From Anaerolineae bacterium (GTDB lineage: Bacteria > Chloroflexota > Anaerolineae > Aggregatilineales > Phototrophicaceae): DNA of 64,000 bases. Within the stretch, counting starts at the first letter, position 1. Each line of letters opens with the position of its first letter. The stretch covers positions 1-64,000 of the forward strand of contig JAJEBE010000057.1 of assembly GCA_022822545.1 (NCBI GenBank). The letters are read 5' to 3'. Shown here in pieces: positions 1-64,000 of this stretch. The notes under the pieces are model-generated. The model was not told the DNA's origin and ran no database searches. It saw only the letters and a list, made by a program, of their open reading frames with translations. A program made the translations under genes and the position numbers.

Positions 1-1
1 C

Positions 2-331
2 ATTTACACGGTGCCGTCCTTCCTTGATCTCGATGCCCACCTATACAATCAGTATCACTCGGGGCAGTGGGGCAGCTTCAATTCTTGCAGTTTCTACCAG
101 AATGATCGGGTTGATGAGCTGCTAGACACCGCGCGCGTCACCGGCGATGCCGCAATGCGCGAATCGATGTACGCCGAAGCGCAAGAAGTCATCAATGAGG
201 ACCAGCCTTCGGTTTGGATGTATACCCTAAGCAGCGGCACGGGGATGCACAAATGCGTGAAGGGCTATCGCTACTCGCCGTATTATCAGGTCACAGTCCT
301 ATTCCAGGATCTGTGGATGGACGGGTGTTAG
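2..331 (+). CDS. ABC transporter substrate-binding protein, family 5 (peptide type), C-terminal fragment, truncated by window edge
   Basis: ORF open to the window edge; C-terminal part resembles SBP_bac_5 (VDELLDTARVTGDAAMRESMYAEAQEVINEDQPSVWMY) and is followed by dppBCDF-like genes. Confidence 0.85.
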   Translation: MYTVPSFLDLDAHLYNQYHSGQWGSFNSCSFYQNDRVDELLDTARVTGDAAMRESMYAEAQEVINEDQPSVWMYTLSSGTGMHKCVKGYRYSPYYQVTVLFQDLWMDGC

Positions 332-345
332 GCTAAGTCAACATT

Positions 346-422
346 CCTACGGGGGCGATCCGACGGGTTGCCCCCCTATGTTAGGGGAAAGCTGCGGGCG
401 ACCTGATAGGCCGCCCCTACAA
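346..422. repeat. REP-like palindrome pair (tail-to-tail)
   Basis: CCTACGGGGGCGATCCGACGGGTTGCCCCCC followed by GCGGGCGACCTGATAGGCCGCCCCTACAA; same family as copies at 16944, 21905, 38832, 59426 and others. Confidence 0.75.
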
Positions 423-484
423 TCCTTTCCGGGAGAGGGAATGGCGGGCTTGCTGCAAGTGTCATGTTAAGCTAGCCGTGTAAT

Positions 485-1498
485 ATGAACATCCGCTTCT
501 ACATCCTCAGGCGCATCGTCCTCGTCATACCGACCTTGCTCGGCTTGAGCATCCTGACCTTTTCCATCGCTCGCATCGTCCCGGGCGATCCCGTCGGCTT
601 GGCCGCCGGCCCTCAAGCGACCGAAGAAATCAAGGCAGCCTTGCGGCGCGAACTGGGCTTGGACCAGCCCTTGCCCATCCAATACGTCAATTATATGACC
701 GGGCTCTTCCGCGGCGACTGGGGGGAATCGCTCTACACTCGCCGCTCTGTCATCGGCGACTTGCGCACGTTCTGGCCCGCCACCCTCGAGCTGACTACTG
801 CCGCCGTCGCCATCGCTACAATCTTGGGCGTCCCGGCCGGCGTCATCTCGGCCATGTATCGCAACCGTCTGCCCGACCACGTCGCCCGCGTTCTATCCCT
901 CTTCTTCGTCAGCTTTCCTTCATTTTGGCTGGCGATGATCTTTCAGACCTGGTTCGGGCTCGAATTGGGCTGGTTCCCGATCAGCAAGCGACTGCCTGTA
1001 CTGGTCGCGCCGCCGGCCGCCACGACCGGTTTGTTCTTGGTCGACAGCCTCATCCAACTGGACTTGCAAACCTTCCTCGTATCGCTGCGCCACTTATTCA
1101 TTCCGGCGCTCGTGCTCTCATTTGGCGCCTTCGCCAGCATCACTCGCATCACCCGCGCCAGCATGGTCGAAGCGCTGGAAAAAGACTTCGTCCGCATGGA
1201 GCGCGCCATCGGCATCCCTTATCGCATCATCATCTTCAAATATGTGCTGCGCAACGCCCTCATCGCTACCATCACCGTCATCTCGCTCAATTTCGGCTGG
1301 CTGATGGCGGGGGCGATTCTGATTGAAACCATCTTCGATTGGCCCGGGCTGGGATTATATGCCGTCAAAGCGTCGCTCAGCCTCGATTTTCAGCCGATCA
1401 TGGGTATCGCCATTCTTTATGGCATCGTCTTCAGCATCGTGAATATCCTGACCGATATTGTCTACGGCATCCTGGACCCGAGGATTCGCTATGGCTGA
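485..1498 (+). CDS. Peptide ABC transporter permease (DppB/OppB family)
   Basis: 337 aa; N-terminal MNIRFYILRRIVLVIPTLLGLSILTFSIARIVPGDP typical of DppB. Confidence 0.93.
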   Translation: MNIRFYILRRIVLVIPTLLGLSILTFSIARIVPGDPVGLAAGPQATEEIKAALRRELGLDQPLPIQYVNYMTGLFRGDWGESLYTRRSVIGDLRTFWPATLELTTAAVAIATILGVPAGVISAMYRNRLPDHVARVLSLFFVSFPSFWLAMIFQTWFGLELGWFPISKRLPVLVAPPAATTGLFLVDSLIQLDLQTFLVSLRHLFIPALVLSFGAFASITRITRASMVEALEKDFVRMERAIGIPYRIIIFKYVLRNALIATITVISLNFGWLMAGAILIETIFDWPGLGLYAVKASLSLDFQPIMGIAILYGIVFSIVNILTDIVYGILDPRIRYG

Positions 1499-2396
1499 GC
1501 TGCCCTCGATCCAGCCAGAAAAGCGGAAAAGCGCGCGTTCGGCTCGCTGGGAGAATTTCGCCCGCGGCATCTACCGCTTCCGTTCCAATACCTTGTCGAT
1601 GATCGGTCTCACGATGCTGATCTTCATCTTGCTCGTGGCGGTCTTCGCGCCAATCATCGCCCCTTATCCCGAAGACGCCAGCGGCAAGACCCGCGTCATC
1701 GCCCGTTTGCAGCCGCCCAGCGCCGAATTCGCTTTCGGCACCGACAAGATCGGCCGCGATATCTTCAGCCGCGTCGTCATGGGCACGGGCCTGGCGCTGC
1801 AAGTCGGCACGGTCATCATCTTGCTGGCGACGACAATCGGCGTCACCATCGGCGCTATCTCCGGTTATGCCGGCGGCTGGCTTGATGATTTTCTCATGCG
1901 CATCACTGACATTTTCCTGACCGTGCCCGCCCTCGTCTTGGCGATTGCCATCTCGGCCGCGCTTGGCAAGGGCATCATCAACGCCATGATCGGCATTTCG
2001 CTGGTCTGGTGGCCCGGCTTCGCCCGCCTGACGCGGAGCTTGGTGCTGTCCTTGCGCGAGGAGCCCTTCGTGGAAGCGGCTTATGGCATCGGCGCCGGCC
2101 ACATGCGCATCATCTTCCGCCACATCCTGCCCAACGCCGTCTCGCCCATCATCATCAAAATGACCACCGACTTCGGCTTCGCCGTTCTCACCGCCGCCGC
2201 GCTGGGCTTCATCGGCTTGGGCGCGCAGCCGCCGACGCCGGAATGGGGCGCCATGATCAACGACGGCCGCCGCTTTTTCCCTGACGAATGGTGGATCGCC
2301 ACCTTTCCCGGCATTGCCATCTGGCTGATGGTTTTCAGTTGGAACCTTATTGGCGATGGCTTGCGCGATGTCCTCGATCCACGCTCGCGGCGCTAG
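1491..2396 (+). CDS. Peptide ABC transporter permease (DppC/OppC family)
   Basis: ATG at 1491 overlaps the stop of the previous gene; FGTDKIGRDIFSRVVMGTG motif of DppC. Confidence 0.92.
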   Translation: MAELPSIQPEKRKSARSARWENFARGIYRFRSNTLSMIGLTMLIFILLVAVFAPIIAPYPEDASGKTRVIARLQPPSAEFAFGTDKIGRDIFSRVVMGTGLALQVGTVIILLATTIGVTIGAISGYAGGWLDDFLMRITDIFLTVPALVLAIAISAALGKGIINAMIGISLVWWPGFARLTRSLVLSLREEPFVEAAYGIGAGHMRIIFRHILPNAVSPIIIKMTTDFGFAVLTAAALGFIGLGAQPPTPEWGAMINDGRRFFPDEWWIATFPGIAIWLMVFSWNLIGDGLRDVLDPRSRR

Positions 2397-2403
2397 CTCG
2401 ATT

Positions 2404-2500
2404 CACCACGGAGATACAGAAGTAGAATCAAGCAAATGATGCGAAAACTAACCCCAAAGGCTCAAAGAGCACAAAGGTTGATTGCCACAGAGACACCGAG
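2404..2500. repeat. CACAGAG-type intergenic repeat (left copy)
   Basis: ACCACGGAGATACAG ... GCCACAGAGACACCGAGACACAGGG; inverted counterpart at 2835-2875. Confidence 0.55.
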
Positions 2501-2532
2501 ACACAGGGTTGTAGGCACTGGTGTAGGGGCTG

Positions 2533-2799
2533 GTGGATAGTGCGCACTTATCAATTCTGGGTCAGGGTTGGCGCATTAGAATTGGGGGATTTGTGCCTTT
2601 TCCGACTTTTGAGCGGCCGCCGTTACCGGGCGAACAGAGGCAGATATATCGGAAGTTGCAGCAATTTAGTTCGCGCAGACGCTGGGAAGAGGCGCCCTTC
2701 AGCGTTAGGCGCTGGGTTAAACGCTGGCTGGTTGCGTGGTTTTGGTATTTGCTCATCAGCGTGGGACTTGCGGTTTTGGCCTATGTATTGCTTCAGTAA
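2533..2799 (+). CDS. Hypothetical small protein with basic region and C-terminal transmembrane helix
   Basis: 88 aa, GTG start; ends RRWVKRWLVAWFWYLLISVGLAVLAYVLLQ. Confidence 0.4.
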   Translation: MDSAHLSILGQGWRIRIGGFVPFPTFERPPLPGEQRQIYRKLQQFSSRRRWEEAPFSVRRWVKRWLVAWFWYLLISVGLAVLAYVLLQ

Positions 2800-2834
2800 G
2801 GCAGGTCGTCAGTCGCGAGGACCATGCCAATCCC

Positions 2835-2875
2835 TCTGCGCCCTCTGTGTTTGCTCGTTTTCTCTGTGGTAAAGA
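2835..2875. repeat. CACAGAG-type intergenic repeat (right, inverted copy)
   Basis: CCTCTGCGCCCTCTGTGTTTGCTCGTTTTCTCTGTGG; a related fragment ACTCTCTGTGCGCTCTGTGGCG is at about 15292. Confidence 0.55.
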
Positions 2876-2894
2876 AATCTAGGTGTAGCGCTTA

Positions 2895-3920
2895 ATGGCC
2901 GACCTGCTCAACATAGACAACCTGCACCTGGAATTCCACACCTACGATGGCGTCGTCAAGGTGCTGGCCGGCGTCGACCTGAAGATGCAGCGCGGCGATG
3001 TGCTCGGCTTGGTCGGCGAGACCGGCTGCGGAAAGTCCATGACCGCGCTCTCCGTCCCGCGCCTCATCCCCATGCCGCCGGGCAAAATCACCGCCGGGCG
3101 CGTGACCTTCAACGGCGAGGACATCCTGAGCAAGACAGAAAGCGAGATGGAAGCTTTTCGCGCGCGCCATGTCGGCATGATCTTCCAGGATCCGGTCACC
3201 AACTTGAACCCGCTTTTTACCATCCGCGAGCAGCTTGTCGATGCCGTGCTCTACCAGCGCGCTCAAGGGCAGAAAGTGCCCGGGCGCTGGCGCGGCTTCC
3301 TGCCGTCAGTGCGGCAAATGCGAAAAGACGCTCACGATCGCGCGGTTGAGCTCATGCGTTTGACCGGCATCCCCGATGGCGACAAGCGCATCTACGACTA
3401 CCCGCATCAATTCAGCGGCGGCATGCGTCAGCGCGTCTTGATCGCTATGGCGCTGGCCGGCGACCCCGACTTGCTCATCGCCGACGAGCCGACCACCGCT
3501 CTCGATGTGACGATACAAGCGCAGATCCTGCGGCTGATTCGCTCGCTGGTGAAGCAACTCGGCTTGACTGTGCTGCTCATCACGCATAATCTCGGCGTGG
3601 TCGCCCGCAGTTGCGAGCGCGTCGCCGTCATGTACTCGGGCCGCGTCATCGAGGAATCGCCTGTGCGCGAACTTTTCAAAAATCCCAAGCATCCCTACAC
3701 CCGCGGCTTGATCGCGGCGGTGCCGCAGAAGGATATCTCTCGCGGCGGCCTGGAAGGCATCCCGGGCATGATTCCCAATTTGATCGATCCGCCGGCCGGC
3801 TGCCGCTTTCACCCCCGCTGCCCGCAAGTCATGGATATCTGCCGCAGCGCCGTTCCGCCGGCTGTCAGCGTCGGCGCCGACCATAGCGCCGCCTGCTTTT
3901 TGTATCCGGAGGACGCATGA
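2895..3920 (+). CDS. Peptide ABC transporter ATP-binding protein (DppD family)
   Basis: Walker A GETGCGKS, signature FSGGMRQR, Walker [14 protein letters not shown]-terminal GCRFHPRCP. Confidence 0.94.
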
Positions 3921-4915
3921 GCCCCCTCCTCGAAGTCAACAACCTGCAAAAACACTTCCCGGTGCGCGGCGGTTTGCTTAATCGCATCGTCAGCGATTTC
4001 CGCGCTGTGGACGATGTCAGCTTCGCCTTGCGGGAAGGCAAGACTTTGGGCTTGGTCGGCGAATCCGGCTCGGGCAAGACCACCATCGGCAAGTGCATTC
4101 TGCGCTTGCTGGAGCCGACCGCCGGGCAAATCCTCTACGACGGGGCGGACATCACTCATCTCAAGCAGCGCGACCTGCGCCGCCTGAGGGGGGAAATCCA
4201 GATGATTTATCAAGCGCCGGCCGCCTCGCTGAACGGGCGCATGACCGTCGGGGGGATCATCGGCGAGCCACTCTGGATCCACGAGGGTCTCAAAGGCGAT
4301 GTCGCGCGGGAACGCGTGCTCGAGCTCATGAACGTGGTCGGCTTGAAAGAAGAGCACTATTACCGCTACCCGCATGAATTCAGCGGCGGGCAGCAGCAGC
4401 GCATCGGCATCGCCCGCGCCCTGGCCGTGCAACCGCGCTTGATTGTGCTGGACGAGCCGACCTCGGCGCTGGATGTCTCGGTGCAGGCGCAGATCCTCAA
4501 CTTGCTGCAAGACCTGCAAGATCAATTCGACCTGACTTATCTCTTCATCTCGCACGATCTCGGCGTCGTGCGTTATATGTGCGATGAGGTGGCGCTGCTT
4601 TATCTGGGCAAAATCGTTGAAGTCGCCGAGACGGAAGTCATCTTTGAAGCGCCCAAGCACCCTTATACGCAAGCGCTGATTTCGGCCATCCCCGAGCCGG
4701 ACCCGGATATGCAGCGCGAAGAAATCATTCTGCGGGGAGAATTGTCGTCGTCCCCCCTGATGCATCGGGGGGGCGGCTGTCCCTTCGCGCCCCGCTGCCA
4801 CGCCGAGAAACTGGCGACCTGCGAGACGGTACTGCCGTCGCTGGTTGAAGTGGAGCGGCAACATCAAGTCGCCTGCCATTTGCATCCGCCAATATCCATC
4901 GCGGAGGTTCACTGA
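3917..4915 (+). CDS. Peptide ABC transporter ATP-binding protein (DppF family)
   Basis: Walker A GESGSGKT, signature FSGGQQQR, Walker B LIVLDEPTSALD; overlaps previous stop by 4 bp. Confidence 0.94.
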   Translation: MSPLLEVNNLQKHFPVRGGLLNRIVSDFRAVDDVSFALREGKTLGLVGESGSGKTTIGKCILRLLEPTAGQILYDGADITHLKQRDLRRLRGEIQMIYQAPAASLNGRMTVGGIIGEPLWIHEGLKGDVARERVLELMNVVGLKEEHYYRYPHEFSGGQQQRIGIARALAVQPRLIVLDEPTSALDVSVQAQILNLLQDLQDQFDLTYLFISHDLGVVRYMCDEVALLYLGKIVEVAETEVIFEAPKHPYTQALISAIPEPDPDMQREEIILRGELSSSPLMHRGGGCPFAPRCHAEKLATCETVLPSLVEVERQHQVACHLHPPISIAEVH

Positions 4916-6015
4916 TGCTGCGTCAAGTTACGCTGGATGATATTCGGCCGATAGGCATCGGCGCCGGCATCCTGGGCACGGGCGGCGGCGGCAACCCCTA
5001 CCTCGGCGGCTTGCACCTGGCCTCGATCATCCGCGAGCGCGGACCGCAAGCCATCATTGATCCCTTCGACCTGGCGGACGATGCGCTCTGCTGCGTCGTC
5101 GGCAGCATCGGCGCGCCCACGGTCAGCATCGAGAAGCTGCCCGAAGGCACGGAGATGTGCCGGGCCCTGCGCCTGCTGGAGGCGCATATCGGCCGCCGCT
5201 TTGATGCCGTCGCCATCGCCGAAATCGGCGGCGCCAATTCGATGCAGCCACTGATCGGCGGTTTGCAAGCGGGCATCCCGACGGTGGATAGCGACAGCAT
5301 GGGGCGCGCTTATCCCGAGATTCAGATGTCAACTTTCCTCTTCGATACCAGCGCGACCGCCGCGTCGCTGGCCATGGTGGACGCGGCTGACAACGCCGCT
5401 GTCGTACCGGCCGCCGTCAGCGATGTCTGGGCGGAAAAAATCGCGCGCAATATAGCCGTCAGCATGGGCGCGCGCGCTGGCTTGGCCGGCACGATCATGA
5501 GCGGCGCGCAGGTCAAGGCAGCCGGCGTCCACTACACGCTGAGCCTGGCGCATCACCTGGGCGCGCAAGTCATCGAGGCGCAAGCGCAGAAATCCGATGT
5601 GCCGGTCGTGGTCGCTGAGGCGCTGGACGGGCAAGTCATTTTCCGCGGCAAGATCGCCGATGTCGAGCGCCGCACGACCAAAGGCTTCGCCCGCGGCGGC
5701 GTCCGCATCGACAGCTTCAGCGGGGGCGACCGGCTGGCAATCGAATTCCAGAACGAATTCTTGATCGCTTATCTCAATGGCGAGGTCGCGGCGACCACGC
5801 CCGATCTCATCTGCATTGTCACGGAAGAGGAGGGCGAGCCGGTCACCACCGAGGTCTTGCGTTACGGCACGCGCGTCGCTGTCATCACTGTGCCCGCGCC
5901 GCCGCAGTTGAAGAGTGAAGCGGCGCTCGAGGTGGTGGGTCCCGGCGCTTTTGGCTACGATGTCGAGTTCCGGCCGCTGCCGGGCGGTGTGATTGGGCTG
6001 CGGCCGCAAGGATAA
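4915..6015 (+). CDS. DUF917 family protein (S-methyl-thiohydantoin desulfurase-like), copy 1
   Basis: MLRQVTLDDIRPIGIGAGILGTGGGGNPYLGG; VDSDSMGRAYPEIQMSTF; start overlaps dppF stop by 1 bp; homologous to ORFs at 8702, 9787, 10872 and 11951. Confidence 0.85.
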   Translation: MLRQVTLDDIRPIGIGAGILGTGGGGNPYLGGLHLASIIRERGPQAIIDPFDLADDALCCVVGSIGAPTVSIEKLPEGTEMCRALRLLEAHIGRRFDAVAIAEIGGANSMQPLIGGLQAGIPTVDSDSMGRAYPEIQMSTFLFDTSATAASLAMVDAADNAAVVPAAVSDVWAEKIARNIAVSMGARAGLAGTIMSGAQVKAAGVHYTLSLAHHLGAQVIEAQAQKSDVPVVVAEALDGQVIFRGKIADVERRTTKGFARGGVRIDSFSGGDRLAIEFQNEFLIAYLNGEVAATTPDLICIVTEEEGEPVTTEVLRYGTRVAVITVPAPPQLKSEAALEVVGPGAFGYDVEFRPLPGGVIGLRPQG

Positions 6016-6044
6016 TTCGACAATGTGATTTGCTCGACTGTTTT

Positions 6045-7067
6045 ATGGAGATACACGTGGTTAAAGCAATCCGATTCACAGTGATGATTCTCGCCTTCTC
6101 GCTTTGCCATGCGGCTGGGGCGCAGGCCTACTCGATTCGCGTAGAATTCAACACGAATTTGCGCGTGGAACCCAGCCTTGACAGCCGCATCGTCGAATCG
6201 GCGACCGCCAGCTCTGTTTTGCAAGTAGTCGACAGTCTCAATCGTTGGTTGAAGATCGACAGGAATGGCCGCGCCGTTTGGATGGCAAGTTGGGTGAGCC
6301 ATACTCGAGTTCGGGACAGCGGCCCATCTGAACAGGCAGCGCAAGTTGACAATTGCTGCTTCGTGGACAGGCAGTGCCATAGCGACCAGGACTGGAGGGA
6401 TGGCTATTGGGCGTACCAACGCAACGAATGCCCGGTCGGCGCATCACAGCCGCAAGTATCAACTCCGCCCACAAGTACCGCATCGTCTCAAGTTGATAAT
6501 TGCTGCTTCGTTGGTCGGCAGTGCCACAGCGATCAGGACTGGAGGGATGGCTATTGGGCTCACCAGAACGGGCAATGCGGTGCGCCAGCATCTGCTGATC
6601 CGACTCGCCCCCTAATCGAGGGTTCAGCCCGTTTCGTTCACCGCGTCAATGGCGCTCTAAACTGGCTCCAACGACGTGCGCCGGATTGGTACGCGTATGT
6701 TACATCTGGAATAGACAAGATTGGACAGAGTTCGCTATACGGAATTAGTTATGCAAAGCTTGCTTCACATGCCGCACACATATCCCACAGTCACGCCTTT
6801 CGCGGAGAGGGCAGAACGGTGGACTACATGATACTCTGCAGTACGCTTGTCCATGAGGCGGCACATATCCACGACGCTGTCGCCGGGCTGTCGTTTGAGG
6901 GTTGGGATGCAGAAATCAGGGCGGAACAAAAGCAGCTTGAGTTCTACAGAGCTGTTGATCCCTATAGCCAGTATGACGCAATTACCTATTTGAAGAGAGG
7001 ACTAGTCAATGAAATCATCAGTATGGAAAGGGGATGGTTGGCCAGTCAATTGAATCGAGAAAATTGA
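6045..7067 (+). CDS. Secreted SH3b-like protein with two Cys-rich repeats and a HExxH motif region
   Basis: Signal-like N-terminus; SH3b-like NLRVEPSLDSRIV...VVDSLNRWLKI; two copies of VDNCCFVxRQCHSDQDWRDGYWAxQ; LVHEAAHIHDAVAG near C-terminus. Confidence 0.7.
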   Translation: MEIHVVKAIRFTVMILAFSLCHAAGAQAYSIRVEFNTNLRVEPSLDSRIVESATASSVLQVVDSLNRWLKIDRNGRAVWMASWVSHTRVRDSGPSEQAAQVDNCCFVDRQCHSDQDWRDGYWAYQRNECPVGASQPQVSTPPTSTASSQVDNCCFVGRQCHSDQDWRDGYWAHQNGQCGAPASADPTRPLIEGSARFVHRVNGALNWLQRRAPDWYAYVTSGIDKIGQSSLYGISYAKLASHAAHISHSHAFRGEGRTVDYMILCSTLVHEAAHIHDAVAGLSFEGWDAEIRAEQKQLEFYRAVDPYSQYDAITYLKRGLVNEIISMERGWLASQLNREN

Positions 7068-7158
7068 ATTGTTAAAACTTTGCCGATTGGTATTCGCTTC
7101 ACTCTGAACAACTTGCCATACTTGTTCTGTCTGCTAAGTAATCACAAGGAAAACAAAC

Positions 7159-8700
7159 ATGAGAATCGGAGTAGATGTCGGCGGGACCAACACCGACGCC
7201 GTCTTGATGGACGGCGCGAATGTCATCAGTTCGACCAAAACCCCCACCACCGCTAACGTATCGGAAGGCATCGCCAAAGCATTAAGCACGGTCATCGCCG
7301 ATTCCGGCATTGAAGCAGCCGCCATCGATGGCGTCATGATCGGCACCACGCACTTCACCAATGCCGTCGTCGAACGCAAACACCTGACGCCTACCGCCTG
7401 CATCCGCCTGGGCTTGCCCGCCACCGTCTGCCTGCCGCCCATGGTCGATTGGCCTGATGACCTGCGCGATATGGTCGGCGGCAATTCGCACCTGGCGCAC
7501 GGTGGCCACGAATTCGATGGGCGCGAAATCTCCGCGTATCAACCGGATGAAGTGCGCGAGATCGCCAGGAAGATCCGCGACGCCGGCTTGAGCGCCATCG
7601 CCATCTCGTCGGTCTTCTCGCCGGTCAATTCGACCTTTGAAGAGCAGAGCGCCGAGATCGTCCGCGAGCTCATCCCCGATGCCAATATCACGCTGTCGAG
7701 CGAGATCGGGCGCATCGGCTTGCTGGAGCGGGAGAACGCCGCCATCATGAACTCCTGCCTGCGGCAACTGGCCGCGCGTACGGTGGACGGCTTCAAAGCG
7801 GCGCTGGACGAGTTGCAGATCACCGCGCCCTTTTACATCAGCCAAAATGACGGCACGCTGATGAACGCCGATTTCGCCAAAGAATACCCGGTTCTCACTT
7901 TCGCCTCGGGACCCACCAACAGCATGCGCGGGGCGGCTTTCCTCAGCGGTTTGCGCGATGCCATCGTCGTGGACGTAGGCGGCACCACCACCGATATCGG
8001 CGTCTTGCAGCACGGCTTCCCGCGGGTGGCGGCGCTGGCGGTGGATATTGGCGGCGTCCGCACCAACTTCCGCATGCCCGATACCTACTCCATCGGCCTT
8101 GGCGGCGGCAGTTTGATCGAGAGCGACCCGCTGAAAGTCGGTCCGCGCAGCGTCGGTTACGAGTTGACCGAGAAGGCGCTCGTCTTCGGCGGCGATATTC
8201 TGACCGCGACTGACGTCATCGTGGCCGGCGGCAGTGAAGATATCGGCGACGCGGGGGCCGTCAGCCATCTGGACGCGTCGCTCGTGGCCGCTGTGCAAGC
8301 GCGCATCATGGAGATGATCACGATCGCGGTCGACCGCATGAAGACCAGCGCCACCCCCGTCCCCGTCATCGTGGTCGGCGGCGGCAGCATCCTCGTCACG
8401 GGCGCGATTGAAGGCGCTTCCGAGATTATCAAGCCGGATCACTTCCCGGTGGCCAACGCCATCGGCGCTGCTATCGCCCAGGTGGGCGGCGAATGCGACC
8501 GCATCTTCTCCCTCGCCGAGCTCAGCCGCGATGAGGCCCTCGATCAAGCCAAGAGCGAAGCCAGCAACCGCGCGGTTAACGCCGGCGCGAACGCCGACAG
8601 CATCGAGATTGTCGATGTCGAAGAAGTGCCGCTGGCTTACCTGCCGGGCAACGCCACCCGCATCATGGTCAAAGCCATCGGCGATCTTGTGGAGGCGTAA
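7159..8700 (+). CDS. Hydantoinase/oxoprolinase family protein (HyuA-like)
   Basis: MRIGVDVGGTNTDAVLMDG, IGTTHFTNAVVERK, FASGPTNSMRGAAFLSG, VDVGGTTTDIGVL. Confidence 0.92.
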   Translation: MRIGVDVGGTNTDAVLMDGANVISSTKTPTTANVSEGIAKALSTVIADSGIEAAAIDGVMIGTTHFTNAVVERKHLTPTACIRLGLPATVCLPPMVDWPDDLRDMVGGNSHLAHGGHEFDGREISAYQPDEVREIARKIRDAGLSAIAISSVFSPVNSTFEEQSAEIVRELIPDANITLSSEIGRIGLLERENAAIMNSCLRQLAARTVDGFKAALDELQITAPFYISQNDGTLMNADFAKEYPVLTFASGPTNSMRGAAFLSGLRDAIVVDVGGTTTDIGVLQHGFPRVAALAVDIGGVRTNFRMPDTYSIGLGGGSLIESDPLKVGPRSVGYELTEKALVFGGDILTATDVIVAGGSEDIGDAGAVSHLDASLVAAVQARIMEMITIAVDRMKTSATPVPVIVVGGGSILVTGAIEGASEIIKPDHFPVANAIGAAIAQVGGECDRIFSLAELSRDEALDQAKSEASNRAVNAGANADSIEIVDVEEVPLAYLPGNATRIMVKAIGDLVEA

Positions 8701-8701
8701 A

Positions 8702-9787
8702 ATGCGAATCATTGATGAAGCTGTCCTTGAAGACCTTGCGCTCGGCGCGGCTGTCCTGGGAACGGGCGGCGGCGGCGACCCCTATATCGGCAAGCTCATG
8801 GCGCGGCAGGCCATCCGCGATTATGGTCCGGTCGAGCTTTATACCTTGGACGAACTCGATGACGATGACCTCATCGTGCCCACCGCCATGATGGGCGCGC
8901 CCACCGTCATGGTCGAGAAGATGCCCAACGGCGACGACATCGTCAATGCCTTCCAAAGTGTGGGCAAATACATCGGCAAACCGGTCAAGGCGACTATGAG
9001 CATCGAAGCTGGCGGACTCAACTCAGTCGTGCCCATCTACTGCGCCGCCCGCCTCGGTGTGCCCATGGTCGATTGCGATGGCATGGGACGGGCTTTCCCC
9101 GAGCTGCAAATGGTCACGCATACCATTCACGGCATCTCGTCGACGCCCTTCGCCATGTCCGATGAACGCGGCAACACGGTGCTGATGGAGACGATCAGCA
9201 ACCTCTGGACCGAGACCTTCGCCCGCAGCGTCACCGTCAACATGGGCGCCATGGCGATGATCGCGCTCTACGCCGCCACCGCCGCCCAACTGCGCGAAGC
9301 CGCCATTCCCGGCACTATCACGCTCGCCGAAGAAATCGGCAAGGTCGTGCGCCGCGCCCGCCTGGAAGAAGACGAACCGGTCGAAACGATTCGCGAAGCC
9401 GTCGGCGGCTACCTGATCTTCAAGGGTAAAATCGGCGATGTCGAGCGCCGCACCGAAGCCGGTTTCGCTAAAGGCGACGCCATCATCGAGGGCATCGACG
9501 AATACGCCGGGCAGAAGCTCCAGCTCAGCTTCCAGAACGAACATCTCGCGGCCCGCATCGACGGCGAATTCAAAGTGACTGTGCCCGATCTGCTGGCGGT
9601 GCTTGATGTCGATACCGGCGAACCGATCACGACCGAAGGCTTGCGCTATGGCTTCCGCGTCGCCATCATCGCTATTCCCTGCGCCGAAAAGTGGCGTAGT
9701 CCAAAAGGTCTGGAGATCGTCGGACCGGCTTATTTCGGCTATGACACCGAATACGTTCCGGTCGAAGAAACTTATGGAGCCGACTGA
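8702..9787 (+). CDS. DUF917 family protein, copy 2
   Basis: MRIIDEAVLEDLALGAAVLGTGGGGDPYIGKLMAR; start trimmed from the 8408 ORF to the ATG just after the HyuA-like stop. Confidence 0.87.
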   Translation: MRIIDEAVLEDLALGAAVLGTGGGGDPYIGKLMARQAIRDYGPVELYTLDELDDDDLIVPTAMMGAPTVMVEKMPNGDDIVNAFQSVGKYIGKPVKATMSIEAGGLNSVVPIYCAARLGVPMVDCDGMGRAFPELQMVTHTIHGISSTPFAMSDERGNTVLMETISNLWTETFARSVTVNMGAMAMIALYAATAAQLREAAIPGTITLAEEIGKVVRRARLEEDEPVETIREAVGGYLIFKGKIGDVERRTEAGFAKGDAIIEGIDEYAGQKLQLSFQNEHLAARIDGEFKVTVPDLLAVLDVDTGEPITTEGLRYGFRVAIIAIPCAEKWRSPKGLEIVGPAYFGYDTEYVPVEETYGAD

Positions 9788-10872
9788 TGCGACTGCTCTA
9801 CGAAGAAAATATCGAAGACATTGCGCTTGGCGCGGCGGTGCTGGGCACGGGCGGCGGCGGCGATCCCTACGTCGGCAAGTTGATGGCGCGGGAAGCGGTG
9901 CGTCAATATGGCCCGGTCGAGCTATACAGCCTTGACGAACTCGATGACGATGACCTCATCGTGCCGTCGGCCGGCATGGGCGCGCCTATCGTCATTGTGG
10001 AGAAGCTGCCCGCCGGCGATGATATGATCCGCGCCTTCAAAGCGCTCGGCAGATACTCGGGTCGCGAACCGCGCGGCACTATGAGCATCGAAGCGGGCGG
10101 GCTGAACTCGATCATGCCGATCTACGTCGCCGCCCGGTTGCGCATCCCTATGGTCGATTGCGATGGCATGGGCCGGGCTTTCCCCGAGATCCAGATGACC
10201 ATCTTCACCGCCCACGGCATCACTGCCAGCCCCTTCGCCATGTCCGATGAGCGCGGCAATGTCCTGCTGATGGACACGGTCAGCAATAAGTGGGTCGAGA
10301 CCTTCGCCCGCTCCTGCGTCGTGCATATGGGCGCTGAAGGCATGATCGCGCTGTATTCGGCCACGGTGAAGCAGCTCAAGGAGGCGGCGATTCACGGCAC
10401 CATCACGCTGGCCGAAGAAATTGGGGCGACCGTCCGCAACGCCCGCCGCGCCGAAGCCAATCCGGTCGACGCCGTGCGTAAGGCGGTGGGCGGTTTCTTG
10501 CTCTTCCGCGGCAAAATCACCGATGTCGACCGGCGCATCGAAGGCGGCTGGAACCGCGGCGATGCTCGCATGGCCGGCATCGACGACTTTGAAGGCAGCG
10601 AGTTGCTGCTTGACTTCCAGAACGAACATCTCGCAGTCCGCATCAATGGCGAATTCGCCGCTACTGTGCCCGATCTCATCGCCGTGCTCGACAGCGAAAC
10701 CGGCGAGCCCATCACCACCGAAGCGCTGCGCTACGGCATGCGCGTGGCTGTCATTGCCTTTCCCTGCGCCCCGCAATGGCGGGAGCCGGCCGCGTTGGAA
10801 CTCGCTCACCCGCGTTACTTCGGCTACGATGTCGATTATGTGCCGGTCGAGGAGCGCTACCGAGGCGGCTGA
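9787..10872 (+). CDS. DUF917 family protein, copy 3
   Basis: MRLLYEENIEDIALGAAVLGTGGGGDPYVGKLMAR; overlaps previous stop by 1 bp. Confidence 0.87.
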   Translation: MRLLYEENIEDIALGAAVLGTGGGGDPYVGKLMAREAVRQYGPVELYSLDELDDDDLIVPSAGMGAPIVIVEKLPAGDDMIRAFKALGRYSGREPRGTMSIEAGGLNSIMPIYVAARLRIPMVDCDGMGRAFPEIQMTIFTAHGITASPFAMSDERGNVLLMDTVSNKWVETFARSCVVHMGAEGMIALYSATVKQLKEAAIHGTITLAEEIGATVRNARRAEANPVDAVRKAVGGFLLFRGKITDVDRRIEGGWNRGDARMAGIDDFEGSELLLDFQNEHLAVRINGEFAATVPDLIAVLDSETGEPITTEALRYGMRVAVIAFPCAPQWREPAALELAHPRYFGYDVDYVPVEERYRGG

Positions 10873-11954
10873 TGCGGCTGCTTTACGAAGCGAACATTGA
10901 AGATATCGCCATCGGCGCAGCCGTCCTCGGCTCGGGCGGCGGCAGCGACCCCTACATCGGCAAATTGATGGCGCGCGAAGCTATCCGTCAATTCGGTCCC
11001 GTCCCGCTCTACAGCCTGGAAGAACTGGCTGACGACGACCTTGTCATGCCGGTCGCCGGCATGGGTGCGCCAACGGTCCTGCGCGAGAAGCTGCCCGCTG
11101 GTGATGATATCGTCCGCGCTTTCCACACGTTGGCCAAATACGCCGGGCGAGGGGCGCGCGCCACCATGAGCATCGAAGCAGGCGGCATGAACTCGATCCG
11201 CCCCATTTATATCGGCGCGCGCCTGGGACTACCCGTCGTCGATTGCGACGGCATGGGCCGGGCCTTCCCCGAAATCCAAATGACCGTCTTGACCGCCCAC
11301 GGCATCAGCGCCAGCCCCTTCGTCATGTCCGACGAACGCGGCAATGTCCTGCTCATGAATGCCGTCAGCAATCGCTGGATCGAAACCTTCTCCCGCTCCT
11401 GCGTCATGCACATGGGCGCGACCTGCGCCATCGCCCTCTACTCGGCCACTGTCGCGCAACTGAAAGAAGCGGCCATCCCCGGCACAATCACTCTCGCCGA
11501 AGAGATCGGCAGAACGCTGCGCCAGGCCCGCCGTCACGAGCGGAATCCGGTTGCCGCCCTCTGCCAGGCCATCGGGGGTTTCCTTCTCTTCCGCGGCAAA
11601 ATCACCGATGTGGATCGGCGCGTCGTCGCCGGCTTCGCCCGAGGCGATGCGCGGATGAGAGGCTCAGGCGCCTTTGCCGACCAAGACCTGCGGCTCGATT
11701 TCCAGAATGAACACCTGGTCGTGCGCATCGACGGCGAATACATCGCCACCACGCCTGACCTCATCGCCGTCCTCGATAGCGAGACCGCCAACCCCGTCAC
11801 CACAGAATCACTGCGCTACGGCATGCGCGTCGCCGTCATCGCCATCCCTTGCGCCCCGCAATGGCGCGAGCCGGCCGCGCTGGCACTCGTGCATCCGCGT
11901 TACTTCGGCTACGATGTGGACTATATTCCGGTTGAGGAGAGATTCCGATCATGA
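10872..11954 (+). CDS. DUF917 family protein, copy 4
   Basis: MRLLYEANIEDIAIGAAVLGSGGGSDPYIGKLMAR; overlaps previous stop by 1 bp. Confidence 0.87.
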   Translation: MRLLYEANIEDIAIGAAVLGSGGGSDPYIGKLMAREAIRQFGPVPLYSLEELADDDLVMPVAGMGAPTVLREKLPAGDDIVRAFHTLAKYAGRGARATMSIEAGGMNSIRPIYIGARLGLPVVDCDGMGRAFPEIQMTVLTAHGISASPFVMSDERGNVLLMNAVSNRWIETFSRSCVMHMGATCAIALYSATVAQLKEAAIPGTITLAEEIGRTLRQARRHERNPVAALCQAIGGFLLFRGKITDVDRRVVAGFARGDARMRGSGAFADQDLRLDFQNEHLVVRIDGEYIATTPDLIAVLDSETANPVTTESLRYGMRVAVIAIPCAPQWREPAALALVHPRYFGYDVDYIPVEERFRS

Positions 11955-13036
11955 TGCAATCCGTCACCCTCGATGACACCCAAGCCATCGCCATCGGCGC
12001 CGGCATCCTCGGCACGGGCGGTGGCGGCAGCACCTACCTCAACCGCCTGCGGCTGGAGAATGAATTGCGGCGGCAGGGCAGAGCCGTCCCCATCCTCCAA
12101 GCTGACGATGTGCCGGATGACGCGCTGGTTTGCGCCGTCGGCGGCATGGGCGCGCCCACCGTCAGCAACGAGAAACTGCAAGCCGGGGACGAGATTCACA
12201 CCGCCGTCCGCGCCCTGGAAAACCACCTGCGGCAGAAAATCCACGCTATTGTCATCGGCGAGATCGGCGGCGGCAACGCTCTCGGTCCCATGGTCGCCGC
12301 CCTCCAGCTTGGCTTGCCCGTCGTCGATGGCGACGGCATGGGGCGGGCTTTCCCCGAGTTGCAGATGGACACCTTCATGATCTACGGCGCCGCGCCCGCG
12401 CCCTTCGCCCTGGCCGATAGCCATGGCAACGTCAGCATCTTCACGCGCATCGGCTCGGCGGAGCAAGCTGAGGAATTCGCCCGCAGCTTGACCATCGAGA
12501 TGGGTGGCTCCGCCGCTCTTGTCATGCCGGTCATGACCGGCGCTCAGCTCAAAGCGACCATCATCCGCGACACAGTCAGCCTGGCCAAGCGCATCGGCGA
12601 CGCCGTCTTGAAATGCCGGGCCGGCAGCATTGAGCCGGCCGAGACCGTGGCGGCGCTTTGCCAGGGCAAGGTGCTTTTTACGGGCAAAATTATCGATGTC
12701 GAGCGCCGGACTGTCGGCGGCTTCGCCCGGGGCAGGCTCATCATCAGCGCGTTCGACGATTACCAGCGCCAACTGGAGATCGACTTCCAAAACGAGAATC
12801 TGATCGCTCGCAGCAATGGCAATGTCCTCTGCACCGTGCCGGACCTGCTCACCCTCGTCACGCTCGAAGACGGCGAGCCTATCGGCACCGAGTCGCTGCG
12901 CTATGGTTTGCGCGTAGCCGTGCTCGCCATGCCCGCGCCGAAGGAGTTGAAGTCGCCCGCGGCCTTGGCGGTCGTCGGTCCGCGCGCCTTCGGCTACGAT
13001 GTCGATTTCGCGCCGATGCCGGGGGATTTGTTGTAA
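11951..13036 (+). CDS. DUF917 family protein, copy 5
   Basis: MMQSVTLDDTQAIAIGAGILGTGGGGSTYLNRL; overlaps previous stop by 4 bp. Confidence 0.86.
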   Translation: MMQSVTLDDTQAIAIGAGILGTGGGGSTYLNRLRLENELRRQGRAVPILQADDVPDDALVCAVGGMGAPTVSNEKLQAGDEIHTAVRALENHLRQKIHAIVIGEIGGGNALGPMVAALQLGLPVVDGDGMGRAFPELQMDTFMIYGAAPAPFALADSHGNVSIFTRIGSAEQAEEFARSLTIEMGGSAALVMPVMTGAQLKATIIRDTVSLAKRIGDAVLKCRAGSIEPAETVAALCQGKVLFTGKIIDVERRTVGGFARGRLIISAFDDYQRQLEIDFQNENLIARSNGNVLCTVPDLLTLVTLEDGEPIGTESLRYGLRVAVLAMPAPKELKSPAALAVVGPRAFGYDVDFAPMPGDLL

Positions 13037-13054
13037 GCGCTGGCTCGGTCAGGT

Positions 13055-13083
13055 TTGACAGAGCGCATAGTTTTCGCTAGGAT
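13055..13083 (+). promoter_or_regulatory. Putative sigma70-type promoter for the TA-like module
   Basis: TTGACA (13055-13060), 17 bp spacer, TAGGAT (13078-13083). Confidence 0.5.
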
Positions 13084-13117
13084 GATTGTACGCTGGAAGG
13101 TTGAAAGCAGTGCGACA

Positions 13118-13390
13118 ATGCACAAGCGCAAAGAGCTAAATTGGACTGCACATCAGAATGGCGTCTGCAAGGCCGACGCTGACTTCTATGCTTTCTGTGA
13201 GGAGCACAATCAAAGTTTGCCGCTGACGCGCGAAGGCTTGAAGCAGTTGCCCCGCGAAATCGAGTTGGAGTTTTACCGCCGCATGCCGGTGTGGATGGCT
13301 GATGAGTTAGGCTTTGGCACTTTTGAGGATGATCCAACGCTTATAGTGATGCGGGAAGTTGATCACGGTGTCTGGAAGTATGTGTTTTGA
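13118..13390 (+). CDS. Small protein, candidate antitoxin partner of downstream PIN protein
   Basis: ATG at 13118 downstream of the promoter-like site; MHKRKELNWTAHQNGVCKADADFYAFCEEHNQ; ends 6 bp before the PIN ORF. Confidence 0.5.
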   Translation: MHKRKELNWTAHQNGVCKADADFYAFCEEHNQSLPLTREGLKQLPREIELEFYRRMPVWMADELGFGTFEDDPTLIVMREVDHGVWKYVF

Positions 13391-13396
13391 CGCTGG

Positions 13397-13804
13397 ATGA
13401 GATACCTGCTCGATACCAATATCTGCATCTATTGTATCAACGGAAGATATCCGCGGCTTTTTGATAGAGTGCTCCTGCGGCATCAAAGGACAGGTGTTGC
13501 CATCAGCGCGATTTCCAAGGCGGAAATGTATGCCGGTTCGTACCGTCGGCGTTCGTCCGCGGTGTATCGGCAGGAGCAGGACGAGTTCTTTTCGCGCTTT
13601 CCCAGCTTGCCCTTCAATGATGACGCAGCCGATGTCTACGGCCGCATACACGCATTCTTGAGAGACCGCGGACAGCTTATGGGCGTCGCCGATATGCAGA
13701 TTGCAGCCATCGCGATGGTAAACGGATTGACCGTGGTGACGCACGATATGCGCGGTTTTGCGCGACTCGTTGATTTACCGATCGAAGATTGGACTACCGA
13801 GTAA
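13397..13804 (+). CDS. PIN domain ribonuclease, VapC-like toxin
   Basis: MRYLLDTNICIYCING start; conserved acidic residues and C-terminal GVADMQIAAIAMVNGLTVVTHDMRGFARL. Confidence 0.88.
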   Translation: MRYLLDTNICIYCINGRYPRLFDRVLLRHQRTGVAISAISKAEMYAGSYRRRSSAVYRQEQDEFFSRFPSLPFNDDAADVYGRIHAFLRDRGQLMGVADMQIAAIAMVNGLTVVTHDMRGFARLVDLPIEDWTTE

Positions 13805-13824
13805 CGGTCGCATTGGAGCACGGC

Positions 13825-15288
13825 ATGCCCAAACAACCCCATATCATTATCTTCAACCCGGACCAGTGGCGCGGCGATGTTATGGCGCACCTTGGCAATC
13901 CCGCCGCCGTCACGCCCAACCTTGATCGCATCATCGAATCCGACGCCGTTTCCTTCCGCCATGCCTTCTGCCAAAATCCGGTCTGCACGCCCAGCCGCTG
14001 CTCCTTCATGACCGGCTGGTATCCCCACGTCCGCGGCCACCGCACCATGCACCACATGCTGCAGCCGGATGAACCGGTCTTGCTCAAGCAACTCAAGGAC
14101 GCCGGTTACTTTGTCTTTTGGGGTGGCAAGAACGATCTGGTCCCGCGCCAGAACGGCTTCGCCGATTATTGCGATGTCAAATACGAAGCGCCGCGTCCGC
14201 TCCAACCGAACACCCATCGCGCCGATGATTGGCGTGGCGATCCCGACGGCGACAACTACTACTCTTTCTTCGTCGGGAAACTAGATGCCCCCGAGGACGA
14301 AGTTTATTACGACAACGACTGGGCGATGGTTGATGGCGCCATCGAACAAATCCGGAACGCTCCACCCGATCAGCCGCTTTGCGTCTACTTGCCTCTTGGC
14401 TACCCGCATCCGCCCTATGGCGTCGAAGAGCCCTGGTTCAGCCAGATTGACCGCGAGCTTATCCCGCCGCGCAGGTCGACGCCGGATTGGTCAAAGAAGC
14501 CCAGCCTGGTCGCCGGCATCTACGAGCGGCAGCGCTTGCAGAATTGGAGCGAGGAGCGCTTCAATGAGTTGCGCGCGGTTTATTATGGCATGTGCGCCCG
14601 CGTCGACGAGCAGTTCGGGCGGGTCCTCAGTGCGCTCAAGGAGAGCGGACTCTATGACGACAGCGCCATCTTCTTCTTCTCCGATCATGGCGACTTCACC
14701 GGCGATTACGGCTTGGTCGAAAAGACGCAGAACACCTTCGAGGATTGCCTGACTCGCGTCCCCCTCATCGTCAAGCCGCCGGCGGACAAGCCCATCCAGC
14801 CCGGCATCCGCGACCAGTTGGTCGAGCTCATCGACTTCACCGCCACCGCCTATGACTGGGCCGGCATCGACCCCGGCTACGATCACTTCGGTCGCTCGCT
14901 CGCGCCGCTAATCGCCGGCTCAGATGACGAGCACCGTGACGCGGTATTTTGTGAAGGAGGCCGCCGCATCGGCGAAGAGCAGGCGATGGAAAAAGACAGC
15001 CCGTCCTTCTATGATCCCAGCGGGCTCTACTGGCCGCGCGTGCAGCTGCAGGGCAGTGAAGTCGGCGAGCATAGCAAGGCGGCCATGTGCCGCAGTCGCG
15101 ATTACAAATACGTGCGCCGTTTGTACGAGAGCGATGAGCTTTACGACTTGAAAGAGGATCCGGGCGAACTCGTCAATCGCATCGACGATCCCGACTATGC
15201 CGGCGTCCTGGCTGATCTGCGCGAGCGCATGTTGACCTGGTATCAAACTACCTGCGATGTTGTGCCCTACAAGACCGATGTGCGCTGA
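13825..15288 (+). CDS. Sulfatase (alkaline phosphatase superfamily)
   Basis: IIIFNPDQWRGDVM, formylglycine motif CTPSR in NPVCTPSRCSFMTGWYPHVRGHRT, FFFSDHGDFTGDYG. Confidence 0.92.
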   Translation: MPKQPHIIIFNPDQWRGDVMAHLGNPAAVTPNLDRIIESDAVSFRHAFCQNPVCTPSRCSFMTGWYPHVRGHRTMHHMLQPDEPVLLKQLKDAGYFVFWGGKNDLVPRQNGFADYCDVKYEAPRPLQPNTHRADDWRGDPDGDNYYSFFVGKLDAPEDEVYYDNDWAMVDGAIEQIRNAPPDQPLCVYLPLGYPHPPYGVEEPWFSQIDRELIPPRRSTPDWSKKPSLVAGIYERQRLQNWSEERFNELRAVYYGMCARVDEQFGRVLSALKESGLYDDSAIFFFSDHGDFTGDYGLVEKTQNTFEDCLTRVPLIVKPPADKPIQPGIRDQLVELIDFTATAYDWAGIDPGYDHFGRSLAPLIAGSDDEHRDAVFCEGGRRIGEEQAMEKDSPSFYDPSGLYWPRVQLQGSEVGEHSKAAMCRSRDYKYVRRLYESDELYDLKEDPGELVNRIDDPDYAGVLADLRERMLTWYQTTCDVVPYKTDVR

Positions 15289-15318
15289 GCGACTCTCTGT
15301 GCGCTCTGTGGCGAGACC

Positions 15319-16935
15319 CTAACCACAGCCCGCTGTCAGGCCATAGACCAGGCGCAAGCGTTGATTGGCCGGCATCGCCTCGAAGCTGCACTCGACGCCA
15401 TTGCTCCACACGACCCGCAGATCGACCGATGTCGCCTTGTCCAAGCCGAAGTGCAGCGCCAGTTGATTGTTGCCGCCCAGCCCGCTGCCGATCGCGACCG
15501 TTTGCTGCTGCGTCATGCCGTCCGTGGTTGTCAGGCGCACAGTCGTCCCGACCGCATCGCGATTGACGCCAAGGCCACCGCGCAAATCCAGCGACAGCCA
15601 GTTCTTCCCGCTGCCCTGATTCTGGTATAGCCGGTAGCCGCTGTTCCAATTTCCCGTGACCAAATCGAGGTCGCCGTCGCGATCGTAATCGGCGTAAGCC
15701 ACGCCCAAGGTCGCCAGCGCCGCGTCGATGCCGCTGCCCGCGCTGACATCCTGGAAGCCGCGATGCCGGTCGTTGCGGAAGAGGGCATCGGCGCGCGGAT
15801 TCATGAAGCTGACCACCAACTCGGGAAATGTCTGATGATAATTGGTGGCGGCCACATAGAGGTCTTGCCAGCCATCGTTGTCGTAATCAAAAAAGGTCGC
15901 GCCCCAGCCCACGCCGTTATCGGGACCCATATTGATCGCGCTGCCGGAGGAGCGCGCCCGATTGCGGAAGCCGCCGGCGCCGTCATTCATCAGCAGGTGC
16001 ATTTGGTAGACCATATCGGTGACGTACATGTCCAGGTCGCCATCGTTGTCGTAATCGCTGGCGTCCAGCCCCATGCCGTTGATGATCAAGTCCGAGCCGC
16101 TCTCGGCCGAGACATTCGTCCAGCACCAGTGGCCGCAGCCGGCGCCATCATTGCGCCAGAGCACGTTGCCGATCTCGTTGTGCAGTTTGTCGTTGACGAC
16201 GTAGATGTCACTGTCGCCATCGCCGTCATAATCGAGGAAGGCCGGCGCGAAGCCCGCTCCCAGCGTCATGGCGTAGTCCAGGCTCCCCGTCACATCGGTG
16301 AAGCTGCCATCGCCGTTGTTGTGATAGAGTCGATCTTGCTGCGCCGTGAAGTCCACCGGATCGCATTCGGGGAAGCAGGACCAATTGGTCAGATACAGGT
16401 CCAGCCAGCCATCGCTGTCGTAATCGCCCCAGGCGGCCGAGGTGCCTTTGCCCGTATCGCCGACGCCGGCCTCAAGCGTGACATCGACGAAGCCCGCGCC
16501 GTTTGCATTGCGGAACAAGCGGTTCGCGCCGTAATTCACGACGTAGAGATCGAGCCAGCCGTCATTATCGTAGTCGGCCCAGGTGGCGCCCCCGCTCGGC
16601 GTATCCGGCAGGCTGAGCGCCTCGCTATGTGCGGAGACAGAAAAGCTCCCATCGCCATTGTTTTGATACAGGACATTCGGGTCCAGATTGCCGGTCACGA
16701 AGAGATCGACCCAGCCATCGCGATCATAATCGCCCCAAGCTTGGCCGATGGCCAGGTAGCCTTGCATCGTCTCGGTATCGTCCCAGATGCCGCGATGCGT
16801 CGCCGTGATGCCGGCTTCGGCGCTGACATCGTGGAAGATCGCTCCATCCTCCGACTGTCCTCGCGTCAACCAGGCCGACACAGACCACAAGGCTATCAAG
16901 ATTATCGAGGTTGCTATCCGTTTTGAAGTCATCAC
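15319..16935 (-). CDS. FG-GAP/VCBS repeat protein with C-terminal ASPIC/UnbV-like domain (CRTAC1 type)
   Basis: Repeated DYDNDGWLDLYV motifs; C-terminal LDLRGGLGVNRDAVGTTVRLTTTDG...NNQLALHFGL; N-terminal signal-like segment. Confidence 0.9.
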   Translation of the reverse strand: MMTSKRIATSIILIALWSVSAWLTRGQSEDGAIFHDVSAEAGITATHRGIWDDTETMQGYLAIGQAWGDYDRDGWVDLFVTGNLDPNVLYQNNGDGSFSVSAHSEALSLPDTPSGGATWADYDNDGWLDLYVVNYGANRLFRNANGAGFVDVTLEAGVGDTGKGTSAAWGDYDSDGWLDLYLTNWSCFPECDPVDFTAQQDRLYHNNGDGSFTDVTGSLDYAMTLGAGFAPAFLDYDGDGDSDIYVVNDKLHNEIGNVLWRNDGAGCGHWCWTNVSAESGSDLIINGMGLDASDYDNDGDLDMYVTDMVYQMHLLMNDGAGGFRNRARSSGSAINMGPDNGVGWGATFFDYDNDGWQDLYVAATNYHQTFPELVVSFMNPRADALFRNDRHRGFQDVSAGSGIDAALATLGVAYADYDRDGDLDLVTGNWNSGYRLYQNQGSGKNWLSLDLRGGLGVNRDAVGTTVRLTTTDGMTQQQTVAIGSGLGGNNQLALHFGLDKATSVDLRVVWSNGVECSFEAMPANQRLRLVYGLTAGCG

Positions 16936-16943
16936 AACATTCG

Positions 16944-16970
16944 TGTAGGGGCAACCTATCAGGTCGTCCG
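16944..16970 (+). repeat. REP-like palindrome
   Basis: TGTAGGGGCAACCTATCAGGTCGTCCG. Confidence 0.7.
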
Positions 16971-16992
16971 CCGTCTACCCGACCCAGTCATG

Positions 16993-18609
16993 CTAACGCG
17001 TCGCTCGCCGCGCATACGGGGGCCACTCCAGCGGCACGCCGATCTCGCGCGTCAGCAAACGCTGAAAATCGCGCAGATGCGCCTCGGTGTTGCGCACCTG
17101 CCGCGGGCTCAATTTCTTGTCCAGGCAGTAGGCCGCCAGCGCGCCGGCCGCCTCGCCGATATTCCACTCGACCGGATGCAGTCGATAGCAGCCGTTGGTG
17201 ATATGCGTCACGCCCAGGTTCTTGCAAGCCGGCAACAGGTTCTCGACCCGCTTGGGAATCAGCGAGCCCAGCGGAATCTGAAAAGGATAGCTGCTGATAT
17301 CGATGTAGTTGCGCAAGCCGGTGCTGGGGTGCAAGTCGATGCGGTAGCTGCCGATGCCGACGCTGTCATCGAATTGCTCAGCGGTGTCGAAGCTTTCGCG
17401 CTGTTGCACCCCGACATGCTCTTCGAGCACGATGAACTCGGCTTCGATGCGCCGCGCCTCGCGCACGTAGACATACTTCGCCATGCCGTCGCTTGTGCCC
17501 ACCACATCATGCCGCAGGCGCAAGCCGGGATAGCCGTAGCCCTTGCCATCGTAGCGCGGCGCTTCGGTCTGCATCCAGTAGAGCACGGAGAAGCTAAGCT
17601 GCTTGCATTCGCGCAAGGCTGCTTGCTTGACATCCTCGCTGACGCCGAGAAGCGGCTTCAGCCAGTAATCGATCTGGGGCCAGTTGACCAGCGTGATATC
17701 GCTGCGGAAAGCGCCCTCGCGATGATGACCCTGGTACAAGATGCGGCGGAAGTGCCAGAGATCGCCCGGGAATTCGCGATACTGATGCTCGTCGTGGGCG
17801 TGGAAGATCTGCCGATGGACCGGCTCCAGCGTGATTGGGCTGGAGTAGTACCAGCTCAATTGCTTGTCGGGCCAGAAGTCGGCTTTGTACTCGCGCCAGA
17901 AGTCATAATCCTCGGGCTTGTCGATGGTATGGTCTTCGCCTTCCAAGTGATCAATGGCGAAGCACCAGGAGATCGACTGCTGATCCAGCGGCAGCGGATC
18001 GCCTTCGACCGCGTGCATTTCGCCCGTCTGCGCTTGACTCTCGGCGCCGATGACGAACTCGACATCCGCCAGCTCCAACAGGTCGCCCAGCTCGGTGGCA
18101 TCGAGGATGTAGGGGGCGGAAATTACCACCTGATCGCCGCTCTGTGTATCTTCCAGCGTGACGGCGCGCACACGATCGCCATCGGTCTCGGTCGCGACCG
18201 GCACGTGATAGAGCAGCACATCAAGCTGCCGGCTCGACCGGTAGGGCGCTAGCATCTCTTTGATGACAGCCAAGCCCACGCGCGGCTCGTGACAAAGACG
18301 GCTGACGTTGCCCTGCCCGGGATTAAGATTCATGATGCGGCGCGCCTTCTCGGTCAAAGGGTAGTTGCGCCGGTAATAATCGCGCACGCCATCCGACCAG
18401 CGCATGTAGGTAGCGGTGGCGCCGCATTGATCGACCCAGGGATTTTCGTCGGGCGGGACCGCCTGCGCGGTAAGCTGCCCGCCGATCCAGTCGGTCTCCT
18501 CGCTCATGATGACCGACTTGCCCATGCGCAAGGCCGCCAGCGCCGCGCCGATCGCGCCGGTGCCGCCGCCTACGATCAGAATGTCACAGTTGCGTTCTTT
18601 CATAGTCAA
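16993..18609 (-). CDS. FAD-dependent oxidoreductase (FAD_oxidored type)
   Basis: DILIVGGGTGAIGAALAALRMGKSVIMSEETDWIGGQLTAQAVPPDE; C-terminal LLPACKNLGVTHITNGCYRLHPVEWNIGEAAGALAAYC. Confidence 0.9.
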   Translation of the reverse strand: MTMKERNCDILIVGGGTGAIGAALAALRMGKSVIMSEETDWIGGQLTAQAVPPDENPWVDQCGATATYMRWSDGVRDYYRRNYPLTEKARRIMNLNPGQGNVSRLCHEPRVGLAVIKEMLAPYRSSRQLDVLLYHVPVATETDGDRVRAVTLEDTQSGDQVVISAPYILDATELGDLLELADVEFVIGAESQAQTGEMHAVEGDPLPLDQQSISWCFAIDHLEGEDHTIDKPEDYDFWREYKADFWPDKQLSWYYSSPITLEPVHRQIFHAHDEHQYREFPGDLWHFRRILYQGHHREGAFRSDITLVNWPQIDYWLKPLLGVSEDVKQAALRECKQLSFSVLYWMQTEAPRYDGKGYGYPGLRLRHDVVGTSDGMAKYVYVREARRIEAEFIVLEEHVGVQQRESFDTAEQFDDSVGIGSYRIDLHPSTGLRNYIDISSYPFQIPLGSLIPKRVENLLPACKNLGVTHITNGCYRLHPVEWNIGEAAGALAAYCLDKKLSPRQVRNTEAHLRDFQRLLTREIGVPLEWPPYARRATR

Positions 18610-18629
18610 CTCTCTAAATCAGCCTCGTT

Positions 18630-18659
18630 TTGACAATGTCTACAAGAGTCTATTATAAT
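18630..18659 (+). promoter_or_regulatory. Putative sigma70-type promoter
   Basis: TTGACA (18630-18635), 18 bp spacer, TATAAT (18654-18659). Confidence 0.55.
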
Positions 18660-18700
18660 CAGCCAAGTAAAAGCAAGTTTTATAAGGGGCAACCGCACTC

Positions 18701-19087
18701 GTGGAACCGGCATTAATAATCAGTCTGCTTGGGCTGGCGGTGAATGCGATAATTGCCGTCTTCGTAATTATCGGTTTCTTTTGGCGCTTCGCTACGAAAG
18801 ACGATATCAAGCGCCTTGAGACCAGAATGAGCCAGCTTGAGACCAGAGTGGGCAATGTTGAAGCCAGGCAGACCGCGCTCGAAGCTAGGCAGACCGCGCT
18901 CGAAACCGGACAAGCCGCGCTTGAAACCAGATTTGACCGCCTAGAAGACAAGATTCTCGTGGTCGAGAACAAGGCGGACACGTCGCTGGAATTGCATCAC
19001 GCAGTCCGCGGCGACTTGAAAGTGCTGCAAGCCTCTGTCAATCGCCTTGAAAGCTATTTCGAAACGCCCAAGTTGAAGTCATCCTAA
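18701..19087 (+). CDS. Membrane-anchored coiled-coil protein
   Basis: N-terminal TM helix IISLLGLAVNAIIAVFVIIGFFW, then heptads RMSQLETRVGNVEARQTALEARQTALETGQAALETRFDRLEDK; GTG start downstream of promoter-like site. Confidence 0.65.
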   Translation: MEPALIISLLGLAVNAIIAVFVIIGFFWRFATKDDIKRLETRMSQLETRVGNVEARQTALEARQTALETGQAALETRFDRLEDKILVVENKADTSLELHHAVRGDLKVLQASVNRLESYFETPKLKSS

Positions 19088-19141
19088 ACCGCATAAGGCT
19101 GGCCGGTCACAGACGGTTCCCGGCTGAGTTCGCGCTGCAGA

Positions 19142-20023
19142 CTAGTGTTTCACCTCGGGCGCGACGAAGTGCTTGCGTCCCTTCATCGGCTGATGCTGAT
19201 AGCCATTGGCGACACACCAGTCGGCAATCGGGTTGGGACCGCCGGTGAAATCAAATCGCGGCGATTCATCAACCGGCTCGCCAACGAGATAGCGCTGCAT
19301 CGGGCTCAGCTTCTCCACCATGTCGGGCGCCTGCTGCCGGTAATCTGTCGGCGTGATCCAATCGTAGCTGTAACCGATCATCACCGCCTTGCGCACGCGG
19401 TCGGTCAAGTTGGCGGCGCCGGCGTGCCAGGTGCGGTTCTCAAAGAAGACGCAGTCGCCCGGCTCCAGCAATGGCTCAACCTTGCTGGCGGGATCGACCT
19501 GGCCTTCCGGTATCTCAATGCGCTCTTTGAGCTGGTTGCTGCCGGCCGCCATCATGGTGACGCCGCTGTTGGGCTCGCTCAGGTCGGTGAGATAGTAGGC
19601 GACCTTGAGCGAATGCCGCGGGATATGTTCATCGCCCAGGTCGCGCATGGACATGTAGTGATCGCGGTGCCAGCCGGGCAAACGCTCGGTATCAGGCGAG
19701 CCGGGCCGATCGGGATGGCGATAAATCAGATGGCTCGTCAAAAGCGACAGATGCGGGCTAAGAAGCTGCGCCACGATGGAGAAGGTTTTGGGGTTGGTGA
19801 TCAGCGGCAAGAAGGCATCGTCCATCGAGACACAGTTGCGAAAACCATCGTACAAGCCGCCCGGGCGGCGCTGCCGGTTCAACTCGCGGTCGGAAGCGAT
19901 CAAGCGGTCGCCGGCTTCGATCAGCGCCGACACCGTCTCGCTGTCAATTGCGCCGCGCATCACCAAATAACCTTCTTCATCAAATTGCTGTTTTTGCTCC
20001 GGCGCGATCTTTACAAATTCCAT
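19142..20023 (-). CDS. Phytanoyl-CoA dioxygenase (PhyH) family protein
   Basis: Start trimmed to MEFVKIAPEQKQQFDEEGYLVMRGAID; GWHRDHYMSM and CVFFENRTWHAGAANLT motifs. Confidence 0.87.
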   Translation of the reverse strand: MEFVKIAPEQKQQFDEEGYLVMRGAIDSETVSALIEAGDRLIASDRELNRQRRPGGLYDGFRNCVSMDDAFLPLITNPKTFSIVAQLLSPHLSLLTSHLIYRHPDRPGSPDTERLPGWHRDHYMSMRDLGDEHIPRHSLKVAYYLTDLSEPNSGVTMMAAGSNQLKERIEIPEGQVDPASKVEPLLEPGDCVFFENRTWHAGAANLTDRVRKAVMIGYSYDWITPTDYRQQAPDMVEKLSPMQRYLVGEPVDESPRFDFTGGPNPIADWCVANGYQHQPMKGRKHFVAPEVKH

Positions 20024-20028
20024 CTTTC

Positions 20029-20080
20029 GCCCCCATCCCCCGACCCCTTCCCCCAAGATGAGGGAAGGGGAGCGAGTTTC
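20029..20080. repeat. C-rich palindromic intergenic repeat
   Basis: GCCCCCATCCCCCGACCCCTTCCCCCAAGATGAGGGAAGGGGAGCGAG; related copies at 24789, 25929, 34328, 43402. Confidence 0.65.
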
Positions 20081-20084
20081 TAGA

Positions 20085-21875
20085 TCAGTTTTTGAATGAA
20101 GCATACAGAGCGGCTTGTTCCGCATCCGGTCGTGCGTTCACTTCAGTATAGATTTTATCCAGGAGTTGGCCGCGCGTGCCGGCGAAACTCGCCAAGTCCG
20201 GCGTATCCGCCCAAGTTGTCCATTGGCTCCGCTCGGCATCCGAAACCGGCGCGTCAAGATTGGCTCGGTAGCTATCGCCCAGGAAACCGCGCAGGGCGAA
20301 GAATTGCAGCGCCTCGTAATGCGGGTCGCCGGGCGCCGCGTCTTCGTAATAGGTCAGCACCGCGCCAGCAGCCAGCAGGCGCCGCTGCAGCTCGACCACA
20401 TTGAGAGCGCGCACTGTCGTCGCCTCATCGAGGCTGACGTTGATGGCTTCGCCGGCCGCCTCGCCCAGCGCCATCCAGCAGGGTTCCATTCGCAGGGTGC
20501 TGAAGCCGATATGCGTGCCCGATGCCGGCACGGGTATCAGCAGGTTTTCGACTTCAAGCGGCAGGATCACGCCGTAGGGCACGCTGTAAGGCGTCGTGCG
20601 ATAAGAGAAGAAGCCGTCCAGATGCGGCCGCCCGGCTTCGCGTTTCAGGCAGGCGTGCGAATCGAGCGCGTAGTGGCTGGCGGTGATGCTAGTGAGATGC
20701 GCGCGCGAATGGCGCTTCGACAAGGCATCATGCGCCGTGAAAAGGTATTCGCCGCGGATCCGCCGCCCCTCGCGCACGTATATCTGCCGCGGGAAATTGT
20801 CGTTGTCCGGGAATTCATCCAGCGACAAGCCCCAGCGATTGCAGCGCTCGCGAAAATCCGCCGGCAGCGACTCGTCATTCTGCGCGAAGTAGAACAGGCC
20901 GAGGATGTAATCGTGCAGGCGCTCGGCGAAGCGGTCGCGCCAATCCCAGCTGGCGGTGGGGTAGGGCCAGTTCTCTTCCGGCAGGTCGGTTGAGATGAAG
21001 GCGGCGTGCTGATTGTTGGCATCAACCTTGTCGTTGGGCAGGCGCACCATATTGGTGATGGCGCCGATGCCATCAAATTCCAGCGGCGTCGGCGGCCCGG
21101 CGAAGCGGTTGAGGCGCAGATCGTCAATCAACGACAGGTACTCGTCGCGGTTATAAGTCGCTGGTTTCTCGATGCGCCGCATGTTGGCTCTATTGGTCGT
21201 CAGCGGCAGGCGATAATTGTAAGATTGAATCGCGTTATCGCCTTGCCCAGTGCTGTACTGCTCATCAACCGGCGCCCGCCAGCGCTGATAAAACTTGCCG
21301 GCGCAAGGCTCGCCGTATTCGTCCGCGCTTTCCCGCCCCAGCATATAAGGCGCGCCCGCCGCCGCTGCCAGATCGCCTTCGTAGGTGGCATCAACGAAGA
21401 CGGAGGCGCGGTAGACTTCTTCCGCGCCGCTGGTACGGTCGACGATGCGGATTTGACGCAGGGCTGCGCCCTCCTTGATGGCGTTGCGCGGCTCGTGGTT
21501 GAATTGGCGCCTGGCGCGGACTTCGAGCTTGTCGCCGCATTCGGCGATCATAGTGAGCAAGATGCGCTCGGCGACATGCGGCTCGAAGCGATAGCCGTCG
21601 CTGCAGTCTGTGACTTGCTGTGAGTCGGGGCCGTAGGTATTGCAGTAATGGGCTTTGACGCGCCGCACGAATTCCAGAAAGAGCCCGCCGGTGGCGCCGC
21701 GCGTGGCGATATCCGTTGCGCCTAATCCATTGGCGGGCAAGCCGCCGATATGCGCCGTCCGCTCTAGGATGACGGCTCGCCTTCCCGCTCGGGCTACGGC
21801 AATGCCGGCCGTGATCCCGGCTGGCGTGCCGCCGACGATGACGGCGTCGAATTCAAAGGTTGGGGGAGGCGTCAT
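20085..21875 (-). CDS. FAD-dependent oxidoreductase (FAD_oxidored type)
   Basis: FDAVIVGGTPAGITAGIAVARAGRRAVILERTAHIGGLPANGLGATD; FVDATYEGDLAAAAGAPYMLGRES. Confidence 0.92.
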   Translation of the reverse strand: MTPPPTFEFDAVIVGGTPAGITAGIAVARAGRRAVILERTAHIGGLPANGLGATDIATRGATGGLFLEFVRRVKAHYCNTYGPDSQQVTDCSDGYRFEPHVAERILLTMIAECGDKLEVRARRQFNHEPRNAIKEGAALRQIRIVDRTSGAEEVYRASVFVDATYEGDLAAAAGAPYMLGRESADEYGEPCAGKFYQRWRAPVDEQYSTGQGDNAIQSYNYRLPLTTNRANMRRIEKPATYNRDEYLSLIDDLRLNRFAGPPTPLEFDGIGAITNMVRLPNDKVDANNQHAAFISTDLPEENWPYPTASWDWRDRFAERLHDYILGLFYFAQNDESLPADFRERCNRWGLSLDEFPDNDNFPRQIYVREGRRIRGEYLFTAHDALSKRHSRAHLTSITASHYALDSHACLKREAGRPHLDGFFSYRTTPYSVPYGVILPLEVENLLIPVPASGTHIGFSTLRMEPCWMALGEAAGEAINVSLDEATTVRALNVVELQRRLLAAGAVLTYYEDAAPGDPHYEALQFFALRGFLGDSYRANLDAPVSDAERSQWTTWADTPDLASFAGTRGQLLDKIYTEVNARPDAEQAALYASFKN

Positions 21876-21904
21876 AATGCGTTCCAGTGTCGTATTCCGA
21901 AAGG

Positions 21905-21932
21905 CGGGCGACCTGATAGGTCGCCCCTACAA
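21905..21932 (-). repeat. REP-like palindrome
   Basis: CGGGCGACCTGATAGGTCGCCCCTACAA. Confidence 0.75.
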
Positions 21933-21951
21933 TTTTCGTTGGACGTAACGG

Positions 21952-22311
21952 TCACTCCTTCAGCGCCAGCGATACCAGCACGGTAATTGATGTGTCTTCA
22001 TACATGGCCCCGCGCAGGCGCAGCCAACCGCCGAAGTGCTTTACGCGGCAGAATGCGACTGCATTTTGTTCGATGGGCAAGTTGAAAGAACTGCCTTCGT
22101 TCACCCAATGAATACCATCCGCTGAAATCTGAACTTGCGCTACGCCTGAAACTACCGTGCCGTATGGGAGGGTTGTGGGCGTTACATCCAGCGCGCGGAC
22201 GAAGAAGATGGCTTCGCTGGCCCAGGCGGCTTCGTAGGGCTCGGTCGCGAAATCGCCCTGCCAGAGCGCGTTGCGCTCGACGACCGCCGTATAACTCCGC
22301 CGCAGCGCCAC
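21952..22311 (-). CDS. Uncharacterised protein, coupled to the upstream ORF
   Basis: Likely GTG start at 22311 overlapping the region of the upstream stop; MALRRSYTAVVERNALWQGDFATEPYEAAWASEAIFFVRALD. Confidence 0.5.
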   Translation of the reverse strand: MALRRSYTAVVERNALWQGDFATEPYEAAWASEAIFFVRALDVTPTTLPYGTVVSGVAQVQISADGIHWVNEGSSFNLPIEQNAVAFCRVKHFGGWLRLRGAMYEDTSITVLVSLALKE

Positions 22312-22313
22312 GA

Positions 22314-23171
22314 TCAAAACTCCCCGCTTAGCAGCACCGAGTCGAGGTAGAGGAAGGCGCGCTTGTCGCGATTGGTCTCGACCCAGAAGGCGGTGTTGAG
22401 CATGCAATTCAAGTTGGGCATGGCTGGTATAGAGATATGTTTCAGCGGCTCGCCGGCATAGACCAGATCGTTGCATTGGAAACCGAGGAAGCGCCGCTCG
22501 GCCAGGTCGACATTGACGCGCAGGTAATGCCAATTCATCTTGGTGGCGATTTCGTTGTAAGCCAGCGTCTGGACCGGCGCGTCGACGAATTCCCAATTTT
22601 CGCTACCGAGATGGAAGTGCGAGACCGTCTCGCCCGAGTCGCCGATATTGTGGAAGGCGCGGGTTTCGCCTTTCATCTGCCAGCGGTTGACCATCTCGCT
22701 GTCCTGCGCGTTCAAGTAGCGCAGATGCGGCATCCAGCGATATTCCGGATTCATGCCGTCTTGCAGGTCGAAGAGCACGCCGAAGGCGCGCACGTCGTTC
22801 AGCGACAGCCGCAGTTCGCTGGCTTCCGGCTTGAAAGTGAAGTAGCACTCGAGTTGGATTTGCCCGCGTTTGCGAAAGGTCTGCCGCTTGATGCTGGTCG
22901 CCAGTGAACCGGTTCGGGCGCGGCTGGCCAGCTTGAGCGCATAGGTCCCTTCCATCGAGCCGGCTGCGCCTGTATCCCACATGGTCAGATTGCTAAGCAT
23001 CGGCGGGCGCATATCGCTGTATTCGGGCAGCATGGAATCCAGCGAATGCTCGTAGTTGCCGATCAACTCCGACCAGCCGCGAATGCCTTCGTCGAAGTCG
23101 TCATAGAAGAATATCCGCTCCAGCGGATCGAAGCGGCTCAAACGCGGGTCGGCAGCGTAGGCAAGGTTCAT
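22314..23171 (-). CDS. Uncharacterised protein with possible carbohydrate-binding-like beta fold
   Basis: Start chosen at MNLAYAADPRLSRFDPLERIFFYDDFDEGIRGWSEL; ORF extends to 23309. Confidence 0.6.
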   Translation of the reverse strand: MNLAYAADPRLSRFDPLERIFFYDDFDEGIRGWSELIGNYEHSLDSMLPEYSDMRPPMLSNLTMWDTGAAGSMEGTYALKLASRARTGSLATSIKRQTFRKRGQIQLECYFTFKPEASELRLSLNDVRAFGVLFDLQDGMNPEYRWMPHLRYLNAQDSEMVNRWQMKGETRAFHNIGDSGETVSHFHLGSENWEFVDAPVQTLAYNEIATKMNWHYLRVNVDLAERRFLGFQCNDLVYAGEPLKHISIPAMPNLNCMLNTAFWVETNRDKRAFLYLDSVLLSGEF

Positions 23172-23396
23172 GTCGTCTGCCTCGTATGGCGGTCGGGCAG
23201 CCGGTACAAGATTTTTGACAACGCTGCATTCACGCGGTACATTTAATACTAACTTTTGCGGCGCGGATTCATATTCGCCCAAGTATATCTGGCCTGCGGC
23301 AAAGTGCAAATCGGTTTGAGTCCGCGCTCGGCAGCAGGTGATGCAACGGCGCTATGGCCGCCGCTTTAATGTACAGCTTTGTATAAGGAGAACGTC

Positions 23397-24785
23397 ATGA
23401 AGCACTCACTTATGTTACGAATTGCGATTGCGCTGGGCATTCTGCTGTCATTCGGTCTTATGCCGGCGGCAGCCGATTGCGACGGCGAGATCATCGAACT
23501 CGAGTTCATGAATTGGTGGGGCGCCGCCCGCGAAGCCTATATGGACGAACTTATCGGGCACTTCCAGGAAGAGAACCCGTGCGTCCGCGTCATCAACCAG
23601 GTCCAACCCTGGGACAACCGCGCTGAGTTGCTCGCCACCGCCGCCGCCAGCAGCAATCCGCCGGGCATCATCATGTCGACGCGTCCCGAGACCTATCAGT
23701 TCGCCATCAACGGCTTGATCATCCCGATTGACGCCTATGTGGAGGCGCACGGCACGGACCTCGGCGTGTTCTATGATGGCGAGATTGGCCTGCAATATTG
23801 GAACGGCGAACTCTACGGCTTGCCGATGCCAACCGCCGGCGGTTTGACCGGTTTGATGATTTACAACAAGAACCTGCTGCGCGACGCCGGCTTTGACCCC
23901 GAAGATCCGCCGGATACCTGGCAGGAGCTTGAGGAGATGGCGGCGGCTATCACGGTTGCCGATCCCATGGGTATTGATGTCTTGGGCGCAGCGGCCGGCA
24001 GCACCAGCGCGACGGCCGGCGCTGACGCGGAATTCGTCGCCTGGCTCTACACCAACAACGGCAAGTATGTCTCGGACGATGGCCGCACCTTGCTCTTCAA
24101 CAGCCCCGAAGGTGTGGAAACGCTGGAATGGATGGTCAACCTGACCAACAATATCAACGGCGGCACGGAGAACATAATCGACTTCTTCCAGGATACGAGT
24201 TTCTCGCAAGGCGATCATCCCTGGTATGACGACCAACAAGCTTTCCTGCACATCAACACCTCCTTCTTCGGTCACTTCAACGTGGCTGATCCGGACGGCT
24301 ACGCGGATACCGACAGCTGGGGCACCATGCTGCGCCCCTACAATGGCGACAATCCCGATGCTCATTCCGCGGGCACCACCGGCTACAATTACAGCGGCGC
24401 CTGGGCCTACACGATTCCAGCGGTGCACCCGCCGGAGATGCAGGAGGCTGCCTTCAAGTTTGCCGAGTTCATCGGCGTCCACCCGCAGGGCGGCTGCGCC
24501 TTTCTGTTCCGTCAGAGCCGTCCCTCGCCGGTGAAGGAATGCAACGAGAACCCGGCTTATTACGATGTCAATCCCTACTGGAGCGTCGTTTTGGAAGGGC
24601 TGGCGCTTGATACGCCGGTGCAAATCACGCCGATTCAGGGGCAGTTGGCGGAGATCCTCTCCAACAACATTGAAGAAGCCTACTTCGGCGTGAAGTCGCC
24701 GGCGGACGCGCTGAATGACGCCCATGCGGAGATGCAGAAGCTGCTGGACGAATTCTGGGCGGAATTCGACGCCGACAATATGTAG
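23397..24785 (+). CDS. ABC transporter extracellular solute-binding protein, family 1
   Basis: Signal peptide; LEFMNWWGAAREAYMDELIGHFQEENPCVRV; AAGG AG-type RBS upstream (ATAAGGAG); followed by MalF/MalG-like permeases. Confidence 0.9.
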   Translation: MKHSLMLRIAIALGILLSFGLMPAAADCDGEIIELEFMNWWGAAREAYMDELIGHFQEENPCVRVINQVQPWDNRAELLATAAASSNPPGIIMSTRPETYQFAINGLIIPIDAYVEAHGTDLGVFYDGEIGLQYWNGELYGLPMPTAGGLTGLMIYNKNLLRDAGFDPEDPPDTWQELEEMAAAITVADPMGIDVLGAAAGSTSATAGADAEFVAWLYTNNGKYVSDDGRTLLFNSPEGVETLEWMVNLTNNINGGTENIIDFFQDTSFSQGDHPWYDDQQAFLHINTSFFGHFNVADPDGYADTDSWGTMLRPYNGDNPDAHSAGTTGYNYSGAWAYTIPAVHPPEMQEAAFKFAEFIGVHPQGGCAFLFRQSRPSPVKECNENPAYYDVNPYWSVVLEGLALDTPVQITPIQGQLAEILSNNIEEAYFGVKSPADALNDAHAEMQKLLDEFWAEFDADNM

Positions 24786-24788
24786 GAA

Positions 24789-24834
24789 TGCCCCCACCCC
24801 AAAACCCACCCCCAAAAAGAGGGATGGGCTTTTC
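24789..24834. repeat. C-rich intergenic repeat
   Basis: GCCCCCACCCCAAAACCCACCCCCAAAAAGAGGGATGGGCTTTT. Confidence 0.55.
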
Positions 24835-24856
24835 TCGACACATAACTGCGCAAACG

Positions 24857-24930
24857 ACGGGTCAGCCGCCAGCTGACCCCTACAGGTTTCATACAGGCAG
24901 AATTGCAGGGGCGAGCCGGTGGCTCGTCCG
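24857..24930. repeat. REP-like palindrome pair (head-to-head)
   Basis: CGGGTCAGCCGCCAGCTGACCCCTACA and TGCAGGGGCGAGCCGGTGGCTCGTCCG. Confidence 0.75.
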
Positions 24931-24955
24931 CCAATCAACAGCTTAGGCGAAAATC

Positions 24956-25927
24956 GTGCAAGCCTCCCTAAAATCACAGCATACTCAGCCGGAGGCCACC
25001 TGGAAATCGCGATTTCAGGAGTGGTGGTTCCGCAATCGCGCCTTGATCGGCTTCGCCTTCATCTTTCCCTGGTTCGCCGGCTTCATCATCTTTGACGCGG
25101 CGCCCTTCATCTACAATTTATATTTGAGTTTCACCGATTATCAGATTGGCACGGTGGGAACACCTCCTTGGATAGGCTTCGAGAATTACATCAAGATCTT
25201 CACCGAGGACAAATTCTTCGGCAAGAGTATGTACAATACGGTCTACTACCTTGGCTTCAGCGTGCCCTTGCGCTTGATATTCGCTTTTCTCATCGCGCTG
25301 ATACTGAATCTGCGCGTGCGCGGGATGGAGCTTTATCGTACGCTCTTCTACGTGCCGTCGGTTGTGCCTCTGGTGGCGGCGACGGTGATCTTCGCCGGCT
25401 TTTTGAATACGCGTTATGGCTTTCTTAATCAGTTTCTCGTTTTAATTGGCGCCATGCCGGTGCGCTGGTTGTCTTCGCCCGATGCGATAAAGCCGTCGCT
25501 GATTCTGCTCAGCCTTTGGGGCTTCGGCGGGCAGATGATCATATTCCTGGCCGGCTTGCAGGGTATCCCCGAAGACCTGTACGAGGCAGCTGCGATCGAC
25601 GGCGGCACCGGTTGGCATCGGCTGCTCTATATCACTATCCCGTTGATGACGCCGACGATATTTTTCAATCTGCTATTGGGCTTGATCGGCGGCTTCCAGA
25701 TCTTCGAACAAGTCTTCATTTTGCTTGGCACTAATGGCGGTCCCTTGCAGGCTGGACTTGTCTATATGTTACATGTATATAACAAAGCCTTTCGAGACTT
25801 TGAGTTTGGCTATTCGGCCGCGCTTTCAGTCATTCTGTTTCTCATCATCTTTGTGTTGACGCTAATGCTCGTCTTCACCTCGAATCGCTGGGTGTTCTAT
25901 GGGGATGCTCAAGATGATGACGGCTAA
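24956..25927 (+). CDS. Sugar ABC transporter permease (MalF/UgpA family)
   Basis: FIFPWFAGFIIFDAAPFIYNLYLSFTDY; EAAAIDGGTGWHRLLYITIPLMTPTIFFNLL. Confidence 0.9.
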   Translation: MQASLKSQHTQPEATWKSRFQEWWFRNRALIGFAFIFPWFAGFIIFDAAPFIYNLYLSFTDYQIGTVGTPPWIGFENYIKIFTEDKFFGKSMYNTVYYLGFSVPLRLIFAFLIALILNLRVRGMELYRTLFYVPSVVPLVAATVIFAGFLNTRYGFLNQFLVLIGAMPVRWLSSPDAIKPSLILLSLWGFGGQMIIFLAGLQGIPEDLYEAAAIDGGTGWHRLLYITIPLMTPTIFFNLLLGLIGGFQIFEQVFILLGTNGGPLQAGLVYMLHVYNKAFRDFEFGYSAALSVILFLIIFVLTLMLVFTSNRWVFYGDAQDDDG

Positions 25928-25928
25928 A

Positions 25929-25987
25929 TCTACCCCTCCCACCATCTTTATGGCGGGCATCCAAAGCATTCGAGAGGAGGGCGGTGA
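25929..25987. repeat. C-rich/palindromic intergenic repeat
   Basis: CTACCCCTCCCACCATCTTTATGGCGGGCATCCAAAGCATTCGAGAGGAGGGCGGTG; shares CCATCTxTATGGCGGGCATCC with 34328-34396. Confidence 0.6.
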
Positions 25988-26061
25988 GCGCGCATCGCGT
26001 AGAGCAAGCGATAATGCGACAAATATGGACGAGCCAAATATAGCGGTAAAGGTCTGGCGAT

Positions 26062-26916
26062 ATGATTGAAGATCCCAGAACCAAAATGGTTCGCTACATC
26101 GTTATTTATACGATCTTGACCGCAGGCGCGATCGTGATGATGGTGCCGCTATTCTGGACGGTCTCAACTTCGCTGAAAACGCGCGACAAGATCACCATTC
26201 GTCGGCTTGAGCTCATCCCGGATCCGGTAGCGTGGGAGAATTATCCCAAATTATTTGAGGCGCGCCCGATTTTGCAATACACGCGCAATACGATGGTCAT
26301 TGTGGTGGCGTCGCTGTTTGGCGCCTGGGTGCCCTGTACATTGGCCGGATACGCCTTCGCGCGGATTCCATTCCCGGGGCGGAATATCTTCTTCGGCATC
26401 TTGCTGGCGACGATGATGCTGCCTTATGTGGTGCGATTAATTCCCTTATTCTTGTTTTTCGATGAGATCGGCTGGACGCGCACCTTTGGTCCGCTGATCC
26501 TGCCGCGCCTGCTTGGGCACAATGCCTTCTATATCTTCTTGTACCGCCAGTTTTTCCGCGGCATACCGGAAGACATTTACGACTCGGCGCGCATTGACGG
26601 CTGCTCGGAGTTCGGCGTTTGGTGGCGGATCTTCATGCCGATGTCGCGTCCGGTGCTGGCGGCGGTATCGATCTTCGCCTTTTCCTTCGCCTGGAACGAC
26701 TTTCTGAATCCGCTTATCTACCTGGGTTCGAACAAGGAATTGTGGACTTTGGCGCTGGGCTTGAACGCTTTGCAGGGTTTTGAAGGCGAAGACAACAGCC
26801 TCAACCTGATTATGGTCTTTTCGATGCTGATGATCATTCCGATGCTGGTCGTCTTCTACTTTGGGCAGAAGCACCTCATCAGCGGCGTGACCGCGCAGGG
26901 CAGCCTAAAGGGGTAA
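26062..26916 (+). CDS. Sugar ABC transporter permease (MalG/UgpE family)
   Basis: MMVPLFWTVSTSLKTRDKI; DSARIDGCSEFGVWWRIFMPMSRPVLAAVSIFAFSFAWNDFLNPLIY. Confidence 0.92.
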   Translation: MIEDPRTKMVRYIVIYTILTAGAIVMMVPLFWTVSTSLKTRDKITIRRLELIPDPVAWENYPKLFEARPILQYTRNTMVIVVASLFGAWVPCTLAGYAFARIPFPGRNIFFGILLATMMLPYVVRLIPLFLFFDEIGWTRTFGPLILPRLLGHNAFYIFLYRQFFRGIPEDIYDSARIDGCSEFGVWWRIFMPMSRPVLAAVSIFAFSFAWNDFLNPLIYLGSNKELWTLALGLNALQGFEGEDNSLNLIMVFSMLMIIPMLVVFYFGQKHLISGVTAQGSLKG

Positions 26917-28361
26917 TGCCCTTGAACCCAGCTGCTGACGGCAAACCCAACATCGTATACATCGTGCTCGATCAATGGCGCGGGGATTGCCTCAGCATCG
27001 CCGATAGCGCCCATCCTGCCCTCACGCCCCATTTTGACCAGATCGCCTGGGAGGGCATTTGGTACCGGCGCGCCTATGCCGATTGCCCGGTCTGCATGCC
27101 GCAGCGCGCGACTATGCTCACCGGTTTCACCGCGGGCCAGCACGGCATGCCTTACAATAATATGAGCGGTCCGCGCAGCCCTATCGCCAACGAGCGGAGC
27201 CTGCCCTTTCGTTTGACGCGCGAAGCCGGCTACCAGACCAAGGCGGTCGGCAAAATGCACTTCTACCCGGAGCGCGCTCGCTTCGGCTTTGAGCATATCA
27301 GCTTGCACCCCAACGATTATCTCAATTTCCTGGAAGACCAGGGCTATGGCGGCATGTATCGCGGCCACGGCTTGGGCGGCAATGAAGTCACCCCGGCGAT
27401 CAGCGCCCTGCCCGAGCGCTTGACGCATACACACTGGATCGTGGACGAAAGCATCCGCTTCCTGTCCCAGCGCGATCCGGAATGCCCCTTCATGCTCTGG
27501 ATGGTCTTCGAAGCGCCGCACAGCCCTTTCGATCCGCCGGAACCATACGACCGCTTCTACGATGATTACGAGATTCCCGAAGCCGTCATCGGCGACTGGG
27601 TTGGGGCGGAGGACGAACCGGCCGCCCTGGTCGCCGAGCGCGTCAGCAAAAAAGCCGACCGCCTGCCGCCGCAAGTCCTGCGCCGTTTGCGCCGGCATTA
27701 CTACGGGCAGATCACGCACATCGACTATACCTTGGGGCGCTTCTTCGGCGAGCTCAAACGTCAGGGACTTTACGACAACACTGTGATCGTCATCACCTCG
27801 GATCACGGCGAGCATCTGGGCGATCATCAACTTTACGGCAAATACACTTTCCTCGAATCATCGGCTCGCGTGCCCATCATCCTGCGCCTGCCCGATCATC
27901 ACGGCATATACAATCGCCGGGTAGACAGGCCGGCGCTGACGGCCGATATCGTGCCGACCTTGCTGAGTCTGGCCGGCCTAGAACCGGAACCGACAATGGA
28001 CGGCGTCTCTTTGCTCGATTTGCCCGAGGGCCGCGTCATCTACGGCGAGACGCGGCATTCCGTCTTCGCCACCGATGGCAGACTGAAGTATGTCTACTAC
28101 TTCGCTGGCGGCGCCGAGCAACTCTTCGATATCAGCGGCGACTCGGATGATCGCCATAATCTCGCCGGGCAAGCCGAGCACGCGGCGGCGCAAGCGGCGC
28201 TCAAGGCGGGTTTGGTCCGTTGTCTGGAGGCCAATCAACGCCCGGCTGTTGAAGCTGGCGAGCTCCTGGTCACGGATGCGGATCTGGACATTGCTGCCTT
28301 AAGGGCGCGCAATCCCTGGGCTTGGCGGGGGCCGCTGCGCTACGGGCAAGGCTACGATTAA
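26916..28361 (+). CDS. Sulfatase
   Basis: NIVYIVLDQWRGDCLS, CMPQR in PVCMPQRATMLTGF, VITSDHGEHLGDHQLYGKYTFLE; overlaps previous stop by 1 bp. Confidence 0.92.
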   Translation: MPLNPAADGKPNIVYIVLDQWRGDCLSIADSAHPALTPHFDQIAWEGIWYRRAYADCPVCMPQRATMLTGFTAGQHGMPYNNMSGPRSPIANERSLPFRLTREAGYQTKAVGKMHFYPERARFGFEHISLHPNDYLNFLEDQGYGGMYRGHGLGGNEVTPAISALPERLTHTHWIVDESIRFLSQRDPECPFMLWMVFEAPHSPFDPPEPYDRFYDDYEIPEAVIGDWVGAEDEPAALVAERVSKKADRLPPQVLRRLRRHYYGQITHIDYTLGRFFGELKRQGLYDNTVIVITSDHGEHLGDHQLYGKYTFLESSARVPIILRLPDHHGIYNRRVDRPALTADIVPTLLSLAGLEPEPTMDGVSLLDLPEGRVIYGETRHSVFATDGRLKYVYYFAGGAEQLFDISGDSDDRHNLAGQAEHAAAQAALKAGLVRCLEANQRPAVEAGELLVTDADLDIAALRARNPWAWRGPLRYGQGYD

Positions 28362-28774
28362 TCGAGCTTGGCTTGCGCTTGCAGGTAGTCCGCTTCAATC
28401 GTGGTAAATTCGATGATATTGCCGAAGGGATCGCGGCAGAAGAAACGGGGCCGGCCCGGGATTCCCTCGACATCGTAAGGCGCGTAACCGGCTTCGGACA
28501 ACTTTCCGCGTATTCCCGCCAAGTCATCGACGACGAGACAGAAGTGACGATTCGAGGGGTCGTCCAGCGGCTCTTCCAGAAACACATGCAATTCGGCGTC
28601 TTGACCAACCTGGAACCAGATCACATCCATGCCCCCCAAGCTGTCCGGCGGCGGGATCTCCTCCAAGCCCAGCAGGTCGCCGAAAAAGGCGCGGGCCGCG
28701 GCATCGCTGCCTGGCGGGCGGGGGATGCTCACATGTTGCAGTCTGGCTTTCATCGTATCTTCGCTCCAGTCCAT
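28358..28774 (-). CDS. VOC/glyoxalase superfamily protein
   Basis: RLQHVSIPRPPGSDAAARAFFGDLLGL; RFFCRDPFGNIIEFTTI; convergent with sulfatase, stops overlap. Confidence 0.85.
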   Translation of the reverse strand: MDWSEDTMKARLQHVSIPRPPGSDAAARAFFGDLLGLEEIPPPDSLGGMDVIWFQVGQDAELHVFLEEPLDDPSNRHFCLVVDDLAGIRGKLSEAGYAPYDVEGIPGRPRFFCRDPFGNIIEFTTIEADYLQAQAKLD

Positions 28775-28931
28775 TTGCTTCCCTGCCGCTATTGAACCGC
28801 AGTTTTCCGCTGTCTGACAGGTTCAGTCTCTTGTCAAAATGCGCCGACCTGCCCTTTGCCGCTGCTTTGCCCCTGCGTTAGAATAGCCCTTATTCGCTTG
28901 AACCTCGATGGTAATGGAAACGGAGAATCTC

Positions 28932-29852
28932 ATGCGTAAATTCAGTCTTCTCTTAGTCATCTTGCTCTTGGCCGTCGCCGGCGTCGGCTTCGCGCAGGAT
29001 GCGCCGACGGTCGCCGTCATGACCCCCTTCCTCGCTCAGCCGGGCACGCAGATCATGGTGGAGAACTTTGAAGCATCCGCCATGGAAAAAGGCTGGAGCG
29101 TCAATGTCATCGACACCAACGAAGATATCGCCGCGCTGGTCAGCCGTATGGAAGATGTCGCCCTGCAAGGCGTTGACGCCATCGTCATCAATGTCGACCC
29201 CACCCAGATCGAGCCGGGCTTGCATGCCGCGGCTGATGCCGGCATCCCCGTCTTCGGTTTGGATTCGGGCGCGCATCCGCTGCTTGTCACCAATGTGACC
29301 AGCAATGGCTACACAATGGCGGCGGAAACGGCGACCTACGTGGTCGACCGTTTGAGTGGGGCGGGCAATGTCATCATGTTCATCTTCGAGCCTTACCCGC
29401 CGGTGCAGAAGCGCGGCGCTATCGCCCGCGCCATCTTCGAAAATACGCCCGATATCACGATCGCCGATGCCATCACGCCGAGCTTCGACAACGGTCCGCT
29501 GGAGGGCGCGCGCAATGCCATGGAAGCGGTGCTTCTGGCGCATCCGGACGCGGGCAGCATTTCGGCGGTTTGGGCGGCATGGGATGATCCGGCCCTGGGC
29601 GCATTGCAGGCGATCGAAGATGCCGGGCGCGCCGATGAAGGCATCGTCATCGTCGGCATCGACGCCACCGAGCAAGCGCGCGACGCGATTCTACGCGGCA
29701 GCAATTTCGAAGCGACGGTCGCTCAAGACTTCGCCGGCATGGCGCAGAAAGTCGCCGACCTGGTCGAATCCCACCTTGGCGGCGCGGATATCACGCAGGT
29801 CAATCATTATGTGCCCGCCAAGCTGGTCACACAAGCTGACCTCAGCGAATAA
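28932..29852 (+). CDS. Sugar ABC transporter substrate-binding protein (RbsB/periplasmic-binding family)
   Basis: Signal peptide; VEDVALQGVDAIVINVDPT-like RbsB motif (MEDVALQGVDAIVINVDPTQIEPGLHAAADAGIPVFGLDSG). Confidence 0.9.
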   Translation: MRKFSLLLVILLLAVAGVGFAQDAPTVAVMTPFLAQPGTQIMVENFEASAMEKGWSVNVIDTNEDIAALVSRMEDVALQGVDAIVINVDPTQIEPGLHAAADAGIPVFGLDSGAHPLLVTNVTSNGYTMAAETATYVVDRLSGAGNVIMFIFEPYPPVQKRGAIARAIFENTPDITIADAITPSFDNGPLEGARNAMEAVLLAHPDAGSISAVWAAWDDPALGALQAIEDAGRADEGIVIVGIDATEQARDAILRGSNFEATVAQDFAGMAQKVADLVESHLGGADITQVNHYVPAKLVTQADLSE

Positions 29853-29868
29853 GTCGCCTTGATTCTAG

Positions 29869-29892
29869 GCGGGGGTCGGAAAAGGCCCCCGC
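29869..29892 (+). terminator. Intercistronic hairpin (attenuator or mRNA-stabilising) between SBP and ATPase genes
   Basis: GCGGGGG-TCGGAAAAGG-CCCCCGC, perfect 7-bp stem. Confidence 0.5.
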
Positions 29893-29899
29893 TCCATCT

Positions 29900-31423
29900 A
29901 TGTCCGCGGCCGCGCTCTCGCTTGAAGTTCGCCACGCCAGCAAAGCCTATGGCGGCGTTCAGGCATTAGTCGACGCCGGCCTTGACCTGGTCGGTGGCGA
30001 AGTACACGGCTTGATCGGCGAAAATGGCGCGGGCAAGTCGACGCTGATCAAATTGCTGGCGGGCTTGGAAGCGCCCGACCGGATGACGGCGCGCTTGAAT
30101 GGCAGCGTCATTGAAATCGGCGATTCCGCCGCCGCTTATCGCCTGGGCTTGCGTTTCATCCATCAAGAGTTGAATATCGTGCCGGCGCTGAGCGTCGCCG
30201 AGAATCTTTTCATCAATAATCCGCTGCCCCGCTTCGGCGGCATTTTCATCGATTGGCGGGCGCTCTACCGCCGGGCGGGCCAAGCGCTGCATTCCCTGGG
30301 CATCCGCCATATCAATCCGCGGCGCCGAGCCTCGAGCTTGAGCGCGGGGGACGCCATGCTGGTCAAAATCGCCAGCGCCTTCATCGGCGAAGGGGATAGC
30401 GGCGAGCCGCGCATCATGATCATGGACGAGCCGACCGCCGCCCTGAACAGCGCCGAAGTCGCGCTGCTCTTTGATGTGATCGATCGCTTGCGCGCACGCG
30501 GCGACGCCCTGCTTTACGTCACGCATCGGCTTGATGAACTCTTCCGCATCGCGCAGCGGGTCACGGTCATGCGGGATGGCCGCATCATCAACAGCCGGGC
30601 CATCGCCGAGACCAGCACATCGGAACTGATTACTGAGATGACGGGGCGCAGCGTCGCCGACAGACGGGCTGGCGCGAGCGTCTCTTCTGACGAAGCCGCG
30701 CCTCGCTTGATTGTCCGCGGGCTGCGGACGGACGCGGTCGCCCAAGCCAGCTTCAGCTTGGCATCTGGCGAGATCCTGGGCATTGCGGGCTTGGTTGGGT
30801 CCGGGCGGACGGAATTGCTCCACGCCCTCCTCGGAATCGCTCCGCTTCTCGCCGGCAGCATTGAACTCGACGGACGGACCCTGCCAAGTTTGTCGCCGGC
30901 CAGAGCCTGGCAGCTTGGCATCGCTTATGTGCCGGAGGAACGGCGCTCGCAGGGGCTTTTCCTGGGGGATCGTGTCAGCCAGAATATCACGGTGCCGCAC
31001 CTTGACCGGCTCAGCCGGCTTAAGATGTTCTTGAAACGAGGCGAAGCCGATGCCCTGAGCCGGCGTTTGGGCGAGGCAGTCCGCCTCAAGAGCGCGGGCA
31101 TCGGGCAGCGGGCGCGACAACTGAGCGGCGGCAACCAGCAGAAGCTTCTCTTCGCGCGCGCCATCCTGGCGCAGCCACGCCTGATCCTGCTGGACGAGCC
31201 GACGCGCGGCGTCGATGTCGGCGCGAAATACGATATCTACCGCCTCATCCGCAGGCTGGCGGCGGATGGCGCAAGCATACTCATGGTCTCATCGGAATTG
31301 GACGAGCTCATTGCGCTCTGCGACCGCATCCTCCTTATGCGTAAGGGACGGGCGGCGGAGGACTTGCCGGCCGCCGGTTTGACGGAAAACGAGCTTCTCG
31401 AGCGCTGTTATGCTTTCGAGTAG
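29900..31423 (+). CDS. Sugar ABC transporter ATP-binding protein (RbsA/XylG family, two NBDs)
   Basis: GENGAGKSTLIKLLAG; second NBD LSGGNQQKLLFARAILAQPRLILLDEPTRGVDVGAK. Confidence 0.94.
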   Translation: MSAAALSLEVRHASKAYGGVQALVDAGLDLVGGEVHGLIGENGAGKSTLIKLLAGLEAPDRMTARLNGSVIEIGDSAAAYRLGLRFIHQELNIVPALSVAENLFINNPLPRFGGIFIDWRALYRRAGQALHSLGIRHINPRRRASSLSAGDAMLVKIASAFIGEGDSGEPRIMIMDEPTAALNSAEVALLFDVIDRLRARGDALLYVTHRLDELFRIAQRVTVMRDGRIINSRAIAETSTSELITEMTGRSVADRRAGASVSSDEAAPRLIVRGLRTDAVAQASFSLASGEILGIAGLVGSGRTELLHALLGIAPLLAGSIELDGRTLPSLSPARAWQLGIAYVPEERRSQGLFLGDRVSQNITVPHLDRLSRLKMFLKRGEADALSRRLGEAVRLKSAGIGQRARQLSGGNQQKLLFARAILAQPRLILLDEPTRGVDVGAKYDIYRLIRRLAADGASILMVSSELDELIALCDRILLMRKGRAAEDLPAAGLTENELLERCYAFE

Positions 31424-31432
31424 GGCAGGAGA

Positions 31433-32494
31433 ATGAAGGATCGGGGATCGACGGAACCGGCCCGCGCCGCCTTCTCGCCGGAGCGCTTCCTGCGCCGTTA
31501 TGGCACCTTGGTCGGCTTCATTTTGATTGTGATCTTTTTCTGGACGCAGCGGCCGGGGACTTTCATGACCATCCCCAACTGGGTCAACATCACGCGGCAG
31601 ATGAGCATACTCGGCGTGGTCGCATTCACCATGACCATCGTCATGGTCACCGGCGACTTCGACCTCAGCATCGGCGCGCTGGCGAGCCTGGTCGGCATCG
31701 TGGCCGGGACGACTTTTCAAAACGACGGCGCGGTCGGGACCGCGGTGGCGCTGAGCCTGCTGGTCGGCGCGGCTGGTGGCTTGCTCAACGGAGTCTTGGT
31801 CGCCTATATCGGCATTTCTGCCTTTGTCGCCACGCTGGGCACATTGACCGTATTTCGTGGCCTGGCGCTGTATATCAGCGGCGGCGCTTCGATCTATGGG
31901 CGCGTTATACCGGCCGAGTTTTCCAGTTTTGGGCGCGGCGCCATCCCGCTCGGCAAAATCGGCGCGACCGACCTGGCCCTGCCCAACCTCACCATTCTGG
32001 CAATCCTCGCGCTCATTTTTGTTTTCATCATCCTCAATTACACGATTGTTGGCCGCCGCCTTTATGCCATCGGCGGCAATATGGAAGCGGCGCGCTTCGG
32101 CGGGATTCGCATCAATCGCCTGCGTCTGCTCAGCTTTGTCATCAGCGGGCTGGGCGCGGCGGTGGCGGGCTTGATGCTCTTCAGCCGCCTATCCACCGCG
32201 CACCCCACTCAAGGCGAAGGTTTGATGCTGCAAGCGATCGCCGCCGTCTTCCTCGGCATGACCCTGTCCGAAGAGAGCCAGCCCAATGTCGGCGGCACTC
32301 TGATCGGCGTGCTGATTCTTGGCGTGCTGGCGAACGGCCTGACGCAAATGCAAATTGACACTTACATCCAGCAAATATCCACCGGCGCTATCATTATCCT
32401 GGCAGTGACGCTGAGCAGCTTGTCGGGGCAGCAGCGGCATTACGGGCGCTGGCTGCGGCGCGCGTTAAGAAGGCTGCCGCGGGAGGGTGATTGA
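31433..32494 (+). CDS. Sugar ABC transporter permease (RbsC/XylH family)
   Basis: VMVTGDFDLSIGALASLVGIVAG; NYTIVGRRLYAIGGNMEAARFGGI. Confidence 0.93.
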   Translation: MKDRGSTEPARAAFSPERFLRRYGTLVGFILIVIFFWTQRPGTFMTIPNWVNITRQMSILGVVAFTMTIVMVTGDFDLSIGALASLVGIVAGTTFQNDGAVGTAVALSLLVGAAGGLLNGVLVAYIGISAFVATLGTLTVFRGLALYISGGASIYGRVIPAEFSSFGRGAIPLGKIGATDLALPNLTILAILALIFVFIILNYTIVGRRLYAIGGNMEAARFGGIRINRLRLLSFVISGLGAAVAGLMLFSRLSTAHPTQGEGLMLQAIAAVFLGMTLSEESQPNVGGTLIGVLILGVLANGLTQMQIDTYIQQISTGAIIILAVTLSSLSGQQRHYGRWLRRALRRLPREGD

Positions 32495-33957
32495 TGGGCG
32501 CGCCCTGGCTCGTCATCGATATCGGCAGCAGCAGCGCGAAAGCGGCGCTTATCGCCGACGGCGCGATCCTGCAATCGGCCTCGGCCGCTTATGAGACACA
32601 GATCGGCGATGCCGGCCTGGTGGAACAGGAAGCGAATGACTGGTGGCAAGCGGTTGTGACGGTCTGCCGAGAACTGGCTGCGCCGAAGCAGCTCTCCGGC
32701 ATCGTTCTCACCGGGCAGATGCAAGATGTCATCTTGATCGACGAAGGGGCGAAGCCCGTGCGTCCGGTCATCCTCTACAGCGACGCCCGCGCCAAGAGCC
32801 AGATCGAGCGCGTCCATGAACGGGTCAGCCCTGCCGAGCTCATCGCCGTCACTGGCAATGAGCAAACCGCCGGCAGCCTTTTGGCAAAGCTGCATTGGCT
32901 GCGGGAGCATGAACCGGGGAGCATAAGCCGCGCCGCCCGGTTGCTTTTCGGCGGGGCCGATTTTATTGCCGCGCGCATGACGGGCGTTTGCGCCGCCGAT
33001 GCCACCACCGCCAGCACCACCGGCTTGTGGGATCTGCGCGCGCATAGATTGCTTGATGCGGCGTTGCTGCGGCGCTTGGAACTCGACTGGCTGAGCGCCT
33101 TGCTGCCCAAGGTGGTTCGCGGTGGAGAACAGATCGGCAACTTGACAACAGGCGCGGCTCAGGCGCTGGGCTTGCCGGCGGGCACGCCCGTCTATCTCGC
33201 GCCGGGCGACGCCGGGTCAGCCACGATTGGCGCGGGCTGTGGCGAGCCGGGCCCGGCTTATGCCTATGTTGGCACGAGCGGCTGGGTTGGTTTCACCGCT
33301 CGCGAAATCGGCGCGGCTTCCGCTGGCGCGCTCACATTGGCGCATCCCAAACACGATTATTTCGTGCAGGTTGTCCCGATGATGACCAGCGCCGGCAATT
33401 TGGACTGGCTGCAAGGTATTTTCTCGAGTCACAGCCATGACGACATTATCGCGGCCGCGCTGGCGCGGGCCCCGAGCGACTTGATATTCCTGCCGTATTT
33501 GCAGGGCGAGCGCGCGCCTTTCAACGATCCTTTGGCCCGCGGCGCTTTCATCGGCATCGCCGGCAGGACCGAAAAAGCCGATCTCTGGCGCGCTTTGCTG
33601 GAGGGCATCATCTTCGCTTATCGTCATACGCTCAGTGCGCTCGCGTCGCCCTTGCCCGGCAAGCTCACGCTGATCGGCGGCGGCGCGCGGAATGCCGGCT
33701 TGAATCAGCTTTTCGCGGACATTATCGGCCTGCCCGTACATCTGCCGCCAGCGGCGGAAAACGCCGGCCTGCATGGCGCCTTGCGCGCGGTCGAAGCGCG
33801 GCTCGGACTCACTTCGGATTACGCCATACCTCCGGCGCCGGATACGCAGATCCTGCAACCGAGCCCGCGCTATCAACATCATTTCAGGCGCAAATACCAA
33901 GTTTTCCTCGACGCCTATCAAGCGCTGAAACCCTTGTTCAAGCGACTGGCAAGCTAA
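32494..33957 (+). CDS. FGGY-family carbohydrate kinase (xylulokinase-like)
   Basis: WLVIDIGSSSAKAALIADG; FLPYLQGERAPFNDPLARGAFIGI; LTLIGGGARNAGLNQLFADIIGLPV. Confidence 0.9.
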   Translation: MGAPWLVIDIGSSSAKAALIADGAILQSASAAYETQIGDAGLVEQEANDWWQAVVTVCRELAAPKQLSGIVLTGQMQDVILIDEGAKPVRPVILYSDARAKSQIERVHERVSPAELIAVTGNEQTAGSLLAKLHWLREHEPGSISRAARLLFGGADFIAARMTGVCAADATTASTTGLWDLRAHRLLDAALLRRLELDWLSALLPKVVRGGEQIGNLTTGAAQALGLPAGTPVYLAPGDAGSATIGAGCGEPGPAYAYVGTSGWVGFTAREIGAASAGALTLAHPKHDYFVQVVPMMTSAGNLDWLQGIFSSHSHDDIIAAALARAPSDLIFLPYLQGERAPFNDPLARGAFIGIAGRTEKADLWRALLEGIIFAYRHTLSALASPLPGKLTLIGGGARNAGLNQLFADIIGLPVHLPPAAENAGLHGALRAVEARLGLTSDYAIPPAPDTQILQPSPRYQHHFRRKYQVFLDAYQALKPLFKRLAS

Positions 33958-33985
33958 GGATTGACCGCCGCCACACTTGCCTGCC

Positions 33986-34014
33986 TTGACACAAACGCCG
34001 CGCCGCGCTATTAT
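33986..34014 (+). promoter_or_regulatory. Near-consensus sigma70-type promoter upstream of E2
   Basis: TTGACA (33986-33991), 17 bp spacer, TATTAT (34009-34014). Confidence 0.65.
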
Positions 34015-34016
34015 TC

Positions 34017-34047
34017 GTGTAATTGTACTAAAGCTGTGCAATTGCAC
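34017..34047. promoter_or_regulatory. Tandem operator-like dyads overlapping predicted transcription start
   Basis: GTGTAATTGTAC (34017-34028) and GTGCAATTGCAC (34036-34047, perfect 12-bp palindrome), 10/12 identical, 19 bp apart. Confidence 0.55.
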
Positions 34048-34070
34048 ACTCGCGTAGCCGGGAGCGCAAC

Positions 34071-35372
34071 ATGGCGGAAGCCATCATCCTGCCCAAGCTC
34101 GGCAACACCGTCGAGAGCGCCATTATTCTCGCCTGGCACGTCGCTGTGGGAGACCGCGTCGCGCCCGGCGATCTGCTCTGTGAAATCGAGACGGACAAGG
34201 CGACGCTGGAAATCGAAAGCACGGCTTCCGGCATTCTGCTGGCGCAGCTTTGCCAGGAAGGCGATGAAGTCCCGGTGATGAGCGATATCGCCGTGGTCGG
34301 CCAAGCCGGTGAATCGGTCGCGGAGTTCACCCCCATCCCCCGGCCCCAATCCCGCCATCTCTATGGCGGGCATCCCACAAGAGGAGAGGGGAGCCATGAC
34401 GAACCTGAGGCTGCGGGAGCCAAGAGCACTCGAATATCGCCCCGCGCGCTGAACCTGGCGCGGCGCAAAGGCATCGACTACGAAACCCTGAGCGGCAGCG
34501 GACCGGAGGGGCGCATCATCGAGCGCGATATCGAAGCGGCGCTGCGGGAGCGCGTCAAGGTCACGCCGGTCGCGCAAGCCATGCTGGACAGCGGCGAATT
34601 CAAGTTGCCGGCTGAAGCGCCGAAGGATGGCCGCGTGACCAAGGCCGATCTCATGCCGGCGACCGCTGCCGAGCCAGGCGTGACCCGGATCCCGCTGCGG
34701 GGCGTCCGCAAGACCATCGCCAAGCGGATGCTGGAATCAATGCAAACCACCGCCCAGCTCACCCTGAACGCATCGGCCGATGCGCGGGCGCTGTTGGCCT
34801 TGCGGCGCCGCCTGAAAGAAAGTGATGCGTCGCTCGGCTTGCGCGATGTGAATATCAATGACCTGCTGCTCTTCGCCGTCGCGCGGACGCTGCCTGCCTT
34901 CCCCGCGCTGAATGCCCTCTTTGAAGACGACATTATCACACAACACGAGGCGGCGCACCTGGCTATGGCGGTGGATACCGAGCGCGGCTTGCTCGTGCCG
35001 GTGATTCGGAACGCCGACGCGCTAACCCTGAAACAACTCTCGGCCGAGGCGAAGCGCCTGGCAGAGGTTTGCCGCGCCGGCCGGGCAAAACCCGATGCCC
35101 TGACCGGCGGCAGCTTCACTGTCAGCAACCTGGGCGCGCTCGGCATTGAGCAATTCACGCCGGTGCTGAACCCGCCGCAGGTCGCCATCCTCGGCATCGG
35201 CAGCATCAACTTGAAGCCGATGCAAATGGGCGAGGACGTCGAGTTCATCCCGCATATCGGTCTATCGCTGACCATCAATCATCAGGTCGTCGATGGCGCG
35301 CCGGCCGCCCGTTTCTTGCAGCGCCTATGCGCCAACCTGTCTCAAATCGACTTGCTTGCAATAGAGATGTAG
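34071..35372 (+). CDS. 2-oxo acid dehydrogenase-type dihydrolipoamide acyltransferase (E2)
   Basis: Lipoyl domain with ETDKATLEIES; E3-binding-like domain ISPRALNLARRKGIDYETLSGSGPEGRIIERDIEAAL; catalytic LTINHQVVDGAPAARFLQ. Confidence 0.93.
   Translation: MAEAIILPKLGNTVESAIILAWHVAVGDRVAPGDLLCEIETDKATLEIESTASGILLAQLCQEGDEVPVMSDIAVVGQAGESVAEFTPIPRPQSRHLYGGHPTRGEGSHDEPEAAGAKSTRISPRALNLARRKGIDYETLSGSGPEGRIIERDIEAALRERVKVTPVAQAMLDSGEFKLPAEAPKDGRVTKADLMPATAAEPGVTRIPLRGVRKTIAKRMLESMQTTAQLTLNASADARALLALRRRLKESDASLGLRDVNINDLLLFAVARTLPAFPALNALFEDDIITQHEAAHLAMAVDTERGLLVPVIRNADALTLKQLSAEAKRLAEVCRAGRAKPDALTGGSFTVSNLGALGIEQFTPVLNPPQVAILGIGSINLKPMQMGEDVEFIPHIGLSLTINHQVVDGAPAARFLQRLCANLSQIDLLAIEM
34328..34396. 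repeat. C-rich/palindromic repeat embedded in the E2 coding sequence
   Basis: ACCCCCATCCCCCGGCCCCAATCCCGCCATCTCTATGGCGGGCATCCCACAAGAGGAGAGGGGAGCC; matches otherwise intergenic copies at 25929 and 20029. Confidence 0.65.
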
Positions 35373-35394
35373 GGGCGATTCTGTGAGTCGCCCG
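35368..35394 (+). repeat. REP-like palindrome containing the E2 stop codon
   Basis: TGTAGGGGCGATTCTGTGAGTCGCCCG; TAG at 35370-35372 ends the E2 ORF. Confidence 0.75.
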
Positions 35395-35417
35395 CTCGTA
35401 CGCGAGGACTGCTGACA

Positions 35418-37880
35418 ATGCCAAAGTCACTGACCATCGACCCGGCGGAAGCGCGCCAACGCGCCGTCATCCGCGCCCCTGAGATCCCGGTCAACGCCTA
35501 CGTCCCCGATCCGGCGGCCGAGGCGACTCGCTACTCGCGCGCCGAGCTGGTCGATGTCTACGGCGACATGCTGCTCATACGCGAGTTTGAAACCGCCCTC
35601 GACAACTTCAAGAAGGCTGGCGTCTACCGCGGCATCCCTTACAATCATGCCGGACCGGCGCATCTGTCCATCGGGCAGGAAGCGGCCGCCGTCGGCCAAT
35701 GCCTCGCCTTGGACCCGGGGGATTTCATCCTTGGCTCGCATCGCAGCCACGGCGAAATCCTGGCCAAGGGTTTGGCCGCCATCCGCAAGCTGGATGAAGA
35801 CACGCTGCTCGATATCATGGAGCGCTACATGGGCGGCGCCGCTTTGCGGGTCGTCGAGACAATCGCCGATTTCACGGATATTCGCGCGTTGGCGCGCTGC
35901 TGGCTGGTCTATGGCGTCTACGCCGAGATCTTCGCCCGCGAGACCGGCTTCAACAAAGGCATGGGCGGCTCCATGCACACCTTCTTCCCGCCCTTCGGCA
36001 TCATGCCCAACAATGCCATCGTCGGCGGTTCGGCCGATATCGCCGTCGGCATGGCGCTCTTCAAGCGCATCAACCGCGCGCCCGGCATCGTCATCGCTAA
36101 TATCGGCGATTCATCTATCGCCAGCGGTCCCGTCTGGGAAGCGATGAACTTCGCCGCCATGGATCAGTATCGTACGCTTTGGGATGCCGAGCTCGGTGGC
36201 GCGCCGCCGATCCTCTTCAACTTCATGAATAACTTCTACGGCATGGGCGGCCAGCCTCAAGGCGAGACCCTCGGCTTCGGCATGCTGGCGCGGGTCGGGC
36301 TGGGCGTGAACGCCGCCGCCATGCACAGCGAACGCGTCGATGGCTATGATCCGCTCGCCGTCGCCGACGCCACCCGCCGTAAGAAAGCGCTGCTGCTCGC
36401 CGGCGAGGGACCGGCTATGCTCGATGTCATCACCTATCGCTACAGCGGCCACTCGCCCAGCGATGCCTCATCCTACCGCGGCCGCGACGAGATTGAGCTG
36501 TGGCGCGCCCAGGATTCAATCCGCGGCTTCGGCGAATACCTCTGCGCCAACGGGCAGGCCGATGCGACGCTGCTGCAAGACTTGCAAGCGAACGTCATCG
36601 AGCAGGTAGTCGCGGCTGTTGAGGCCGCCGTCGATCCGGAGCGCTCGCCGCGACTAAACCCGGCCGGCGATGCCATCGGCGCGCTGATGTTCTCCGACGA
36701 GACCGCCGACGCCCTCGATGCGCGCGAGCCGGAAGTCTTGCAGCCCATCAACGAGACGCGCCTGGCCGTGACCGCGGCCAAGCAGCGCTTCGCTTATGAC
36801 GAGAGGGGCGAGCCGCACCCTAAGCTCAAGACAGTGACCTACGCCGAAGCCATCTTCGAGGCAATGCTGCACCGCTTCTACAGCGACCCGACCATGATCG
36901 CTTTTGGCGAGGAGAATCGCGATTGGGGCGGTGCTTTCGGCGCTTATCGCGGCTTGACCGAAGCCATCCCCTATCATCGACTCTTCAACAGTCCCATCTC
37001 GGAAGCGGCCATCGTCGGCGCGGCCGTCGGTTATGCGCTGGCTGGCGGGCGCGCCGTGCCCGAATTGATGTACTGCGATTTTATGGGCCGGGCCGGCGAT
37101 GAAATCTTCAATCAGATGGCCAAGTGGCAGGCGATGTCGGCCAATGTGCTGCGGTTGCCAATGGTCCTGCGCGTATCGGTCGGCATGAAATACGGCGCCC
37201 AGCACTCGCAAGATTGGAGCTCGATCGTCGCTCATATCCCCGGCTTGAAGGTCTACTTCCCCGCCACCGCTTATGACGCCAAAGGCATGCTCAACCGGGC
37301 GTTGCGCGGTACGGACCCGGTCGTCTTCTTCGAAAGTCAACGTCTCTACAGCCAGCCGGAGACGCTCTTCGCCGGCGGCGTCCCGCTCGATTATTACGAA
37401 GTCGACGAAGGCGAACCCTACCGACACCGCGCTGGCAGCGACATCAGCATCATCACCATCGGCGCGACCCTCTACCGCGCGCTGGAAGCGGCTGAACGCT
37501 TGCACAGCGAGCACGGCATCAGCGCCGAAGTCATCGACGCCCGCTTCCTCAATCCGTTGAATTATGCGCCGCTGGTCGAATCCGTCCGCAAGACCGGCCG
37601 CGTCCTGCTCACATCCGATGCCAGCGAGCGCGGCTCCTTCCTGCATACGATGGCGTCGAATATCAGCCAACTCGCCTTCGATTGCCTCGATGGACCGGCC
37701 GCCGTCCTGGGCGCGCGCAACTGGATCACCCCGCCGGCGGAACTGGACGATAGCTTCTTCCCCAGCCCCGACTGGATGATCGACATCATTCATCAGCGCC
37801 TGCTGCCCCTGCCCGGTTATCAGCCGCGCAGCGAGCAAAGCGCGACTGAAATCATCCGCCGCAACCGGGCCGGAGTCTGA
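35418..37880 (+). CDS. Thiamine-dependent dehydrogenase E1, alpha and beta subunits fused
   Basis: 820 aa; alpha half [13 protein letters not shown] and [17 protein letters not shown]; beta half [46 protein letters not shown]. Confidence 0.92.
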
Positions 37881-37882
37881 GC

Positions 37883-38836
37883 ATGATCGACAGCGCGCAG
37901 CACGAACTGCTGGCCAAGGTGGCTTCGATGTATTACGAGCGTGAGATGACGCAGCACGAAATCGCGGCCGCTCTCGATCTGTCCCGCGTTAAAATCTACC
38001 GGCTGCTCAAGGAAGCGCGGGAAACCCAGGTGGTGCGCATCCTCATCGACTGGCATATCAAGCGCGCCCCGGCTCTGGAAGCGCAACTGGTCGCCCGCTT
38101 CGGCCTGGATGAGGCGCTGGTGCTGGGGAGCGGCGCGACCGATAGTGTCTTGCGCTTGCGGCAGATCGCGCAATTGGCCGCGCGTTACCTCGAAGGCCTG
38201 CTGGCCGACGCGTCGAGCTTGTCGATCTGCTTCGGCAGCAGCACTTACGAAGTCATCAACGCCATCCGTCTCGACTTTCAAGCGGATATCAAAGTCCTGC
38301 AAGCCACCGGCAGCCTCTCTCACGCGCTCAAAGAATTTGACAGTTCGGCGCTGACTCGTCAGTTGGCGCAGAAACTGGGCGGGGAAGCGCTCTACCTGTC
38401 CTGCCCGCTGCTGGCGGATGATGCCGAAGCAGCCGCGATCATCCGGGGGCAGGCGGTGGTGGCGCGGACGCTTGAGCAGGTGCGCCGCGCCGATATCGCC
38501 CTGGTCGGCATCGGCGATCTCGATCCCGGGTTCTCCGGCTTTGTACGCGCCGGCGTGGCGGATTCCGAGCAACTGCGGGCTTATCGCGAAGCGGGCGCGG
38601 TCGGCGATATGGCCTGGCAGATCTTCGACGGCGCTGGACAACTCTTTCCCTGCGCGCTTAATCGGCGCATTATCGGTGTGACGCTGGACGAATTACGCGC
38701 CCTGCCGCAAACTATCGCGGTAGCGACCGGCGTCAGCAAAGCGGCCGCCATCGTCGGCGCCCTGCGCTCGGGTGCGATCAACGTGCTCTGCACCGATGAA
38801 GATACCGCCGGTCTGATATTGCAAACGGAAATGTAG
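37883..38836 (+). CDS. SorC/DeoR-type sugar-binding transcriptional regulator
   Basis: N-terminal HTH LLAKVASMYYEREMTQHEIAAALDLSRVKIYRLLKEARE; C-terminal sugar-binding domain ALNRRIIGVTLDELRALPQTIAVATGVSKAAAIVGALRSGAINVLCTDEDTA. Confidence 0.93.
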   Translation: MIDSAQHELLAKVASMYYEREMTQHEIAAALDLSRVKIYRLLKEARETQVVRILIDWHIKRAPALEAQLVARFGLDEALVLGSGATDSVLRLRQIAQLAARYLEGLLADASSLSICFGSSTYEVINAIRLDFQADIKVLQATGSLSHALKEFDSSALTRQLAQKLGGEALYLSCPLLADDAEAAAIIRGQAVVARTLEQVRRADIALVGIGDLDPGFSGFVRAGVADSEQLRAYREAGAVGDMAWQIFDGAGQLFPCALNRRIIGVTLDELRALPQTIAVATGVSKAAAIVGALRSGAINVLCTDEDTAGLILQTEM

Positions 38837-38858
38837 GGGCGATCTATCAGGTCGCCCG
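38832..38858 (+). repeat. REP-like palindrome containing the regulator stop codon
   Basis: TGTAGGGGCGATCTATCAGGTCGCCCG; TAG at 38834-38836 ends the regulator ORF. Confidence 0.75.
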
Positions 38859-38879
38859 CTCAACCGAAAGGACTTCTTC

Positions 38880-39668
38880 ATGCCAATCGGCCAAGTCACA
38901 CAGCAGGTCAAAATCGCCGCCGGTCTCTTCTGGGCCGATTACGCCGTGCTCGGCGCGCAAGTCCGCGAGCTGGAAGCGGCTGGCGTCGACTGGCTGCACA
39001 TCGAGGTGCGCGATGGCAAGTATATGGATTTCGCCATGCCCCGCGGCGGTTACGATATCATCGAAGCGACCTGCGGCAGCACGAGCCTCGAGGTCGAAGC
39101 GCAGTTGCAGATGATCCGCCCGAACTTCAACGTTTTCGATCAACTGGCCGATCTCGGCGTCAGCCTCATCAGCCTGCCAATCGAGACGACGGACGAGATG
39201 ATCTTCCAGAACATCACCTACATCAAAGAGAAGCTCGGGCTTAAAGTCGGCGTCTGGGCTTGGCAGGGTGTGCCCGCCATCGCCTTCGAGCAATTCATCC
39301 ACCCCTATATCGACATCATCGAATATGAGAGCCGCGCGCCCTTCTGGAAGCGGACGACCGGCAGCAAAAGCCCCCACACCATCGACCCCATCGTGGTGGA
39401 TACGATCCGCAAACTGCATGACATGATCGCGGCGGCGGGCTTGGAAGGTCGCATTGAGTTAATGGAAGACGGCGGCTTGAACACGAGCAACGTGGCGCAG
39501 TTCATCGCGGCCGGCATGACCGTCGGCGAATTCTCGTCGCCGCTGCTCAAGGGTCCCGCTGGCAAGCTGCAACCGGGCACGGGCGACATCGCCGCCGCCG
39601 TTCAGACGCTGCGCGCCGTCATGCGCGACGCCAGCGACGCATATCGCGATGAGAATGGGCTGCTTTAA
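38880..39668 (+). CDS. Ribulose-phosphate 3-epimerase family protein
   Basis: AAGLFWADYAVLGAQVRELEAAGVDWLHIEVRDGKYMDFAMPRGGYDII; ELMEDGGLNTSNVAQFIAAGMTVGEFSSPLL. Confidence 0.83.
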   Translation: MPIGQVTQQVKIAAGLFWADYAVLGAQVRELEAAGVDWLHIEVRDGKYMDFAMPRGGYDIIEATCGSTSLEVEAQLQMIRPNFNVFDQLADLGVSLISLPIETTDEMIFQNITYIKEKLGLKVGVWAWQGVPAIAFEQFIHPYIDIIEYESRAPFWKRTTGSKSPHTIDPIVVDTIRKLHDMIAAAGLEGRIELMEDGGLNTSNVAQFIAAGMTVGEFSSPLLKGPAGKLQPGTGDIAAAVQTLRAVMRDASDAYRDENGLL

Positions 39669-42178
39669 TGCGCCGCGCGAGCAACCTGCAATGGCTAACT
39701 TTTTGCGCGGCCGTGGTGGTTTTGGCGGCCGGCTTCTGGCTGCGGATACAGCAACTGGATGCGATGCCACCGGGCCTTAGCCGAGACGAAGCGAAAAAAG
39801 TGATTGACTCGGCTCATATCGCCCAGACCGGTACAATCGTGCTCTATCAAGATGTCGGGCGTCCCGAGCCGCTCTATCAATTTTATGGCGGCTTGACCTC
39901 GTTGTTCTTTGGCAATTCAATCTGGGTATTCCGCTTTGAAGCCGCGCTCTGGGGCTTGCTCACACTGCCCGCCGTATATTGGGCTTGTCGGCAGTGTTTC
40001 GCTGACCAGGCAAATGTGTTGCGCGTGCTGCTCGGCTTGTCAGCCATGATTGTCGTGGCGACAGCGCTCGGGCATGTGACCATAAGCAGGAGTCTTTACC
40101 GGGCAGTCCCTTTGACGGTGTTTCTGGCGTTTTTTATTGGGTTTGTCGCCCGGGCGCTGCGGCGACACGCGCGCTCCGATTACATCTTGACGGCGGTCTT
40201 TCTCGCTCTGGGGATACATTGTTATTCCAGCGCGCTTGTGGTCCCGTTTATTTTCATCCCGCTGATTTTGCAGCTTGTCGCGTTTCGCCGGCGCGCCTGG
40301 CGCCGATGGCTGCCCGGTCTTGTGACAATCGCTCTGGCTCTGCTGGTGATGACGGCGCCGGTGGCCTATCTGTTGCTGACGCAGCCTGACGCGATTATCT
40401 CGCGCGCCCGAGATGTCGCTGCCACAGCGGACATTAACCTCACCGCTAGTCTGGAGACAATGGTCAAGCAGTTCTTCGTCCGCGGAGACGGCAATCCCCA
40501 ATACAACGTCGCCGAAGCGCCTATTATCGACCCGCTTGTCGCGCCCCTGTTCGTCATCGGCCTCGTATATCTCTGCGCCCGAATCTGGCGGACCAGCTCG
40601 GTGTTGCTATTGGGTCTGCTGATTCTAGGCTCACTGCCGGCGCTGGCGACGAACGAGAGTGTGCATGGGCTGCGCATCTACGCCGAATTCGCAGTGATTC
40701 CCCTGATTGCCGCCTGCGGGCTGATTCCCCTGTATCATGTTTTGCGCTGGCTGAGTCTCTCCGATAGATTGACTGGTTATCTCGCATTGCTAGCGATTTT
40801 GATCTTCTTCGCCTTTCTGCTCGTCAAATCGGCCAGGACCTACAACAGGTTTTGGGAAATCTCAGAATGGCAAGGGAAAAAGTGGTACGTCTACGACCGG
40901 GCATTGAGTTATGGCGAATCGTTTTTTTCAAACCACCGACAATTCCTCGCGAACTGGATTAAAGCGCAGAACGCGCCGCTGCTCATACCGCTGGAAGAGC
41001 TGAATGGCCGCGCGACACGGGCGCATTTGATGTCTCGTTACCCTTACGTCGAGGGTGTGGGCGGGACCGAAGAATTCTTGCCAGATACCTTGGTTGTTTT
41101 GCCATGGTCACTGGAACGAGGTCAGTTTATCGACGACTCCTTACACTTTGCTTTGCTGGACGGCGATACGATTTCAATCATCCCGCCCTTTGACCAAGCG
41201 TACTTGGAAAGACTAATGGGGAAGCGAGCGGACGCCACTGTCGTGGCATTTGAAGGCAGCAATATCCCGGTCGTGGCTGAATACTTTTCCATCGCTTCGG
41301 CAACTCAACCACTCTACCAAAATGCGGCAGGCTCGGGTGAACCGATCGCTCGCTTCAACGGAGAACTCGACTTGGTACGCTGGCGCGGTCCCGCCACAAT
41401 CTCCGCCCCAGAAATATTCCAGTACTCTCTCGATTGGTCAGTGACACAGCCTGTCAGTCATCATTACGGCGCCTTTCTTCAGTTGCTCACGCCGGATTGG
41501 GAACGCATCGCCGGCGACGAGCGCTTGCTTTATCGCTGGCTCTACCCGACGGTCGTCTGGGATAGGTCTGATCAAGTTCCTGTGGCTTTCAGTTTGAATG
41601 TGGAGCGGCCATTGACGCCTGGCGCTTATCGACTGGCCGCGGGCGCCTGGTATGTCAACGGCGGTTTGATGCCAGCCCAGAGTTTCGTCGGCGCGTCGAT
41701 CTCGTCGGCGGCTACCATCGGCTGGGTCAAGGTGCCGCAGACAAGACAGCCCGCCATACCGGCCGGGGCGACGCCGGTGAAGGCGACCTTTGCCGACAGC
41801 TTCACGCTTAGCCATGTGGACGCGCGAAGAGAGGGTCGAGACCGCTTCACGATTGTGATGTATTGGACCGCGCCGGTGGAACGCGTCAGCATCGACGCCA
41901 CGAGTTTCTTGCACGTGTTTGATGAAAACCGGGCATTGCTGGCGCAAAGCGACAGACGACCATGGAGAGGGCAATACCCGACCCATATATGGGATAAGGG
42001 CGAAATTGTAGTGATTCAACATCAACTTGAATTGAAGCAGACCGACGGCGCGCAACTCTACACTGGCATGTATACTCAGCCAGATTTCGAGCGGCTGAAC
42101 GTCGAACAGGATGGCGCGCGCTTGACCGACCATATCGTGTATCTGGGTAGCCTTTCGACACTGCTCAGGGATGAATAA
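39668..42178 (+). CDS. Multi-pass membrane protein, glycosyltransferase family 39 (ArnT/PMT-like)
   Basis: WLRIQQLDAMPPGLSRDEAKKVIDSAHI; multiple TM helices then soluble C-terminal region; overlaps previous stop by 1 bp. Confidence 0.75.
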   Translation: MRRASNLQWLTFCAAVVVLAAGFWLRIQQLDAMPPGLSRDEAKKVIDSAHIAQTGTIVLYQDVGRPEPLYQFYGGLTSLFFGNSIWVFRFEAALWGLLTLPAVYWACRQCFADQANVLRVLLGLSAMIVVATALGHVTISRSLYRAVPLTVFLAFFIGFVARALRRHARSDYILTAVFLALGIHCYSSALVVPFIFIPLILQLVAFRRRAWRRWLPGLVTIALALLVMTAPVAYLLLTQPDAIISRARDVAATADINLTASLETMVKQFFVRGDGNPQYNVAEAPIIDPLVAPLFVIGLVYLCARIWRTSSVLLLGLLILGSLPALATNESVHGLRIYAEFAVIPLIAACGLIPLYHVLRWLSLSDRLTGYLALLAILIFFAFLLVKSARTYNRFWEISEWQGKKWYVYDRALSYGESFFSNHRQFLANWIKAQNAPLLIPLEELNGRATRAHLMSRYPYVEGVGGTEEFLPDTLVVLPWSLERGQFIDDSLHFALLDGDTISIIPPFDQAYLERLMGKRADATVVAFEGSNIPVVAEYFSIASATQPLYQNAAGSGEPIARFNGELDLVRWRGPATISAPEIFQYSLDWSVTQPVSHHYGAFLQLLTPDWERIAGDERLLYRWLYPTVVWDRSDQVPVAFSLNVERPLTPGAYRLAAGAWYVNGGLMPAQSFVGASISSAATIGWVKVPQTRQPAIPAGATPVKATFADSFTLSHVDARREGRDRFTIVMYWTAPVERVSIDATSFLHVFDENRALLAQSDRRPWRGQYPTHIWDKGEIVVIQHQLELKQTDGAQLYTGMYTQPDFERLNVEQDGARLTDHIVYLGSLSTLLRDE

Positions 42179-42244
42179 CGCAGCGCGTAAAGGCGCTCAA
42201 GACGAGCTGTCCCTAATTCGCGCAAATGGCGATAGAGGAGAACC

Positions 42245-43387
42245 ATGCCAAAAATCAGAATCGGACTCATCGGCTACGGCGGCATCGGACGGGTGCACGC
42301 GGCCGCTTACCGCGCCATCCCCTTCCACTACGGCTTGCCCGCCAATAGCATCAGCATCGCCGGGGTCGCCACGACCCGCTCCGAAACGGCTGAAGCCGCC
42401 GCCGCCGAGATCGGCTGTGACTTCCACACGGATGACTACCGGGCGCTGCTGGCGCGTGATGACATCGACGCCGTCGACATCTGCACGCCCAACAATTCGC
42501 ATCACGAGATCGCCCTGGCCGCCGCTGCTGCCGGAAAGCATATCTACTGCGAGAAGCCGCTGGCGATGAACGTGGCGGAAGCCATGAGCATGGCGGAAGC
42601 GGTCGAAGCCGCTCGCGTCAAAGCGCAGATGACCTTCAATTTCCGCTTCTTCCCCGCCATCACCCGCGCCAAACAATTGCTCGAGGCCGGCTTCGTCGGG
42701 CGCATTTTCTCCTTCCGCGGGCGTTACCACCGCTCCAGCTACATCAGCAGCGACAAACCTATGTCCTGGCGGCTCAGGCGGGAAATCACCGGTGGCGGCG
42801 CCCTCTTCGACCTCGGCTCGCACATCCTGGACCTGCTCTACTACTTGCTCGGCGATTTCGCGGCGGTCAACGCCACGCTTGATACGCTGATCAAAGAGCG
42901 CCCCATCGCCGCCGATTCCTCCGAGACAGCGCCCGTCGATGTCGATGATATCGCCTTTCTGCACGCGCGCCTGCCAAGCGGCGCCTTGGGCACGGTCGAG
43001 ATTTCGCGCATGGGCACCGGCGCCACCAATGACCTGAGCTTCGAGATCTTCGGCGACCAAGGCGCGCTCCGCTTTGACCTGGCCGAGCCCGCCTGGCTGC
43101 ATGTCTACGATACGCGCGACGCGGACGTTCCCCTTGGCGGCCGGCGCGGCTTCCGCAAAATCGAGGCGGTCGGGCGTTACCGCGGGCAACGCGCCCCTGA
43201 TTGGACGATGAGCCCCGATTTCATGCGTGTCCACGCCGAATGCCAATATCAGTTCATCCGCGCCATCCAGGACGACGCGCCAACTGCGCCCTCATTCGTC
43301 GACGGCCTGCACATCCAGCGCATCATGGACGCCGCCGAACGTTCGTCTGAATGTGGCGCGTGGGTGCGAATAGAGTCTGCTGGCTAA
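42245..43387 (+). CDS. Gfo/Idh/MocA family oxidoreductase
   Basis: RIGLIGYGGIGRVHAAAYRAIP; GKHIYCEKPLAMNVAEAMSMAEA. Confidence 0.93.
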   Translation: MPKIRIGLIGYGGIGRVHAAAYRAIPFHYGLPANSISIAGVATTRSETAEAAAAEIGCDFHTDDYRALLARDDIDAVDICTPNNSHHEIALAAAAAGKHIYCEKPLAMNVAEAMSMAEAVEAARVKAQMTFNFRFFPAITRAKQLLEAGFVGRIFSFRGRYHRSSYISSDKPMSWRLRREITGGGALFDLGSHILDLLYYLLGDFAAVNATLDTLIKERPIAADSSETAPVDVDDIAFLHARLPSGALGTVEISRMGTGATNDLSFEIFGDQGALRFDLAEPAWLHVYDTRDADVPLGGRRGFRKIEAVGRYRGQRAPDWTMSPDFMRVHAECQYQFIRAIQDDAPTAPSFVDGLHIQRIMDAAERSSECGAWVRIESAG

Positions 43388-43401
43388 TTCAATCGCGCGA
43401 T

Positions 43402-43447
43402 TCCACCCCCTCCCTGATGCTTCGGGGAGGGGGCCGGGGGTGGGGTA
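43402..43447. repeat. C-rich palindromic intergenic repeat
   Basis: CCACCCCCTCCCTGATGCTTCGGGGAGGGGGCCGGGGGTGGGG. Confidence 0.6.
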
Positions 43448-43449
43448 GA

Positions 43450-44979
43450 ATGGGGCACTACGATATCATCATCATCGGCACGGGCATGGGCGGCGGCACA
43501 CTCGCCTACGCCCTGCGGAATAGTGGCGCGCGCATCCTGCTGATCGAGCGCGGCGACTTCCTGCCCCAAGAAGCGCAGAATTGGCAGGTATCCGCCGTCT
43601 TCGGCGAGAATCGCTACAAGCCCGCCGAAACCTGGATCGACGCCCGCGATGGGGGACGCTTCAAACCCGGCGTACATTACTACGTCGGCGGCAACACCAA
43701 GGTCTATGGCGCTGCCCTGCCGCGTTTCCGCCGCGAAGACTTCGACGCCCTCGAGCACGAAGGCGGCACAGCACCCGCCTGGCCCATTAGCTACTTTGAC
43801 CTCGAACCTTATTACAATCTCGCCGAGGAACTTTTCTTCGTGCATGGTAAAGCCGGCGCTGACCCGACCGAGCCGCCGCGCGCGCGTCCTTACCCCTTCC
43901 CCGAAGTGCCCCACGAGCCGGTGATCGCCGCCCTCATCGACAAGCTGCGCGGGCAGGGCTTGCATCCCTACTGCCTGCCGATGGCCATTGACCTGCGCGA
44001 AGGCGGGCGCTGCATCCGCTGTATGACCTGCGATGGCTTCCCCTGTCAGGTCCATGCCAAAGGCGATGCCGAGGTTTGCTGCGTCCGCCCCGCCCTTGAG
44101 CCGGGCAATATCGCGCTCTGGACCAATACAAAAGCGCGCCGCATCCTCACCGACAGCGCCGGCAAAATCGCGACCGCCGTCGAAGTGGATCGGCAGGGCG
44201 AAAAGCAGTCCGTCTCCGCCGACAAGATCATCGTCTCTTGCGGCGCGGTCAATTCGGCGGCCTTGCTGCTGCGCTCGGCGAACGACTCGCATCGCGCTGG
44301 CTTGGCGAATTCCTCAGGTCAGCTTGGCCGCAACTACATGATGCACAACAACACCGCCTTGACCGCCGTCGCGCCCCTCAAGACCAACCCGACCGTCTTC
44401 CAAAAGACGACCGCGGTCAACGATTATTACTTCGGCGATGAGGATTTCGCCTGGCCGATGGGCAATATCCAGGCCCTGGGCAAATTGCAGGCGGGCATGC
44501 TCTCCGCCGCCAAGCCTTACCTGCCCAAGCCGCTGCTAGGCGCGATGGCCCGGCGCAGCATCGATTGGTGGGTGATGTCCGAGGACTTGCCCGACCCCGA
44601 AAACCGCGTCATGCTCGCGAGCGATGGCGGCATCCAAGTGCAGTGGCAGCCCAATAACCGCGCCGCCCATCAGCAGTTGATCCGGCGCGCTGCCCGCATG
44701 ATGCGCGCCGCCGGCTACCCGGTCGTCTTCACCGAAACCCTCGGCATCGAGACCAACTCGCATCAATGCGGCACCGCTCGCTTCGGCACAGATCCGGCCG
44801 CGTCCGTGCTCGATCCCTTCTGCAAAACGCATGACATCGACAATCTCTACATCGTCGATTCCTCCTTCTTCCCGTCATCCACGGCTATGAATCCGGCGCT
44901 GACCATCTGCGCTCAAGCCTTGCGCCTGGCCGATCACTTGCGGGGGGCGCCAATTCTGACTTCGGAGTTGCGCGCATGA
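43450..44979 (+). CDS. GMC-family FAD oxidoreductase
   Basis: Start trimmed from 43351; YDIIIIGTGMGGGTLAYALRNSGARILLIERGDFLP; C-terminal NLYIVDSSFFPSSTAMNPALTICAQALRLADHL. Confidence 0.92.
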   Translation: MGHYDIIIIGTGMGGGTLAYALRNSGARILLIERGDFLPQEAQNWQVSAVFGENRYKPAETWIDARDGGRFKPGVHYYVGGNTKVYGAALPRFRREDFDALEHEGGTAPAWPISYFDLEPYYNLAEELFFVHGKAGADPTEPPRARPYPFPEVPHEPVIAALIDKLRGQGLHPYCLPMAIDLREGGRCIRCMTCDGFPCQVHAKGDAEVCCVRPALEPGNIALWTNTKARRILTDSAGKIATAVEVDRQGEKQSVSADKIIVSCGAVNSAALLLRSANDSHRAGLANSSGQLGRNYMMHNNTALTAVAPLKTNPTVFQKTTAVNDYYFGDEDFAWPMGNIQALGKLQAGMLSAAKPYLPKPLLGAMARRSIDWWVMSEDLPDPENRVMLASDGGIQVQWQPNNRAAHQQLIRRAARMMRAAGYPVVFTETLGIETNSHQCGTARFGTDPAASVLDPFCKTHDIDNLYIVDSSFFPSSTAMNPALTICAQALRLADHLRGAPILTSELRA

Positions 44980-45893
44980 CTTACAGCATCGGCATCGACC
45001 TCGGCGGCAGCAAGATCGCCCTCGGCCTCGTCAGTCCGCAGGACGAGATCCTCGCCCGCCGCCGCATCGACACCGATGCCGACGCCGGCTTGCAAAGCGT
45101 CATCGAGCGCATCGCTCGCGAAGTGGCTGCTTTGAACGCTGAGCTGCCTGCCGGAGTCACTGCTGCCGCGGTGGGCGTTGGCGCGCCCGGCCCGGTCGAT
45201 CACATCAGCGGCGACCTGCTGACGCTGGTCAATCTGCCCGGCATCTCGAATACACCCTTCCGCCGCGCCTTGAGCGAGCGTCTGTCCTTGCCAGTCGCGC
45301 TCGACCACGATGCCAAAGTCGCCGCTCTCGGCGAATTCCACTTCGGCGCCGGGCAGGATCGAAACAGCATGATCTATATCGTCATCGGCACCGGCGTCGG
45401 CGCCGCCATCATCTACGAGGGGGCGCTGCTATACGGCGAAAGCAACAGCGCCGGCGAATCGGGCCACATGACCGTCGACCCCAATGGGCATCGCTGCCAC
45501 TGCGGCTCGCGCGGCTGCCTCGAGACCTATACCGCCGGTCCGGCGCTGTCCCGGCATTATGCGTCGGCGACCGGCGATGTCATCAGCGGCGACGAAATCG
45601 CCCGCCGCGCCCGCGCCGGCGACGAAAGCGCAAGGCGAGTCTTCCATGATGCCGGCAACGCCCTCGGCATCGCAATCGCCTCGCTGGCCATGACGCTGAA
45701 TATCGAGACCTTCGTCATCGGCGGCAGCGTCGCCCAAGCCGGCGACTTGCTCCTGCCGCCCGCCCGCGAATCGCTGAAAGGCTATTCCTTCAAGGCAGTC
45801 TCCGCTCGCGTCAAGGTCTTCGCCTCCGCTCTGGGCGAAGACGCGCCGATATTGGGAGCGGCGCACATGGCGCGGACGCTGCGGACGAGTTGA
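44976..45893 (+). CDS. ROK family sugar kinase/protein
   Basis: SIGIDLGGSKIALGLVSPQ; GESGHMTVDPNGHRCHCGSRGCLETYTAG; overlaps previous stop by 4 bp. Confidence 0.94.
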   Translation: MTYSIGIDLGGSKIALGLVSPQDEILARRRIDTDADAGLQSVIERIAREVAALNAELPAGVTAAAVGVGAPGPVDHISGDLLTLVNLPGISNTPFRRALSERLSLPVALDHDAKVAALGEFHFGAGQDRNSMIYIVIGTGVGAAIIYEGALLYGESNSAGESGHMTVDPNGHRCHCGSRGCLETYTAGPALSRHYASATGDVISGDEIARRARAGDESARRVFHDAGNALGIAIASLAMTLNIETFVIGGSVAQAGDLLLPPARESLKGYSFKAVSARVKVFASALGEDAPILGAAHMARTLRTS

Positions 45894-45999
45894 CCATAAA
45901 GAGTCTGCACGTCGCGATCTTAGTTCTTGCTGATTCCTAGTTCTCGGATGGGCTGCCGACGTTGAAAGACAAAGCTAAAGCTCAAGTCGGGGCGATCTT

Positions 46000-46587
46000 T
46001 CACTCTGCCGGCATTGTTTCAGACTCATTGTCTCTTCTCATTGGCCACCAGCGCTTGACTAGACTTAGAAGTTTTTCGAACAGATTTCCGGGCATCTTTT
46101 TCATCTTGGCTAGGAGCATTTTGATAGTCGAGACAAGGTCTTCTTCTCCGTTCCAGTGATCATGAAGGACTTGTGCCAACACGTCAGGTTCGAGGCTTAG
46201 CGTATTAAACAGTAGGTCCAGCAATATAATAAGGATACCAGCGTCGTCAATCAGTCCCGCTACGCTAAAAACCGCTTCAGGGATGAGGTCAAACGGACTA
46301 AGTACGTAAAGAACTGCTGACAGCAGAGCGAGCTTGGACTTATATGGAATCCGCGAATCGGACATTATGCCGACAGTGAACATGAACAGGTCAGGCAGCA
46401 AGAGGAGAATATCTGCCCATTCAGAATCCGCATGGCGCTCTAGCCAAGCGTGGATCTTCTCCCGCCATTTCCTGTACCAGCTATGCGCATGGGACTCGTT
46501 AAATCTGTCAAATGGTAGAATCGTATTGTCCATAATGGTTCGACTCCCTCGACAAAATCCGTCGTATCTTATAATTATATTGAGCAA
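46000..46587 (-). CDS. DUF1232 (YkvA-like) membrane protein
   Basis: KSKLALLSAVLYVLSPFDLIPEAVFSVAGLIDDAGILIILLDLL. Confidence 0.85.
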   Translation of the reverse strand: MLNIIIRYDGFCRGSRTIMDNTILPFDRFNESHAHSWYRKWREKIHAWLERHADSEWADILLLLPDLFMFTVGIMSDSRIPYKSKLALLSAVLYVLSPFDLIPEAVFSVAGLIDDAGILIILLDLLFNTLSLEPDVLAQVLHDHWNGEEDLVSTIKMLLAKMKKMPGNLFEKLLSLVKRWWPMRRDNESETMPAE

Positions 46588-46688
46588 CCATTGGATGCAG
46601 ATAAGAATGGCTTAAGTGGCATAGGCTTCTTGTTGGCAATTTGACAACACTATTATATCCGTCCATACAATTTTAGGCTGGGGCAATA

Positions 46689-48266
46689 ATGTACCTGCAT
46701 GCCGATCGACTGCCCAGTGGAACAATTCTCAAAGACTTTGATATCTGCATCGTCGGCGCCGGCGCGGCCGGCATCGCCATGGCGCAGCGGCTGGCCAATA
46801 CCTCGCTGAAAGTCATCCTGCTGGTCAGCGGCAGCCCCGCCGATCGCGGCCTGCCCGACGAAGGGCGGCAAGCGCTCTACCATGGCAGCGCCGGCGACTT
46901 CCTGCAAAAAGTTGATCCCGTCTTCCTGCGCCGTTCCCGCTTGAATATGTACGGCGGCACGACCAATCACTTCGGCTTTTGGGCGCGCCCGCTCGACCGC
47001 GCCGACACCATGCCGCGCCCCGGCTATCGCGACGCCGGCTGGCTCTTCGATGAGCGCGAACTGGCGCCCTGGTACATCGATGCCCACCGTTTCGGGCATT
47101 TTGGTCCCTTCAATTATGACGATATGCATTTCTGGGAGCGCGTGCTCTACGCCCGCTGCTTCGATCCGCTCCCCGGCGACAAGCTGACCGGCGCCATCAT
47201 GCGCGCCCAATACGAAGAGCGTTTGCACGACTTCCAGGTGCAATTCCGCGAGCAGCTAAAAAGCGCGCCTAACATCACTGTGCTTTTTAACGCGCACCTG
47301 CTTACGATTAAGACCGACGAAAATCAGCGTCATGTCATCGAGTTGAACTGCTCCACCATCGCGGGGGGCAAAGCCGGCGCGCCTTTCACGGTCCGCGCGC
47401 GGGACTATGCGCTGGCTTGCGGCGGCATCGAGAATGTCCGCCTGCTAAAGCTCTCCGGCGACCTGGGCAATAACAAACGCGACCAACTTGGGCGCGGTTT
47501 CATGGTGCATCCGCTGCTGACCAACGCCGCGCGGGTTTACTTTGATCAGCCCGTTCCCAGCGATATCCGCAACTTCTTCCGCGAGCAGCAGATCCGCCTC
47601 AAACCTTCCGAGACGGCCCGCGGCGAATACCAGCACATGGTCGCCCCGCTGGTCCATCCGGAGCTGGTTTTTGAATATCTCACGTTTAACGCCTGGGGCG
47701 TACTCGCGCCGACGCATCAGACCCTGCTCGACGAGCAAATCGGCAACTTCCGCATCATCCTCTACTTCGGCGCGGATGCCGCTTCCACGATCGTGAATTT
47801 GAACTGGGAACAGACGCCGGACGACGCCAGCCGCATCACGCTGAATCAAGAGCAGGTCGATCCCATCTTCGGGCAGCCGGTCGCTCATATCGATTGGCGC
47901 CTCAACGAGACCGACAAGCGCAGCGCCGTTCGCGCATTGGAAATCACTTTGGACTACTTGCGGGACCGCGGGGCGAGCCGTCAGGAGATGATCAGCGATG
48001 TGGGCGGCGGCGCCGAAGATTGGACCTTCCCCCCGGGCGAAGGCGCGCTCGAAGCCGGCGATCATCACATTGGCGCGCTGCGCATGTCGGCATCACCGGC
48101 GGACGGCATTGTCGATATCAACTCGCGCCTGCATAGGACTGATAATCTCTACATCGCCGGCTCGGCTATTTTCCCGACAGGCGGCTACGTCAACCCGACG
48201 CTGACCATCGTCGCGCTCTCGCTCCGGCTCGCCGATCACCTTAAGGCGGTTGCGGGCCGGCGCTAA
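46689..48266 (+). CDS. GMC-family FAD oxidoreductase
   Basis: FDICIVGAGAAGIAMAQRLANTSLKVILLVSG; C-terminal NLYIAGSAIFPTGGYVNPTLTIVALSLRLADHL. Confidence 0.92.
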   Translation: MYLHADRLPSGTILKDFDICIVGAGAAGIAMAQRLANTSLKVILLVSGSPADRGLPDEGRQALYHGSAGDFLQKVDPVFLRRSRLNMYGGTTNHFGFWARPLDRADTMPRPGYRDAGWLFDERELAPWYIDAHRFGHFGPFNYDDMHFWERVLYARCFDPLPGDKLTGAIMRAQYEERLHDFQVQFREQLKSAPNITVLFNAHLLTIKTDENQRHVIELNCSTIAGGKAGAPFTVRARDYALACGGIENVRLLKLSGDLGNNKRDQLGRGFMVHPLLTNAARVYFDQPVPSDIRNFFREQQIRLKPSETARGEYQHMVAPLVHPELVFEYLTFNAWGVLAPTHQTLLDEQIGNFRIILYFGADAASTIVNLNWEQTPDDASRITLNQEQVDPIFGQPVAHIDWRLNETDKRSAVRALEITLDYLRDRGASRQEMISDVGGGAEDWTFPPGEGALEAGDHHIGALRMSASPADGIVDINSRLHRTDNLYIAGSAIFPTGGYVNPTLTIVALSLRLADHLKAVAGRR

Positions 48267-49927
48267 GTCTCGATCAGCAAGCCACGCGGCGTCAGCACCA
48301 CTTCCAGGCGCCCCAGGACATAGTCAGTGAGTATCGCCAGCAGCGCTGCCGGGATCGCGCCCAAGAGAATGAAAGCGTCCACCGTCATGGACAAGCCGCT
48401 CGCGATCGGGATTCCCAAGCCGCCCGAGCCCACGAAGGCGCCCAAGGTCGCCGTGCCGATATTGATCACCATGCTGGTCCGGATCCCCGCCATGATGATG
48501 CGGCTCGCGATCGGCAACTCCGTCCGCAGCAATATCTGCTGCGATGTCATGCCCATGCCCCGCGCCGAATCAACGATCGAAACGCTGACTGACTCGATAC
48601 CGGCGATTGTATTGCGCACCACCGGCAGCAAACCATAAGCGATCAAGGCCACCACCGCCGGCATAAAGCCCAAACCGATGATCGGCCCCATAATCGCCAC
48701 GATCGCCAGCGTCGGCACGGTCTGCCCGCTGTTGACCAGGTTGTTCACCAAGGGCAAGAACTCGCGGAAATTGTCCCGCGTGACCATCACGCCGAGGAAC
48801 AAGCCGACTGAAATAATGTAAATCGACGAGGTAAGAACCAACTCCAAATGCTGCGCCGTGAAGTCGATTACCGTGCCCTGTGGATGCACCAGTTGCGCGC
48901 TCGTCGGGAATATGGCGTGCAAGATGGCATCCCAAAGCGGCTCATGCCCGAAGATGGACCAGAACAGCAAAAACACCGACGCGATATGCACTAGGTGGAT
49001 CAGCAGGTTTTTCTTGCCTTCGCGCGCGACGAAGAAAATCCCGCTTTCCACCGCCACCATGAGCAGCGTGAACAGGAAGAGCGGCAGTCCAGTTTCCAGC
49101 GGCTCCACCGCAATCGCCAGCAGCGGCGGAATGATCTCCGGCGCGACCGTCAGCAGCCACAGATGCGGGGCCAGCGATGCCCGCGGATGAAAATCGTTCA
49201 GGATCTCGCGCAGGTTGCGCGCGAAGGGCTCGATCGCTGTGCCCTCGGCATAACCCACCACCAGGCGCGTCGGCTCCAGGCGCAGCGACTGCACCGGCCG
49301 CGATTCCGCCACGATGAAGCGCGCCAGGTCCGAGCCAGCCTCGGCCGCGGCGCGACTGTCATAGTCTTCGATGCTTTCGACCAGCGCCGGCTGATACTGC
49401 GCGTAGCGGAAACGATCATCGCTCGTGCTGAACAAAATCGTCTTTTCGGCAGTACCCGATACTTCCGCTGTGATCGTGCCGCGGTCGTTGGCGACGGCAT
49501 TATTGACCGGGCGCCGCAGACGACTGCGAACCTGCTCCGCCTCCATGTCACTGCCGTAAACAACCGTGATCGTCCGCGCCTCAATCGTGATTTCCGTGAT
49601 GCTGTCCAGCGTGTCAAATAGCGCGCGCGCCACTTGCGGCGCGGTCTCATCGCCGCGGCTGAAGCTGCCCGTCGGCGTCGGCAAGATTACCTCGGGCGTC
49701 ACGCCATAAAGATATGTGCCCGCCGTCAAGGAAAAGATCAGACTGTTCTCGCCTTCGACTTGCTTGACAGTGAAATCAAAGTCGCCGGTGAATTTCTCTT
49801 GATCGTGCAAGGTCACCGTCTGCTGGCCCACGCCGAAGATCAACAGCGTGGCGAACAGCCACATCAGCGCTCCGTAGGGCAAGCGCCGCCCGGAGGATGC
49901 GGAAACCTTCGCCTTGGCTGCGCTCAT
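48263..49927 (-). CDS. Glycine betaine/choline-type ABC permease (OpuC/ProW family) with long N-terminal extracytoplasmic region
   Basis: C-terminal ABC permease NNLVNSGQTVPTLAIVAIMGPIIGLGFMPAVVALIAYGLLPVVRNT; about 300 aa precede it. Confidence 0.88.
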   Translation of the reverse strand: MSAAKAKVSASSGRRLPYGALMWLFATLLIFGVGQQTVTLHDQEKFTGDFDFTVKQVEGENSLIFSLTAGTYLYGVTPEVILPTPTGSFSRGDETAPQVARALFDTLDSITEITIEARTITVVYGSDMEAEQVRSRLRRPVNNAVANDRGTITAEVSGTAEKTILFSTSDDRFRYAQYQPALVESIEDYDSRAAAEAGSDLARFIVAESRPVQSLRLEPTRLVVGYAEGTAIEPFARNLREILNDFHPRASLAPHLWLLTVAPEIIPPLLAIAVEPLETGLPLFLFTLLMVAVESGIFFVAREGKKNLLIHLVHIASVFLLFWSIFGHEPLWDAILHAIFPTSAQLVHPQGTVIDFTAQHLELVLTSSIYIISVGLFLGVMVTRDNFREFLPLVNNLVNSGQTVPTLAIVAIMGPIIGLGFMPAVVALIAYGLLPVVRNTIAGIESVSVSIVDSARGMGMTSQQILLRTELPIASRIIMAGIRTSMVINIGTATLGAFVGSGGLGIPIASGLSMTVDAFILLGAIPAALLAILTDYVLGRLEVVLTPRGLLIET

Positions 49928-51066
49928 CGGCCGCGTTCCCGTTGCATCGCCGCGTGTATGCCCGGCGCTTCAACCAGGTCTTGCAGGCGTTGAATGCTGA
50001 CGCCGCCGGTTAACACGCCCTCGGCGTCTATCACAGGCGTCACATCGAATGAATGCGAGAGCAACACGCTCAGCGCCTCGCGCGCGGTGGCGTCTTCCGG
50101 CACGGCGATGCTGGCCGCCGGCGCGTGACGCATCGCTTCCGCCAGCGACCCGCTCTCCGCCAAAGCCGTCCTTTCGACCCAGCCCAGCAGCTTCCCATTG
50201 CCCCCGTCAACCACAAAAGCGCTGTCGCTGCGGTGCCGCTCCAGGCAAGCCTCCACCTCTTCCAGCGTGGCATCGTCCTCGCAGCAAGGCACATTATTCA
50301 TCATCGAGTCCTTGACCGAGATCAGATGCAGCCGTTTCAGCGAGCGGTCCGCGCCCACGAACTCGCGCACAAAATCGTCACGCGGCATCGCCAGCAGATC
50401 GTCCGGCGTATCATATTGCACCAGCCGGCCCGTCCGCAACAAGGCGATGCGGTCGCCCATATAAATCGCTTCGTCAATATCGTGTGTGACGAAGATGATT
50501 GTCTTGCCCACCTCTTGCTGAATCTGCAAGAATTCTTCCTGCAAAATCGCCCGCGTGATGGGATCAACCGCGCCGAAAGGCTCATCCATCAGCATGATCG
50601 GCGGATCCGCGCCCAAAGCCCGCGCCACGCCGACGCGCTGCTGCTGACCGCCCGATAGCTGTCGCGGGTATTTGTCGCCATGAATGCTCGGGTCAATCCC
50701 GACCATATCCAACAGCAAATCCACCCGCTGCCGAATCCGTTCCTCATCCCAATCGAGCAGGCGCGGCACGATCGCCACATTGTCCCGAATGGTCATATGC
50801 GGCAGCAAGCCGATCTGCTGAATCGCATAACCGATCTTCCGCCGCAATACTTCCGGTTCAAACTCGTCATTCGGCTGCCCATCAATCAGGATCTCGCCCC
50901 GCGTCACATCAATCAGCCGGTTGACCATCCGCAGCGCCGTCGTCTTGCCGCAGCCGGAGGGACCGATAAGCACACAAATCTCGCCATCGTGGACCGTCAG
51001 ATTCAAGTCGTCCACCGCCCGAAAACCGTTGGGATACTCTTTGATGACATCTTTGAATTCGATCAC
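49924..51066 (-). CDS. Glycine betaine/proline ABC transporter ATP-binding protein with CBS domains (OpuCA/ProV-like)
   Basis: FKDVIKEYPNGFRAVDDLNLTVHDGEICVLIGPSGCGKTTALRMVNRLI; C-terminal CBS-like region. Confidence 0.94.
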   Translation of the reverse strand: MIEFKDVIKEYPNGFRAVDDLNLTVHDGEICVLIGPSGCGKTTALRMVNRLIDVTRGEILIDGQPNDEFEPEVLRRKIGYAIQQIGLLPHMTIRDNVAIVPRLLDWDEERIRQRVDLLLDMVGIDPSIHGDKYPRQLSGGQQQRVGVARALGADPPIMLMDEPFGAVDPITRAILQEEFLQIQQEVGKTIIFVTHDIDEAIYMGDRIALLRTGRLVQYDTPDDLLAMPRDDFVREFVGADRSLKRLHLISVKDSMMNNVPCCEDDATLEEVEACLERHRSDSAFVVDGGNGKLLGWVERTALAESGSLAEAMRHAPAASIAVPEDATAREALSVLLSHSFDVTPVIDAEGVLTGGVSIQRLQDLVEAPGIHAAMQRERGR

Positions 51067-51106
51067 GCGCCGTCTGCCTTTCCACGCCCGTTGTGCTATC
51101 GCGCCA

Positions 51107-52714
51107 TCAAGCCTGCCGGATGCCCGGCGATGTCAACAAGCCTTCCAGGATCTTCAAACCCGCGTCCAGGATGACCGCCAGCAGCACCGCCGGAATTGTG
51201 CCCAGCAAGATCTGATCAATTGAGGTCGAGTTCACGCCCAGCAAAATAAAATCCCCCAAAGCGCCGGCGCCGATGATGGACGCCACCGCGGCGATGCCCA
51301 CCAGCGAAATCGCGGCATTGCGGACACCCGCCATAATCACCGGGAAAGCCAGCGGCAACTCAATCCGAAAGAAGGATTGCGCCGCCGTGAAACCCATGCC
51401 CTTGCCCGAATCGATGATGGCCGGGTCGATATTCTTCAGCCCGGCGTAGGTATTCCGCACCAGCGGCAACAAGGAATACAGCGTCAAGGCGATGATCGCC
51501 GGCGCCGTGCCAATGCCCGAAACGCCGAAGTCGCGGATCGTCAGCGCCGCCAGCTCGCGGCCGCCGAGCAGCTCGCCCGCCCCCTGCGCCAAGAGCGCCA
51601 ATCCGCCCAGCGCCGCCGCCAGCAAGGGCAGAAAACGCAAGCGCCGATAATGCGGCAGCTTGCGCTCGAGGTCGAAGCGCTTGCCTGCCCAAACGAAGAT
51701 CGGAAATACGAAGATCGCCAAGCCTGTCAGACTGCGCAGCAAAGCCAGCTCCGTCATTGTTAATATGGTCAGCGCAACTTCAAACCCAAATGCGATGATG
51801 AGGACAGCCAGGAGCGCCAGCGGAATCAAAGCCAAAATAAAGACCGCTATTAATGAGAATTGGCGCGTTCTCTCCGGCAGGCGGGCATGAAGCCGCCGTA
51901 AGACCAGCGCCGCCACCAGGGCGAACCCGGCCAGCAGCAGCCAATCGCGCGCCAGCGAAAGGAAGCGGGCATCGCCAAGCCGCGCCAAAGGCACCAGCAA
52001 GATGCCAAATAAAGCCAGGCTCGGTATCGTCTGTATGATGCCAACGGTATACAGAATCGTGTCTTCCGTCTTGGCGTCCCGGCTCGCCCATAATCCCAGC
52101 GCGATGCCGACGATCAAGCCCGCGGCCAAGGCCACCAAAACAAAAACAATATGCTCCAAAAAACGCAGCGCCAGGGTCTCGCCCCGCGAATGATATTCCA
52201 CCATGATCGAATATACATCCAGCGTGCCGCCCGCCAGCATCAAAACGACGACGAACGCGCCCACCGCGCCCGCCAAGCCGCGAACCAGCCGCGATGCGCC
52301 GCTCTCCTCCAGATCCAACAAGCCCGCGAACAGCACGATATAGCCGCCCGCCAAGCCCGCCGCGATGCCGGCTGATGTCAGTATCCGTGGATTGCTGATG
52401 CGCGTCCCCGCTTCAAACAGAGCTTCCGCGCCGATCAAATAGGCGCTTCCCGCCAGCGCCGGCAAATACAAGGTCAAAATTACTATCAAGTTGCCAACCG
52501 CCGCCAGCGCCCAACCCCGCCGATTGCGCTCCCCCAGGAATGCCAGCAGCATCGGCGTCAGCGCCAGCAGAAACAAGAGGAGGTAGCGCATATCTCCCGG
52601 GATCTCCAGTAAGCCCACTGGCAAGCCAGACGCGAGTCTGTTCGGCTTAATCTCAATGACGGGCAGGAAAAAGAAACCAAAGCTGGCAACGCACCCGCCC
52701 AGCAGCGCGATCAA
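51107..52714 (-). CDS. Glycine betaine-type ABC transporter permease (OpuC/ProW family)
   Basis: IGIIQTIPSLALFGILL-type motif (VGIIQTIPSLALFGILLVPL) and ALTLYSLLPLVRNTYAGLKNIDPAIIDSGKGMG. Confidence 0.9.
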   Translation of the reverse strand: MIALLGGCVASFGFFFLPVIEIKPNRLASGLPVGLLEIPGDMRYLLLFLLALTPMLLAFLGERNRRGWALAAVGNLIVILTLYLPALAGSAYLIGAEALFEAGTRISNPRILTSAGIAAGLAGGYIVLFAGLLDLEESGASRLVRGLAGAVGAFVVVLMLAGGTLDVYSIMVEYHSRGETLALRFLEHIVFVLVALAAGLIVGIALGLWASRDAKTEDTILYTVGIIQTIPSLALFGILLVPLARLGDARFLSLARDWLLLAGFALVAALVLRRLHARLPERTRQFSLIAVFILALIPLALLAVLIIAFGFEVALTILTMTELALLRSLTGLAIFVFPIFVWAGKRFDLERKLPHYRRLRFLPLLAAALGGLALLAQGAGELLGGRELAALTIRDFGVSGIGTAPAIIALTLYSLLPLVRNTYAGLKNIDPAIIDSGKGMGFTAAQSFFRIELPLAFPVIMAGVRNAAISLVGIAAVASIIGAGALGDFILLGVNSTSIDQILLGTIPAVLLAVILDAGLKILEGLLTSPGIRQA

Positions 52715-52776
52715 GTTGCTCCTGTGAATCGCCGCTCTCCTCTAATCTTGTCTAACAACGCTAGCGCCAAATGGCC

Positions 52777-52812
52777 GGCTTCGGGAGAACCAAAGCAAAT
52801 CCTCCCGAAGCC
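52777..52812 (-). terminator. Intercistronic hairpin between betaine SBP and permease genes
   Basis: GGCTTCGGGAG ... CTCCCGAAGCC, perfect 11-bp stem, 14-nt loop. Confidence 0.6.
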
Positions 52813-52834
52813 AATAGAATCGACTGTACTGCGT

Positions 52835-53776
52835 CTAATTGCCGATGAAACCGCTTGCCTGCAGCCAGGCGCGGACCGCGTCAGCCGGGTTCAAACCTTC
52901 GACTTCCACTTCCGCGTTCAGCGTCTGCAGGGCAACGTTGTCCAATGCGCGGAAGATCGGGTTCAAGATGCCCGCGATCTCCGGGTTGGCGCGGATGACC
53001 TCGCCGCGGATGACCGGCGTCGGCGCGTAAATCGGCTGCGCGCCGAAGGGATCGTCCAGCACGACGAAGTTGTAAGCCATCAAGGCGCCATCGGTGGAAT
53101 AGGCCATCGCGAAGTTGACATTGTTCGCCCCCTCGTTCAGCGCTTGCTCCGTCTGCGCCGGCGTCGCATTCGAGATGATCAGCAACTGATCGTCCGTCAA
53201 GTCGAAGCCGTATGTCTCCTCGAAGGAGGCGATGCCATCGGGACGCTGCGCGAATTCATCCCCGGTCGCCAAATAGACGAAGCCGCCATCGTTGACGTAA
53301 TCCGCCATATCAATCACCGAGTAGAGACCGTTCTCTTCGGCAAAAGCCGCCGTCACCGCAAAGGCGTAAGTATTGTTCGCCGGCGTCGGCGCCAGCCACA
53401 CCAAGTCGTTGATGGCCGCGTCCAGCGAGCTCACCAGCGCATAACCCAGCACGCGATGACCATAAGCTTCTTGCGGAATGTCATACCAGGGCACATCGTT
53501 GAAGTAGTTGTACAAAGCCGTGCCGGTATACTCGGCGTAGATGTCGATCTCGCCATTGACCAGCGCATCGCGATTGACTTGCGTGCCGCCGAGATTTGTG
53601 CGGTCGACCACATCCAGGCCGGCGTCTTCCAGCGCCGCTACGATTATCTGTCCCAATACAATTTGCTCGGTGAACTGCTTTGAGCCGACGCGGATCGGGC
53701 TATCTTGCGCGCTAACAACTCCAAACGCGCTGACCAACAAGCCAGCGATCAGGAGCCATAATCCTACCTTCTTCAT
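52835..53776 (-). CDS. Glycine betaine-type ABC transporter substrate-binding protein (OpuAC family)
   Basis: MKKVGLWLLIAGLLVSAFGVVSAQDSPIRVGSKQFTEQIVLGQIIVAALEDAGLDVVDRTNLGGT. Confidence 0.93.
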   Translation of the reverse strand: MKKVGLWLLIAGLLVSAFGVVSAQDSPIRVGSKQFTEQIVLGQIIVAALEDAGLDVVDRTNLGGTQVNRDALVNGEIDIYAEYTGTALYNYFNDVPWYDIPQEAYGHRVLGYALVSSLDAAINDLVWLAPTPANNTYAFAVTAAFAEENGLYSVIDMADYVNDGGFVYLATGDEFAQRPDGIASFEETYGFDLTDDQLLIISNATPAQTEQALNEGANNVNFAMAYSTDGALMAYNFVVLDDPFGAQPIYAPTPVIRGEVIRANPEIAGILNPIFRALDNVALQTLNAEVEVEGLNPADAVRAWLQASGFIGN

Positions 53777-54048
53777 ACTACACCTCCTCAGGCATGGTTT
53801 ACGATACAGGCAACAAAACTGCCTTGGCGCATCCATAGACACCATTCGACTGCAAAGCCAAAACAATTGGGTAGTCCGCCGACTGCTCAACCAACGCGGG
53901 ATTATGATGTTGGCTATAGAGGCGAATTGTCGACCTAGCGCCGACTGATATCAACTGATGCAAATTAACTATAACATTGATAGGGCGCGGACTCAACCTG
54001 TAATTATATGGACGCGCTCGTTCTTAGTCTTGGCTTAATGTCTGCCGG

Positions 54049-54963
54049 TCATGTCGCCAGCAGTTCATCCACCTCGGCGCGATAGGGCGTGCTGCGTGCT
54101 GTGCCCGGCTTCGTCACACAGAGCGCCGCCGTCGCATTGGCGAAGCGCACCGACTCAGCTAGCGCCATGCCTTCCGCCAGCGCCACCGCCAAACCCGCGT
54201 TGAAGGCGTCGCCGGCGCCGGTCGTATCGACGACCTCAACTTCGTAGGCGGGTACTTTTGCGCTCTCGGTTCCGCTGACGATCTGCGCGCCCTGCGAGCC
54301 AAGCGTCACGACCGCCGTCTGATCAGCCCGGGTCAGGAGGCCCCGCGCCGCCGTTTCGACATCGGTCGCGTCACCGCCGCTCAGTGTCTCCAATTCGGTC
54401 TCGTTCGGCGTCAGATAATCAGCCAGTTGGACCGTCTCGGCGGGCAGGACGGCGGCCGGCGCCGGATTGAGGATAGTGACGACGCCGAGGGCCTTCGCCG
54501 TCTGAAGCGCGTAAGCCACCATATCGAGGTTGACCTCCAACTGCGTGATCAAGACATCAGCCGCCGCGATCCGCTCGCGCGCCGCGTCGATATCGGCCGC
54601 ATCCAGGCGAGAGTTCGCGCCCAGCACGACCACGATCATGTTCTCGCCGCTGCTATCAACCAGGATCGGCGCGACGCCGGTGGCATGCTCATCGTCTTGA
54701 CTCACATAATCGCGGTTCACCCCCTCGGTGTCCCAGATCTCATAAGCCAGTTCCGCGAAGACATCTTTCCCGACCCGCCCGATAAACGTCACCTCCGCGC
54801 CCAGCCGCGCCGCCGCCACCGCCTGGTTCGAGCCTTTGCCGCCGGCGCCGGTCACGAAGCGGTCGCCATGCACCGTCTCGCCGGCCTTCGGCATCCGCGC
54901 CATATACGAGGTCAAGTCCGCGTTGAAGCTGCCTACCACCACGATCTTTGCCGTCATGCTCAT
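54049..54963 (-). CDS. PfkB-family kinase, ribokinase-like
   Basis: VVVGSFNADLTSYMARMPKAGETVHGDRFVTGAGGKGSNQAVAAARLGAEVTFIGRVGKDVF; DTTGAGDAFNAGLAVALAEG. Confidence 0.92.
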   Translation of the reverse strand: MSMTAKIVVVGSFNADLTSYMARMPKAGETVHGDRFVTGAGGKGSNQAVAAARLGAEVTFIGRVGKDVFAELAYEIWDTEGVNRDYVSQDDEHATGVAPILVDSSGENMIVVVLGANSRLDAADIDAARERIAAADVLITQLEVNLDMVAYALQTAKALGVVTILNPAPAAVLPAETVQLADYLTPNETELETLSGGDATDVETAARGLLTRADQTAVVTLGSQGAQIVSGTESAKVPAYEVEVVDTTGAGDAFNAGLAVALAEGMALAESVRFANATAALCVTKPGTARSTPYRAEVDELLAT

Positions 54964-55041
54964 TCCCCTTTGCCTTAAGCCGGGATAATCGCTACTCTAT
55001 TGTCGTCGATTTTGCCTCATAAGACTAGCGAATGGTATGCC

Positions 55042-55683
55042 GTGGCCAAACTGCAAATCGCGCTTGATGGCGACCTGCCCGCCGCGCTGGATATCCTCGC
55101 GCAGGTCCAGCCCTTCATCGATATCGCCGAGATCGGCACGCCGCTGGTTTTCCGCGAAGGCATGAGCTCCGTCCGTCAGATTCGCGCTGCCTGGCCCCGG
55201 CTTGAGCTGGTCGCCGATCTCAAAATCATGGACGCTGGTCAAGCGGAAGCCGATATCGCCTTTGAAGCCGGCGCCGATTGTGCCACCGTCATGGCGCTCG
55301 CCAGCGACGCGACCATTGCCGCGGCATTGCGCAGCGCGCGAGATCATCAGAAGCGGATCATGGTGGATATGATGCAGGTGGCCGACCCCTTGGGGCGGGC
55401 CCGCGAATTGCTGGCGCTCGGCTGCGATCTGCTCTGCCTGCACACCGCTCACGACCTGCAAGCGGCGCAAGCGTCGCCTTATGCCCAGCTCGCTCAATTG
55501 CGGCGGGCGCTGCCGCAGGCCGGGCTCGCCATCGCCGGCGGCGTCAAGCGGCCTGCCTTGGACGACATCCTGCCCCTCGCGCCCCAGGTCATCATCGTCG
55601 GCTCCGCCATCACCTCGGCCGCCGAGCCAAGAGAGGCCGCGCGGCTATTGCACGAGAGGATTCACCGCTATGCAATACTCTGA
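55042..55683 (+). CDS. 3-hexulose-6-phosphate synthase-like protein (HUMPS/OMPDC superfamily)
   Basis: LQIALDGDLPAALDILAQVQPFIDIAEIGTPLVFREG; VADLKIMDAGQAEADIAFEAGADCATVMA. Confidence 0.87.
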   Translation: MAKLQIALDGDLPAALDILAQVQPFIDIAEIGTPLVFREGMSSVRQIRAAWPRLELVADLKIMDAGQAEADIAFEAGADCATVMALASDATIAAALRSARDHQKRIMVDMMQVADPLGRARELLALGCDLLCLHTAHDLQAAQASPYAQLAQLRRALPQAGLAIAGGVKRPALDDILPLAPQVIIVGSAITSAAEPREAARLLHERIHRYAIL

Positions 55684-56230
55684 ACTGGTCGATGCCATCC
55701 TCGGCGATATCGGCCGGGCGCTGCGCCAGGTCGATCCGGCCCAGGTCGAATCGCTGGCTGAGGCGCTGCTCAATGCCGAGCGCGTCTTCATCGCCGGCAA
55801 GGGACGCACCGGCTTGCAAATGCGCGCCTTCGCCATGCGCTTGATGCACCTCGGCTTCAATGTGCACGTCGTCGATGATGTCACCACACCGGCAATCGGC
55901 GCCGGCGACCTGCTGCTGATCGGCTCGTCCTCCGGGCGCACCAGCTCACTCCTGCGCTACATCGATACCGTCGATGCGCAAGGCGCGCGCCTGGTTGTCG
56001 TGACCGGCAATCTGAACTCGCCCCTCGCCTCGGCGGCCGTGGCGCTGGTTCACATCCCGGCGACGAATTTCAAAGCGGGGGACGCCAGCGGCGAACCTTC
56101 CATCCTGGTCATGGGCTCGCTCTTTGAGCACTGCCTGGGCTTGCTCTGTGACTCGCTCATCATTCGCTTGAAGGCGGCGCTGAATGTTGCGGAAGCGGAG
56201 ATGAACGCGCGCCACGCCAATCTTGAGTGA
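55670..56230 (+). CDS. SIS-domain protein, 6-phospho-3-hexuloisomerase-like
   Basis: FIAGKGRTGLQMRAFAMRLMHLGFNVHVVDDVTTPAIGAGDLLLIGSSSGRTSS; start trimmed from 55481. Confidence 0.88.
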   Translation: MQYSELVDAILGDIGRALRQVDPAQVESLAEALLNAERVFIAGKGRTGLQMRAFAMRLMHLGFNVHVVDDVTTPAIGAGDLLLIGSSSGRTSSLLRYIDTVDAQGARLVVVTGNLNSPLASAAVALVHIPATNFKAGDASGEPSILVMGSLFEHCLGLLCDSLIIRLKAALNVAEAEMNARHANLE

Positions 56231-56273
56231 CCAATTATCATCTGCGGCTGGCGGCTGGAAACGAGAGGACAAC

Positions 56274-57380
56274 ATGAATTACGCGGCACGTCTTGAAAAA
56301 CTGGGCGCCATCATGCGCAATGCCGACCTCGATATCATCGCGCTTATCCCCGGCCCCAATCACCGCTACCTCACCGGCGCCGAACACTACGTCCTCGAAC
56401 GGCCCATCGTCGCCTTTTACCCGCTGGGCCGCGAATCGGTCGCCGTCATTCCCGAGTTGGAAATCCCGCTATTCGAGCGGCATGCTACGCCCTCGACGCT
56501 CTACTCCTATTCCGACGCCGAGGGCTACGCCGGCGCTTTCGCCGCCGCGCTGGCTGACATGGGCGCGCGCGATGCAAGCATCGGCGTCGAAGGCCTCCAC
56601 ATGCGCTTCTTTGAAGGTGAGATCATCCGTCAATCCGCGCCGACAGCCCGAGTCGTCGATGCGACGATGCCCTTGGCCGAGCTTCGACTGCACAAAGACG
56701 AAGGCGAGATCGCCTCGCTGCGCCGCGCCATCGAGATCTCCGAAGCGGCCCTGCAAGCCGCGCTCGCCGATATCCGGATCGGCATGACCGAGATCGAAGC
56801 CGCCGCCATCCTCGAAGACTACATCCGCGCGCTCGGCGGCGAGGGGCTGTCCTTCGGCACCATCCTCCACGCCGGCGTCAATAGCCCACTGCCGCACTCC
56901 GGCCCGCTTGACTATCGCATCCAACATGGCGACCCGCTCATTATCGATTTCGGCGCCAGGTTCAAGGGCTACTGCGCCGATATCACGCGTACCTGCTTCG
57001 TCGGCGCCGTCAGCGCTGAGCAGCGGGATTTCTACGCTGTTGTGCAAGCCGCCAACGAAGCCGGTCGACGCACGGCGCTACCCGGCGCGACCGCCGAATC
57101 AGTGGATATCGCGGCGCGGCAGGTTATCATCGCCGCCGGTTTCGGCGATCTGATACGCCACCGCACCGGCCACGGCATCGGCCTGGAAGCGCATGAGCCG
57201 CCCTATATGGTGATCGGAAATCAGCGCCTGCTCGAGCCCGGCATGGTCTTCACGGTCGAGCCGGGCATTTATCGCATGGGTGAACTCGGCGTGCGCATCG
57301 AGGACAATGTGCTGATCACGGAAGACGGGGGCGAGAGCCTGACCAGCTTCCCGCGCGAACTGCTTGTCATTCCCGCTTGA
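56274..57380 (+). CDS. M24 family Xaa-Pro-type peptidase
   Basis: IIDFGARFKGYCADITRTCFVG; HRTGHGIGLEAHEPPYM; GMVFTVEPGIY. Confidence 0.93.
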   Translation: MNYAARLEKLGAIMRNADLDIIALIPGPNHRYLTGAEHYVLERPIVAFYPLGRESVAVIPELEIPLFERHATPSTLYSYSDAEGYAGAFAAALADMGARDASIGVEGLHMRFFEGEIIRQSAPTARVVDATMPLAELRLHKDEGEIASLRRAIEISEAALQAALADIRIGMTEIEAAAILEDYIRALGGEGLSFGTILHAGVNSPLPHSGPLDYRIQHGDPLIIDFGARFKGYCADITRTCFVGAVSAEQRDFYAVVQAANEAGRRTALPGATAESVDIAARQVIIAAGFGDLIRHRTGHGIGLEAHEPPYMVIGNQRLLEPGMVFTVEPGIYRMGELGVRIEDNVLITEDGGESLTSFPRELLVIPA

Positions 57381-57424
57381 CGGTGTACTCTGGCGGTTAA
57401 ATTGTTAGCAACCGCGCAAGCCCA

Positions 57425-58321
57425 CTAGCCCTTGACCGCGCCGGCCGTCAAGCCGCGGGTGATGAAGCGCTCCAGCAGCAAACCCATGATGATCACCGGC
57501 ACGACCGCCATCAAGGTCAGCGCGCTGATGAACCACCACTCAATGCCGCGCGTGTTGTTCTGCCCGGCGATCAGCACCGGCATCGTAATCGCGTTGAAGT
57601 TCGTCAGCATCAAGGCGAAGAGATATTCGTTCCAGGCGAAGATGAAGGAGAAGATCGCCACCGCCACCAGGCCCGGCGCGCTCAAGGGCAGCACGATGCG
57701 AATGAAAGCCTGCCAGCGCGTCGCGCCATCAACGCGGGCGCTCTCTTCCAGGTCGACCGGCAAGCCGTTGAAGAAATCCCGCATGATCCAGACGGCGAAG
57801 GGGATATTAAACATCGTGTAGGCGATGATCAGGCCGGCATAGGTGTCGATCAGACTGAGGGCATTGTATAGCAGCACGAAGGGCACGATGAAAATAGCCG
57901 GCGGCAAAAAGCGCTGCGAGATGATCCAGAAAGCGATATTGTCGTTATCCCAGCCGAGCCGCCCCCAATAATAGCGAAAGCGCGACAAGCCATAACCCGC
58001 CATCGCCCCGATGACCACGGACAGAATTGTGCTGCCAATCGCGGAAACGAGGCTATTGCGGAAGTGTCGCTCAGTGGATTCCCGCTGAATTCCGAACATC
58101 TCCTCCCAGTGATCGGGAATCGGCTGAAAGTCAATGTAGGGGATGTAATTAGGTCCCCGGCTGACGTCTATCGGCCGCTTGACCGAGGTGGTCGCCAGCC
58201 AATAAAAGGGGAAGAGCACGATGAAACACCAGAAGATGACCACCCCGTAGAGAATGGCCGAACCCCAGAGCGGACGCCGGCTCGAGCGGCGCAGCCATCT
58301 CCTGCCTCTCGTCCCCATCAC
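57425..58321 (-). CDS. Sugar ABC transporter permease (MalG family)
   Basis: [65 protein letters not shown]. Confidence 0.92.
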
Positions 58322-59295
58322 TTGCCTCTTTCGGCGCTGCCGCGGATCCAGCGCCGCCCCACCGTCAAAAATATCGTGGCGAATATAATCACCAGAATCA
58401 ACAAAATATACGCGATCGCGCTGGCATAGCCATAATTGCCGTTGCTCAGCGCTTGCTCAAATATGTACAAGGTCAAGGACTCGGTCGCCGAGCCCGGTCC
58501 GCCGCCGGTCGTCACCACCACCACATCGATAATCTTGAAGATCTCCAACCCGCGAATCAGTATCACCGTCAGCGAAATCGGCAGCAGAATGGGCACCGTG
58601 ACGCGCCAGAAGATCTGCAAGACATTGGCGCCATCCACCCGCGCCGCCTCATAGATGTCTTCCGGTATCGCTTGCATGCCCGCCAGCAGGATCAGCGTCA
58701 TGAAGGGGATCCACTGCCAGGCGTCGATGATCAGAATTGCGATCGGCGCCCAGCCGATATCGGTGAACCAGGGCACAGAGATGGCCTGCTCCAGCCCAAT
58801 CGCTTTCGAGAACTGACGCAGGAAATGCGCCAAGGGCGAGCGCAACGCATTGGAATCAAAGAACATCCGCCCGGTATAAGCGGCCGCCACCGGCGTCATC
58901 ATCATCGGCATCAGGAAGATCACCCGCACGATATTCCGTCCGCGGAAGGGTTGGTTCAAGACCGTCGCCAAGCCCAGGCCGATGACATACTGTATCGTCA
59001 CGCCGACGAAGACATAGATCATCGTATTGCGCACGGTGCTGTGCAGACGGCCATCCACCAGCAGGCGCTGGTAATTGCGCCCGGTCAACTCAAAACCCAG
59101 GCCCAGGAAGCCGACGCCTTCGGTGATGCCTTCAGCGGCCGCCTGCCGTGCGATCGTCGAGCCGCCACGCTGCATATCAGTGAAGCTGATGCCGAGGGAC
59201 CACAAAAGCGGGAAGATCGACAGAGCGAGCAGAATCACAACCGCGGGACTGAGGAAGACCCGCTTCATGATTCTGTCTTCGCGCACTGTGGACAT
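58318..59295 (-). CDS. Sugar ABC transporter permease (MalF family)
   Basis: [66 protein letters not shown] open to 59334, start uncertain. Confidence 0.9.
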
Positions 59296-59386
59296 GCTGC
59301 CTGCAGCTGCTGCCACGCTGTTCCTCAGCTTCACTCGCTCGTTCTTGTCGAGGCGATGCCTAAGTTTACCGAAGAATTATACAAAA

Positions 59387-59452
59387 CGGGTCAGCCAATG
59401 GCTGACCCCTACAGCAGCGTATGATTGTAGGGGCGACCTACCAGGTTGCCCG
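59387..59452. repeat. REP-like palindrome pair (head-to-head)
   Basis: CGGGTCAGCCAATGGCTGACCCCTACA and TGTAGGGGCGACCTACCAGGTTGCCCG. Confidence 0.8.
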
Positions 59453-59478
59453 CTACCCTACAGTCGGGGAAACTTCAA

Positions 59479-60948
59479 CTACATATCACCCATGTAGCCG
59501 ACAGCCGCCTTGTACTGCTCGAGCTGCGCGTCCCGTCCCAGACGGTCCGTGATGTCATTCCACAGCCCGGCGACATTATCGAGCGCTTCTTGCGCGCTGA
59601 TCTCGCCGGCCAGCGCCCGCGCGATCTCGGCATCCAGCGTCGACAGGTATTCAGCCGAGCCGGTGATGCGAATGTCGAGCACGGCGTTGGGATGGTTGAT
59701 CGTATTCTGGATGGCATCCAGGTAATCGGCGGCGCTTTCTTCATCGAAGCCCGCCGCAACCCAGGGCGCCGTATCCGCCAACTGACTGAAGCGGCTCGGA
59801 TTGATGCCGGTTCCGCCCGTGACCGCCAATTCGTTCACCACATCCTTGCTCGCCAGGAAGGAGGCGAAATCAAGCGCGGCTTCGGTCACATCGCTATCGG
59901 CCGCGATCGAGATGATCCACCCGCCGAAAGCGATGAAGGGCGCCGGATTCTCTTCCATCACCCATTCGCCGGCTTCGTAATCCCAGTAGGAATCGCCGCC
60001 GGGCAGCACGCCAAAACCGACAGCGCCCTTGACCAGCGAGACATTCTCATCGACCGAAATCGTGCCGACATCACCCCAGTCGAGGTTCAGTACCGCCGTG
60101 CCGGTCGCCATCAGCGTGCGCGTATCGGCCACATCGTAGTTGATCATCTCCGGATCGCCGACATTGCGGATGTCGATGTATTCTTCGAGCGCGCGCACCC
60201 AACCGGGGTTGTTGACCTGCGGCGTCATGTCATCACAGCTGAAGAAGAAGCAGGGGTTGCCCGGCACCTTGCCGTAGCCAGCGGCGCGGGAAAGATAAAC
60301 CCAGTAGGACTGCGCGTTGCGGCGCTGCGCTTCCAGCGCGCCATAGATCGGCGCCATCGAGCCGGCGGTATCCACTTCCATGCCGTTGAAGAACTCGGCG
60401 ATATCGCGATATTGCGTCCAGGTGGCCGGCTCGCCCAAGGCATAGCCATACTGCGCCTCGAAATCGGCCGCGTACATCTCGTTATCGACCAGGTCTTTGC
60501 GATAATAAAGCATGTGGGCATCGCCATCGTAGGGCAGGGCATAGGGCACGCCGCCCCAAGTCGTGATGCGGTCGGCATAAAGCGGGATGACATCATCGGA
60601 TTCGATAGCGTTCAGCGTCGCCCCCGGGATCTCCATCACATAACCCGGCGCCATGATGTCGCCCGCCCAGTCGGCGGCGTAGATCAAGACATCATAATCG
60701 CCCGAGCCGGTCGAAAGCGCGGTGACGATCTTCTCGAAGAGCTCGCCAAAGGCGAAGGTCTGCAATTCGATATTGCCGCCGGTCGCCTCTTCCCAGATCG
60801 GTCCTTTGTCCAATACCGGACCGCCAATGGCAGAACCCGTCTGCGTCACCACAACGACGGTCTGGCCCGAGAAATCTTGCGCCCCGGCCGGCGCCGCAAT
60901 CGCGACGGTCAGCAGCGCGAGTAGAACGAAAAGAGATAGTTTAGTCAT
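59479..60948 (-). CDS. ABC transporter extracellular solute-binding protein, family 1
   Basis: Signal peptide MTKLSLFVLLALLTVAIAAPAGAQ; GDYDVLIYAADWAGDIMAPGYVMEI; downstream MalF/MalG-like permeases. Confidence 0.88.
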   Translation of the reverse strand: MTKLSLFVLLALLTVAIAAPAGAQDFSGQTVVVVTQTGSAIGGPVLDKGPIWEEATGGNIELQTFAFGELFEKIVTALSTGSGDYDVLIYAADWAGDIMAPGYVMEIPGATLNAIESDDVIPLYADRITTWGGVPYALPYDGDAHMLYYRKDLVDNEMYAADFEAQYGYALGEPATWTQYRDIAEFFNGMEVDTAGSMAPIYGALEAQRRNAQSYWVYLSRAAGYGKVPGNPCFFFSCDDMTPQVNNPGWVRALEEYIDIRNVGDPEMINYDVADTRTLMATGTAVLNLDWGDVGTISVDENVSLVKGAVGFGVLPGGDSYWDYEAGEWVMEENPAPFIAFGGWIISIAADSDVTEAALDFASFLASKDVVNELAVTGGTGINPSRFSQLADTAPWVAAGFDEESAADYLDAIQNTINHPNAVLDIRITGSAEYLSTLDAEIARALAGEISAQEALDNVAGLWNDITDRLGRDAQLEQYKAAVGYMGDM

Positions 60949-61129
60949 TGTTGCACTCCCTTGCTATTGGATACTGTACCTCAAGAAAAGCGCGGTTGCG
61001 GAGGCCAATGCCAGCAGACGCGCAGAAGCATTTTAACGTGAATATCCATAATCTAACAGGCTGCTTGTATTCGCGGGGCGAATTCTGTATGCTTCTCCCA
61101 CTTGCGGCTCTCAAATGGACCAGCGGCAA

Positions 61130-62656
61130 ATGACAAACTACGTCATCGCGCATGACCTCGGCACCACCGGCAACAAAGCCACTCTCTACGACAGCGAGGG
61201 GGCGCTGGTCGGCGCTGCTTTCCAGGCTTACGGCACCGAATACGCCCATACCGGCTGGGCGGAGCAAGACCCGAACGACTGGTGGGAGGCGGTCTGCCGC
61301 TCCACCCGGCATCTGCTCAGCGAGACCGGCGTTCGCGGCGACGACATCGCCTGCATCACCTTCAGCGGGCAGATGATGGGCGCGGTCCCGCTCGACCGCG
61401 ACGCCCGTCCCCTGCGCAACGCCATCATCTGGGCTGATCAACGCGCCCTCGCTCAAGAGCGCTGGATCGGCGAGCGCCTGGCTTTTGAAGATGTCTATCA
61501 AATCACGGGCCACCGCCTCAGCGCCTCCTATTCGCTGGCGAAGATCCTCTGGCTCCGCGATAACCAGCCCGATATCTACCGCGATACTTATAAGTTCCTT
61601 CACGCCAAAGATTCCATCGTCGCTCGCTTGACCGGCGCTTTTGTCACCGACCCCTCCGATGCCTCGAGCATGAACCTCTACGACTTGAGGGCGGGCGAAT
61701 GGTCGGGCGCGATCCTCGATGCGGTTGACCTGCCGGCGGAGAAGTTGCCGCGGATTCACCTCTCCACCGATGTGGTTGGCGAAGTGCAGCCCGCTGTCGC
61801 CGCTGAGGTCGGCGTGGCGGCGGGCACACCGGTGGTCATCGGCGGCGGGGATGGCGCTTGCGCCGCGGCCGGCGCTGGCGTGATCGACGCCGGCTCGGCT
61901 TACAACTACGTCGGCTCGTCATCCTGGATCGCCCTCTCCACGCCCGAGCCGATCTACGACCCCGCTTACCGCACCTTCACCTTCGGCCATGTCATCCCCG
62001 ATATGTTCATGCCCACCGGCACCATGCAGGCGGCCGGCGCCTCTTACCAATGGACGCGCGACCAACTCTCGCTTTTCGAGAAAGAAACCGCCGAGCGCCT
62101 CGGCATCAGCCCTTACGAACTCATCAACCTGGAAATCGCCCAGGTGACGCCGGGCGCGGAAGGGCTCTTCTTCCTGCCGTATTTGCTGGGCGAGCGCAGT
62201 CCACGCTGGAATCCCCACGCCCGCGGCGCATTCATCGGCTTGACCATCCGCCATAGCCGCGCCCACATGTACCGCGCCGTGCTCGAAGGCGTGACCATGA
62301 ACCTGCGCGTCATCCTCGATGCCTTCCGCGCCCAAGGCACCGAGATCACTCGGATGCGCCTCATCGGCGGCGGCGCCAGCGGACGCGTCTGGAACCAGAT
62401 CATGGCCGATATCTACGGCATGCCGGTGCAGCGGCTGGCCATCCTGGAAGAAGCGACTTCGATGGGCGCGGCCCTCGTCGGCGGGGTCGGCGTCGGCCTC
62501 TATCCCGGCTTCGAGTTGATCCACCAGATGAACGCGGTCGCCGCGACCCTCATGCCGGACCCGCGAGCCCAAGCGATCTACGAGCGCATGATGCCGATAT
62601 TCAATCGCCTCTATGACGCGCTCGAGCCGGTCTATGACGATATCGCCGCGCTTTGA
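61130..62656 (+). CDS. FGGY-family carbohydrate kinase
   Basis: NYVIAHDLGTTGNKATLYDSEG; FLPYLLGERSPRWNPHARGAFIGL; MRLIGGGASGRVWNQIMADIYGMPVQ. Confidence 0.92.
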   Translation: MTNYVIAHDLGTTGNKATLYDSEGALVGAAFQAYGTEYAHTGWAEQDPNDWWEAVCRSTRHLLSETGVRGDDIACITFSGQMMGAVPLDRDARPLRNAIIWADQRALAQERWIGERLAFEDVYQITGHRLSASYSLAKILWLRDNQPDIYRDTYKFLHAKDSIVARLTGAFVTDPSDASSMNLYDLRAGEWSGAILDAVDLPAEKLPRIHLSTDVVGEVQPAVAAEVGVAAGTPVVIGGGDGACAAAGAGVIDAGSAYNYVGSSSWIALSTPEPIYDPAYRTFTFGHVIPDMFMPTGTMQAAGASYQWTRDQLSLFEKETAERLGISPYELINLEIAQVTPGAEGLFFLPYLLGERSPRWNPHARGAFIGLTIRHSRAHMYRAVLEGVTMNLRVILDAFRAQGTEITRMRLIGGGASGRVWNQIMADIYGMPVQRLAILEEATSMGAALVGGVGVGLYPGFELIHQMNAVAATLMPDPRAQAIYERMMPIFNRLYDALEPVYDDIAAL

Positions 62657-62698
62657 GAGAATGACGCGGTTACAAATAGACGCAAAACAAGTGAAATC

Positions 62699-62724
62699 TG
62701 TAGGGGCGAACCTTGGCTCGCCCT
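62699..62724 (+). repeat. REP-like palindrome
   Basis: TGTAGGGGCGAACCTTGGCTCGCCCT. Confidence 0.75.
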
Positions 62725-62797
62725 TCTGCGCCACCACTCATTTAACTCGGCGGTAAAGAAAGCATCACATTCGTGATACCTAGAGAAGCGAGTTCCC

Positions 62798-63730
62798 TTG
62801 CCTTCCAAAACCAAGCTCATCTTCATCGGCGTCTCCACCGGCGGCTCTTCCATCATGAAGATCTTCCCCAAGTGGTCGGATATCCTCGGCATCAATTGCG
62901 ACATCGTTGGCATTGACCTGCCCTTGCGCGCGCCGGCGGCATCCTACCGCGGCGTCCTGCAGAGCATCCTCGACGACCCGTCTGTGAAAGGCGCGCTGAT
63001 AACCGCGCACAAGATTGATCTGCTGCAAGCCTGCCGCGATATGTTTGACCGGCTTGATCCCTACGCCGAGATCTGCGATGAAGTTTCTTGCCTGGTCAAG
63101 CGCGAGGGACGACTGCGCGGGTTTGCCAAAGACCCGATTTCATCGGCGCTGGCGCTGGACCACTTCGTCCCGCGCGGTCACTGGAATCAGCCCGACCGCG
63201 ATGCACTCTGCCTCGGCGCGGGCGGGGCGGCCGTCGCCATCAGCGTCTGCCTGGCGCGGGCAGGTTCCGCCGCCGGCTATCCCCGCCGCTTCACACTCGC
63301 CGATGTCCTGCCCGACCGGCTGGACTCGATCCGCCGGATTCACGAGTGGCTGTCCAGCCCGATTCAATTCGAATACCATCTCAGCCGCAGCGCCGCCGAC
63401 AATGACGCCCTGCTTCACGGTCTGCCGGCCGGCTCGCTGGTCATCAACGCTACCGGCTTGGGCAAGGATCGTCCTGGCTCTCCGTTGACAGATGCCGCCC
63501 ATTTTCCGCAACATGGCTTGGTCTGGGAGCTGAACTACCGCGGTCAACGCGACTTCCTGCGAGGAGCGGCGGCGCAGGCGGACGCGCTCGACCTGACTAT
63601 CGAAGACGGCTGGATGTATTTTCTGCGCGGCTGGACCGAAGTCATCGCCGAAATCTTCGACCTCCAACTCGACCAAGACGCCTTCGATCAACTCTCCGCT
63701 GCCGCCGCCGAATTCCGCCGGCCAAGCTAA
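62798..63730 (+). CDS. Shikimate/quinate dehydrogenase-like protein
   Basis: VVGIDLPL-type N-terminal fold, GALITAHKIDLL, LCLGAGGAAVAISVCLARAG, LVINATGLGKDRPGSPL. Confidence 0.83.
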   Translation: MPSKTKLIFIGVSTGGSSIMKIFPKWSDILGINCDIVGIDLPLRAPAASYRGVLQSILDDPSVKGALITAHKIDLLQACRDMFDRLDPYAEICDEVSCLVKREGRLRGFAKDPISSALALDHFVPRGHWNQPDRDALCLGAGGAAVAISVCLARAGSAAGYPRRFTLADVLPDRLDSIRRIHEWLSSPIQFEYHLSRSAADNDALLHGLPAGSLVINATGLGKDRPGSPLTDAAHFPQHGLVWELNYRGQRDFLRGAAAQADALDLTIEDGWMYFLRGWTEVIAEIFDLQLDQDAFDQLSAAAAEFRRPS

Positions 63731-63779
63731 TCTCTGTAGAACCAATAAAGTAATGCAAACTTCGCTAAAGCAACGATAC

Positions 63780-63856
63780 TGTAGGGGCGACATACCATGT
63801 CGCCCGAAATCACAAGTCGCAGCCGCAGCGGACGATCAGATTGGTCGTCCCTGCAA
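63780..63856. repeat. REP-like palindrome pair (tail-to-tail)
   Basis: TGTAGGGGCGACATACCATGTCGCCCG and CGGACGATCAGATTGGTCGTCCCTGCAA. Confidence 0.75.
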
Positions 63857-63940
63857 GGCTCGCTTTTTCGCATTACTTACTTGCGCTTACTTCTGTGGTT
63901 AAATGAAACTATCTCTAGCACATTCGGAGCGAGCATCACC

Positions 63941-64000
63941 ATGACCCTGACCCAGCCCTTTGTCACCGAAGTCGATTTCGCCAGCGGCGTCTTCTCCCCG
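63941..64000 (+). CDS. Start of a coding region truncated by the window end
   Basis: ATGACCCTGACCCAG... = MTLTQPFVTEVDFASGVFSP with no stop to the edge. Confidence 0.45.
   Translation, partial: MTLTQPFVTEVDFASGVFSP

Follow-up and report, generated by a model that had tools for sequence, protein, structure and literature searches.

Introduction

The ATP-dependent hydantoinases (HyuAB), the caprolactamase CapAB and 5-oxoprolinase constitute a family in which HyuA and CapA have been proposed to activate the ring carbonyl of the substrate by means of ATP or a similar phosphate donor, while cleavage by CapB relies on a His/Asp metal site. Besides two phosphate motifs, an adenosine motif (GxxPGP) has been defined (PMC8453981). 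DUF917 proteins, which are widespread and, in lactobacilli, rhizobia and insect symbionts, also plasmid-encoded, are known from another context: cyclodipeptide-oxidase operons are enriched in DUF917 and hydantoin racemase genes (PMC11055893). This neighbourhood was the only mention returned by our literature search on DUF917 and thiohydantoin desulfurase, and in the literature searched no complex or activity of HyuA with DUF917 is described. Here, we analyse a HyuA-DUF917 operon with a peptide-type transporter from a Chloroflexota genome of sponge-associated type.

Results and Discussion

The operon lies at the start of the window, i.e. the whole stretch of 64,000 nucleotides analysed here (contig JAJEBE010000057.1), and comprises the following features.

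2..331, + strand: SBP of SBP_bac_5 type, C-terminal 109 codons (60% identical to L046 SBP residues 418-530)
485..1498, + strand: DppB-type permease (PF00528 and PF19300)
1488..2396, + strand: DppC-type permease, start codon uncertain (PF00528 and PF12911)
2895..3920, + strand: DppD-type ATPase (PF00005 and PF08352)
3917..4915, + strand: DppF-type ATPase (PF00005 and PF08352)
4915..6015, + strand: DUF5, type B DUF917, ancient subfamily (PF06032 and PF20906)
6030..7067, + strand: inserted ORF with SH3 domain, outside the core operon (PF08239)
7159..8700, + strand: HyuA, short form (Hydant_A_N and the first 170 of 291 positions of Hydantoinase_A, without Hydant_A_C)
7174..7197, + strand: HyuA phosphate-1 motif DVGGTNTD, present
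7972..7995, + strand: HyuA phosphate-2 motif DVGGTTTD, present
8140..8193, + strand: HyuA adenosine-motif site, GxxPGP replaced by GYELTE (GPRSVGYELTEKALVFGG)
8702..9787, + strand: DUF1, type A DUF917, most constrained copy (PF06032 and PF20906)
9787..10872, + strand: DUF2, type A DUF917 (PF06032 and PF20906; trees)
10872..11954, + strand: DUF3, type A DUF917 (PF06032 and PF20906; tree)
11951..13036, + strand: DUF4, type B DUF917, ancient subfamily (PF06032 and PF20906; tree)

Since the window starts at base 1 of the contig, the SBP gene is truncated there and retains its final 109 codons only; the L046 SBP, likewise upstream of dppB, belongs to PF00496. All four DppBCDF genes are intact. An ORF check reproduced all coordinates of a preliminary description of this DNA, together with the overlaps of 1 bp between dppF and DUF5 (4915), DUF1 and DUF2 (9787) and DUF2 and DUF3 (10872) and of 4 bp between DUF3 and DUF4 (11951); HyuA and DUF1 are 1 bp apart. 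Among solved structures the SBP matches many family-5 SBPs, which gives no indication of its substrate, and the transporter matches are similarly generic. No carbamoylase, dipeptidase or racemase that could complete a pathway was found beside the operon.

The association of HyuA with DUF917, already noted in the preliminary description, takes the form of an operon whose overlapping genes are conserved across phyla. Three to five DUF917 copies are found at the locus in 32 of 34 genomes of the same genus, and other Anaerolineae, Trueperaceae and an Acidiferrobacteraceae MAG share the core SBP-DppBCDF-DUF5-HyuA-DUF1-DUF4; outside the genus, DUF5 and HyuA almost adjoin. Orthologous HyuA-DUF917 pairs adjoin cytosine/allantoin-type permeases (22 loci), Asp/Glu/hydantoin racemases (12 loci) or cyclodipeptide-oxidase AB (4 loci). 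Hereby, CDOA (PF00881) and CDOB (PF19585) stand beside the pair at L050, L051, L053 and L063, whereas neither is present among the assigned neighbouring genes in the window. In Bacillota (Listeria, Bacillus, plasmid pGEOTH01) the HyuA orthologues show 47-57% identity and the adjacent type A DUF917 about 51-58%, and Sodalis plasmid pSG2 carries a similar pair. The Bacillota pairs differ from the operon described here in that only a type A DUF917, without a type B partner, lies beside HyuA, and in that an NCS1 (cytosine-type) permease takes the place of Dpp. Although the arrangement is thus common in relatives, we found no function assigned to DUF917 beside HyuA.

Short HyuA and proposed exchange of its partner

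With its N-terminal and ATPase-core domains and both phosphate motifs (DxGGTxTD and DxGGT), the short HyuA resembles the ATP-dependent HyuAB/CapAB hydrolases. Its AF2 model (pLDDT 88) matches NMHase, CapA and carboxylase subunits, with TM values of 0.73-0.80 to HyuA, CapA and acetone carboxylase subunits; the predicted fold is similar to that of CapA (6YRA, TM 0.73) and NMHase (9H03, TM 0.74). The transporter plan also recurs in a second operon of this genome (L091), of HyuAB type, in which SBP-DppBCDF-HyuA-HyuB run in parallel order and HyuB occupies the DUF917 position. In contrast to HyuAB, CapAB and 5-oxoprolinase, the HyuA of the present operon lacks Hydant_A_C, GxxPGP and an adjoining HyuB/CapB metal-site subunit, and DUF917 stands in the partner position.

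The genome encodes four HyuA and three HyuB. Each of the three long HyuA adjoins a HyuB (contigs C6, C10 and C61), while the short HyuA alone has no HyuB beside it and adjoins DUF917 instead. GxxPGP is present in all three HyuB-paired HyuA, yet PGP is missing from 69 of the 70 DUF917-adjacent HyuA checked, the lone exception (L062) adjoining a HyuB as well. Judged by sequence, the adenosine motif is thus linked to partner type, being kept in HyuB-paired and absent from DUF917-adjacent HyuA. As the latter class lacks GxxPGP, its use of ATP is not assured.

With three HyuB encoded elsewhere in the genome, the short HyuA might pair with one of them in trans, leaving DUF917 as an independent enzyme. 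We consider this very unlikely indeed: every HyuB has its own adjoining long HyuA, Hydant_A_C, present in the one HyuB-paired HyuA examined, is missing from the short HyuA, and 14 of the 31 other genomes with a HyuA-DUF917 pair (6 of 13 and 8 of 18) have no HyuB. In both Listeria genomes, in Oceanobacillus and in the L068 genome, the DUF917-adjacent HyuA is the sole HyuA. No natural HyuA-DUF917 fusion was noticed among the open-frame lengths inspected. We tentatively propose, at somewhat less than even confidence, that HyuA-DUF917 represents a distinct class of the ATP-dependent hydantoinase superfamily, with a shortened HyuA, a changed nucleotide site, HyuB exchanged for the unrelated DUF917 fold and, in these Chloroflexota, DUF917 expanded to a set of several paralogues.

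DUF917 paralogues

All five DUF917 proteins, the only PF06032 genes found in the whole genome, match PF06032 and PF20906 (S-Me-THD_N/C) over their full length (E 1e-48 to 1e-71; 163-207 and 214-239 bits compared to a cut-off of 27). The two sub-types previously distinguished by eye correspond to true clades, type A (8702-11954, three copies) and type B (11951-13036 and 4915-6015); of the motif used to tell them apart, GTGGGG does not apply to DUF3 (10872-11954), which reads GSGGGS. The AF2 model of DUF1 (pLDDT 92) has a single match among solved folds, CV_3147 (2O3I; E 2e-26, TM 0.79, 25% identity), and a viral library gave no matches. In contrast to CapB with its metal site, DUF917 has a fold without a characterised match.

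Phylogenetic analysis revealed three ages of duplication, thereby ruling out a single recent tandem burst. The split between type A (DUF1-3) and type B (DUF4, DUF5) is ancient: DUF5 groups with Trueperaceae and other Anaerolineae of the same synteny (100/100), and the DUF4 clade (100/98) is its sister. DUF2 separated from DUF1 before the genus arose, in a clade that takes in L034, L046 and L029 (support 99*; 100/100 in a second tree), and DUF3 arose from DUF2 inside the genus, as its position within the DUF2 clade of the genus shows (99*). DUF1 is the orthologue of the DUF917 adjoining HyuA in Bacillota. All copies are under purifying selection, with dN/dS values of 0.02-0.03 for DUF1, the strongest constraint, 0.05-0.07 for DUF2, 0.12-0.16 for DUF3, 0.11-0.15 for DUF4 and 0.12-0.16 for DUF5. 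Decay of the copies can be discarded, as all are open, constrained frames and the family-invariant polar residues are retained in all five.

The Pfam families, both of which cover all five copies in full as they do the NF058532 and NF058529 desulfurases, are named after S-methyl-thiohydantoin desulfurase, an activity that the preliminary description had brought into play. We regard a role as thiohydantoin or S-methyl-thiohydantoin desulfurases of ergothioneine/thiourocanate catabolism as very improbable. With 74-117 bits, the five copies attain about one fifth to one quarter of the curated score (cut-offs 440-450; 92-117 bits for NF058532, S-methyl thiohydantoin desulfurase, with an equivalog cut-off of 450), DUF917 relatives adjoining HyuA score equally low, and the copies differ from these desulfurases in being paired with HyuA. 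Moreover, the desulfurase route needs a urocanase-type hydratase and an aromatic ammonia-lyase, and profiles PF01175 (urocanase) and PF00221 (aromatic ammonia-lyase) gave no match at E 1e-3 in this 95% complete genome. We thus rejected the ergothioneine route.

How the two types work together can be read in two ways. Types A and B could form one obligate hetero-oligomer with HyuA, DUF2 and DUF3 substituting for DUF1 in alternative assemblies, which we hold to be possible, if rather unlikely. In line with this, the genes overlap, both types are retained in fixed order in Chloroflexota, Trueperaceae and the Acidiferrobacteraceae MAG, and a HyuA-DUF917-DUF917 arrangement evolved independently on rhizobial plasmids; in the tree the rhizobial pair is an independent duplication and was thus discarded as support for an ancient A+B complex. 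Most Bacillota pairs, however, have one type A DUF917 only, so that type B cannot be needed in general. A little more doubtful still appears a graded specificity, in which the paralogues act on separate substrates, A and B carry out sequential or parallel reactions and HyuA serves DUF1 only. The graded constraint, strongest in DUF1, would fit, as would positions beyond the invariant core that vary with type (e.g. W169, Y190, R217, W331 and Y344 of type A, altered in DUF4), but a complex explains the fixed A+B synteny equally well. Taken together, the joint retention of types A and B across phyla speaks for either a complex or a reaction in two steps, and the younger DUF2 and DUF3 look more like diversification.

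Conclusion

Genomic context supports the earlier notion that the locus imports and processes a small cyclic amide. Our working model, to which we give an even chance, is an uptake-and-ring-opening operon in which HyuA would activate an imported hydantoin- or diketopiperazine-like cyclic amide for cleavage by DUF917. Hereby, the family-5 SBP and DppBCDF would import a small amide-containing compound, most likely with such a ring, and the short HyuA would activate its carbonyl with ATP or a similar phosphate donor. DUF917, chiefly DUF1, would substitute for HyuB as the subunit cleaving the activated ring, type B (DUF4 and DUF5) would act as a conserved second component, either as partner subunit or in a second step, and DUF2 and DUF3 may be copies of DUF1 that diversified later. 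Against the model stand the missing GxxPGP motif, the uncharacterised fold of DUF917, the generic SBP and transporter matches and the lack of pathway enzymes beside the operon. Our analysis shows the gene content, conservation, phylogeny and selection, the differences in domains and motifs and the lack of HyuB partners; we infer that HyuA and DUF917 form a physical complex, that the reaction depends on ATP and that DUF917 is catalytic, as well as the class of substrate.

The most useful new point is the apparent partner switch, DUF917 for HyuB, the evidence for which makes a concrete, testable hypothesis of what had been a loose association by neighbourhood. In sponge symbionts, where hyuA and hyuB are reported to be enriched (PMC5649159), it could name a route for the use of cyclic nitrogen compounds.

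DUF917 genes of the window

The window holds five DUF917 paralogues, and all reading frames named in the preliminary description are found where it had placed them.

Table. DUF917 genes of the window, each matching PF06032 and PF20906 at full length
4915-6015: DUF5, type B
8702-9787: DUF1, type A, directly after the short HyuA (7159-8700)
9787-10872: DUF2, type A
10872-11954: DUF3, type A
11951-13036: DUF4, type B

Hereby, the two profiles represent the two halves of the DUF917 family. DUF5 shares 38-50% identity and many invariant columns with the other copies, and no sixth PF06032 gene was found in this genome (4.27 Mb, 95% complete). Only the last 109 codons (2-331) of the substrate-binding protein (SBP) are present, because the window begins at base 1 of the contig. 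The AF2 model of DUF1 (pLDDT 92) structurally resembles only 2O3I, the solved structure of CV_3147. Twenty polar residues invariant in type A (E72, K73, E102, N107, D124, D126, R130, E134, D154, E171, R175, K243, D246, R249, Q278, N279, E280, D296, E312 and R319) are identical in DUF1-DUF5 and, judged by conservation, are presumed functional. Further downstream lie a PIN-domain gene and a sulfatase (13397-15288); the latter recurs within the genus, whereas the core operons of other lineages lack it.

DUF917 at the position of HyuB

In caprolactamase (CapAB)-type enzymes the alpha subunit binds ATP, carries two phosphate motifs and GxxPGP, and is proposed to activate the lactam, which the beta subunit cleaves at a His/Asp metal site (PMC8453981). 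Both phosphate motifs are retained in the window HyuA, whose sequence at the canonical GxxPGP site is, however, GYELTE. This HyuA matches only 170 of 291 Hydantoinase_A positions and lacks Hydant_A_C, whereas the HyuB-paired HyuA of locus L091, encoded by this genome too, carries the complete set of three domains. Its AF2 model (pLDDT 88) aligns with NMHase, CapA and carboxylase subunits (TM 0.73-0.80). PGP is missing from 69 of 70 DUF917-adjacent HyuA ORFs, a tally from pattern matching on mechanically called ORFs in which small miscounts are possible. The sole exception, a 693-aa canonical HyuA in L062, lies directly before a HyuB (PF02538 match G110:C44:75869-77431, placed there by coordinates). 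In L062 (9911-19652) both partner systems stand side by side: a short HyuA and a type A DUF917 are followed by a type-B-like DUF917, the long PGP HyuA, HyuB and a racemase-like gene.

The window's own genome encodes four HyuA and three HyuB, each of the three long HyuA adjoining a HyuB. One of these loci reads SBP-DppBCDF-HyuA-HyuB, its SBP being assigned from position and length, with HyuB at the position that DUF917 takes in the window. Of 31 other genomes with a HyuA-DUF917 pair, 14 lack HyuB (6/13 and 8/18 in two sets); these include some incomplete MAGs, but also genomes of Listeria and Oceanobacillus isolates. Four genomes encode no HyuA other than the one linked to DUF917.

Two further arrangements were observed. 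In the genomes of L042 (G099:C8:192685-210256) and L043 (G100:C9:12646-30277), some nine to ten Hydantoinase_B (PF02538) genes follow one another head-to-tail at a period of ~1.74 kb, so that the hydantoinase system of related Chloroflexota shows tandem expansion of another kind as well. In Bacillaceae, a second DUF917-HyuA pair near a sigma-54 regulator (L069:5925-8601, L085:1083-3593) has eroded HyuA phosphate motifs (DFGGSTIEIG, DVGGSSVHV) and is possibly non-catalytic or sensory.

Conservation and ages of the paralogues

The genome scan yielded 76 loci, the closest in Chloroflexota MAGs (92-95% identity). A published list of symbionts from the sponge Aplysina aerophoba (PMC5649159) includes a close relative, bin20 (accession prefix MPMG, L024), and MAG names suggest that the whole genus is sponge-associated. 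Among 34 same-genus genomes, five PF06032 genes are found in 20, four in 11, three in one and none in two; 19 of 64 other family members carry one to four, and class-wide 40 of 298 genomes have any. The two that reach 11, G225 and G296, belong to another family.

Outside the genus, a smaller core, SBP-DppBCDF-DUF5-HyuA-DUF1-DUF4, occurs in L035, L038, L041, L042, L043 and L048, its SBP being recognised in some of these six, and partial or enlarged versions occur in L034, L036, L044 and L046. Together these loci range over Chloroflexota, Trueperaceae and one Acidiferrobacteraceae MAG. Within this core, little sequence separates DUF5 from HyuA, and the 1.1 kb insert between them in the window is a genus feature. 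The inserts differ among genus members, as at an insertion hot spot: an SH3 protein in the window (6016-7158), a DNA methylase and HNH in L011 (5715-7178), and a gap of 4.4 kb in L007 (2384-6776).

The preliminary description had proposed a DUF917 phylogeny; a quick and a careful tree both give two deep clades. Type B comprises DUF4, DUF5 and their kin (support 100/98; DUF4 100/98, DUF5 100/100), type A DUF1-DUF3 and the DUF917 proteins adjoining HyuA in Bacillota. Since the DUF2 clade takes in Trueperaceae L034 and J064 L046 (support 99 in the quick tree), DUF2 split from DUF1 before the genus arose. DUF3 is nested within the genus DUF2 clade (99). These placements make DUF4 and DUF5 the ancient copies and DUF3 the young one, with DUF2 in between. 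A HyuA-DUF917-DUF917 arrangement is likewise seen on plasmids of Rhizobium and Aminobacter, but there the pair stems from a separate duplication (99/99). Compared with orthologues, dN/dS by simple Nei-Gojobori counting, with synonymous sites partly saturated, is 0.02-0.03 for DUF1, 0.05-0.07 for DUF2, 0.12-0.16 for DUF3, 0.11-0.15 for DUF4, 0.12-0.16 for DUF5 and about 0.06 for HyuA.

While the HyuA-DUF917 neighbourhood is already known, we found neither the ordered ages of the paralogues, nor the A+B core conserved across phyla, nor the finding that HyuB, the C-terminal domain of HyuA and GxxPGP are missing together described in the openly accessible literature searched.

Putative function

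The thiohydantoin desulfurase activity considered in the preliminary description is unlikely for the DUF917 copies, which fail on both the curated-profile score and the pathway families in the genome. Recurring neighbours of orthologous pairs were counted over the whole of the fetched flanks, using sequence similarity to a single scanned representative of each kind. They comprise NCS1 cytosine/allantoin-type permeases (22 loci), Asp/Glu/hydantoin racemases (12), the cyclodipeptide-oxidase (CDO) subunits CDOA and CDOB (4) and PucR regulators (3). The CDO association of DUF917 has been noted before, the family being called experimentally uncharacterised with a suggested hydantoinase-like activity (PMC11055893). 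L050 and L051 contain divergent DUF917 genes in tandem, with genes for cyclodipeptide oxidase nearby. A Streptomycetaceae plasmid (L086:5436-10757) combines a cytosine permease, HyuA, DUF917 and OsmC with a PLP-dependent gene resembling cysteine synthase and a second, divergent DUF917, a possible sign of sulfur chemistry in this lineage.

In conclusion, the neighbouring genes and the peptide-type importer point to small cyclic amides, such as hydantoins, dihydropyrimidines or diketopiperazines, as probable substrates. HyuA and DUF917 would presumably form a complex in which HyuA activates the substrate, possibly at the expense of ATP, DUF1 cleaves it, and a type B protein assists or performs a second step; we give this division of labour an even chance of being correct.
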